The position numbers and the translations under genes were made by a program. DNA of 41,976 nucleotides from a virus: positions 44,179 through 86,154 of the IMG/VR virus record IMGVR_UViG_3300001460_000013; one strand, 5' to 3'. Positions 1-41,976 of this stretch are shown here, piece after piece. The number at the start of each line of letters is the position of its first letter. Within the stretch, counting starts at the first letter, position 1. The notes under the pieces are model-generated. The model saw only the letters and a program-made list of their open reading frames with translations. It did not search any database and was not told the DNA's origin.

Positions 1-3000
1 TCTGTACCAGTTTGTATTCCTATTGTTTCTAATATTCCAATTGAATCTCCAAAACCAAGATTTGAACTTGCTCCTATAGGAGTGGATATAGTGTAACCGA
101 ATGATATTTGATTTATATTTATCGCATCAAATAAATATTTACCTGTTGTGGTATTTACAGAATCTTTACTAGAAGTTGAGATAGCGTCTTCCCTTTGTTG
201 TAACTTAATTTCAGTTAGTCTTTCTGCTATAGATTTATTAAAAGTACCTACAGTAATTTCTAAAACTCCTGCTAATATATTTTCTATTTCAAAAACTCTA
301 TAATCAGCATTAGGGATATTATGTTCGGGGAAATTTAAATTAACAACATCTCCTGCTGTTAGTAATTCTAAACCTTTCTTTTGAATTTTTAAATTAATTT
401 TTCTAGAATCAGAATTATGAGTTGCAAGTATTTTATTAGCCTTTAGTTGTGCTTCACTTTTAGTTTTTATAGATGGGCTTATATGTTTTATAACTTTAGT
501 ATTACCTTTATGTGGTATTTCTGCGGTATAAGTTACTCTGTCTCCTATAACAATTACTTTATTTGCTTTGTCAAACATACTAACATTGTTTTCAACAGAA
601 ATTAATCTTTCACTTTCTCTATAATTAATTGAAAATTTTCTTAATTTTTTAATATCACTTATATTACGAGTAATTACTTTACCATTATTTATACTATATT
701 CTAAATCTTTACTATTTGATAAAACATTTAAAGCAGATAAAGTATCTAAATTTTGAAAATTTAATGTACTAATAAATGTTTTTTGATTTACTGTTACAAA
801 TTCATCACCAACCTGCGGAGTATAAAATAGTTTTTCTACTGTAATTCTATTGCCCGTTACAGATTGATTAGCAGTATTATTTCCATTACCTATAGCAGTA
901 ACTTTACCAACTAAATAACCAGTATGAGTATAAAGAATATCACCAACAACAATATTACTTACTGATTCATAACAATTTAATTTACGCACATGTATACCAA
1001 GGTCGCCATCATCACCTTGTACTTCAAATATATTTCCTGTTTCTGTTGTAAAACTATTACTATGGTCAAAATTTAATCCTGAATTATTAACTATTTTTTC
1101 TAAAAATGTATCTACATTTGTTCCAATTTTAAACGTAGAACCTATATGACATTTTTCAATTTCTTTAAGTTTAGGCCGACCTTCTAATCTTAACTTAACT
1201 ACTTTAGAAAAGGATACCACTCCATTACCATTTAAAACATCACCAAATTTAAAACTTAATCCTACTTCAGTGTCCCTTCCTATTGTATTGCGATTAGTAT
1301 TAACTGTCATATTATGTCTTGAAGAAGTTACCCCATCAGTTACGTATACATCTAATACTTCTCCATTTGTAAAACTATCATTTACTGTATCAATAGTTCT
1401 TCTTTCAATGTAAGTATTAATAGTATCTACATCTAGTAATAAATACATATCATATACAGTTTCTACTCTAGAAAAATCTCCATCATCAGATACTCCTTTG
1501 CCAAATTTAAAGTCTGCAAAATTCACTAAGTTATTATTTAAAACATTAAATTCTATTTTTTCTTTAACTTCATTAAAAGTAGTTTCTGATATTTTCATTA
1601 CCCGATATTTAGTACCATTAGCACTAACATCAATAGCAGTATCAAAAATAATAACATGAGTCTCTAAGGCACTAGTAGAGGGGGCTACAGAAACCGTATG
1701 AGATAAAATTTTAGCAATAAACAACGGAGAGCCGTCTAAGGATTGTGTTCTAATCGTGTTTCCACCATTTAATTTTTCTGAAACAATATACTGACCTGTT
1801 AAGTTAGGAACAAAACTAAGCCATATGTGTTTACTAATTGCTGAATGTGTAAAAGTAACAGTTTTATTATTATTACTAAATACTAAAGTACTTGAAACCG
1901 CAGTTAAATCAAACATAGGTTTTACAATAAATTGTGCAGACGCAACTGTTCCAAAATTACTATCTAAATTACCCCCTGTATCCTCTTTGGCATTATTCTT
2001 AGCAAATTCAGAAGATAAATCATCAAATGTTCCTTCAAGAAAATGTATGCCACTAGACTTAGTACCAATCATAGCCTTATCAGTATCTTTATCATCTATC
2101 ATTAAATTTCTAGTATGTTGAGATTCATGAGCATTTGACGATAAACCTGCTTCATATGCATTGTATCTACTAACAGTATCTAATTCTAATGGAGAAGACA
2201 TTATTGAGTTGACATTTATATTAGGTTTTCTACCTTTACTTCCTGTAACAGCAAGTTGTACATCTTTAAAAACTCCAATACAATTATCATATAAGTGAGC
2301 AATACCTTGACTTGCACCATTAGAAGTTATACCTAAACCATATTTATCTGCTATAGTTATATTACTACCTTCATTAAAAGTTCTATCTACTAAAGCCGCA
2401 ATAACTCTAGATGTATGTAGGAAGTTAGTGTCTTGACCATACCAACTATCAGGATGATGGAATGGACTAAATCTTCTACCAAGTGTATTATTAGCATTTC
2501 CACCATTGTATGCTCTAGGTATTATAGGCAATATTATATTATGTCCATCAAAAGCATGGTCTGTACTTGAACTACCATCTCTTAATTTACCACCATAAGT
2601 AAAATTAGTTAAACTAGTCATAGGGCTAGGAAGAATAACATCTGTAAATCTAATGTTATGACTACCTGTAATTCTAGCCGTTCTTAATGAGTTTGCACTA
2701 GATAGTGTGGGAGTAGATAATTTATCTATTAAAAAATTAGTATTTCTAAATAATGGGAAATTTTTTACTCCATAATATCCAACTGCACTACCATCATCAT
2801 ATCCCTGAAAAGTTAAAACACTATCAAATGATGTAGTACTACCAGTATGATTAGAACTATTCCCATTCCATTGTTGGTCAGTCGCAGTTCCACTCCAAGT
2901 ACCATGTTGTTTAACTCCTAAAAATCCATTAATTTTAACTGCATTTTCAATAGCCACAGTTTCAGAAGTATTTACACCAATAAAATCTGTAGTGTAATAT

Positions 3001-6000
3001 ACATCTCCTCCAAGAGTACCACTTCCTATATCGGTAGATGATAGCCTAACATTAGAAGACAAATTATTCAAAGTCATATCATGTGAATCAGTTTCTAAAG
3101 AAGGTTTATCCATCATTATATAATCAAAATATGGCAAAGTTGGTATGTCTTTAGATTCTTTTAATGCGTCAAATTCTACAGGATTAAAATGCCAATCATA
3201 TGTTGCTTCTACTAATCTAATAACCCCCCAACGTTTCATATTTGTTGGACTTTGTGGAGAACTTTTTATGGTCATAGATTCAAATTCATTTTCTGTAATT
3301 AGTGTTTGTTGAGTAGAACCTGTATAATTAAGATGATTAGTTACAATATCAGAAGTATTATGTTTAGACTCTAATAATAATCCATAGTCTGAAAATGGGT
3401 GTGCATTATACAACTCACTAAAATGAAACATATGATTCCAACGTAATTGAGAATTGGGATATATATCTCCGGTCACAAATAATTCAAGAGGTACAGTTCT
3501 AGGGTCAATTTGTTTAAAGGCATCATAATCAATATCTGCTTCATACCAATTACTACCCACTTGATATGGATATGATTTAATTAATTTATTTTGAGCATGA
3601 CCATAAAATGTATTAAGATAATTCCAACCATCTAATGTATTACTACCATTAATAGGAGAGTTTGTAAGACTTACTGCTACATCATATAATGTACCATCAG
3701 CACGAATACCACTTGCTATACCATACCCTTGTATTTTTTGTTGAGTTTTACCTTGGTTGTATATACTTGTTTGAGTTTGTGTAAGAGTTCCCTCTGTAAA
3801 TTTTTGTATGTCCCAAAAACGAATTGTATCTTTAGGAGTATATTGATTAGTATGAGTATCAGTAAGTCTATGTAAGAACCCACCATTGTTAATATTATTA
3901 TTTATTAGGTAAACACTTCTTGTAGTTCTTGAGTCTAAGGTGTTGTTTTCTATTCTACCTAAAACCATTGGAAAATTAGGAGCAATATAAATAATAGTTT
4001 CATTTTCTTCTTTAGTATTAATATCTACTATATTAAAAGTTTCAGCATTTTGTGTAGAGATATTATTGTTAGTTATGGAAATGCCATTTTCATCTCCTAA
4101 TTTAAAAGCATAATGTGAATCATTAATTCCTGCTCTAATTGGTGAATTAATATCATATCCTAATGTACCATCTACATCAATTGACCCCGTATTTGAAGAA
4201 TTAAATAAATTACTTGGGGTCGGAGTTGAACCTGTATTACTATTTGCGGCATCAGTAGTTTCTCTATAATTATAAGTAAATCCTTTCTCAAAAACTAAAC
4301 CCTGTTCTATGAAACTACTACTATCAGATACACTATCAGTTAATAATTTATTATGACTTAATGTTTTTAATGTAGAAATGTAGTTACCATCTTCTAAAGG
4401 TCTAAAATATTTAACATTTGAAGCAGAAGATACTAATGCCGGATGAGATAAAGTTATAGTAACTGTACTATTAGTAGTTCCACTAACAGAAGCAGAAGAT
4501 ACTTCTCCAATTAACTGACCGTTACTATCAACATAAAGCCAATATTTTCTAGGAACATGACCTCCTGATGTAGACTGATTAACACCACTAAGTGTTAATG
4601 TACTGCCACTAATAGAAACACTACTAGTACTAATAGTAGTAAATTCAGTTTTAGGTGGAATGCTAGCGCATATAATGTCAGTAGAAGTAGATAAATTACT
4701 ATTAGTTACATCAGTAATAAATTTAGAAGTATCATCTCTTCCTAATATCTCATAACTCATTAATCCATTTTGTTGTGTGCTAGTTATATCTTCTATACGA
4801 CCAGTAAACACTTCTTCAGTTATAGCATACGCTCCATTATAATAATATAATCTACTAATATTTGTAGGTTGATAGAATTTTCTACTTACATCTAAAATTT
4901 TAGCATATCTATTATTCTTATCTGCAAATTCAATTTCATTTAAATTTTTAGGGAATGAATTAGAAACCATTCTAGTTCCATACATTCTACTTTTAACCTT
5001 TGTACTACTAAACCCATTTATTGTAACTAAATTATTCCTTAAATGATTTACTGCGGTATCGGCCTCAAAAGTATAATTTACATATGCATTTCTAGTAATA
5101 GGAGTTGTGAACATTTTTTGTTTATCAAACTCATGAATAGATGTAGTAGTAGTCCACGTATTTGCAGTTATTAATTTATTAGCAATAACACTAAATGTTT
5201 GGGTGTTGTTAGATTTATTATTTATAGAATTTATAACATAGTGATACCCATCTATTTGAACAATATCTTGATTGCCTAAAAATGATTGTAAATCACCATT
5301 TTCTTTATCAAATGTCATAGTAATTAAAGTATTACTTGTTTTACTAACATGTCCGTCTAGTTCTTTTAGAACTAAAGAATCATTATAAATAGCATTACGT
5401 AAAGATAAAACATTATCTTCTTTTAATGTTTTATGACTTAATCCTGCACTATCTAATACTGTAACTCTTCCTAATTGACTAAGTTGATTATGAGTTTTAT
5501 TTAATATAACACTGTGTACAAATGGTATTTTATCATTTTCATACTGTGATTTTTCAAAAGTAATATACTTATTAGGGCCAGTTAACTTCCCATCTAAAGT
5601 AGTTTCTATTAAAGATGACGAAGTTGTAGTACCCCATTTTATATCTACCGTACTTCTTTTAGCATTTGGAAAAATGTATTGCCATCTAGTAGGATTTACA
5701 CTATTACTATTACCTGTATCAGTATAAGCATCAACATAATTAGTATGTGCAATATCTTCATTTAAATATTCATCAACAAGAGTTGCATCTATTTTTTGCA
5801 TACCTATATTTGTTATAGTATTATTAAATTTACTTTCTGTCATAAAGACAATATTTTGTGCGGTTCTACCTATTTTATAATTAACTGAACTACTAGTTGC
5901 GCTAATTGCAACTCTAGCAAAATCTAGATATATTCTATATGCTCCAGCACTTCCATATTTTTTTTCTATATTACCTACATGGACATTATTATTAGTAAAC

Positions 6001-6944
6001 AAAGACATGCCTTCTTCTACTTTAGCATAGTTAGTATTTGATATGGTAAAATACTTACTAGTTGTTCCTCTATTAAATTGAGCATATCCACCTACAGTAG
6101 TAGCCAATGCTATAATATATGGACTACTCCACCATCGGAAAGAAGTTAATGTATATTTTTCATGATAGTCTAATTGATTAGGAGTATCTAACCTATCTTC
6201 ATAAAAGTAAAACGTGGGAAGACTTACGGTATTAACTACATCATATTTATCTGTAGAACTAGCATTATCGCCTCTCAATCCATAACTAACTGCTACAACA
6301 CTTGTATCTGTTTTTGCTGGCCCTTTGAAAATTTCAAAATTTGTACCTACAGGAATTGATGTAGGATATTTAGGATAAAATTCTAATCCATCTCCAAACA
6401 CATCAAAGGAAATAATCCTCTCTATTTTTGCAAAATGCGGGCGTATTGTATCTGTACCTACTGTAATTATTTCAGGATTTAATAAAATAAAATAATCATA
6501 ATTATCTATGTCTAGCCCTACTTCTCCAGTAGAAGGATAATTACTTGTAGAATATAGAAACTTCCTGTTTGTTTCTGATGCAGTTCCACCATCAAATGTT
6601 TTAATTTTATGTGAACTTGTAGTTAAATGATTAGTAGCATAAGAATCCAATGTAGAATTAATAGGTAAAATTCTATTTCCTATTGTAGTAGGAGAATCGT
6701 TAGAAATACTACCACCATAAGATGTATTTCTAATTTCTGTACAAACCATAGAATTAACAAAAGAATTAGAACTTGTACCATTTTCTCTATTTAAATTTAC
6801 ACTATACAGTGTAGGGTTTACTGATACGTTTCTAAATGCTAATCCTGTATCAAACTCAGCGTATGCCTGATGATATCCAAAACCATTCATTGAGGTAGTG
6901 GGAATACCAGTAGCAACAGGATATACAATTCTTCCATCTGTCAC
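1..6944 (-). CDS. Giant tail hub / tip protein, 3' end outside window
   Basis: A single frame is open from a GTG at 6944 to the left edge (2,314 codons with no stop), so the C-terminus is missing. The GTG overlaps the TAG stop of the upstream gene (TAGTG). The protein is rich in Ser, Thr and Asn, and looks like beta structure. Two parts resemble baseplate-hub domains of tailed phages. One lies around residue 710 (FTGRIEDI followed by SYEILGRDD). The other spans about residues 1935-2260, with stretches such as AGDVVNLNFPEHNIPNADYR and a run like LEITVGTFNKSIAERLTEI typical of hub ends. About 1,200 residues of unrecognised, probably receptor-facing sequence lie between them. By position, after tape measure and distal tail genes, it should form the tail tip and contact the host surface. 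The hub assignment rests on motif resemblance and gene order; the reading frame itself is secure. Confidence 0.8.
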   Translation of the reverse strand, partial: MTDGRIVYPVATGIPTTSMNGFGYHQAYAEFDTGLAFRNVSVNPTLYSVNLNRENGTSSNSFVNSMVCTEIRNTSYGGSISNDSPTTIGNRILPINSTLDSYATNHLTTSSHKIKTFDGGTASETNRKFLYSTSNYPSTGEVGLDIDNYDYFILLNPEIITVGTDTIRPHFAKIERIISFDVFGDGLEFYPKYPTSIPVGTNFEIFKGPAKTDTSVVAVSYGLRGDNASSTDKYDVVNTVSLPTFYFYEDRLDTPNQLDYHEKYTLTSFRWWSSPYIIALATTVGGYAQFNRGTTSKYFTISNTNYAKVEEGMSLFTNNNVHVGNIEKKYGSAGAYRIYLDFARVAISATSSSVNYKIGRTAQNIVFMTESKFNNTITNIGMQKIDATLVDEYLNEDIAHTNYVDAYTDTGNSNSVNPTRWQYIFPNAKRSTVDIKWGTTTSSSLIETTLDGKLTGPNKYITFEKSQYENDKIPFVHSVILNKTHNQLSQLGRVTVLDSAGLSHKTLKEDNVLSLRNAIYNDSLVLKELDGHVSKTSNTLITMTFDKENGDLQSFLGNQDIVQIDGYHYVINSINNKSNNTQTFSVIANKLITANTWTTTTSIHEFDKQKMFTTPITRNAYVNYTFEADTAVNHLRNNLVTINGFSSTKVKSRMYGTRMVSNSFPKNLNEIEFADKNNRYAKILDVSRKFYQPTNISRLYYYNGAYAITEEVFTGRIEDITSTQQNGLMSYEILGRDDTSKFITDVTNSNLSTSTDIICASIPPKTEFTTISTSSVSISGSTLTLSGVNQSTSGGHVPRKYWLYVDSNGQLIGEVSSASVSGTTNSTVTITLSHPALVSSASNVKYFRPLEDGNYISTLKTLSHNKLLTDSVSDSSSFIEQGLVFEKGFTYNYRETTDAANSNTGSTPTPSNLFNSSNTGSIDVDGTLGYDINSPIRAGINDSHYAFKLGDENGISITNNNISTQNAETFNIVDINTKEENETIIYIAPNFPMVLGRIENNTLDSRTTRSVYLINNNINNGGFLHRLTDTHTNQYTPKDTIRFWDIQKFTEGTLTQTQTSIYNQGKTQQKIQGYGIASGIRADGTLYDVAVSLTNSPINGSNTLDGWNYLNTFYGHAQNKLIKSYPYQVGSNWYEADIDYDAFKQIDPRTVPLELFVTGDIYPNSQLRWNHMFHFSELYNAHPFSDYGLLLESKHNTSDIVTNHLNYTGSTQQTLITENEFESMTIKSSPQSPTNMKRWGVIRLVEATYDWHFNPVEFDALKESKDIPTLPYFDYIMMDKPSLETDSHDMTLNNLSSNVRLSSTDIGSGTLGGDVYYTTDFIGVNTSETVAIENAVKINGFLGVKQHGTWSGTATDQQWNGNSSNHTGSTTSFDSVLTFQGYDDGSAVGYYGVKNFPLFRNTNFLIDKLSTPTLSSANSLRTARITGSHNIRFTDVILPSPMTSLTNFTYGGKLRDGSSSTDHAFDGHNIILPIIPRAYNGGNANNTLGRRFSPFHHPDSWYGQDTNFLHTSRVIAALVDRTFNEGSNITIADKYGLGITSNGASQGIAHLYDNCIGVFKDVQLAVTGSKGRKPNINVNSIMSSPLELDTVSRYNAYEAGLSSNAHESQHTRNLMIDDKDTDKAMIGTKSSGIHFLEGTFDDLSSEFAKNNAKEDTGGNLDSNFGTVASAQFIVKPMFDLTAVSSTLVFSNNNKTVTFTHSAISKHIWLSFVPNLTGQYIVSEKLNGGNTIRTQSLDGSPLFIAKILSHTVSVAPSTSALETHVIIFDTAIDVSANGTKYRVMKISETTFNEVKEKIEFNVLNNNLVNFADFKFGKGVSDDGDFSRVETVYDMYLLLDVDTINTYIERRTIDTVNDSFTNGEVLDVYVTDGVTSSRHNMTVNTNRNTIGRDTEVGLSFKFGDVLNGNGVVSFSKVVKLRLEGRPKLKEIEKCHIGSTFKIGTNVDTFLEKIVNNSGLNFDHSNSFTTETGNIFEVQGDDGDLGIHVRKLNCYESVSNIVVGDILYTHTGYLVGKVTAIGNGNNTANQSVTGNRITVEKLFYTPQVGDEFVTVNQKTFISTLNFQNLDTLSALNVLSNSKDLEYSINNGKVITRNISDIKKLRKFSINYRESERLISVENNVSMFDKANKVIVIGDRVTYTAEIPHKGNTKVIKHISPSIKTKSEAQLKANKILATHNSDSRKINLKIQKKGLELLTAGDVVNLNFPEHNIPNADYRVFEIENILAGVLEITVGTFNKSIAERLTEIKLQQREDAISTSSKDSVNTTTGKYLFDAININQISFGYTISTPIGASSNLGFGDSIGILETIGIQTGT

Positions 6945-9901
6945 TATTCATCACCAAACCTATAATAAAATAAAATATTTTTGTAATTAGGAGTTAATGT
7001 AGTTATATCAGTTGATACAGATGGCTTAGCCCCACTATAATATCCTATTTCATATAATTCACCATAAAACTGTTCTTGATTATTTGCTCCTCTACCTATC
7101 TTACAGTCAGATGGGTTTAATATAAAATCTAATATCTGAGAATCTACTCTAACTAATTTTGCGTTATTTATATATAATTCAACTATACCTGTTTTATAAT
7201 ATACAAAACTAATTTTAAACATACTTTCTAAATATAATGCTTCTTTAGGTTGATTAACATATAATGTACTAGTTACAGTTACAGCAGGTGTAGAGGCTAA
7301 AGTTATAGCAGTTCCACTAATAGCACTAACAGTACCAATTAAATTTACACTAGAATTGTATATTTTTGTTCCTACTCCTATAGTATCAGCCTGACCCGAT
7401 GCTACATTAATGATTAAGTTGTTAGAACTATTCCAAGGATAAACATTGTTGCTTATAGTGCCAGCATTACTTATATTTAAATTACTAGTAAAATTTTCAC
7501 TTATTGCTTGATTATTGTCAACTGCAATACTTAATGTTAAAACTGCTCCATTTCTAGAAACACTAATGCTACCATTATGACCATTAGTATTTTCTATAGC
7601 AGTTTTAAGATTAGTAGCAAGAGTTGCAGGAGTAGCATGATTAGTAAAGTATACATAAACTACACCACCTATTGTAGTAGTAGAATTCTGTGCTTCTGTT
7701 GTAGCCGCATGATATCTTCTAACTAATCCTGTTGCGTCTGTAATTTGTAAATATTTATCGGGAGTTGTAGTTGTAGCCGATGCTCCGCCAGTAAAGTCAG
7801 TATGTGAAAATCCTGATAATGTTTGAACTATATTCTTATTACCACCAGTACCTACTGTAGCCTGAGTAAGAGTTAACACCGCACTACTTCTAGAAACAGT
7901 AATACTTCCATTGTGACCATTGGCATGTTCTATAGCAAGTTCTAAATTTTGCATAGTAATATTATTAGAACTACCCTTATTAAAATAAACTACCGCTTGT
8001 CCATTAAGAGCCTGTCCAGTAGTTCCTGTTGCCTTAACTGCGTCACTTACAGCAGATATCGAATATTTTTTTGTTACACTTCCTGAAGTAGTATTATCAG
8101 TTATTGTGTAAAAATTATTAGTTCTAACTTCATCAACACCACCTGTAAACTGTGTGTAAGTTAAATCTGCATCTACTAATCCTGTATCAGAAATAGCAGT
8201 ATCACCCCCACTACTATTACCCGCAGTTCCCGAACCCTTTGAAGTTAAAGTTAGAGGATTATTAGTACTAATACTAAACTTACTATTTCCATGACCATTG
8301 GAACTTAAAATTGCTGACCTTAGATTATTAGCAGTAGCATTTAAACTAGAACCATTTCTATAATATACTACGGCAGTTCCATTACTTGTTCCAGTAGTTC
8401 CTGTTGCTTGTGCGTCTGAATCTGAAGCCTTGTAATTTTTAGTAGTATCTGTATGGTCTATAATTGTAAGATAACTATTTACTACTGTACCTGCATTACC
8501 CTGTGTTTCTCCAACTCCACCCATTCCACTTACAGAATAATCACCAGTTGTACCACTTCCAAGAGTTATTGTATTGTTAAAAGTAGTACTCGGAATATCT
8601 GCAACTAAAGTAATAATTTTACTACCCACTGAAGAAGTCGCAGTTATACGAAAAGAATTACCCAATAAAGTATTAACTGTATTAATGGCAATTGCTAAAT
8701 TAGCCGCACAATTTTCTACACTTCCTTCTGAACGAAAACCAAATGACCTTGAAGGAAAACTACTGGGTGGTAAAGCCGCACCGTTATTTCCAGTAGTTCT
8801 AGGATAAAATCGTATTAAATCTGTACTAGCAGTTCCACTATTATATATATTAATTTCTTGATTACTACTTGAACTAGTGCTATTTCCTACAACAGATAGT
8901 ACTGTAATGCTTCCAGTAGATGCCGCTACATTTGCATCAGCAGGAACAGTAAAGTCAGTACCACTATTAATACTATTACCAATATCAATTGTAGCAGTTG
9001 CACCTACTGCACTACTAGCAGGAGTAGTAGTATTATGATTACTACAAGTAAGAGTTGCAGTAGCCGCCGCCGCATTAGTACTAGAATTTACAGGTAGCCC
9101 ATTACCACTAATTGTAACTACTGCACTAGGAGAAACGTTAGAAGCAGTTGTTGATAGTCTAGTATATTCACTGTTTAATCCATTTGTGTAATACCCAAGA
9201 GCATCATACTTACCACGTAAAACATTAGTAGAAGTAATAACTGTATTAGAAGCAATAGTTTTAGTTACTCCATTTTTAGTTATCTCTGCTACTATCTTAT
9301 ATTCCGCAGGTTGATTAAAATTAGTAATAGTAGTGTTTTGTAAATATATTTTTAAATTAGCATTATGAAATATCATCATTTTTTGTGTTAAGAATTCTGT
9401 ATCACCTAAGGCATCAACACTTTCATAATGATGTCTACTACTAGTAACTGCATCGTTCAAATAAGGTGGAGTTTTACTTGAAGTTAATATACCATGTCCA
9501 GTTAATCTATTTGCACTACCATTAACATCATAAGGAGTTATAATTGCTTCTAAAGTAAACGAATCAGAATGTTTCCATATGTTAGTAAGTATAGTAGTAT
9601 CATTAGTAACTGTAAGACCTGCCGCATAATTTGCTCCTAAATTTGCTACAGTTAATGTGTTATTATTTTTATTAGTCCAAGAAAACGTAACGCCATTAAT
9701 AGTACCTGTTCCAATTACAGGAAAAGAGGATGCATCTGTTAATACTAATGAAGTTGCTCCACTTGAATATGCATTACCACTTGCTATAGTAGATGTAATA
9801 GAATGGTCTATATTGTGGTCACGAAAATTTAACTTTAAATACCCTTTACTTAGTAGTGGAAAAGTTAATTTATATGAATTTCCACTATAAACATTAACCA
9901 T
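6944..9901 (-). CDS. Tail-tip adhesin-like protein: split LamG fold with inserted repeats
   Basis: The 985-residue protein begins with a jelly-roll-like section (residues about 105-250, with WKHSDSFTLEAIITPYD). It ends with the matching second half (about 885-985: FKISFVYYKTGIVELYINN, then CKIGRGANNQEQFYGELYEIG), the usual look of a LamG/concanavalin-like sugar-binding fold. Between the halves lies a long Ser/Thr/Gly-rich insertion with about four repeats of roughly 110 residues (346-806). It sits between the distal tail gene and the giant hub gene, so it is probably a tail-tip or fibre protein binding the host envelope. It shares one base with the next gene. Fold assignment is from sequence pattern alone; receptor binding is inferred. 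Confidence 0.7.
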   Translation of the reverse strand: MVNVYSGNSYKLTFPLLSKGYLKLNFRDHNIDHSITSTIASGNAYSSGATSLVLTDASSFPVIGTGTINGVTFSWTNKNNNTLTVANLGANYAAGLTVTNDTTILTNIWKHSDSFTLEAIITPYDVNGSANRLTGHGILTSSKTPPYLNDAVTSSRHHYESVDALGDTEFLTQKMMIFHNANLKIYLQNTTITNFNQPAEYKIVAEITKNGVTKTIASNTVITSTNVLRGKYDALGYYTNGLNSEYTRLSTTASNVSPSAVVTISGNGLPVNSSTNAAAATATLTCSNHNTTTPASSAVGATATIDIGNSINSGTDFTVPADANVAASTGSITVLSVVGNSTSSSSNQEINIYNSGTASTDLIRFYPRTTGNNGAALPPSSFPSRSFGFRSEGSVENCAANLAIAINTVNTLLGNSFRITATSSVGSKIITLVADIPSTTFNNTITLGSGTTGDYSVSGMGGVGETQGNAGTVVNSYLTIIDHTDTTKNYKASDSDAQATGTTGTSNGTAVVYYRNGSSLNATANNLRSAILSSNGHGNSKFSISTNNPLTLTSKGSGTAGNSSGGDTAISDTGLVDADLTYTQFTGGVDEVRTNNFYTITDNTTSGSVTKKYSISAVSDAVKATGTTGQALNGQAVVYFNKGSSNNITMQNLELAIEHANGHNGSITVSRSSAVLTLTQATVGTGGNKNIVQTLSGFSHTDFTGGASATTTTPDKYLQITDATGLVRRYHAATTEAQNSTTTIGGVVYVYFTNHATPATLATNLKTAIENTNGHNGSISVSRNGAVLTLSIAVDNNQAISENFTSNLNISNAGTISNNVYPWNSSNNLIINVASGQADTIGVGTKIYNSSVNLIGTVSAISGTAITLASTPAVTVTSTLYVNQPKEALYLESMFKISFVYYKTGIVELYINNAKLVRVDSQILDFILNPSDCKIGRGANNQEQFYGELYEIGYYSGAKPSVSTDITTLTPNYKNILFYYRFGDE
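7484..8866 (-). repeat. About four tandem protein-level repeats in the LamG protein
   Basis: Four diverged units of about 90-120 residues lie at roughly residues 346-468, 477-590, 598-708 and 717-806 of the encoded protein. Units 2-4 share a layout: YLTI or YLQITD, then an alternating segment ending in VVYY/VYF, a helix with NL..AI, the sequence NGH(G/N), a beta strand with LTLT, then Gly/Asn. Units 2 and 3 then end in FTGG. Unit 1 has only part of this layout. Repeats of this type are common insertions in marine phage virion proteins. Confidence 0.65.
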
Positions 9902-9911
9902 TTATTATTCC

Positions 9912-10613
9912 TCAACTTAATGGATTATCGCCTATAACTGTAGCAACTTCAAATTCTAAAGTAAATGATACTGCTGGAAACTCTGTACCTGTAATTTGAG
10001 TACTAAAAGAACGAATGAATCCACCCATCCCAACAGAAGTAGTAACACTATCAACATCAACATCAGAGTAGGGAGTAAAATAAGGCTCAGGGTTTTTAGT
10101 AAATGCAGTAAAATCATTATCATATTCTCTATTTTTCCAAGAGAAAGGAATGAGTGGTAGTTGACTAATATCTGAATTCTCTGCTCCTACATGATATTTA
10201 TAATTTTCATCCACTCTACTAGGTATTAATACAATTAATTTATTCATTGATTGGTCATCTTGCAATGCACTAGAATCAACATAAGAGTGAATTAATTGTG
10301 CCATTTCAAAAGAAGTTAAGTTAACGCTTACCGTTTCGTCAGTACTATTTTTAATTTTTGTTATATTTTGTCCTAATAATGTGCCAGTTAAACTAACAGT
10401 TTTTTGTGACATACCCATATCAAATGCAAGAGTAGTTGCTTCTCCTTTAACCATACCTGAAAAAGGAACTCCCATACTCATTACAGTTTTATTGGTATTA
10501 ATGCTTATATCATTAACAAACAATGGTATTCTATTTTGTCTCCCTACACCTATTTCATTTCTTCTTGCTAATTCTAAAAAGACAGAAAAATTATTAAAAT
10601 TTTCACTACTCAT
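9912..10613 (-). CDS. Distal tail / baseplate-like protein
   Basis: This 233-residue, beta-rich protein has no signal peptide or membrane segment. It starts one base inside the end of the tape measure gene and lies just before the tail-tip genes, where siphoviruses place the distal tail (Dit) protein. Sequence features are weak: a central stretch VSLTGTLLGQNITKI and a C-terminal strand SFTLEFEVATVIGD are compatible with a tube-like or Dit-like beta fold. The function is inferred mainly from gene order. Confidence 0.5.
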   Translation of the reverse strand: MSSENFNNFSVFLELARRNEIGVGRQNRIPLFVNDISINTNKTVMSMGVPFSGMVKGEATTLAFDMGMSQKTVSLTGTLLGQNITKIKNSTDETVSVNLTSFEMAQLIHSYVDSSALQDDQSMNKLIVLIPSRVDENYKYHVGAENSDISQLPLIPFSWKNREYDNDFTAFTKNPEPYFTPYSDVDVDSVTTSVGMGGFIRSFSTQITGTEFPAVSFTLEFEVATVIGDNPLS

Positions 10614-12037
10614 TAAAATCTACCTGCCGCACTACCAGTTCTATTCATTCTTATATTTATTTCTCTAGCCACTTTATTTGCAATATCTCGTATCTCTGTG
10701 TCGGAAGCACCCACTCTACCATTAACATGAACGTTAATTGTATTTCCACCACCGGACATTCCTCTACTTTGTCTATTAGTATGTACTCTAGCCCCATTAG
10801 GTAATGATACTAATTCCGGTCCTCTTTCTCCAACTAGTGTCATTTGTTCTTTTACTATTCCACCTGTTGCTCTACCACGAATTTTGTTAATGAACTTACC
10901 TACCTTGACAATTGGTGCGACGATTAATCTAATTGCCCCAATTATCATTGCCACATAAATTGCAAATATAACTTTAAGAGCCGCCATTAACAGATTTCCT
11001 ACTCCCTGTAAAACAGTGTAAAGACCACCAAAGAATTGTGTAAAATTACCATTAAAAATACCCTTAAACATAGTAAAAAATCCACCTAGTACTAACATAA
11101 CACCTGTTGCTATCTGTTTAAATGCTCCAAGGTCGTCCATAATAGATTTTATTGTACTAAATATCTTTGCTGTTCTAAGAATCTTAACTATAAATAAAAC
11201 ACCCATAGCAATTGCAACAAAATACACCATACCTTGAACGAATGCTCCTAATGCTAATGATAATACTCTTCCTAATAAAAAAGGTATTTTTGTGAAAAAG
11301 AAACCTACTCCTTTTTCAAGCCCCCCAAACATTTTAAAAACGCTATTTTTTATTTTTGCTCCTTTATCTTTAGCAGTAAATAAATTCTTTGCACCCTTTG
11401 CATAACCTTGCATTACATCTCCAAAATATCCACCCTGACTTCTTTTAGTAAATCTTGATGCATTACCTACACCTGTAAAAGCACGTTGGCGACCTTGTGC
11501 ATCTCTTTTATCAAATAGATATTCACTCATTTTTCTTTGGGCTTTTTTATTTCTACCACCAGTTAACCTTGTAATTAATCCTTCTTTAGGGTTAGCCAAA
11601 TCAGATAATCTATCTCCTACTCTTTTTTGTACTCCTGATAACATTCCTATGGCCTTTTGCTTAGCCTGTGCAGGGCTAACTCCTTTCTGCATAGCCATCA
11701 TTTTATACAATCCTCCTGTTTGTTTACTTGCTTCTTTAATTGATTCCCCTAACTTCTCATATGTATCAGACAACCCCATTGTTGCCTCCATTTGTTTTAA
11801 CGTTGCCATTTCTGCTTCTTTTGAATTGTTACTAAATATGTATATAGCATTTCCAACCGCTCTAACATAGTTTTGTAGTTTCCATAATCCTGAACCGGAT
11901 AAAATTCTACTAGCCATAGTCCAAACATCTGACTGTTTGGATACTTCTCCAAATGATATGGCTAAACTATCTGTACTTTCAGATAATTGTTGAATGGCCT
12001 TACCATAATCAGTTATTGCTTGAAACTCATCAACCAT
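10613..12037 (-). CDS. Tail tape measure protein
   Basis: The 474-residue protein has a helical N-terminal half, a hydrophobic central block with likely membrane-type segments (about 258-288, 305-325 and 345-378), and a C-terminal signature at 391-420 (TGGIV, then LVGERGPELVSLPNGARVHT) characteristic of phage tape measure proteins. Such proteins line the tail tube, set its length and leave ahead of the DNA during infection. Its ATG overlaps the stop codon of the frameshifted chaperone (TAATG), the classic arrangement. At 474 residues it is short for the family. At about 1.5 angstroms per helical residue the maximum tail length would be near 70 nm. Confidence 0.85.
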   Translation of the reverse strand: MVDEFQAITDYGKAIQQLSESTDSLAISFGEVSKQSDVWTMASRILSGSGLWKLQNYVRAVGNAIYIFSNNSKEAEMATLKQMEATMGLSDTYEKLGESIKEASKQTGGLYKMMAMQKGVSPAQAKQKAIGMLSGVQKRVGDRLSDLANPKEGLITRLTGGRNKKAQRKMSEYLFDKRDAQGRQRAFTGVGNASRFTKRSQGGYFGDVMQGYAKGAKNLFTAKDKGAKIKNSVFKMFGGLEKGVGFFFTKIPFLLGRVLSLALGAFVQGMVYFVAIAMGVLFIVKILRTAKIFSTIKSIMDDLGAFKQIATGVMLVLGGFFTMFKGIFNGNFTQFFGGLYTVLQGVGNLLMAALKVIFAIYVAMIIGAIRLIVAPIVKVGKFINKIRGRATGGIVKEQMTLVGERGPELVSLPNGARVHTNRQSRGMSGGGNTINVHVNGRVGASDTEIRDIANKVAREINIRMNRTGSAAGRF

Positions 12038-12620
12038 TATTTACCCACTCTTTTTACTTCTGCTTCCATTGTTTCTGATTTTAGGGCTTCAATTTCAGCA
12101 TGTATTTGTGTCATCTCTAAAATCATAGACATATTAGTATGTCTTGCTTCGTGAGGACTTATGTTAAATATCTTACAATAAGAATATAGTAGAATATTAA
12201 ATGCTAATGTAGCATCTACTTCTCTACCTGATAATGCTTTTCTTATTGCACTTCTTTTCCCGTATCAGCCCCCGCAATATCCATAAATGGATTAGGTAGA
12301 ATTTCCTTTAATTGCGTTCCGAGATATGGATTTAATCTTAATAATTCGATATGTGATAATTGGGGTTCGGTTTTACCTATGAATTCCTTTACCATGAACT
12401 TATACATTTTAGTTAAGTTTAGAGACATCTCTTGTGTTTTAGAATCTACATCCATTACAGATGATAATGCTGATTCTACTTGTAGCCATGTAGGTTCTTT
12501 AACCCACACTTTTATTACTTTATCGCTATCTTCTGCGACTTTTATCTCGTACATCGTTTGGTCTACGGTTGCGAACAACCTACTTTTATCATTTTCTATT
12601 TCACTCATTTTCTTTTCCAC
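12037..12620 (-). CDS. Frameshifted tail assembly chaperone (gpGT-like fusion)
   Basis: If ribosomes slip back one base at the GGGAAAA heptamer, the chaperone is extended by 72 residues to 194 in total. The extension begins RSAIRKALSGREVDA and ends EAEVKRVGK. It is helical and charged, has no start of its own near the slip site, and stops in TAATG overlapping the tape measure start. This matches the G/GT pair of lambda-like tails, where the T part recruits tail tube subunits. The open frame and the heptamer are seen directly; that slippage occurs is inferred. Confidence 0.7.
12243..12620 (-). CDS. Tail assembly chaperone, short form (gpG-like)
   Basis: This 125-residue (GTG start) or 121-residue (ATG at 12608) soluble protein lies directly before the tape measure gene, where phages encode the chaperone that coats the tape measure during tail assembly. 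The ATG is the better start because AGGTGG lies just upstream; the GTG at 12620 is part of that ribosome binding site. The sequence includes a helical region (SLNLTKMYKFMVKEFIG) and ends after a slippery heptamer. Assignment is by gene order, size and the frameshift signal, since these proteins diverge strongly. Confidence 0.7.
   Translation of the reverse strand: MEKKMSEIENDKSRLFATVDQTMYEIKVAEDSDKVIKVWVKEPTWLQVESALSSVMDVDSKTQEMSLNLTKMYKFMVKEFIGKTEPQLSHIELLRLNPYLGTQLKEILPNPFMDIAGADTGKEVQ
12255..12261 (-). promoter_or_regulatory. -1 ribosomal frameshift slippery site GGGAAAA
   Basis: In the zero frame the codons are GGA then AAA, preceded by G, so the heptamer fits X XXY YYZ exactly. After slipping, GGG AAA is read and translation continues in the 72-codon downstream frame. 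The zero-frame stop follows three codons after the slip site. Lambda uses GGGAAAG at the equivalent position. Confidence 0.75.
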
Positions 12621-12695
12621 CTACTTTAATACCAACAAACAAACTATGTTGGTGGAATTTACTTTTAGAATATTCTTTGTTTTTGAATATCCTCC
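12621..12695 (-). other. 75-nt gap with orphan GGAGG and a small hairpin
   Basis: A strong GGAGG (12691-12695) directly follows the tail tube stop but has no ATG, GTG or TTG at usable distance; the frame after it starts with ATA. A 6-bp inverted repeat, ACCAAC/GTTGGT with an 11-nt loop (12631-12636 and 12648-12653), lies upstream of the chaperone ribosome binding site. It could influence chaperone translation, but nothing shows this directly. Confidence 0.4.
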
Positions 12696-14504
12696 TTATT
12701 TTGTATTAATTATTTCCCACTTACCGGAATATTTACATTCGGTTAATGTTCTTGCTTTCATAGTAACTTCTACTTCTAATGCTGATTTATCATCAGGGAA
12801 AGGCACACTAACTGAGTCTATAATATAATCAGAAAACTTTAATCCAATACTAGACAATGTTGCACCAACTCCCTTAGTAAAATTCAATTCAATAATTCCA
12901 CCATTAGATGCACCAGTTGGGTCAAATTCATCTGTGCCTCTTAACTCATCCCAAATTTGGGTATCAGTAATTAACATTGTAAAATTTAAATCATATGTTC
13001 GCTGTGCAGGACTATGGTGACTAATACTCCTACGGTCATAATTACCAATATATCTATGCGGAGTTAAATTATTTGCTATAGCCAATGAACCTGATTTTAT
13101 TCTTGCAAATGTTTGACCAAATATTTTTATTCCACCATCAGAATACATAAATGGATAATTATCTTCTTTAGTAGAACTAAAGTTATGTAAGTTACTTACT
13201 GCATCAATATTTCTTTGAGGAAAATAACCTGCTGGAGCATCAAATAAAGTTTTACTAACTAAATCTACATTACATTTTAATTCTTCTCCCTCATTAAAAT
13301 TCATGGTTAGACTATTAACTTGACATCCTGTTGCTACTTTAGCCCACATATTTTCTGTAGGCGTTAAAGCATCTATTTTTCCACCGGAAGATACTTTCTC
13401 ATGAGACATATCTATAGCAAAAGAAGGAAGTGAATCTCCATTTAATTCTGTAAATGTATAAGTTAAAATGCCACTATTTCTTTTTACAAAATTAGCAGGA
13501 GTTTTAACCGGAGGACATGAAATTGAAGTTATACTAGTACTGCCACCTTTTACTGTTCTAACCATTTCACCAGTACTTTCGTTAATATATGTTAATTCTG
13601 TAGCAGTAGTACTCAATGCATCTGTAAGTGCAACAGTGGAAGCAGTTCCGTCTTCTATAACTGATATACCTCCTAATGCATAGTATAACCAAGAACCATT
13701 ATTCATATTTATATCTAAAGAAGCACCACTAACTGTTTCTGCACCTTTATATTGATGAGTAAAGTTACGAGTATTACCTAATGCTAAGTTCATTTGATTG
13801 AGAGTTACTTCTACACTAGGAGGACTAAATGTATTAATTAATCCTAACCAACTATCACTTAGTAAAGTTGTTCCATCAGTTTCAATAGCGTTTACTAAAA
13901 GTATACCATCAGCACCAGTACCAGCACTAGTTAAAGTTGGCACACCTGATACTGCACTACCTAATAGTAATGTTTCTCCCGATACATATCCATCTCCACC
14001 TGTTGTAATAGTTACACCATTAATAGCACCACTACTACTTACTGTTATAGTAGCAATTGCACCCGTACCCATTTTTGTACCTTCTAATTTAACATTAGTA
14101 TAGGTGTCGGGAGAGCCACTTGCACCTCCATCTGAAATTGTAACAGTAGCAATAGCACCACCATCAGCAGTATTGTCAGAAGAAGTAACTAATGAAGGAG
14201 TTGGCGCACCATAGGCTAAAATTGTAACATCTAAAGTTAAGGTGTTACCAGTTTGTATAATTTCATTGAATATTAAACTAGTTTGAGTATTATCTGCTAT
14301 GGTAAAGTATCCAACTAAGGTTTCATCTGTTAATTCTACTTTTGCCACACAACCAATATATAATTTAGGAATGAGAACTACATCACCATCCCAAGAATTA
14401 ATAGTGGAACTATTATTATTAGCACAATCTTTCAAATAAATATTGGCTTCAGGTATGAATGTTACCGATTGTCCTGCGCCTACAAATGCTTCATTACTTG
14501 TCAT
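12696..14504 (-). CDS. Major tail tube protein with an inserted Gly-rich domain
   Basis: At 602 residues this is much longer than usual tail tube proteins (about 150-350). Residues about 1-100 and 210-602 look like a tube subunit: SPPSVEVTLNQMNLALGN, SGASLDINMNNGSWLYYALGG, and a C-terminal half with TYDLNFTMLITDTQIWDEL and ALEVEVTMKART. Residues about 104-207 form an insertion with paired stretches GAIATVTIS and GAIATITVS, each followed by a VxxxGGxGY-like or Gly-rich turn, a module common on marine phage surfaces. The insertion would project from the tube. It lies between the tail terminator and the chaperones, as expected. Confidence 0.7.
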   Translation of the reverse strand: MTSNEAFVGAGQSVTFIPEANIYLKDCANNNSSTINSWDGDVVLIPKLYIGCVAKVELTDETLVGYFTIADNTQTSLIFNEIIQTGNTLTLDVTILAYGAPTPSLVTSSDNTADGGAIATVTISDGGASGSPDTYTNVKLEGTKMGTGAIATITVSSSGAINGVTITTGGDGYVSGETLLLGSAVSGVPTLTSAGTGADGILLVNAIETDGTTLLSDSWLGLINTFSPPSVEVTLNQMNLALGNTRNFTHQYKGAETVSGASLDINMNNGSWLYYALGGISVIEDGTASTVALTDALSTTATELTYINESTGEMVRTVKGGSTSITSISCPPVKTPANFVKRNSGILTYTFTELNGDSLPSFAIDMSHEKVSSGGKIDALTPTENMWAKVATGCQVNSLTMNFNEGEELKCNVDLVSKTLFDAPAGYFPQRNIDAVSNLHNFSSTKEDNYPFMYSDGGIKIFGQTFARIKSGSLAIANNLTPHRYIGNYDRRSISHHSPAQRTYDLNFTMLITDTQIWDELRGTDEFDPTGASNGGIIELNFTKGVGATLSSIGLKFSDYIIDSVSVPFPDDKSALEVEVTMKARTLTECKYSGKWEIINTK

Positions 14505-14515
14505 TTTTTATTCCC

Positions 14516-15043
14516 TCATATACTTCTGCCGAACCGTTTCATGTCAACCGAGAGTTTGTACCCTAATAGTTTTTTACCTCGGTCATTTGAATCGCTTCGA
14601 CTTGTTAACTTAATTATATCTGCACTATCTTCTATTGTACCGGACGTTCCTCCGCCAACATATACGGTTGGCCTAAGAGAGTTCTTCTCTAAAATGTATC
14701 GTGTAATTCGATATTGTGCTTGTAGTCTATCTCTTGAATAAGTATTCGTAGGCATATCTCTTCTATGTAAAACTCTTATGTGTATTGTAAAACTAAATTC
14801 TTCATTTCTTACTGCATAATCAATCGTAGGATATGAAGATGAAGCAGATTCTTCATATACAACTAATATTGATTTTGAATCGGCATCTATTCTTCTACCT
14901 TTTTTTGGTTCTATAGAGCGAACATCAACAAACTCAGGAGTTTCACCATGTGCTACTAGAATTTCTCCACTAGATACTAATGCTCCTGCCGCCGAAGGCC
15001 ATCTATCACTTAATAAACGTAAAAGAAAAGTAACTTCATCCAT
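14516..15043 (-). CDS. Tail terminator / tail completion protein
   Basis: The 175-residue protein opens with DEVTFLLRLLSDRWPS, then a strand pattern ILVVYEES, a FSFTIHIRVLHRR segment, a helix (SRDRLQAQYRITRYILEKN) and a C-terminal strand KLLGYKLSVDMKRFG. This mixed alpha/beta layout and size match tail terminator proteins that cap the tube and dock it to the neck. It sits between the connector genes and the tail tube gene and overlaps the upstream gene by one base. Assignment combines layout and position. Confidence 0.6.
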   Translation of the reverse strand: MDEVTFLLRLLSDRWPSAAGALVSSGEILVAHGETPEFVDVRSIEPKKGRRIDADSKSILVVYEESASSSYPTIDYAVRNEEFSFTIHIRVLHRRDMPTNTYSRDRLQAQYRITRYILEKNSLRPTVYVGGGTSGTIEDSADIIKLTSRSDSNDRGKKLLGYKLSVDMKRFGRSI

Positions 15044-15255
15044 TATTGAACCTTCCTAAATCTATCTTTATCTAAAACAACTTTATTAATAGTTTTTATT
15101 AATGTTTTAGCATATACTTCTTGTAACTCTTCTAACATCTTAGTATCTGATATAGCAAATTCGCTATATGCACTATCTTTTAAAAACTCATTACGGTCAA
15201 CATGTAGTTCTAATGCTTCTTTAATAGTTTTAGAAAGTTTTTCCATATTAATCAC
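15043..15255 (-). CDS. Small helical neck protein, function unknown
   Basis: This 70-residue protein (67 if the ATG at 15246 is used) is mainly helical and charged: MEKLSKTIKEALELHVDRN and EELQEVYAKTLIKTINKV. It overlaps the connector gene upstream and the tail terminator gene downstream, so it probably belongs to the head-tail joint. No family is recognised. Confidence 0.6.
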   Translation of the reverse strand: MINMEKLSKTIKEALELHVDRNEFLKDSAYSEFAISDTKMLEELQEVYAKTLIKTINKVVLDKDRFRKVQ

Positions 15256-16373
15256 GATATAAAATGTATCATCTTTTTCTTACCATCTAAAATGCTAGTG
15301 GCTTGTTCGATTAATATATCATGTTTAGTTTTTAAATCTATATTAGAACCAGTCTCAGCAATAAGTATAGAGTTATCATCATGTAGTAAAATGCTTGCCG
15401 CAGATAATTTAGTAGCGGCTTCATGTATAGATGAGTCTACTCTTCCATCTCCACTAACATAAGTTACTCTTACAGAATGATTTTGTAAATATGGATAATT
15501 CTTTAAGAAAAATATTTTTCCCTCATCTCCTATTTGCCAAAAATCTCCAGTTCTACTTGAACTTTCATTATCTTTAAATCCTGTAACTTCACCAACATTA
15601 GCATTACCTGAGTTTGTTGATGTTATAGTACAATTTTGTCCATCATCTCCTAATAATAATGAAGATATAACTACTGTGCTAGAATCTTCAGAATCCACAG
15701 TTGCATAAAAGAAATCTGAAATATGAATGTCATCCCCTGAAACCGAACCAATATCATTTGCTGTTACTGATTTAGCCGAACTTTCCCCTGTAAACTTAGC
15801 AGTTTTTGCAGGAAATACTTCGTTAATTGCATCTACTAATTGACTAGCAGTAGTTTTTGGGCCAAAGTTATCATAGAAATCTTTTGTGGTTGATGTACCG
15901 CCGAGGATAGAAAATGTCCAACTTCCTGCTACTAAATTTATAGTCCATACTGAATTGGTAACATTTGAAGGCATTTTTATTTTAGCAGTAGCAGATGCTA
16001 AGTCTTTGTAGGAATTTCCTTGCCATACTTCTAACCTAATTATTTTTTGTATTTTAGGTTGGTCTAACTGAATAAAACCAACATAATCTTTGTATGTTTG
16101 TACGGGATATGCCCCCATACTTGATGCTGTAAAACTATAAAACTCATCTTTGTATATTATTGGTCTATATGTAATACCAATTGTATTATCTATTTGGCCC
16201 TCTACATTTTTTATTATTTTTCCAACCTCTACTAGGTTTGGTGTAGTACTTGCAGAAAATGCACTAATTTGTAATAGATTAGAAATATCTGTATGAGTAG
16301 TATAAAATCCATTTCCTATAGAATAGTTAGGATTAATACTTGTAAAATCACTTGGGGAACTTAGTCTTGCCAT
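15252..16373 (-). CDS. Head-tail connector (adaptor) protein with inserted domain
   Basis: Residues 25-75 resemble adaptor proteins of the HK97 gp6 type: a helical start with ISNLLQISAFS, then EVGKIIKNVEGQIDNTIGI. The C-terminal part (315-370) is a long helix pair suited to docking under the portal. Between them, about residues 145-270, lies an insertion with TASQLVDAINEVF, VVISSLLLGDDGQN and CTITST. Its layout recalls the repeats in the LamG tail protein. Adaptors are normally near 100-200 residues, so the 373-residue length is explained by insertions. Gene order before the terminator supports the role. Confidence 0.6.
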   Translation of the reverse strand: MARLSSPSDFTSINPNYSIGNGFYTTHTDISNLLQISAFSASTTPNLVEVGKIIKNVEGQIDNTIGITYRPIIYKDEFYSFTASSMGAYPVQTYKDYVGFIQLDQPKIQKIIRLEVWQGNSYKDLASATAKIKMPSNVTNSVWTINLVAGSWTFSILGGTSTTKDFYDNFGPKTTASQLVDAINEVFPAKTAKFTGESSAKSVTANDIGSVSGDDIHISDFFYATVDSEDSSTVVISSLLLGDDGQNCTITSTNSGNANVGEVTGFKDNESSSRTGDFWQIGDEGKIFFLKNYPYLQNHSVRVTYVSGDGRVDSSIHEAATKLSAASILLHDDNSILIAETGSNIDLKTKHDILIEQATSILDGKKKMIHFIS

Positions 16374-16377
16374 ATTA

Positions 16378-19107
16378 TCACGTACTTCTTTGTTTCATAT
16401 ATTTAAAATTGGATTGTATTCTATTTATTATTTTTTCTATAACTAAACTTTTTTTACTTGGTTTTTTATCCTCTGATATGACAGTAGATATGTATCCACG
16501 TTTTCTTGATACTTCTTTATCATTTGGTTTTCTTACAAGACCTGTGCCTTTAGTATTTGCATATGAAATCCCTGTTGTTCTAGGACTTATTTTATGTGAA
16601 GCAGTAAAGGTGTGTTTAACTTCTTCTATAAGAGGCAAAATAGATTTTCCTCTTCTTCTAGCATCTCCTGCCATAAATGTTTCAGACTCATCTCTTGATG
16701 TTCTTAATCGACTAGAAGAACTTTTTTGGCCTTTATCTTTTAGATAATTTTTATCAAATGCCATCCTTCTAAAATAATCATATTTTTCTGTTACATCCAT
16801 AGAATCTGTTTTTTCCATAAATGAGAATACAGTTTGATTTGTTAAGTTACTAAGTTTTCCTGAAGTTTTTGCACCTATTAACACATCTTTTGTTCGTTTA
16901 ATATCTTCAGTAGGATTTTTAGGATTAGATTCTAATGTGTTTAGTACATCATATAACATGTATTTGTCTGAAAAACTTTTTCCATCTTTACCACCTATCT
17001 TTTTAAATTTTGTAATTAACATTTTTAATTGGTCTTTATTTTTTTCATATTTTTTTATTGATGGTATTTCTTCTATATATAAATTTAAATCTTTTAATGT
17101 ACTTTCTAATTGAGAACGCATCTCTTTAGCATTTTTACTATCAATAATATTTTTAAATAAATCAAGTGGCTTTAAATCATAATTAGAACTTAATGTATAC
17201 TCAAATAAAATAGTAGGTATTTTAGTTTTTACTTTATTATTTTTTATTTTAATAGAAAAATCATATGTTTCATCATCAATCCATTCGTTAGGTGCAACCT
17301 TTTTTGTAGGTAAATTTCTTACTATTGCCTCTTCAAACTCTTTTAAAAATTCTTTACTATAAAATGCTTTAAATTCATCATTTGTGTTGTTGTTTTTAAC
17401 ATCATATGTATCTAATAATTTTTTATACTTTTCAGGAATATCATTTAATAAAATTTGTATTGAAGGAAATAAATCTTCATTTTTAATCTTAATATCACCA
17501 CTAGGTCTTTCTGAATTTTCCCTACCTGTCTTTGCAATTAAATTATATTCATGTTTTTCTGTTGTCTCAAAATCTAATTTAAAATCTTTTAAATCTTCAA
17601 ATTCTTTTATCTGTTTACGAAGTGGTATTATTTTTTTATTTATTTTTTCATATTCATTATCTAACTGTGGTGAATCAGGGTATGTTTTTTCTCCCTTTTC
17701 GTCTATATCAGCATATCTTTCAGGATTTTCTAAACTATCTAATATATTTAGTAGTTCATTTTCATCATCAATCATATCAAAAAATTTGATTTGGAATTCA
17801 GATTCACCAACTGTAATACCTTCAGAAGCGGGAACTGTTAAATCTAATATTAAATCTGAAAATTCATAGTAATTATCTTGTTGAGTAGTTAAAACTTTTT
17901 CTAATTCTTCTTTAAGTTTATTTTTAGCATTTACAGGTATGTCTTTTGTTAATAAAATTAATTTATCTAATTCGTTCCTTGAAAATTCTCTTTCTTCATT
18001 AAAGTTAACGAATTTAATATGTGTCCAAGAATATTCATTTTTCTTATCAGAGTTAGGTTTATGTAATAATTCTAAATATACTAATGGCCTCCCCTGTTGG
18101 CTAGGTTTGTTTTTGTCTTTTTTTGCTTCATTAATAGTTTTATCACTAGTTTTTGTAATAGTTAATTGTGAATCATCGAGAGTACCAAAACCAAACCTAT
18201 CCATTAATGCTTCAAAATATTTAGCACTGTTAAAAGTAACTATATAATTACTTTCTGCATCTATCAGTTCAGGTGGTGCAGATTCAGTTGGGTCTACAAT
18301 TTTACTTTCGTCAACTGTAATGAAATCCATAATTAAATCATACAAAATTGGAGATTGAGTAGTTAATTGTGATATGAAATCATACTCTTCGTTTTTACCT
18401 TTTATATCTGTTAAGTTAGGAACATTATAACGTTCAGTACCTTCTCCCATACCTATAGCCGCATCTGTAACTCTTCTTTTTTCAGGTAGGTTATTTTTAC
18501 CAGTTTTCCACGTTGTATTTATTAACAATCTTTTAGTTTTTATATTATCTAAATCATCTAATGTAGGATTAATTGTTTCTTGTAAATCAGTTAAAGTATA
18601 ATATAAATCCTCAGGTAAAAAACTTTTTATTCCATTTTTTATATTAAGAGGATTTCCAGCCGTTTCTGCGCTTAATTTTGTTAATAAATCTAGAATAGGA
18701 GTTTCAGCAATTTTTTTTATGAATTCTAATTTATAATTATCCCAACTTTTATCATTAAAACTTTCTAAATATTTATTTAAAATAGTTGGACTTGTTTTTT
18801 TCTCTACTGTACCACTATTAACAAATGTAGCAAAATCATCTTTATCTAATACTAATAACTCCATTAAATAATTATCAGCATACATCTTACTTTTACTACT
18901 GTCAGCATTAACATCTTTAAAAGAATAGAGTGCCATCCAGTTGAACATTTGATTTTGCTCCAATAAAGGACTAACATCTGAACTCACTGATTTAGGGCTA
19001 AAAATAATATTACTTGTAAAGTTAGTACTTTTTGTTAAATAAGTAAGTAAATCGAAGGGTATAGTTATATTATCAGACTTAAGTATTTGAGTATTTGAAT
19101 TTAACAT
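16378..19107 (-). CDS. Large unrecognised structural-region protein, 909 aa
   Basis: The protein is soluble, rich in Lys, Asp, Glu and Asn, with no signal peptide or clear membrane segment. Helical stretches include ENELLNILDSLENPERYAD (about 455-475) and EYEKINKKIIPLRKQIKEFE (about 490-510). The last 130 residues are strongly basic, with KSSSSRLRTSRDES and KEVSRKRGYIS, suggesting nucleic acid or DNA-facing contacts. It lies between the N/Q-rich protein and the connector. No family was recognised. Position and size would suit an internal capsid, neck or ejected protein, but this is a guess. Confidence 0.75.
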   Translation of the reverse strand: MLNSNTQILKSDNITIPFDLLTYLTKSTNFTSNIIFSPKSVSSDVSPLLEQNQMFNWMALYSFKDVNADSSKSKMYADNYLMELLVLDKDDFATFVNSGTVEKKTSPTILNKYLESFNDKSWDNYKLEFIKKIAETPILDLLTKLSAETAGNPLNIKNGIKSFLPEDLYYTLTDLQETINPTLDDLDNIKTKRLLINTTWKTGKNNLPEKRRVTDAAIGMGEGTERYNVPNLTDIKGKNEEYDFISQLTTQSPILYDLIMDFITVDESKIVDPTESAPPELIDAESNYIVTFNSAKYFEALMDRFGFGTLDDSQLTITKTSDKTINEAKKDKNKPSQQGRPLVYLELLHKPNSDKKNEYSWTHIKFVNFNEEREFSRNELDKLILLTKDIPVNAKNKLKEELEKVLTTQQDNYYEFSDLILDLTVPASEGITVGESEFQIKFFDMIDDENELLNILDSLENPERYADIDEKGEKTYPDSPQLDNEYEKINKKIIPLRKQIKEFEDLKDFKLDFETTEKHEYNLIAKTGRENSERPSGDIKIKNEDLFPSIQILLNDIPEKYKKLLDTYDVKNNNTNDEFKAFYSKEFLKEFEEAIVRNLPTKKVAPNEWIDDETYDFSIKIKNNKVKTKIPTILFEYTLSSNYDLKPLDLFKNIIDSKNAKEMRSQLESTLKDLNLYIEEIPSIKKYEKNKDQLKMLITKFKKIGGKDGKSFSDKYMLYDVLNTLESNPKNPTEDIKRTKDVLIGAKTSGKLSNLTNQTVFSFMEKTDSMDVTEKYDYFRRMAFDKNYLKDKGQKSSSSRLRTSRDESETFMAGDARRRGKSILPLIEEVKHTFTASHKISPRTTGISYANTKGTGLVRKPNDKEVSRKRGYISTVISEDKKPSKKSLVIEKIINRIQSNFKYMKQRST

Positions 19108-19120
19108 TTAACTTCCTCGC

Positions 19121-19831
19121 TTAAGCCAACCACTTAGCCCAAGCGACTCCTTTAGTTATAGCCGCTCCTAATCCTAAGCCACTTGCCGGAGGTGTATATG
19201 TCATCTGTCCTGTAGCGGGGTCTATCCAGTAAGCATTATTCATTTGGTCATAACCTGCTGGCGGTACAGGATATCCTGAAGTATTATTCATAGCATTCAT
19301 TTGTTGATTCATAGTATTGTTCATACCTACACCCATATTACTTCCTTGGATATTTGCAGGATTCATACCCATTTGATTTGGCACTCCTCCTCCATATGCA
19401 GGTTGTGATGGCATTGCCTGTTGTGCAGGACTAGAAAATCCTTGAGATTCTAGATATTGTTGCTTAGCCATTCTTCTTTGCATAACAACTTCACTATTTA
19501 CTGCCGTAGCCAATAAAGTTTGTAAATCTAAAATAATATTTTCTTCTGTAATAGTATTCAAAGATGCCATTGCGTCAGAATGTAATGTGATTTCTCCACT
19601 ACTTTGTGTATTAAATTTTAATTGAGTTAATAATTTACTAACACTTCTTGATACTGCATCTTCAATTAATTTATCTAATGCCGCTAAAAATGCTTCACCA
19701 TGATATTGAAAGAAATCTTCTACATGATTTTCTTGTAGAGTTAATAAATTGTTCATTGTTTTAAATTGACTTTGATTATTAGCACTTATAGAAGACATTA
19801 TTTGCCCATTACTTGTTCCAAAAACTCCCAT
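19121..19831 (-). CDS. Asn/Gln/Met-rich protein with helical head
   Basis: Residues 25-130 are helical (NNLLTLQENHVEDFFQYHGE; AALDKLIEDAVSRSVSKLL). Residues about 130-200 are low-complexity, rich in Asn, Gln, Met, Gly and Pro (for example MNNTMNQQMNAMNNTSG), and likely disordered. The final 25 residues (SGLGLGAAITKGVAWAKWLA) are an amphipathic or hydrophobic tail that could touch a membrane. It overlaps the zinc-protein gene by one base and is the last member of the GTPase neighbourhood. No family recognised. Confidence 0.7.
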   Translation of the reverse strand: MGVFGTSNGQIMSSISANNQSQFKTMNNLLTLQENHVEDFFQYHGEAFLAALDKLIEDAVSRSVSKLLTQLKFNTQSSGEITLHSDAMASLNTITEENIILDLQTLLATAVNSEVVMQRRMAKQQYLESQGFSSPAQQAMPSQPAYGGGVPNQMGMNPANIQGSNMGVGMNNTMNQQMNAMNNTSGYPVPPAGYDQMNNAYWIDPATGQMTYTPPASGLGLGAAITKGVAWAKWLA

Positions 19832-20502
19832 TATTCTTCGACCCCCACTTGCTCTTGCACTTCTATCTTCGCACCTTCAGTTAATAAAGTTTTGACTCTT
19901 TCATTATTAGCATTACTTTCTATAATTAATCTAAATAATTCTTCTTCTTTAGATTCTTTACCTGACTGAGGAGGTTTAACTACCCATCCTAATGAAGATA
20001 AGGATTGTATATCCATCTGTTTAAGACTAGTTAACGGCCCTGATGCTAATGGATTTAAGTTAGGCATCTTAGGTATATATGCACTGTAACTTAAACCATG
20101 TTCTTCGGCTAGTATTTGTTGTTCTAACATCTCATACTGTCTATGTATAGATGCATGTTTATCACAATAAGTTCCTCTCATTGGATAGCCCTTTCTTACT
20201 TTATGTAATGGTAATGGTGGCCTCATGTTGTCTCCAGCATCCCAAACTTTTTGAGTTCCACAAACTACACATCTATCTTTCATGTTATATTTGAATTTAT
20301 ATGGTAGTTTTAGGAAAGTTTTCTTTTCAGGTTTTAGTATTTTTGTTATCTCCTTAAGTTGTTTTTTTGGTTTTATATTTTTATACTCATAGAGCATTAC
20401 TGCACCTGCGGCTCTACCTTGAGTAAATCTATCCAAAAAAGGATTTCCTACGTTCGTTGTTGTTGCTCCTATTAAGTTGGGGGGTTGGTAATTCATTGTC
20501 AT
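19831..20502 (-). CDS. Zinc-binding protein of the GTPase neighbourhood
   Basis: A likely zinc site is made by C78 and C81 (RCVVCGTQ) with C113 and H116 (YCDKHASIH). The region before it is basic (residues 42-75, many Lys). The C-terminal part has a helical acidic stretch (KESKEEELFRLIIESNANNE). It lies 10 nt after the GTPase gene and overlaps the following gene. It may be a virion linker or a partner of the GTPase; neither is shown by sequence. Function unknown. Confidence 0.7.
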   Translation of the reverse strand: MTMNYQPPNLIGATTTNVGNPFLDRFTQGRAAGAVMLYEYKNIKPKKQLKEITKILKPEKKTFLKLPYKFKYNMKDRCVVCGTQKVWDAGDNMRPPLPLHKVRKGYPMRGTYCDKHASIHRQYEMLEQQILAEEHGLSYSAYIPKMPNLNPLASGPLTSLKQMDIQSLSSLGWVVKPPQSGKESKEEELFRLIIESNANNERVKTLLTEGAKIEVQEQVGVEE

Positions 20503-20512
20503 TTTTTTTCAC

Positions 20513-21184
20513 CTAGTAATCTTTTATCATTGTTAATATGCCTCTATACACCATTTCTGAATCTGACTTAGCACTTACTATATATTTAAAACATGGTATT
20601 CCTTTGTCGTTTAGTTTTTGCATTCCTACTTTGAATGATTCAAAGATAGGATGTTTTTCTATTGGGCCATCATAATCATATTTGTCTTTCCACAAATCAT
20701 ATTTATTAGCCCACATTCCTACTGCAATTGGATAGTCATTAGATTTCTTTTTTTTGTTTTTTCCATTAACAGTCCAAGAATTAGCACAAATTGAATCTAC
20801 TAAAAAAGTCCAACATAGTTGTTGTTCAATGTCAAAATGTTTATCCATATGTCTGTCATCTATCATGAATATTATATATCTAACATGTCTATTTTTCATG
20901 TCTTCTATCCATTCACCCCAAAAAACTGTTTCTCCCCCAATATCCGCAGTTTTAACTGTATGAGCATCACCATCTAATTTTACATATTTTCTACTAGCAC
21001 GTTCAGTACCAACAGTTCGTTCTACTATTGTTGGTACTTCTCCTCTAGTTCTTAATTGATGATGTAATGTTGTCTTCCCTGCTTTACTAGCACCATATAC
21101 ACCAAAAGGAATAGAATGTAATCTTTGATAGATTCTATTCATACCCTCAACTAAGAGAATAGCAAACCCTGCCATTACAGACAT
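20513..21184 (-). CDS. Ras/Arf-like small GTPase
   Basis: All five guanine-nucleotide motifs are visible in 223 residues: P-loop G31-ASKAGKT (31-38), candidate switch I threonines at 52, 57 and 60 (VPTIVERTVGTER), DIGGE at 81-85, NKYD at 160-163 and SAK at 204-206. The DxGG form recalls Arf, G-alpha and Rag proteins. The residue after it is Glu rather than the usual catalytic Gln, so intrinsic hydrolysis may be altered. The first 15 residues are hydrophobic (MSVMAGFAILLVEGM) and might anchor it to a membrane. A Lys-rich loop (142-147) sits before G4. Two small membrane-protein genes precede it and a zinc-protein gene follows. Its GGTGAT ribosome binding site lies at the end of the upstream gene. 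GTP binding is well supported; the role in the virus is unknown. Confidence 0.85.
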   Translation of the reverse strand: MSVMAGFAILLVEGMNRIYQRLHSIPFGVYGASKAGKTTLHHQLRTRGEVPTIVERTVGTERASRKYVKLDGDAHTVKTADIGGETVFWGEWIEDMKNRHVRYIIFMIDDRHMDKHFDIEQQLCWTFLVDSICANSWTVNGKNKKKKSNDYPIAVGMWANKYDLWKDKYDYDGPIEKHPIFESFKVGMQKLNDKGIPCFKYIVSAKSDSEMVYRGILTMIKDY

Positions 21185-21188
21185 GCTA

Positions 21189-21413
21189 TCACCATAGATG
21201 ATTCCAAAAGTTTACCATACCTCCCCAAAGCCACCCATACATATTATAACCCATATGAGCAACTAAGTGTCCTGCACAAAAAGATGTAACAGTAGAGATT
21301 ATTCCCCATAACCAAAATCTTGCTCGTATAAACCATATGTCTGCGGAGTGCGCTCTTTGTAAATCATAAGCCATAGTAGACTCATCAAAACCCATTAGGA
21401 TTTCTCCGACCAT
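21189..21413 (-). CDS. Small membrane protein, 74 aa
   Basis: The N-terminal 30 residues are soluble (MVGEILMGFDESTMAYDLQR). A hydrophobic segment follows at about 33-52 (FWLWGIISTVTSFCAGHLVA), and a second, Trp/Gly-rich one at about 55-68 ends the protein near HLW. It lies 4 nt before the GTPase gene and 8 nt after another membrane-protein gene, implying coordinated expression and perhaps a membrane complex. It could also be a holin-like protein, but the setting among virion genes argues against that. No family recognised. Confidence 0.65.
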   Translation of the reverse strand: MVGEILMGFDESTMAYDLQRAHSADIWFIRARFWLWGIISTVTSFCAGHLVAHMGYNMYGWLWGGMVNFWNHLW

Positions 21414-21421
21414 TTAAATTC

Positions 21422-21844
21422 CTACCTTAACTCTGTTAAAAATGAGGGTGAAACTGTTTGTTCTTCGGCCTTATTAACCTGTCCAAATGTAGGTAAATTA
21501 TTATCTCCATAAACATTTGTTGGGCTAAATGTTTGTTGAAAGTTTCTCATAGATTCTCTAACCCTCTTACGATTCTCTTCATCTCTAGCCTTTCTATACC
21601 AGTAACTATCAATATTACGTTGAAGTAATCTATCTTCAATCATATCATGTATCATTAAATCAAAGGCCGCTTTCATAATCATAATAGCCCCAATCGTTAC
21701 AATACCAAAGAGTACTCCATGAGCATATCCTCCATAAGGAAAATCTACTCCATATTGAGTATAGAAGTAAACGTTAACTCCACTAACTGAACCTACGAAT
21801 AATATTGTCATTATTAGTCGTGTGTCTGTGTCTATGCTAGGCAT
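21422..21844 (-). CDS. Two-span membrane protein, 140 aa
   Basis: Two membrane segments are predicted by eye at about 10-28 (LIMTILFVGSVSGVNVYFY) and 42-64 (HGVLFGIVTIGAIMIMKAAF). A charged helical C-terminal region follows (YRKARDEENRKRVRESMRN), then a Pro/Asn-rich tail. It precedes the other small membrane protein and the GTPase. The charged tail could be the contact for the GTPase or for virion proteins. No family recognised. Confidence 0.7.
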   Translation of the reverse strand: MPSIDTDTRLIMTILFVGSVSGVNVYFYTQYGVDFPYGGYAHGVLFGIVTIGAIMIMKAAFDLMIHDMIEDRLLQRNIDSYWYRKARDEENRKRVRESMRNFQQTFSPTNVYGDNNLPTFGQVNKAEEQTVSPSFLTELR

Positions 21845-21853
21845 ATAATCGCC

Positions 21854-22168
21854 TCACGCAAACTCCACACTATATGCTACAACGTGATTACTGTCAGCAA
21901 TAACATCAGCAAATAACCCATTAGCACACAATACTCCATGCATATCAAATTCAATATTCTGTGGAGAAGTACTAGAGGCTAATAAATTAATTCTAGATAC
22001 TTCTGTACCACTTGCGGCACTTGCATTGTCAAAAAGTTTTAATGTACTCAATGCCGCAGTTGAATTACTACTAGTAACACTAACATGAATGCTCATAAGT
22101 TTACATCTTGATGCTGAAATAACTCCATCAGTAGTTTTAACTCCACTTGTTGCACATGTTACAGACAT
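21854..22168 (-). CDS. Small beta-rich virion-like protein, 104 aa
   Basis: This Ser/Ala/Thr-rich protein has alternating strand patterns (LMSIHVSVTSSNSTAALSTL; NIEFDMHGVLCANGLFADVI) without membrane segments. Such short beta proteins next to capsid genes are often decoration or fibre-base proteins in marine phages. Its start overlaps the stop of the basic-tailed protein by one base. Function is inferred from pattern and position only. Confidence 0.55.
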   Translation of the reverse strand: MSVTCATSGVKTTDGVISASRCKLMSIHVSVTSSNSTAALSTLKLFDNASAASGTEVSRINLLASSTSPQNIEFDMHGVLCANGLFADVIADSNHVVAYSVEFA

Positions 22169-22539
22169 TATTTTTTGCCTCCTTTCTTAGCAGTTTTCTT
22201 AGCCGGAGTTTTCTTAACTGGAGTTGATACTACATCTTCTACTACTTTCTGTACTTTTTGTCTAGTACTCTTTGTAGGGAATAATTTGTTTAATAACATT
22301 TTTTTATCTAAAACGCTATATCTAGTATAGAATAGTTCTAACATATGTTCCGGTAAATCTGAAATAGATTTTCTATCACTAGCCTCAAAAGATAATTCTA
22401 AATCACGATTATTTACTAGTCCATATATTAATCTAGCAGGCATTTCAGGAATAATCCCTCGCCTTGTTATAGAGTAATCTTTTCCTCCTAAGTAAATCTT
22501 AGATTCCCTTGCATCTTCAACTAATTTAACTGTTACCAT
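22168..22539 (-). CDS. Capsid-region protein with histone H1-like basic tail
   Basis: Residues 1-100 form a small folded domain (VTVKLVEDARESKIYLGGKD; PARLIYGLVNN). The last 18 residues (TPVKKTPAKKTAKKGGKK) are a Lys/Pro/Ala tail like those of histone H1 and some bacterial nucleoid proteins, so it may touch packaged DNA or the shell interior. It is the first gene after the hairpin-bearing gap and has a GGAGAT ribosome binding site. Function unknown; DNA contact is inferred from the tail. Confidence 0.65.
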   Translation of the reverse strand: MVTVKLVEDARESKIYLGGKDYSITRRGIIPEMPARLIYGLVNNRDLELSFEASDRKSISDLPEHMLELFYTRYSVLDKKMLLNKLFPTKSTRQKVQKVVEDVVSTPVKKTPAKKTAKKGGKK

Positions 22540-22571
22540 TGTTTATATCTCCTTATTTAGATAGGTAGCCA

Positions 22572-22596
22572 TTGCTCCCTGATTGAGAGGGAGCAA
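22572..22596 (-). promoter_or_regulatory. Perfect 9-bp hairpin in the 88-nt gap after the decoration gene
   Basis: The arms TTGCTCCCT (22572-22580) and AGGGAGCAA (22588-22596) pair perfectly around a 7-nt loop. It lies in the window's only gap over 80 nt (22540-22627). No T-run follows it on the transcribed strand, so it is not a classic terminator. It may stabilise or process the capsid mRNA. Iterated GTGTAAA/GTGTAAAA/CGTAAAA lies just upstream in the transcript. Confidence 0.6.
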
Positions 22597-22627
22597 CGAC
22601 TACTATTTTACGTTTTACACTTTACAC

Positions 22628-22984
22628 TCAAATTAATCCGTAAACACGGACTCTTATTTCGCCAATGTTATCGGTGTTAGAAGCCGCAGGTACATTCATC
22701 TGAAAAGAAGACCCCGAAAGGTACTTTCCACCAATTGCTGCACCTGCTCCTGTTTCAGCACTAATTGCTGATACAGAATAGCCACCCGCAATTGTGTCTG
22801 TTGAAAGACCTGTCACAATAACCGCATTAATTCTACTTAACCCTAATGAAGAACCAAGAATAGTTTCTCCATTAGCAGTATAAGAATCAATATCAATTAC
22901 TGCATCAACATAGTATTCATCTCCTGATACTTTAGGAGTAGTCATACCTTTGTGGTCTTCTAATAATGTTACACTATGTCCCAT
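22628..22984 (-). CDS. Capsid decoration-like protein
   Basis: The 118-residue, Ser/Gly/Ala-rich protein has strand patterns (YYVDAVIDIDSYTANGETIL; INAVIVTGLS; IGEIRVRVYGLI) and no membrane segment. It lies 12 nt after the major capsid protein gene, where many tailed viruses encode a head decoration or stabilising protein. No diagnostic motif is visible, so the role rests on size, composition and position. Confidence 0.6.
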   Translation of the reverse strand: MGHSVTLLEDHKGMTTPKVSGDEYYVDAVIDIDSYTANGETILGSSLGLSRINAVIVTGLSTDTIAGGYSVSAISAETGAGAAIGGKYLSGSSFQMNVPAASNTDNIGEIRVRVYGLI

Positions 22985-22996
22985 TAATTATTCACC

Positions 22997-24385
22997 TCAC
23001 GCACTCTTCAAGTTAGTAATCTTACCTTGACCTTTGAAGAAAGAACAACATGTCTCTCCCATAGTACGGTACATTCCTTGATTACCAAGTTTACCAACTC
23101 CGAATGGATTTCCGTTTGAAATTCCATCCTCGAAGTATTGTGTAGGTTTCATAACCGCTAGCCACAAATGGTCAGTGTCTAAGAACAATATATCACTTAG
23201 TGGGTTAGCAGTTTCTTTTCCAGTATTAGGCATATCCTTTGATGGAATGATTGGTATGTCATAGTATGTTGCAACTCTGAAACCAACTTCTGAACCCTTA
23301 ACTCCACGAACACCGTTATGTGTAGGAACAATTTCTTTCCTATCCATAAATCTCTCTTGACTTTGTAATAAGTCAGAAATATGTTGTATAGTATCATATC
23401 CAGTTAACATAACTTTTGGATTTCCACCATTTTGGCGTATCTTTCTTAGCATGTCGTTTATCAATGTTAGAGTTAATACCCTTCCTCCGGCATAACTTGC
23501 ACCAAAGTCAACTTCAGCATCCATGAAAGATGAAGCCCCTGCTGAATAAGTAGAACCACTAACTGTAACTATTCTACCATCAGCCGCAGTTGTACCATAT
23601 AAATTAATCAAATGGTCTAATCCAGCCATAGTAGAATTGCCTGTCGCACCCATATCAGTTAAATCAGCATTAGCCATAGCCGCAATTTCTGCGGCAGAAG
23701 AAACTATCTTCATTAAAGAAGTATAATTTCTGTTCATGTTAAGTGCTGTTCCATCATTGTATCTTTCTAGAGGCATTAGTAACATCTTACTTTGAGTTTC
23801 AGCGTGATGCTTACCCATATCTTCTCTAACGATTGCACGTATATCTCCAACACCATCATCAATAGCGGCCATTTCCATTCCAAGTTCTGAGAACTCAAAC
23901 AAATGTGCTATTGTTTTAGGGCTTGTAAATAGTTTAGTGTATTCAGGAGACAATGCTCTGAATCCATTTGCTCCACCTAATGTTGCGTTTTCTTCTACTC
24001 CACCAATTTGGTCTGCTCTAGGTGTAGATAAATCAGTAACATTTTCTGCAACCTCAGTAGAGCCTACTTCAAAAGCCGCACCTGAACCACCAGTAGGTCG
24101 GGATTTTAATATTCTCCAACCGCTAGATGTGTATGGCCTCTTTGCTATCATAGACAAAGCGTTAACTTCTTGATTTAACATTGACCAAACTTTTTGTCCA
24201 TAAAGAACGTTATATAAATCACCAATGTTGAGTGAGTTACCGTTTAATGATGCTACATCAGCCGCTCCGTGAGCAGTACCAAAACCACCAACAACTCCAC
24301 TACTTTTTAGTAGTGCGTTACCTGATGCTCCGGCCATCCCATATGTGCTTGCTTCCAAATCTCGTATTGTATTTATGTATGTCAT
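22997..24385 (-). CDS. Major capsid protein (HK97 fold)
   Basis: The 462-residue protein follows the protease-scaffold gene and carries stretches typical of HK97-type capsid proteins: SPEYTKLFTSPKTIAHLFEF, LINDMLRKIRQNGGNPKVML, FRVATYYDIPIIPSKDM and a C-terminal LWLAVMKPTQYFEDG. The start is the ATG at 24385, because AAGGAGAG lies 7 nt upstream at the end of the protease gene; a frame extended to 24427 is not credible. The mature N-terminus may be set by the prohead protease. It should be the most abundant virion protein. Confidence 0.88.
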   Translation of the reverse strand: MTYINTIRDLEASTYGMAGASGNALLKSSGVVGGFGTAHGAADVASLNGNSLNIGDLYNVLYGQKVWSMLNQEVNALSMIAKRPYTSSGWRILKSRPTGGSGAAFEVGSTEVAENVTDLSTPRADQIGGVEENATLGGANGFRALSPEYTKLFTSPKTIAHLFEFSELGMEMAAIDDGVGDIRAIVREDMGKHHAETQSKMLLMPLERYNDGTALNMNRNYTSLMKIVSSAAEIAAMANADLTDMGATGNSTMAGLDHLINLYGTTAADGRIVTVSGSTYSAGASSFMDAEVDFGASYAGGRVLTLTLINDMLRKIRQNGGNPKVMLTGYDTIQHISDLLQSQERFMDRKEIVPTHNGVRGVKGSEVGFRVATYYDIPIIPSKDMPNTGKETANPLSDILFLDTDHLWLAVMKPTQYFEDGISNGNPFGVGKLGNQGMYRTMGETCCSFFKGQGKITNLKSA

Positions 24386-24387
24386 TC

Positions 24388-25050
24388 TTAATCTCTCCTT
24401 CCAACTAATGTGTGTATATCTCCCCAAGACATATCTGCTACTGCTGATAATGTTGTTGGGAATCCTTCAGGTAGTGACATAGCAACTTCTTGTGCTTTGC
24501 GTACTTCATTGTGCTGTGTAGTTAATGATTTGCGTAGTTCTGCAAATTCATTCTTTAATGCATTTACTTCAGCAAGAGCATCATATTCTTCTCTTTCTGC
24601 GTTAGATTTCCTAACTGCTAATTCACTTTGTAGTCTTGCTTCAAAGTCAGTACTTAGAGACTCATATGCCATCTTTTCCATTTTTTCTGCTTTGTAGGCT
24701 TCATATGCTTTCTCTACGTTTTCGTGAGTTAAGTTTAGAGTACTAAAATCAGAATCTTTTAATCCTTTAGATACTTTAAGAGGTGCTGGAGTTGCAACTG
24801 GGTTTCCACCACTTACTACTTCTTCACCTGCTTCAGAGTGTTGTAAATCCATGTCTAATGATTTACCTTCTCCATCATCCATTTCATCTTCTCCCCTTTC
24901 TAGGTTTTCAGGGTCTTCATCGTCTGTATCCATGTAACTCATGTCACCTTTCGTTTCTTCATCTTTCGTTTCGTCTTCCTTGTGAACATCACTGACTTGT
25001 TTCATCAAGTCGTTTAGTTCATCAAGGGCTTTTTCAAGTTTATCACTCAT
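24388..25050 (-). CDS. Nested scaffold protein from internal start
   Basis: An in-frame ATG at 25050 (residue 187 of the protease fusion) is preceded by AAGGAGG with 7-nt spacing, a stronger site than many genes here. Starting there gives a 220-residue protein (MSDKLEKALDELNDLMKQ...) made only of the acidic and coiled-coil scaffold part. This parallels lambda, where Nu3 scaffold is translated from inside the protease gene C. The site is seen; its use is inferred. Confidence 0.6.
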   Translation of the reverse strand: MSDKLEKALDELNDLMKQVSDVHKEDETKDEETKGDMSYMDTDDEDPENLERGEDEMDDGEGKSLDMDLQHSEAGEEVVSGGNPVATPAPLKVSKGLKDSDFSTLNLTHENVEKAYEAYKAEKMEKMAYESLSTDFEARLQSELAVRKSNAEREEYDALAEVNALKNEFAELRKSLTTQHNEVRKAQEVAMSLPEGFPTTLSAVADMSWGDIHTLVGRRD

Positions 25051-25608
25051 TTTTTTTCCTCCTTTTTCTCCATTTTTATCCATTTTTAAAATGTCGAATC
25101 TTGCTTCGGGATTTATCCCTTTTTCACATATAGTTACTTCATGTAACTCTAACTTGTCAATTTCATTGTATTGACCTAACTCATCTGATTTTTTACTACG
25201 CTTTGATATTGCTTGTCCACCAATACTAAAGGAGCGTAATGTTCCTTTTCTAATACCTCTTGAAATTTCTTTTGCCTTTTCTATATCATCTCGTAATTTA
25301 ATAACTACATAGAATCCAACATTATCTACTTGAGTCTTATGTAATGTTCCATTTTTATCTCTATAATTTTCAATTACTTCTCCAACTTGAACATTGGAAT
25401 GGTTTGACATTACATTTCTATATTTCTTTTCTACCATATATTTAGCAACTGCATCATTTAATGCATCTAAAGTAATTAAATCATTTTGTTTGTCTACAAC
25501 TTCTATAGAAGCATATCCACCAATTACTAAATCATCTGATTTTAAAATGCTAAAACTACCGGAGGAACTATCCTCTTTCATTAGCATCTGCATTGCTGGC
25601 ACAAACAA
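24388..25608 (-). CDS. Prohead protease fused to scaffold (S78-type)
   Basis: The N-terminal domain (about 20-175) is an HK97-type prohead protease: a likely catalytic histidine at H70 (MSNHSNVQVGEV), a serine in SFSIGG (S128) and the conserved ending LHEVTICEKGINPEA with E157. Residues 187-406 are an acidic linker followed by coiled coil (for example EREEYDALAEVNALKNEFAE), the expected scaffold. The last 14 residues, MSWGDIHTLVGRRD, carry a motif also seen at the ends of neighbouring head proteins. It lies before the capsid gene, as usual, and would cleave scaffold and capsid during head maturation. Confidence 0.85.
   Translation of the reverse strand: MFVPAMQMLMKEDSSSGSFSILKSDDLVIGGYASIEVVDKQNDLITLDALNDAVAKYMVEKKYRNVMSNHSNVQVGEVIENYRDKNGTLHKTQVDNVGFYVVIKLRDDIEKAKEISRGIRKGTLRSFSIGGQAISKRSKKSDELGQYNEIDKLELHEVTICEKGINPEARFDILKMDKNGEKGGKKMSDKLEKALDELNDLMKQVSDVHKEDETKDEETKGDMSYMDTDDEDPENLERGEDEMDDGEGKSLDMDLQHSEAGEEVVSGGNPVATPAPLKVSKGLKDSDFSTLNLTHENVEKAYEAYKAEKMEKMAYESLSTDFEARLQSELAVRKSNAEREEYDALAEVNALKNEFAELRKSLTTQHNEVRKAQEVAMSLPEGFPTTLSAVADMSWGDIHTLVGRRD
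24393..24400 (-). promoter_or_regulatory. Ribosome binding site of the capsid gene
   Basis: AAGGAGAG lies 7 nt before the ATG at 24385 and inside the last codons (Gly-Arg-Arg-Asp-stop) of the protease gene. It fixes the capsid start downstream of an in-frame extension. Confidence 0.75.
25058..25064 (-). promoter_or_regulatory. Internal ribosome binding site in the protease gene
   Basis: AAGGAGG lies 7 nt before an in-frame ATG at 25050, within Lys/Gly codons linking protease and scaffold. It would produce free scaffold. Confidence 0.6.
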
Positions 25609-25633
25609 TCATTCTAAACTCTTACTATATAAG

Positions 25634-28255
25634 TTAAGTGCTATTTTCTTTTGGAAATTCTAAATCTGCATATTTATCTTTGGTAATATCCCATAAATTT
25701 TCATCTTCATCTAAAGGTAACATATCTTGTTTTTTACCAGTCCATGCAAGCCATGTTTTCTTTTCATCTATAGGTAAAACTCTAATATGAATTCTAGTAT
25801 CAAACTTATCTCCTTCTAATTTATATTCATGATATCCTTGCTTTTGTACTCCAAGAGTAATACTACCTGAATCTAAGGTTTTTCCATCTCCTAAAGATTC
25901 TGAAACAATAGCAGGATATTTCCCTGATTTACCAAATAAATTAAATATATCTTCAGTATCATCTATTTCAATAGTCCACGCATTTCTTTTATCTTTATAT
26001 TCTATAATAAAATCTATATTTTCATCTTCTCTACGTTTAATAACAAATTTACCTGTTCTATCTTCTTTTTTTAATGTCTCTACATCTTTAGTAACTTCAT
26101 CTGTTTGCACACTAAATTTATTTGGATGATGGTAAATAAAACTAACATCTCCTTCAGTTTTCATCCAACTCATTAATTTATCTTCTTTATTATCAAATAC
26201 ATCTAAGTATGTTTCAGGATAATGTTCTTTAACAAACTCTACTATACTTTCAAAATTTACTTTAGGTCTTCCTGATTCTAATATTTCATTTTTAATTCCT
26301 ATTCTCAAATCTGACCTTTTTGTTTTAATTATCTCAGACAACTGTTCTTTCCATATGTCAATATCATATAATGCATTCTTTTGCATTAAGTTATCTCCTT
26401 CAAATCCGTAAATTGTAAACCCATCTAAATCTTCTTTTAATATAATTTCAGCAGTACCGTGTATATTATCTGTAACATAATATGCTTTCTTAACATTATT
26501 TTGTTTCTCACCAACACCACTCATAATTTTATAAGGTGTTCTTAATACAGACTCCCCTAAGAAATCTAAAGCAGATTCTAAAGATTTTTTAGTTTTAGTT
26601 GCTAAGTGTTCTAATGTTTCTAAAGTATCTGAAACTAAAACTTCAGGAACTTCAATTACTTTAGCAGAATATAAACTAAAAGATTTACCTTTCTTTTTAA
26701 CTTCATCTACCTTGACTCTAATAATTCCTCCAACTTTTACATTAGTTTTAGTATTCAATGCTTTACCTACTTCTAAATATTCCTTATCTTCAAATTCTAC
26801 AGTTTCATATTCTCTAACTACTGAAGCAGGTACAGGGCCGATACCCATTGTGTAGGAATGTAGGCCACTAGATGTTTTTCTATCTTTCAAAACAACAACA
26901 TCTAAGTCTACAAATTTTTTCCATTTAATCCATTTAGGGTTTTGTGATATACCACGATAATACGTTGATTCTATATCTTTTATTACAACTCCTTCTGAGG
27001 CAGGAAGTTTCATAATTTCTTTAGAATATTCTTCTACTTCCTTTATAGAATCAGCCATGCGAGTATCTTTCTTAGATGGGAATGCTAACATTTCTGAAGA
27101 ATGTTGTGAGTATTGATATAATAAAATATTAATTCTTTCTCTTAAGGATTCTTCCATAATAGATTTACCTTCATGTTTCATTATGTCAAAAACATGCGCT
27201 CTTAAAATTCCTTTTTTCTTTTCATCTTTTAATTTAAAAACATGAGTAATAGTATCTGCTCTGTGTAATGGTTCATCTTCTAAAAATAACATAAGTTCTG
27301 CATCTAATATACAATCACCAAAATGTTTCTTTTTCATTTCCTCTACTTGTTCGGGACATTTATCAGTAATATCTATTTTATTATATGAGTAAATTTTAAC
27401 ATTATTATCTATTTTATGTATTTGTATTCTCATACCATCATACTTTTCTTGCACGATAAACTCACCACTAAGTCCACGTATTTCTTTTAAATCATCTATT
27501 TCAAAAATTCTAAACATTGGCTTATTAGGAATTATAAAATCTATAGCAGATTTTTGTTCTTCACTTTTGGTTTCCGCCTTCTTAAGACTAGAACCAACAT
27601 CTACTTCTTCTATATCTTCCCACCTATCCTCACCATATTTTTCTACAAACATGTTTTCTAAAATATTAATTGCCCCTTTAATTTTACTAGATATTCTCTT
27701 AGTGTCTTTACCATCACCATAATGTTCTTTAATATATAATTCTAAATCATCTATTTCTAAATCTAATCCCATAGAACCCTGAGTTATTTCATCCGGTTTC
27801 ATATCATTTTCTAACCATACTTTTTTTGGTAATGCATTACTATGAGAACGAATTGCATAGTGTATAAAAGCAACTAATATATTTGTTTTTTCTAAAAAGA
27901 CTTCAATAACCTCATCTCCTAATATTTTAGAAAATGGGTCATCAACAGATTTAGATTTAAATCTCATTTCTTTAATGTTATCATAAATCCTTTGTGCAGT
28001 AGTAGATGTAGGGTCTTTTGCATCATCAGCAAAAGCGTCTTTTTCTTCTAAATATTTTTTGAGTTCTTTAGCAAAATCATCTAATGAATCGAAGGTATCT
28101 TGTATCTCTTCTACTGTTGACTTCCATTTAGACCCATATTCTTTGGGGTTTTCCTTAGCGGACAAAAAGGAATATCTAACTCTTTCAAAAAAATCTAATA
28201 CTCTTTTAGATAAATCGCTAGTTTCTTTTTCAAAACTTATTCCTGTCTGTGGCAT
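25634..28255 (-). CDS. ATP-dependent DNA ligase with extra terminal domains
   Basis: The nucleotidyltransferase core is clear: motif I EKYDGMRIQ with lysine K271, motif III LDAELMLF (E320), the FDIMKHEG region (357), motif IV EGVVIKD (421-427) and motif V KWIKWKKF (441-448), followed by an OB fold to about 540. The protein seals DNA nicks using ATP. The first 240 residues are a helical region with no close match to usual ligase DNA-binding domains by eye. Residues about 560-860 are an additional region; 735-845 (GKFVIKRREDEN, NAWTIEIDDTE, TWLAWTGKKQD) loosely recall the LigD 3'-phosphoesterase fold but lack its catalytic histidines. At 873 residues it is long for a viral ligase. It sits between head genes, suggesting it may be packaged or used during packaging; that is inference. 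Confidence 0.85.
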   Translation of the reverse strand: MPQTGISFEKETSDLSKRVLDFFERVRYSFLSAKENPKEYGSKWKSTVEEIQDTFDSLDDFAKELKKYLEEKDAFADDAKDPTSTTAQRIYDNIKEMRFKSKSVDDPFSKILGDEVIEVFLEKTNILVAFIHYAIRSHSNALPKKVWLENDMKPDEITQGSMGLDLEIDDLELYIKEHYGDGKDTKRISSKIKGAINILENMFVEKYGEDRWEDIEEVDVGSSLKKAETKSEEQKSAIDFIIPNKPMFRIFEIDDLKEIRGLSGEFIVQEKYDGMRIQIHKIDNNVKIYSYNKIDITDKCPEQVEEMKKKHFGDCILDAELMLFLEDEPLHRADTITHVFKLKDEKKKGILRAHVFDIMKHEGKSIMEESLRERINILLYQYSQHSSEMLAFPSKKDTRMADSIKEVEEYSKEIMKLPASEGVVIKDIESTYYRGISQNPKWIKWKKFVDLDVVVLKDRKTSSGLHSYTMGIGPVPASVVREYETVEFEDKEYLEVGKALNTKTNVKVGGIIRVKVDEVKKKGKSFSLYSAKVIEVPEVLVSDTLETLEHLATKTKKSLESALDFLGESVLRTPYKIMSGVGEKQNNVKKAYYVTDNIHGTAEIILKEDLDGFTIYGFEGDNLMQKNALYDIDIWKEQLSEIIKTKRSDLRIGIKNEILESGRPKVNFESIVEFVKEHYPETYLDVFDNKEDKLMSWMKTEGDVSFIYHHPNKFSVQTDEVTKDVETLKKEDRTGKFVIKRREDENIDFIIEYKDKRNAWTIEIDDTEDIFNLFGKSGKYPAIVSESLGDGKTLDSGSITLGVQKQGYHEYKLEGDKFDTRIHIRVLPIDEKKTWLAWTGKKQDMLPLDEDENLWDITKDKYADLEFPKENST

Positions 28256-28269
28256 TTAACATCACTGTA

Positions 28270-28533
28270 TCAACCAAAGTAGGGTTTATCACCAATGTAT
28301 CCATCATTGGCATCTGTAGAAATATCTATTTTTTCTTCTTTAGGTTTTTTGGTAGGTCGTTTTACCTTTTCTTCTTCACCTAAATGGTCAAGGTCATCTA
28401 ACTTTCCTAATTCATTAACTTCAACATCAACTACTGAATCTTCCTTTTTAGCCTTGACTACTTCTAATAATTTTTTAGCATGTTCAATAGCAATCTCTGC
28501 TACTTTTTCTTCTTTAGTTATTTTTTCCGGCAT
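28270..28533 (-). CDS. Small charged protein, 87 aa
   Basis: The protein has a Lys/Glu-rich helix (EEKVAEIAIEHAKKLLEVVK), an acidic middle (GKLDDLDHLGEEEKV), a basic stretch (KRPTKKPKEEK) and the ending GYIGDKPYFG. No membrane segment or known fold is evident. It lies 6 nt after the 76-residue protein gene and 14 nt before the ligase gene. A scaffold-like or ligase-partner role is possible; none is shown. Confidence 0.6.
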   Translation of the reverse strand: MPEKITKEEKVAEIAIEHAKKLLEVVKAKKEDSVVDVEVNELGKLDDLDHLGEEEKVKRPTKKPKEEKIDISTDANDGYIGDKPYFG

Positions 28534-28539
28534 ATTTAC

Positions 28540-28770
28540 TCATCCTAATTTATTTATAGTTTCATGAATTTGTGACCAATCCATTTTAGAAATGTCAGTA
28601 GTAGTGTGTTCATTCTTCATAGAAGGAGTAGGACTATCTACAACAACAAATCCTGATTTCATTAAAATATTATCTTTATTATAAACTGCGTTTTCTAAAG
28701 TTTTTACTTTAGTAACTAATTCTTTTAATAGCAATAAAATTTCATCTGAACCTTCGCTAATAGTAACCAC
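28540..28770 (-). CDS. Small helical protein with C-terminal Trp motif
   Basis: The 76-residue protein has a coiled-coil-like helix (SDEILLLLKELVTKVKTLENA) and ends with KMDWSQIHETINKLG, resembling the last residues of the protease-scaffold. It uses a GTG start that overlaps the preceding 31-residue frame. No family recognised. Its motif suggests it belongs with the head proteins. Confidence 0.6.
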   Translation of the reverse strand: MVTISEGSDEILLLLKELVTKVKTLENAVYNKDNILMKSGFVVVDSPTPSMKNEHTTTDISKMDWSQIHETINKLG

Positions 28771-28852
28771 CTACCGCTTCATCCTCTGCTATAGTCTTAA
28801 AACATTCCCGAACTTCTTCACGTAAATATTGTTTCCAATTTATTTCTTCCAT
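28757..28852 (-). CDS. Probable 31-aa micro-protein
   Basis: A frame of 31 codons begins at ATG 28852, preceded by GGAGAT at the end of the upstream gene, and ends overlapping the next start. It reads MEEINWKQYLREEV, then a helical stretch with RECFKTIAEDE. The NWKQYL part resembles the WEDIL motif of neighbours. It fills what would otherwise be a gap between overlapping genes. Expression is not proven. Confidence 0.5.
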   Translation of the reverse strand: MEEINWKQYLREEVRECFKTIAEDEAVGGYY

Positions 28853-28853
28853 A

Positions 28854-29210
28854 TTATTTATCTCCTAACTTGCCTTTACTTTTAGGATAGACTAATCCAC
28901 GTAGTTGATTATATAATGTTTCATATTCCTTTCTTAATTTAGAAGCCGTAGCCACTATATCTAAATTTGCTTCTTCAAATTTTTTCATTTCTTTATTTAA
29001 TTTTTTATCTGTTTTAATTACATCTACACCTTTTAACTCATCTATAAGTTCTGTAAGTTTAGTCATTTCTTGACCAAAAAATTCTGTAGGTTCACTAGCC
29101 TGTAAAACTTTTTTAAGTTTCTTTTTTTGTTTAGAATTAGTCTTACCTATAGCATCAGAGAGGCTAAATAGAGATGTCTTATCATCTTTTAGAATATCTT
29201 CCCAACTCAT
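28854..29210 (-). CDS. Small helical head-region protein beginning MSWEDILK
   Basis: The 118-residue protein is helical and Lys/Glu/Leu-rich (ELIDELKGVDVIKTDKKLNK; ASKLRKEYETLYNQLRG). Its first eight residues are identical to those of the large protein encoded immediately upstream, with which it overlaps by 4 nt. No known family. A head-assembly or scaffold-associated role is inferred from position and the shared N-terminus. Confidence 0.65.
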   Translation of the reverse strand: MSWEDILKDDKTSLFSLSDAIGKTNSKQKKKLKKVLQASEPTEFFGQEMTKLTELIDELKGVDVIKTDKKLNKEMKKFEEANLDIVATASKLRKEYETLYNQLRGLVYPKSKGKLGDK

Positions 29211-29211
29211 A
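29191..29211. repeat. 21-nt direct repeat at gene start, copy A
   Basis: These 21 bases are identical to 31497-31517. Both copies cover the start codon and the following codons for SWEDI at the beginnings of two neighbouring genes. The identity at DNA level ends abruptly downstream. Confidence 0.75.
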
Positions 29212-31516
29212 GTAGACCCTCTAACATAGTTTTCTTACGATTAATTCTTCTTAAAGCCTTTGCTATCTTCATTGATTTTGTTACAGTCTCATCTTCGACA
29301 TACTCTTCCTTTCTATTTTTATATTCATTGTATAATTTTGTTAAATTTGAGTTCTTTCTATTGGGGTCAAATTGTAAATATTTTTTAATTGTTCTTTCTA
29401 CTTCCGCCGTTTGTGGTTTTCCATAAAGTTCTTCGTCAATTATTCTTTGTTCTTCTGTGGTGAATAAATCAAACTTGTTGAAATCCCATTTTTGTAATTC
29501 TTTAAATGAAGACTTACTTGATAGTACCGCACTATGTCCTAATAAATCTAAAGTTTGATATAAAAACTCTAATTCTTCAATGAGTCCCTCTTGAGTTTTC
29601 TCTCCATATATTTGAGCATCCATTATCATTTCCTTATGTTTTTCTCTAGTAATCTTAGCCTTAGGAGTAAGTTTTCCTGTAACCTTATCTTCCTCATCTA
29701 TCTTAGTAAAATCTATTTGTTCTATACGCTCTAATGTTCTGTATGATTTTAATACGGGGTATAGTGTTTTAAAGAATTTTTTAACAAAAACATCTACATC
29801 TGTGTTAAAATGGGCATCTACTCCCTCTTCTGTAGTGAGATTATATTCTGCTTCTAAATTAGGCTCTACAGTAGTTGCTTCTTTAGCATCTTTTATATTT
29901 TGAAAGAACTCTTGAAATATACTAAATTCATTCTCTTTTTTTGCTTTGCCTCTTTTATCTGAATTATCAGAAAAATCACCTGATATATTAACAGGTTGAT
30001 TACGATGTTCTCTAATTTCCTCATACAATTTTCTTGCATCTTTTTTCAGACCAGTGCCATACATTCTAAATCCACTTTCTTTACCATCAGGATTTTCTTC
30101 TGTTTTTCTTCCTTGTATTATCCATGTTTCATCTTTTTCATCCCACTTTGCCCCGTCTTGAAAGCGAATAAATGCATTATTGCGATATTCTAAATTGCCA
30201 CGCTTTCCATTATATAGTGCTTGTTCATATTCTTCGGTAGTCTTAGGAGAGAAAAATCCAGCCTTTTCCGCTTCACGAATTAAACTTATATCTCCTGACT
30301 TTTGATTTTTCCACCTTGTTAGCATTCTTATTAATAATGATTCATTAATCATACTTTTAGGAACATTAGTATCTTTAGATAATTCTAATAACATATTTTT
30401 AATTGTACGTAGTGCATTATTTGGAGTATCTAGATATTTATTACTTTTAAATTTCTCAACAAATTCCCAGTTTTGTATGCTTCCATCTATTTTATCTAAT
30501 ATTAGAAGTACGCCATCTCTTCTTTTCCTAAAGTTATCTTCATCTTGCTGACGGTTTTTTCTATTAGTATCAACATCATCACTTTCAATTTGATATACTA
30601 CATTTGAAAATATTTCGTCTAACATTTTTAATTGTCCTTTTGTTAACGATTTAGTGCTACGGTCTACCACATCTACCACCTCCCCGTTTATTGAGTATTC
30701 TATTTTTCCTCCATAATCCTTAATGGAGTTTTCATAGTTTTCTATTGCTTCTTTTGTTCTTTTCAAAGAAATTTCTTTCTTTTTCTTTTCTTGTATTATT
30801 TTTTTAGATAAATTTTTTCGCTTATATTTTTTATCTTCTAATTCTTCTTCTAATTTTTTATATTCATTTTTAATATCATTTATCTTATCTTGCATTTCTT
30901 TATATTTACTACTTTCTTTATTTTGTAATAATTTATCATCTACCAAATTTATATCAGAACGTGCTATGAAACTTAAATATAATGCAGATTCTTCTAGGTC
31001 GTTTTCGGTATATTTTACTGAAAAGTTTTTTCTTCTTGCGTTAAACATTTTTATAATATCGTCATGTAATACATCACCTATATCACTTAATCCTTCCTCC
31101 AAGTCTTTTTGTTCTTGAGCCGAAAACAAATCTTCCATTGTCATACCTCCTTTAGATGATTCTACCTTTGTTTCTTTCTTATCCTTTTTATCTTTCTTAG
31201 GAGGTTGTACATCTAAATTTATATTATTCTTAGAAGGATTAGAATATGCTGGATTTTTACTTTCTAAGCCCAGTTTCGGACGCCTCCACTCAGGATTTAT
31301 CATTGGAAAACCCACTACCTTCTGTGCTAACTTTAATTGTCTATTTAATTCTTTTTTCTTATCTTCAGATAAGTTTTTATCTTTCAATTTTTCTTCTAAA
31401 CTTTTTATTTCCTCTCTTGCTTCTACAACTTTAGGATTGTTTCTATCAAATGCTTCTTTTGTATTCCAAGGCCGTTTGGTTTTATCTTTAACCTTAAGAA
31501 TATCTTCCCAACTCAT
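29207..31516 (-). CDS. Large coiled-coil head-region protein beginning MSWEDILK
   Basis: The ATG at 31516 is favoured because AGGTGAG lies 5 nt upstream; a GTG at 31525 would add three residues. The 769-residue product is strongly charged. It has coiled-coil stretches near residues 35-65 (EAREEIKSLEEKLKDKNLSE) and 205-265 (EYKKLEEELEDKKYKRKNL), a Lys-rich linker about 100-120, and a helical C-terminal half ending KALRRINRKKTMLEGLL. Its start motif is shared with the next gene. No enzyme motif is visible. It lies where some phages encode internal head or MuF-like proteins, but no such domain was recognised. Confidence 0.72.
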   Translation of the reverse strand: MSWEDILKVKDKTKRPWNTKEAFDRNNPKVVEAREEIKSLEEKLKDKNLSEDKKKELNRQLKLAQKVVGFPMINPEWRRPKLGLESKNPAYSNPSKNNINLDVQPPKKDKKDKKETKVESSKGGMTMEDLFSAQEQKDLEEGLSDIGDVLHDDIIKMFNARRKNFSVKYTENDLEESALYLSFIARSDINLVDDKLLQNKESSKYKEMQDKINDIKNEYKKLEEELEDKKYKRKNLSKKIIQEKKKKEISLKRTKEAIENYENSIKDYGGKIEYSINGEVVDVVDRSTKSLTKGQLKMLDEIFSNVVYQIESDDVDTNRKNRQQDEDNFRKRRDGVLLILDKIDGSIQNWEFVEKFKSNKYLDTPNNALRTIKNMLLELSKDTNVPKSMINESLLIRMLTRWKNQKSGDISLIREAEKAGFFSPKTTEEYEQALYNGKRGNLEYRNNAFIRFQDGAKWDEKDETWIIQGRKTEENPDGKESGFRMYGTGLKKDARKLYEEIREHRNQPVNISGDFSDNSDKRGKAKKENEFSIFQEFFQNIKDAKEATTVEPNLEAEYNLTTEEGVDAHFNTDVDVFVKKFFKTLYPVLKSYRTLERIEQIDFTKIDEEDKVTGKLTPKAKITREKHKEMIMDAQIYGEKTQEGLIEELEFLYQTLDLLGHSAVLSSKSSFKELQKWDFNKFDLFTTEEQRIIDEELYGKPQTAEVERTIKKYLQFDPNRKNSNLTKLYNEYKNRKEEYVEDETVTKSMKIAKALRRINRKKTMLEGLL

Positions 31517-31517
31517 A
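31497..31517. repeat. 21-nt direct repeat at gene start, copy B
   Basis: Partner of 29191-29211. It encodes the start of the 769-residue protein and lies just after its AGGTGAG ribosome binding site. Confidence 0.75.
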
Positions 31518-31533
31518 CTACTCACCTGTATAT

Positions 31534-31749
31534 TTAAAATGGACTTTGAGTGGTATTTTGTCTTCTTCTTTTCGGCATTGTATTAACATCAGGAACATCT
31601 GTTGGTGCTTTGTATTTCTTAGTATTAGGAGCAATAGTACCTAAAGTTAAGTCTCTATTTTTAGTTACTAACTTATCATAATGTCTTTTTTCTGCAATTC
31701 TTGCTTCTTTCATTTCTCTTTCAATATCTTTTACACTTCGTTCGCTCAT
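31534..31749 (-). CDS. Small basic protein after portal, 71 aa
   Basis: The first half is a charged helix (MSERSVKDIEREMKEARIAE); the rest is Pro/Thr/Asn-rich and ends with a basic patch (MPKRRRQNTTQSPF). It lies one base after the portal stop and 17 nt before the next ATG. No family recognised. Confidence 0.6.
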   Translation of the reverse strand: MSERSVKDIEREMKEARIAEKRHYDKLVTKNRDLTLGTIAPNTKKYKAPTDVPDVNTMPKRRRQNTTQSPF

Positions 31750-31750
31750 C

Positions 31751-33427
31751 TTATCCTACTCTCCTTTCAGTTCTTTTGTCAACGTTTTGATTACCCGCAT
31801 CGGCTGGTAACCCACTAAATCTTTTATCCGGCCCTCTACTCATAGATGGTTTATTTCTAGTTGCTGGAGGTTCTTCTGCTTTTACAGGTGCGGCTTTAGG
31901 AGCATCAGCAGATGGTGGTGGTTGATTACCCGCTTCCATCATTTGTCCCATTTGACTAGCATCAATATTTGTACCTGCATAAGGGTCTGTTTCTATTGGA
32001 GCATCCCCATCTTCTTGTCCTTCTGCTTCAGGTTTAGGTTCAGGTGGGGGTTTTGAAAACGTAAACCTACCTTCATCATCCATATCTACTTCAAAACCTA
32101 AATTTTTAATTGATGCGGCTACGTTAACTTCTATCTCTCTCTTTCTTAATTTAGCAATTTCATCCTCTTCTTCTGATGGTGGTAATTTTAATTGCCAATC
32201 TATAATACCAAATTCTTTTGTCATAAAAGGAAACACATAATTATTCCAAATAGTTTGTGCCATTTCAACTGCACGATTAGTTACAAGTATTTGCATTCCA
32301 TCATTATTTAATCCACCACTAGCAGAACTATCTGCCATAAATATCTTACTAACTCCATAGAATGCAGATATTCTATCTCTTAAATCATCTTTTACAGACA
32401 TATAATCCATTTCTTTTAGACTATCCATAAATTTAACCCACTCAATAGAACCTTTTCCACCTTCCGCTTCAATTCCCATAACTGGAATAAAATGAGGGTC
32501 TTTCTCCATCTTCTCTTTTACTCCTCTCCAAAAAGATTTCATAGAATCCATATTTCTAGTTTGAACGGCTAAAATACCTTTAGGCATTCTTGCTTTAGTA
32601 TAAGAAGAATTAACATAATTTTCCATAGCAAGTAATGTAGTAACGTTATTCCACAAAGTAATTATTGGAGACAAACCATATATTCTACTAGGAGAATACT
32701 TACTAAAATGTAATACTTCCCCCTTAATAAAAAACTGTTCTTCTCCATTTGTTCTGTTAACAAAATGCACTGGGTAAAGTTTACTATTACATTCTTCACA
32801 AATTCCAGTAGGACTTACATTAATTACACTTCTATGTCTTAAACATGTAAAGCCCGCACTACCTCTTTCTCCTTTTTCATCTGAATAAATATGCATTCCG
32901 ATGGGGTCGCCACGATATACTTCTTTGATTCTATGCATTTTTATATTATTATCACTATCTAAATAATATTCTTTTACCATAACAAGATAAGCATCATCCA
33001 TTATATTGAGGTCATCTTCCATTTCTTTTAGAACATCAATAAACATTTGTTCTGATTTATTTACATATCCTTCTAACATATTTTTAGCATATTTTAATTG
33101 TTTTGGGTCAGGCTTTGAAAACTCAACTCCACCACAATCTCCACATTCTTTAATAGGAATTTTATGTTCTTTACCACAACTATCACAACGCATGGCAAAT
33201 TTTTCTTCCCATATATATCCTCTTCTAAATATTTCCTGTTTTAACTGAGTAGTGCAAGTTCTAACAATAATAGATTGTTGAGCAATATGATACATTACTG
33301 GAGATGTTAGTAAATAAGAAGTATCTTTTTCTTGTATTCCTATATTGTATACACTACGGTCTAATGGTTTAGGTGTACTATTTCTAAATAAATTAGTAAA
33401 ACTAAATCTTCTTTTTTCTTCAACCAT
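31751..33427 (-). CDS. Portal protein with two zinc ribbons
   Basis: The 558-residue protein carries the portal core: PVMYHIAQQSIIVRTCTTQL near the start, a wing segment LHFSKYSPSRIYGLSPIITL (239-258), a stem region NNVTTLLAMENYV, and a crown-side SGGLNNDGMQILVTNRAVEM. Portals form the dodecameric DNA gate at one head vertex. Two probable zinc ribbons are inserted in the wing: C81, C84, C95, C98, then C195, H198, C210, C213. The C-terminal 120 residues are Pro/Glu/Ala-rich and disordered. It follows the LAGLIDADG gene with a one-base overlap (TAATG). Cys clusters are unusual in bacterial phage portals. Confidence 0.88.
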   Translation of the reverse strand: MVEEKRRFSFTNLFRNSTPKPLDRSVYNIGIQEKDTSYLLTSPVMYHIAQQSIIVRTCTTQLKQEIFRRGYIWEEKFAMRCDSCGKEHKIPIKECGDCGGVEFSKPDPKQLKYAKNMLEGYVNKSEQMFIDVLKEMEDDLNIMDDAYLVMVKEYYLDSDNNIKMHRIKEVYRGDPIGMHIYSDEKGERGSAGFTCLRHRSVINVSPTGICEECNSKLYPVHFVNRTNGEEQFFIKGEVLHFSKYSPSRIYGLSPIITLWNNVTTLLAMENYVNSSYTKARMPKGILAVQTRNMDSMKSFWRGVKEKMEKDPHFIPVMGIEAEGGKGSIEWVKFMDSLKEMDYMSVKDDLRDRISAFYGVSKIFMADSSASGGLNNDGMQILVTNRAVEMAQTIWNNYVFPFMTKEFGIIDWQLKLPPSEEEDEIAKLRKREIEVNVAASIKNLGFEVDMDDEGRFTFSKPPPEPKPEAEGQEDGDAPIETDPYAGTNIDASQMGQMMEAGNQPPPSADAPKAAPVKAEEPPATRNKPSMSRGPDKRFSGLPADAGNQNVDKRTERRVG

Positions 33428-34758
33428 TAAGTCACTACTCCTTCAAGTTTATCCATTTCAAACATTTTAGAATTATCATGAAATTTAGCCACTGTTGTTG
33501 GGTCTATTCCATATTGAGAAAAATCATATCCAACATGGTCTTTGTGATTTTCATATTTCATTAATTGAAATAATTCTTCTCTTCTTGATGTATACCATTC
33601 TGCTTTTTTATGAGATTTCTTCATACGTACTAGTTCTAACAGTATATCTGCGTTAGCCCCTTTCATTTTAAAGTGTGGCCTACATTTGGTTAATATGTTA
33701 ACTACATCATCACCGGAATAAAAATTTAATCTTTGTACTGACCTTGTAGCCTGTGGAGATTTTTGGTCAAGATGTAATCTACCACAACCTAGAGACTTAT
33801 GCATTTCCATCATGAATGCTTTACCTCTTTCTCCTGTTGCGATTAAACCAACTCTAGGATTGAAATTTTTATCCATTGTGATGTATCCATCTGAATCAAT
33901 AAAGGCCGCAGTATAAGAATAAATATCTTTTTTAATGTCATCATTTAGTTTGTAGAACGCACCATTTACATTAGTAATATTCATTGTCTTAGCCATCTTA
34001 GAGATAATAGTTGGTGAAGTTTTATTAAATAAATTCTTAGGTAATCTTTCATGTATTTGTCTAGAAGAAATACCGTTATCTTCACAAACTGCTTTTAGAA
34101 TTTCATGTTTAATAATATCTTTAGTAGAAATTCCTGTCATATATTTTCTCAATATAGATTTAAATTCTCTTTTAGAATTTGACATAGATTTATTCAATTT
34201 AGCATATTCAGAATTAAATGGCATATCTTTCTTATCTATTCTATTTTCCCAGTATTTACACAATACATCAATAATCTCTCTTCTAGTAGATTCCTCAGAA
34301 ACATAGGATAATTTAATAATATTATCTTCAGAACAAGTCATATCATTTAATACAGATTTATATTTTTTTATCCAATATATGTTATCTATACTTTTACTTA
34401 AGTGTTCCGAATATGCTTTAATTAAATTATCTATTGATTCAGTAACTTCTAATTTACTTTCTCCTTTCAGAGTTCTTCTATATTTTCTTAGACCTTTTAT
34501 TACAGTTGGAATATCATTACCTTCTACTTCAAATTTTTTAACTGTAAGATTTAATTCTTTCTTAGCCTTAGTTAAGTTAATATTAAACTCTTGTGCGTAT
34601 TTTTTTTCTATATCAAAATGGCTAGATAATGGTTGACTATCAATCCAATTTTCAATTTTTAAACTGTCAATTAACTGTTGTTCTTCTGAGGCTAATTGCT
34701 CATCTTCTAAAGCAATTTCTTTTAAATCTTCAAACGTAGTGCTTAATTTTTCTTCCAT
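33427..34758 (-). CDS. LAGLIDADG-type endonuclease with helical and winged-helix regions
   Basis: Residues about 278-385 match a single-motif LAGLIDADG domain: YTAAFIDSDGYITMD, with the acidic residue D290 in SDG, then RVGLIATGERGKAFM and LGCGRLHLDQKS. Residues 213-272 look like a winged helix (DNGISSRQIHERLPKNLF, ending VNGAFYKLNDD). The N-terminal 200 residues are helical and unrecognised. One motif implies action as a dimer, or that the protein is a domesticated DNA binder. Its place between terminase and portal could reflect a free-standing homing gene or a packaging nuclease, analogous to the HNH enzymes next to terminases in other phages. It runs into the portal gene by one base. Confidence 0.75.
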   Translation of the reverse strand: MEEKLSTTFEDLKEIALEDEQLASEEQQLIDSLKIENWIDSQPLSSHFDIEKKYAQEFNINLTKAKKELNLTVKKFEVEGNDIPTVIKGLRKYRRTLKGESKLEVTESIDNLIKAYSEHLSKSIDNIYWIKKYKSVLNDMTCSEDNIIKLSYVSEESTRREIIDVLCKYWENRIDKKDMPFNSEYAKLNKSMSNSKREFKSILRKYMTGISTKDIIKHEILKAVCEDNGISSRQIHERLPKNLFNKTSPTIISKMAKTMNITNVNGAFYKLNDDIKKDIYSYTAAFIDSDGYITMDKNFNPRVGLIATGERGKAFMMEMHKSLGCGRLHLDQKSPQATRSVQRLNFYSGDDVVNILTKCRPHFKMKGANADILLELVRMKKSHKKAEWYTSRREELFQLMKYENHKDHVGYDFSQYGIDPTTVAKFHDNSKMFEMDKLEGVVT

Positions 34759-34768
34759 AAAAACACCT

Positions 34769-36205
34769 TTAAAAGTTCAACCCTACTAGTCCCGAAACGT
34801 TATTGGCTAATTGTTGTTTAGGTTCGTCAAATATTCCCATGTCGTCTAATAACATAAACACTTCTGTTGAATTATGAGTTGCGGCAGTAGCCAAAGCGAG
34901 GCTCATTACTAAATCATCATGCGCCCCAACTCCTTCAAACTTACCTGCTTGTGTAATAGAAAACATAGATAATTCTTCAATTAATAAATTGGTTAATTTC
35001 CTACTATTATTATCACCATATGGAAAATTCATTTTACCATTCTCAATATTCATCTGTAGACTTAAAATAATTTCTTGTTTCTTTTTTCTAGTAGTGTTAA
35101 AATCTTGAACGTTTAAATCTGAAATATTTCTTAACTCTTGTGTAAAAGATTTGGCAAAAGTATTAGTTTCAAACAATATTACTTCCGGTTCAAAAATAGC
35201 CCCTACTAAACGTATCTTTTCTATATTTTGTCTAAAGTCTACGTTCTTCGCTCTATCTACATGTACAACCGTTTTATTTTTTTCATCATCCATTTCTATA
35301 ACAGTAATAACATTGTAGTCACCATCAGTAGAAATAGCAGGGTCAACTCCTACATAATATTTGTATCCTTTATCTTTCCTATGTCCTAATTTTAATACAT
35401 AATCTCTTGCTTTACATTTATCAATAAATTCAGGATTAAAGAGAGAAGTCCCTGTAGATATAGGAACACATAGATATTCTCTTGTAAATTTTAAAGAACC
35501 TATTTCCGCTTTTCTTTGCATAAGAGCATCATAGTTCCAACGTTCTTTCCATAGTGGTTCGTTTAAAGAATTAAGACATGGATATTTTCTAACAGTATAT
35601 GCTTCATTTTCCTCTAACTGAGTAAAAATATCTGTATAAGTAAATGGAGTACCAATCATTCTAAGATTAGAAGTATGGTGTAGCGTTGGTATCATATCTC
35701 CAAAGAACCAATCAGTTACCCGTTGAATCGCAACTAAACTAAATTCTTTCAAAGGGTCATCAATGATAATTTCTTGAGGATGAAGACCTCTAATTTGAGA
35801 ACCAACGGAACGCTCTAAAATCGCATTACCATTGGTTAACTGAATATTACCAATAGCCCAACCTCTAGAAGGTCTAAACTTTTTTAATGCTGGATGATTA
35901 AACATCCTATCAATTTCTCTCATGTGTACTAAAGTCTGTTTTTGATTAGAAGATATGTATAACATTTGATATGGTGGCTCTTGAAATACTAAATTCCAAA
36001 CAACCCAACTATGCATAAAGACAGATTTACCGTGGTCACGACTACAAATAATAACTGTTCTATCTGTACTTTGCATAAGTTCTAGCCACTCTTGCATATA
36101 CTCAGGATACATCATTCCTAATACATTTTGAAAAAAATAAGGAAATGAAGTTTTAGATATTTCCATATCCATTTGAGAAACAAAATCTAAGTTTTCTATA
36201 TCCAT
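34769..36205 (-). CDS. terL: Large terminase subunit
   Basis: The ATPase domain shows a Walker A variant CSRDHGKS (54-61) and Walker B EIIIDD (145-150), with a coupling motif near IGTPF (184-188). The nuclease domain has the expected acidic triad: D288 in YVGVDPAISTDGD, E346 in VILFETN and D430/D431 in AHDDLVMSLALA. This motor pumps DNA into the prohead and cuts it. At 478 residues it is of usual size. No small terminase gene was recognised upstream. Its AAGGAGAT ribosome binding site lies in the last codons of the GNAT-like gene. Confidence 0.93.
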   Translation of the reverse strand: MDIENLDFVSQMDMEISKTSFPYFFQNVLGMMYPEYMQEWLELMQSTDRTVIICSRDHGKSVFMHSWVVWNLVFQEPPYQMLYISSNQKQTLVHMREIDRMFNHPALKKFRPSRGWAIGNIQLTNGNAILERSVGSQIRGLHPQEIIIDDPLKEFSLVAIQRVTDWFFGDMIPTLHHTSNLRMIGTPFTYTDIFTQLEENEAYTVRKYPCLNSLNEPLWKERWNYDALMQRKAEIGSLKFTREYLCVPISTGTSLFNPEFIDKCKARDYVLKLGHRKDKGYKYYVGVDPAISTDGDYNVITVIEMDDEKNKTVVHVDRAKNVDFRQNIEKIRLVGAIFEPEVILFETNTFAKSFTQELRNISDLNVQDFNTTRKKKQEIILSLQMNIENGKMNFPYGDNNSRKLTNLLIEELSMFSITQAGKFEGVGAHDDLVMSLALATAATHNSTEVFMLLDDMGIFDEPKQQLANNVSGLVGLNF

Positions 36206-36206
36206 A

Positions 36207-36749
36207 CTATCTCCTTAAAATATCCTTCCAACCTTTAAAAATTCCCCAAGTTTCAGCAATTGGTATTTCTCTTACTCTTCGTTGCATTTCTTGTATTACA
36301 CTATCAGGCACAACCTCATGTTCCTGTGGCTCACTTACTATTGGTTTTTTAAATCTTTTTTTACCTTCTTCAGTATACGTAGCAACCTTAGGAATATTAC
36401 CAATGGCTGTTAAATTTTTATTTCTTATTTGAGCCATTAACCTACGCCCTTGATAATCAGGATGAGTTTTAGTTCCTCCAATATATGCAAAGGGTTCTCC
36501 TTCCTTTCCTGTTCTTATTGCATGACCTATTACTGAAACTAATCTAGCCTTTCCTTTTTCATTATGTATAAGACCAAACCAATTATCTATAGGATAACCA
36601 CTATCTCTTAATTTATGTGGCATATCGGGATTACTATCATCCCAAAGTTCTTTCATATCTTCTTCTGAACCCAATTGCATGACTTTTGTTTCTTCATTTC
36701 CTAGAATTCTTTTAAGCCTAGGATGAAATTTCTTAATCATATATATCAC
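36207..36749 (-). CDS. GNAT-like protein with C-terminal Trp motif
   Basis: The middle of this 180-residue protein resembles an acetyltransferase fold: ARLVSVIGHAIRTG, then PFAYIGGTKTHPDYQGRRLM (87-105). The position matching the Q/R-x-x-G-x-G/A acetyl-CoA loop reads QGRRLM, so two loop glycines are replaced and activity is doubtful. The protein ends GIFKGWKDILRR, like the ends of other head proteins nearby. It overlaps the 991-residue gene by 4 nt and precedes terminase by one base. The final Arg-Arg codons double as the terminase ribosome binding site. Confidence 0.6.
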   Translation of the reverse strand: MIYMIKKFHPRLKRILGNEETKVMQLGSEEDMKELWDDSNPDMPHKLRDSGYPIDNWFGLIHNEKGKARLVSVIGHAIRTGKEGEPFAYIGGTKTHPDYQGRRLMAQIRNKNLTAIGNIPKVATYTEEGKKRFKKPIVSEPQEHEVVPDSVIQEMQRRVREIPIAETWGIFKGWKDILRR

Positions 36750-39721
36750 CTAAAATTAGCCTTTAAGAAATATACTCCTTCTGATGACATACCATATTTA
36801 GAGCCTATAGATTTCATAGAATCAACCTCATTAATTATAGATTCAAGTTCTAAAACAGTTAAGTCTACATTAAAGTGAGATTTCATTATACTCAAAGCCC
36901 TATCTACATGGTCGAAATTATCTAATTTACCATACTTATAATATACTGGTTTATTTAACATTTTACGAATACTATCATGGGCTTCTAGTAAATTAATTTC
37001 TTGTTTACTTTTAGTAATTTTCATTACTAAGTCTCCTAAAGCCTTTTGAAATTCTTTGTATATATTTTTATTTTTAGTACCTTCTATGTCTAATATTATA
37101 GAAGTTTTATTTCTCTCAATAAATCCTAACAATGCAGATAATGGATAAATTTCACTTTCATCATATAATTTATTCCATTCATTAGATGGTTTATTAAATA
37201 TTTCTTTCTTACCCGCTTTTTCTGTATTACTTTCAGTTTTTATAAGTACATTATAGAAATAATTACCTAATTCTATATTTATTAAATTAGTAAGATTGTT
37301 CTTATCCATCTCTCCATAAATAATTTTTAATTGTGTTCTTATTTCGTGTAACATTTCCGATAAAACATCTTCATTATCATAAATTGAAGGTTTATTTATA
37401 ACATTAAATAAATTAGTAAGTTTATCCATAACTTTATAATTACCTCTAAAGACTTCTTCTACTCCCGATATCTCTAAATTTAACATCATAAAATAAATAT
37501 CTACTTTAGATTTATCTTTCATTAACATATATTCCATCTGAGGCGAGAATAAAGAAAAGTCATCAGAAGAATCTTTTCTATTAAAAGGAGTATTAATTGA
37601 AGATAATGGTTTAACATAAAAATCCGCTATTTCATCTAATAATTTAATAAAAGATTCTTTTGCTTCATTAAGTTCACCCATCATATTTTCTCTATTTTTT
37701 GTAGCGTAAGATGATGTTTGTCCAGTTGGCCCTTTAGCCTCACCTGAGGATGATATATTATAGCCACCTTTACCTTTACTTCTAGAATCTTTAAAACCAA
37801 AATCAGTAAATTGAGTAATTAAGTTTAAAAATTCTCTAATAGTGTTAACTCTAGTTTCTACTCTTACATTTAAGTCTGTACCATCTTGACTTACTTCATA
37901 GCGTACATTGTCTTTACCGTGTATTTCTTTAGATAGTGGAAGATAGAATAATGTATTATCTCCTTCTATAGTTTTGGAGGCAAGTGATTCTAACTCTTCA
38001 CTAAACTCCAATAACTTATCTTCAAATGTTAAATTTAAATTTAATACATCAGACATGTCTTCAATTAAACTTAGTTCTTCTTTAAGATTATTAACATCCT
38101 TTTTATATAAAACTAAATTTTTAAATTTAGCACTGTCTTTAGTAAAAGCATAAGCAAATAAGGGGTCTACTTTCTTTTTATGAGTTATTTTATTCATAGT
38201 TTGTCCAAATATACTTAACTCTGTAGTTTCATTAATACCTACACGCATTCTTTCTGCCGCTTCTTCACTAACAGATGCAGTATTAGTATTGCCTTCTCCT
38301 TCTTTACCATATTTAGTTTCCACTTTTTTATCTGCTATTTCACCTTCATCAACTTCAAACTCTAAACTATCTTTACCGCTATCACTATCTAAACTATCTC
38401 CAAAATCATATGGATTCTGATTTTCAGACTGTTGATTTTGTAGTTTTTTCATATCTGCTGGAGAAACAAATGATTCAAACGCACTAACTAGTATGCTATC
38501 AGGATGAGTAGATTCTAAAGTTTGAGGTTTAACAGTTACAATATAATTTAACCTATCCTCTATTGGTTCTGCTAAAAATTTTAACATTTTTAACCCATGA
38601 TTATATTTTCTCCTAGATAATTCATTACCCGTTTTTAATATTTTAAAATTATCAGTTTCCACTACATCCTTAAATTCAGACTCAAAGTTGTCAACTGCTG
38701 TTTTTAAATTTGTATATTTTTTATTAGTTTTTTCCCAAAAGTCATAAATTTTTTCTCTTCTATCTAGATTTTTTAAATCTAATTTAGAAATTAAAATATC
38801 TGCTTCAAATTTTAAGGGTTTACCTACTTGTATATTCTCATTTGTATTTTTACTTTCTAAATTAACAAGATGTTTTTTTAATAATTTAATAAATGGTTCA
38901 GGAAATTCATCATATTTTTCCGATGGTGGGAAGTCTTCTAATATTTCTATATATTCTTCAGTTTTAAGTTTACTAATATTTGCGTTTTTAATTCTTAATC
39001 CGCCTATTCTAGGATTCTTTTCAAATGAACCCTTACCTTTATTATATGAACTCCACTGTGTACCTGCCCCGTTTGTGAATAATTTTATAATTTTATCAAT
39101 ATCACTTAATAAATCTATTACGTCTTCTCCAGTTTTCGGTTTATCTCTTGGCCCTGTATAGTTTTTTTCCTTTAATTTGTCACTAGATAGTATAGATTTA
39201 GTTCTACCTTCAGAACGGTTTCTAATTTCTTCAATTAGTTTTAATACTAAAGTATCTTTTGATTTAGTTATAAATTTATATCCTTCTACATTATCAAGTA
39301 AGTATTTTCTAATTTTCTTAGCAATATCTGCAATTCTTAAGACATCACCTTCTACTGTCATTAGAACCCAAGATTGAAGTTCAACCTCTTCCCCATCTAA
39401 AAATAAATATGTATCTATGTCAACATTTTGGTCAGATGAAGAAATTTCTTTCATTTCTAATAAAACATCAAGAACTATTGTTGCACTTATATTTTTCTTT
39501 AAATCTTTTACTGCTTCAAAAATCATTTGTTCTTCTAAATTGTCTAATTCATATTCTTGGTCTTCAGTCAATTCGCCTTTTGATTGATTTTTAAATTCTT
39601 CTTCTTTCTTTTCATGTTTAGACTTGTCTATATACTGTAATAATAACTCTTCAAATCTCTCGCTAGATGAGGTTTTTAATGCACTTTCAATGAATTCTTT
39701 ATTAGTATTATATTGTGTCAT
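36746..39721 (-). CDS. Large unrecognised protein, 991 aa
   Basis: The protein is soluble, rich in Lys, Glu, Asp, Asn and Leu, with no signal peptide or membrane segment. It has many helical stretches (EYELDNLEEQMIFEAVKDLK near 55; ELSLIEDMSDVLNLNLTFED near 550) and an acidic low-complexity region about 430-480 (GDSLDSDSGKDSLEFEVDEG). No catalytic motif was recognised. Its start lies 14 nt inside the preceding gene, and its end overlaps the GNAT-like gene by 4 nt. It may be an internal head or ejection protein, by position only. Confidence 0.78.
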   Translation of the reverse strand: MTQYNTNKEFIESALKTSSSERFEELLLQYIDKSKHEKKEEEFKNQSKGELTEDQEYELDNLEEQMIFEAVKDLKKNISATIVLDVLLEMKEISSSDQNVDIDTYLFLDGEEVELQSWVLMTVEGDVLRIADIAKKIRKYLLDNVEGYKFITKSKDTLVLKLIEEIRNRSEGRTKSILSSDKLKEKNYTGPRDKPKTGEDVIDLLSDIDKIIKLFTNGAGTQWSSYNKGKGSFEKNPRIGGLRIKNANISKLKTEEYIEILEDFPPSEKYDEFPEPFIKLLKKHLVNLESKNTNENIQVGKPLKFEADILISKLDLKNLDRREKIYDFWEKTNKKYTNLKTAVDNFESEFKDVVETDNFKILKTGNELSRRKYNHGLKMLKFLAEPIEDRLNYIVTVKPQTLESTHPDSILVSAFESFVSPADMKKLQNQQSENQNPYDFGDSLDSDSGKDSLEFEVDEGEIADKKVETKYGKEGEGNTNTASVSEEAAERMRVGINETTELSIFGQTMNKITHKKKVDPLFAYAFTKDSAKFKNLVLYKKDVNNLKEELSLIEDMSDVLNLNLTFEDKLLEFSEELESLASKTIEGDNTLFYLPLSKEIHGKDNVRYEVSQDGTDLNVRVETRVNTIREFLNLITQFTDFGFKDSRSKGKGGYNISSSGEAKGPTGQTSSYATKNRENMMGELNEAKESFIKLLDEIADFYVKPLSSINTPFNRKDSSDDFSLFSPQMEYMLMKDKSKVDIYFMMLNLEISGVEEVFRGNYKVMDKLTNLFNVINKPSIYDNEDVLSEMLHEIRTQLKIIYGEMDKNNLTNLINIELGNYFYNVLIKTESNTEKAGKKEIFNKPSNEWNKLYDESEIYPLSALLGFIERNKTSIILDIEGTKNKNIYKEFQKALGDLVMKITKSKQEINLLEAHDSIRKMLNKPVYYKYGKLDNFDHVDRALSIMKSHFNVDLTVLELESIINEVDSMKSIGSKYGMSSEGVYFLKANFR

Positions 39722-41942
39722 TTTGAATTCCTCCTACTTGTAATACACTAACTAAATATGTATATGGGTCTTTATTTTTATCATCTAACTTAATTGGTTT
39801 ATTTACTACCTCTTCCATTTTACTATCTATATCTAACATAAATTGATTAACAATTTTAGGATATTCTGTTTTTAATATATTCTGTATTTCTTCTAATGTA
39901 ACATCATCTATATCACCAGTTACATCATCATCTAAAAATTGTACAGTATCCTTCAACAATTTTACATTTCCTTGGGCTTGTCCTATTAAAATTACCTTAG
40001 CAAGTATGCTTCCAAAAGTAGCACTGTGTTTACTAGAACCAATATCTGCTATAATTGATTGACCACTTGAAGATGTTCCCTTATCACTTGAGGGTAAAGG
40101 GCCATAACTTTGAGGATAGAACTTATATGACATTTTAGGATTAAGTAATTCACTTAATATTTCACCTTCACTAATTCCCTCATCATTTCGTTTAATACTT
40201 TCTAAATGGTTTTTAAATTGGTCTATAACATCTACTTCAGCAATTGGTTCAGATAAAAACACACTGAAAAAAGTTATATCATTAGGGTCAATTATTCGTT
40301 CGTTTCTTACAAGTGTAGTTCTCTCTAAAACATCACCTAATCTTTCATAAGTATTTAATATGCTTATTATATCTGATTCTTTTACTTTTAATATTTTTAT
40401 TTCTGTTAGTTTTTGAATTGCATCTGCCGTATTTATTAATAATGTTCTGAACTTCTTTTTAGAAGTCTTTTTATTTTCTAAGTCTATACGGTCAGTATAA
40501 TATTTACTTAGGATATTAAATAAATCATTAGATATTACTGATTTTGTGTTAGACTCTGAAACCATTTTATTCCAAATAGTTGCTAAACCTTCTTTGTTAA
40601 CATCATTTTGAATTGCGTCCCTAAATGCAGGTAGTCCTTGTCTTTGTTCAACATAGTCTTTGTCTCCCATTAGTTCTTTATTTTTACCATAAACTACAGG
40701 TTTAACTTTTTGTGTAACTGTTTTTCTATACAGGTCTACAATTTTTTTAGTATCAGCATTAGTACTATACTTAGTTCCCTCATCACTATCTACTTTAGAT
40801 AATTCTCTAAAAACAGAAAACTCTTTCATACTGTTTTTAGTAACTGGAGTTCTAAGAGTACTAATATCATAATTTTCATGAGTTAAAATATGCAATAATG
40901 TAGATGAAAGTTTACCAGTTGGGCCATCCTTTATGTAATATATACCTTTAAAATCGTTAGTCCTACCTTTTTCCATATAAGGTAGGAACTTAAATCTTTC
41001 CTGACCTTTTAACTTAAACATAATATGACTTAAATAATCTACTCTATTAGACTGAGTAGGAACTAGTGTTTGATTACCTTGGTTATCATCTTTGACTGGA
41101 GTATCATCAAACTCAATAATATCAAATATTCTACCTAACTTAGTTCTTTTTATTTTAGAAGAAGTTTTACTTCCTGCTAATTTCCTACCCTGTGCTTCAG
41201 TAATAAAATCAGATTCTATTTTTTCACCCTTAGGATTAGTTATTATAATTCCTTTAGTATCATAACCAATCCCACTATATTGAATGTCTTTATTATCTAC
41301 TAAGTTACCTTTTTCATCTTCATTTTTATTTAGATTTCTAGTAGCCTCAACAATTATTTTTCTTGCTTGATTATTATTCTTTGCATTAAATTCCATTAAT
41401 TCAGTTTCTCTTTGCTGTGCATTTAAGAAATCATCTAATTCTTTCATGTCTTCTAATTTTATATTTCTACCTTTTGTTGATAGTTTCTCAAGAATTACTT
41501 TAACTTTACTTTGTTTCATTTCCTTTTTTGGTTTAATACTGTTTTTAATACTTTTTTCCATCAATTCTAAATTACTTTTTATTTTTGGAATATCTTCTTT
41601 TGTAATAGCATAATTAGAAAATGCATGTAGAATTTCATCATCTGATTTACCTACTACAGCAGTTTTTAATGTGTTAACTATTCGTGAAAATTGTCTGTTC
41701 GCTATTGTTCTATCAAAAGTTCCTCGAATAATTTTTCCTGTTTTAGACCATTCATCCATAAAATTCTTAATTTCATCTGTATGTAATTGTGAAGTCATTA
41801 AATATAATAAATTCACACCATTTTTATTTTTTGGTGGTAGTGGTTTTGATGAATCAATTGACCCCGTACCAATTAAATTATCTGTTTGTCTATATGTAAC
41901 TGTAGGTTTGTTAACTTTAACTTCTTCAGCCTTATCGGACAT
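39708..41942 (-). CDS. Large unrecognised protein, 744 aa, start uncertain
   Basis: From the ATG at 41942 the product is 744 residues, charged and mostly helical, with no membrane segment. Examples are KKFRTLLINTADAIQKLTEI (about 500-520) and EEIQNILKTEYPKIVNQFML near the end. The frame stays open upstream to the window edge (residues ILKATGVGKDG before the Met), and no strong ribosome binding site precedes the ATG, so the gene may begin outside the window. No family recognised. It is followed, with a 14-nt overlap, by another large unknown protein. Confidence 0.72.
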   Translation of the reverse strand: MSDKAEEVKVNKPTVTYRQTDNLIGTGSIDSSKPLPPKNKNGVNLLYLMTSQLHTDEIKNFMDEWSKTGKIIRGTFDRTIANRQFSRIVNTLKTAVVGKSDDEILHAFSNYAITKEDIPKIKSNLELMEKSIKNSIKPKKEMKQSKVKVILEKLSTKGRNIKLEDMKELDDFLNAQQRETELMEFNAKNNNQARKIIVEATRNLNKNEDEKGNLVDNKDIQYSGIGYDTKGIIITNPKGEKIESDFITEAQGRKLAGSKTSSKIKRTKLGRIFDIIEFDDTPVKDDNQGNQTLVPTQSNRVDYLSHIMFKLKGQERFKFLPYMEKGRTNDFKGIYYIKDGPTGKLSSTLLHILTHENYDISTLRTPVTKNSMKEFSVFRELSKVDSDEGTKYSTNADTKKIVDLYRKTVTQKVKPVVYGKNKELMGDKDYVEQRQGLPAFRDAIQNDVNKEGLATIWNKMVSESNTKSVISNDLFNILSKYYTDRIDLENKKTSKKKFRTLLINTADAIQKLTEIKILKVKESDIISILNTYERLGDVLERTTLVRNERIIDPNDITFFSVFLSEPIAEVDVIDQFKNHLESIKRNDEGISEGEILSELLNPKMSYKFYPQSYGPLPSSDKGTSSSGQSIIADIGSSKHSATFGSILAKVILIGQAQGNVKLLKDTVQFLDDDVTGDIDDVTLEEIQNILKTEYPKIVNQFMLDIDSKMEEVVNKPIKLDDKNKDPYTYLVSVLQVGGIQNDTI

Positions 41943-41976
41943 ACCATCTTTACCAACCCCAGTTGCTTTCAGAATA

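Follow-up and report, generated by a model that had tools for sequence, protein, structure and literature searches.

A predicted small GTPase is co-inherited with four partner genes in the virion gene block of magrovirus-type tailed viruses

Introduction

Membrane-controlling small GTPases are a hallmark of eukaryotic cells. In archaea, vesicle budding has recently been shown to be GTPase-driven too: the haloarchaeal small GTPase ArvA carries an N-terminal helix and shares its operon with ArvB and the Zn-ribbon protein ArvC, and its deletion abolishes the production of vesicles while its overexpression raises it (PMC10927574). With regard to viruses, the Rab/Ras proteins of giant viruses (mimivirus Rab, PDB 5xc5; pithoviruses) are virus-encoded and constitute the closest viral fold matches of the protein described here; however, they are eukaryote-type proteins of eukaryotic viruses, and they are not part of a fixed cassette in a capsid-tail operon. 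Magroviruses, whose B-family DNA polymerase (PolB) is encoded in separate N-terminal and C-terminal pieces and whose genes are organized into two opposed modules (PMC10768690), are predicted to infect marine Poseidoniales archaea and, according to published reports, occur throughout the surface ocean. In the literature searched, no paper named both a magrovirus and a GTPase, a brief mention in the text, tables or supplements of the primary papers being possible, and the word GTPase is absent from the 2023 magrovirus survey.

Here, we analyzed a window of 41,976 nucleotides (positions 44,179 to 86,154 of the IMG/VR record IMGVR_UViG_3300001460_000013) in which a predicted small GTPase gene forms part of a five-gene cassette, in the order tm140-tm74-GTPase-zn223-p236. 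This locus resembles the ArvABC (ArvA/OapA) system in its archaeal setting, in its single-domain small GTPase with an N-terminal helix and in the presence of a gene for a putative Zn protein in the same operon. It differs in that zn223 does not match DUF2072 (ArvC) and no DUF2073 (ArvB) partner was found in the cassette, neither zn223 nor p236 matching either family, and in that the viral cassette adds two membrane proteins and lies in a virion operon. The likeness, for which the GTPases were compared by description only, is therefore one of working parts and not of membership.

Results

The source record comprises 86,154 bases and encodes a PolB split over two ORFs, a zinc ribbon of the TFB type, an RFC-like ATPase and an ATP-dependent DNA ligase for replication, together with a pyrimidine-dimer glycosylase and a PD-(D/E)XK nuclease. 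The virion module, on the opposite strand from replication, includes an SU10-type capsid protein, an S78 protease, a portal, a terminase and a tail tube. Thus, the split PolB, TFB, RFC, ligase, glycosylase and opposed modules are shared with magroviruses, and the features that define Magrovirales (two-piece PolB, TFB, RFC, ligase and SU10/HK97 MCP) were all found when compared with the published description (PMC10768690). By its gene content, the source virus is a magrovirus-type tailed virus, which upholds the tailed-virus virion operon proposed in the first-pass annotation. Like that of these abundant ocean viruses as a whole, its host is probably an archaeon, the assignment to Poseidoniales resting on the magrovirus papers. 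The division of PolB into two ORFs, at L102:2569-4209 and 4674-5606, is as described for Aoguangviridae, and a Concanavalin A-like lectin protein (Laminin_G_3, 3.4e-12) at L102:13461-14180 is possibly a receptor-binding or tail-tip protein.

In the window, the major capsid protein is encoded at 22997..24427 on the minus strand, as are all window features given below, and was identified by matches to SU10_MCP (1.7e-11), to phrog_24667 (major head protein) and to the HVTV-1 MCP; the closest named capsid proteins are those of haloarchaeal HVTV-1 and HCTV. A putative head-tail connector, p373 (15252..16373), was recognized by an HMM match to HVTV-1 gene 125 (1e-16). The claim that the GTPase gene lies amid virion genes was likewise confirmed, with MCP, prohead protease, portal, TerL and tail tube as neighbours, and small gaps between the genes of this capsid-tail block suggest a single late operon. 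A further protein of this operon, of 873 aa (25634-28255), carries an ATP-dependent DNA ligase domain (PF01068, 1.3e-27) and is present in 74/74 loci; it has no match in the phage collections, and a complete second DNA ligase sits in the replication module (L101:14715-16274).

The GTPase ORF (20513..21184) encodes 223 aa and was assigned on the basis of weak Pfam matches, NCBIfam TIGR00231 and a predicted fold like that of Rab/Arl structures. The first-pass annotation had read five intact G motifs in this copy, and all of them hold in an alignment of 84 representative sequences. The G1 P-loop GASKAGKTT (residues 31-39; 21068..21094) has G31, G36, K37, T38 and T39 invariant, as is G28 upstream of it. 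The candidate switch I threonine of G2, Thr57 (21014..21016), lies in the motif R-T-V-G, with R56, T57 and G59 invariant, at a spacing of 20 residues from the P-loop Lys (19 in Ras). Similarly, D81, G83 and G84 of the G3 switch II motif DIGGE (residues 81-85; 20930..20944), N160, K161 and D163 of G4 NKYD (residues 160-163; 20696..20707) and S204, A205 and K206 of G5 SAK (residues 204-206; 20567..20575) do not vary. In a wider set of relatives, the motifs GxxxxGKTT, DxGG[E/Q], NKxD and SAK are intact in 227/227, which speaks against chance. The position of the catalytic Gln, residue 85, is occupied only by Glu (176/227) or Gln (51/227); that no other residue occurs at this site argues, from sequence, that hydrolysis is preserved in the family. 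The earlier statement that Glu replaces Gln therefore holds for the window copy but not for the family, in which both residues occur.

The Arf-like flavour that had been attributed to the protein was supported in part. As in Arf/Arl/Sar proteins, which are among its closest Pfam and PDB matches, there is a T-[I/V]-G switch I, a DxGG[Q/E] switch II and a helix before beta-1. In contrast, the G5 motif is a Ras/Rab-like SAK and not of the Arf type, residue 2 is not the Gly needed for myristoylation (it is Ser in 20/20 members of one alignment), a Lys-rich insert precedes beta-5, the gene belongs to a viral operon, and no family cut-off is reached. In particular, the Pfam matches (SRPRB, MMR_HSR1, Arf, Roc and Ras) are weak, and the window copy falls below every Pfam cut-off, including those of SRPRB (22.2 vs 25 bits) and Arf (17.2 vs 22.3 bits). 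SRPRB, its best Pfam match at 1e-4, is also comparable in having a hydrophobic N-terminus, but differs by this sub-threshold score. The NCBIfam profile TIGR00231 (small_GTP) matched 20/20 members tested, with a best value of 2.4e-6 and the window copy under the cut-off, and the best PDB sequence match, 8oun, is labelled just 'GTP-binding protein'.

An AlphaFold2 model built from 84 sequences (pLDDT 77, pTM 0.77), which replaced a 20-sequence model (pLDDT 65), shows a helix at residues 2-22 followed by strands and helices that alternate as in Ras, with a short hairpin (136-145) before beta-5 and then a Lys-rich stretch; the six-stranded Ras fold is present. Foldseek matched this model to 1,357 PDB chains at E<=0.001, with Rab33, Rab1 and Arl8b at the top of the list, and the 50 matches inspected among these 1,357 were mostly Ras-superfamily GTPases. 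The Rab/Arl matches reached E-values down to 1e-8 with TM scores of 0.5-0.7; given these scores and the low confidence at the P-loop and switch I, the fold cannot tell the GTPase subfamily. Structure prediction thus returned a small-GTPase fold rather than the other kind of P-loop fold, such as that of a kinase, that the first-pass annotation had named as counter-evidence, and, together with the Pfam and NCBIfam profile matches, it sustains the identification as a genuine small GTPase. A misread P-loop kinase or other non-GTPase NTPase, to which a single weak NCBIfam kinase match (0.017) could point, is highly improbable, since DxGG, NKxD and SAK, all of them specific to GTPases, do not vary and the predicted fold finds small GTPases as its matches. 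On sequence and model, we consider it nearly certain that the protein belongs to the Ras/Rab/Arf superfamily of small GTPases.

Scans of IMG/VR with the GTPase protein and with its alignment returned 85 and 359 related stretches, respectively, and a scan with a divergent member as query returned 188. The relatives fetched share 58-94% identity within the group, as opposed to about 20% with the general superfamily, and no family members between these two levels were found in this pattern-based scan, which would miss distant ones. Nor did the GTPase match anything in the phage, plasmid and PHROGs collections or in PADLOC. As judged by these comparisons, the viral family is an orphan within the superfamily. 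A search for a cellular relative in 84,980 species genomes yielded only two contigs of a Maricaulis MAG, NZMJ01000101.1 (L082) and NZMJ01000024.1 (L083), and was rejected as such: both are magrovirus fragments, likely mis-binned because each carries the capsid gene and the complete cassette. With regard to selection, the median dN/dS was 0.053 for the GTPase and 0.075 for the capsid protein (Nei-Gojobori, roughly paired samples), and the GTPase was the more conserved of the two in 50/53 loci chosen by the capsid protein. Purifying selection is therefore strong, and stronger on the GTPase than on the capsid protein.

The cassette is located between the capsid and connector genes, followed by p909 and then p373, and its gene order is unbroken in 235/235 complete copies. 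Of 158 distinct loci that extend from the capsid to the connector gene, with p373 taken as the right boundary, 138 contained all five genes, 20 contained none of them and no locus contained only some. Rather than being missing from related viral genomes, which the first-pass annotation had named as grounds for doubt, the GTPase was found in 55/55 loci that were identified independently via the capsid gene and had enough downstream sequence. More distant viruses came from scanning with the HVTV-1 capsid protein as the lead query. In a sister lineage (L289-L291, L294, L298 and L325), all five genes are absent while the capsid and protease genes, and the connector genes wherever the sequence extends to them, are closely related; in L290, L291, L294 and L325, a large ORF directly follows the small capsid-side genes with none of the cassette genes between, the ORF of L325 being inferred from an open frame that runs off the contig. 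No displaced GTPase was found in 18 related or sister records, many of which are fragments. The all-or-none pattern and the cleanly closed gap in the sisters indicate that the five genes act as one unit of gain and loss; as the loci are related to one another, this pattern may reflect a single event. Furthermore, the existence of viruses that have related capsids but no cassette means that it is no basic part of head-tail assembly.

Upstream of the GTPase, tm140 (21422..21844) is predicted to cross the membrane with two helices, carries a charged tail that is conserved, and reaches the transmembrane threshold in 235/235 copies, while alignment and hydropathy show that tm74 (21189..21413; 74 aa) has an invariant RAHSAD motif followed by a hydrophobic segment, which attains a Kyte-Doolittle value of 1.6 in 196/234 homologues, with the window copy below it. 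The N-terminal hydrophobic helix of the GTPase itself (residues 2-22; 21119..21181; pLDDT around 80) is a borderline membrane segment: the median most hydrophobic 19-mer begins at residue 1, the transmembrane threshold is reached in 77/227 members, and its helical moment is no higher than that of shuffles. Directly downstream, zn223 (19831..20502) encodes a putative zinc-binding protein with a CxxC...CxxH motif (C78, C81, C113 and H116 invariant) that is kept in 23/23 aligned members, and its conservation nearly equals that of the capsid protein. The last product, p236 (19121..19831), consists of a conserved helical N-terminal region, a middle part rich in Met, Gln and Asn and a C-terminus that is invariant and includes KWL; its residues ~186-215 form an invariant WW-like stretch, PPxG..YW.D..GQ..Y..P, for which Pfam WW was detected in two members only (0.03). 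Neither zn223 nor p236 nor tm140 has a credible family in Pfam or PDB, and tm74 likewise belongs to no known family.

Another feature of these viruses is an N-terminal peptide of the type MSWxDILK, written more fully as M(S)W[EKQ][DN]I[LI]K, that begins proteins of more than 100 families with no relationship to one another. With all loci counted, M-(S)-W-x-x-[IV]-[LI]-K occurs at 363/6,621 ORF starts vs 3/5,247 internal methionines, and at 415/6,197 vs 4/3,404 when counted by strand. BLAST finds no relationship among the 120 clusters into which the tagged proteins fall, although a few of these clusters are probably chance matches, and the final three residues of the tag are encoded by 100 different codon triplets, so the peptide itself is under selection. 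Two tagged genes lie in the window between portal and protease (28854-29210 and 29207-31516), and the tag was seen at many loci (e.g., L017, L027, L153 and L291). Enzyme identities guessed by eye for the tagged accessory proteins were dropped, as no Pfam domain was present. The tag resembles the logic of the T4 capsid-targeting sequence, one peptide on diverse internal head proteins, the T-even phages having highly diverse internal head proteins that share only this sequence (PMC3012670); by this analogy, it is likely a packaging signal. ORF insertions in the cassettes occur only beside the GTPase gene, with 13 distinct ones before it, 21 after it and none at the other two junctions (e.g., L104, L133, L138, L153, L167, L319 and L324). 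Of the 34 distinct inserted ORFs, 31 start with the tag, and one (L010) is the start of zn223 and not an insertion.

Discussion

The membrane role envisaged for the GTPase in the first-pass annotation is strengthened by the two adjoining, co-inherited membrane proteins and by the hydrophobic N-terminal segment. We tentatively favour, at a little short of an even chance, a membrane-anchored late GTP switch whose recruitment of zn223 and p236 would serve the assembly of virions or their exit at the host membrane. Late in infection, tm140, tm74 and the N-terminal helix would put the switch on the host cell membrane; the GTP-bound protein would then recruit zn223 and p236 as effector and/or GAP-like partners, zn223 being a candidate GAP or effector; and the GTPase with its partners would drive a step, coupled to the membrane, in the assembly or exit of virions. 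Formation of one complex by the five products, a membrane location of the GTPase and the step that it would control are inferred. A bolder version, which we regard as somewhat unlikely, is that tailed archaeal viruses possess their own membrane-remodelling GTPase machine, made up of the GTPase, the two membrane proteins, the zinc partner and p236 and parallel in function to Arf/ArvA, by which virions would be assembled or released at the host membrane.

The position of the cassette between the capsid and connector/tail genes, with which it is apparently co-transcribed, could also fit an entry function, in which the GTPase, tm140 and tm74 would be delivered along with the DNA as minor components of the virion and would build or regulate a route across the host membrane. 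The putative head-targeting tag on other genes of these viruses, and the insertion of tagged ORFs only in the flanks of the GTPase gene, would be compatible with this, but the tag is found on 0/5 cassette proteins, and we consider such a function unlikely. The same position, and a conservation of zn223 nearly like that of the capsid protein, could instead reflect a soluble assembly factor, namely a GTP-driven checkpoint of head completion or head-tail joining that involves zn223 and p236 and to which the membrane proteins would be incidental. That tm140 and tm74 never occur apart from the GTPase, and that close relatives build heads and tails without any cassette gene, makes this explanation quite improbable. 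Finally, the viral GTPase might not act on virions at all, but mimic or compete with host GTPases such as ArvA and redirect membrane or vesicle processes. The switch regions, which are intact and have the Arf-like motifs TVG and DxGG, and the use of small GTPases for vesicles by archaeal hosts (PMC10927574), lend this idea some appeal; however, the fixed co-inheritance with four virus-specific partners suggests a machine of the virus's own and a late-operon position is unusual for a host-takeover factor, so that we hold it to be improbable.

The small GTPase as the centre of a fixed five-gene membrane cassette is new here, and the literature searched suggests that membrane control of this kind is undescribed for tailed viruses. 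If the proposed late membrane switch is correct, the cassette would offer a compact GTPase-membrane system for study, in which a strictly conserved late gene has dedicated membrane partners, and a testable case of a virus employing a GTPase switch in particle morphogenesis. It would also provide a concrete clue to how the uncultured viruses of Poseidoniales are built, enter or leave their hosts.
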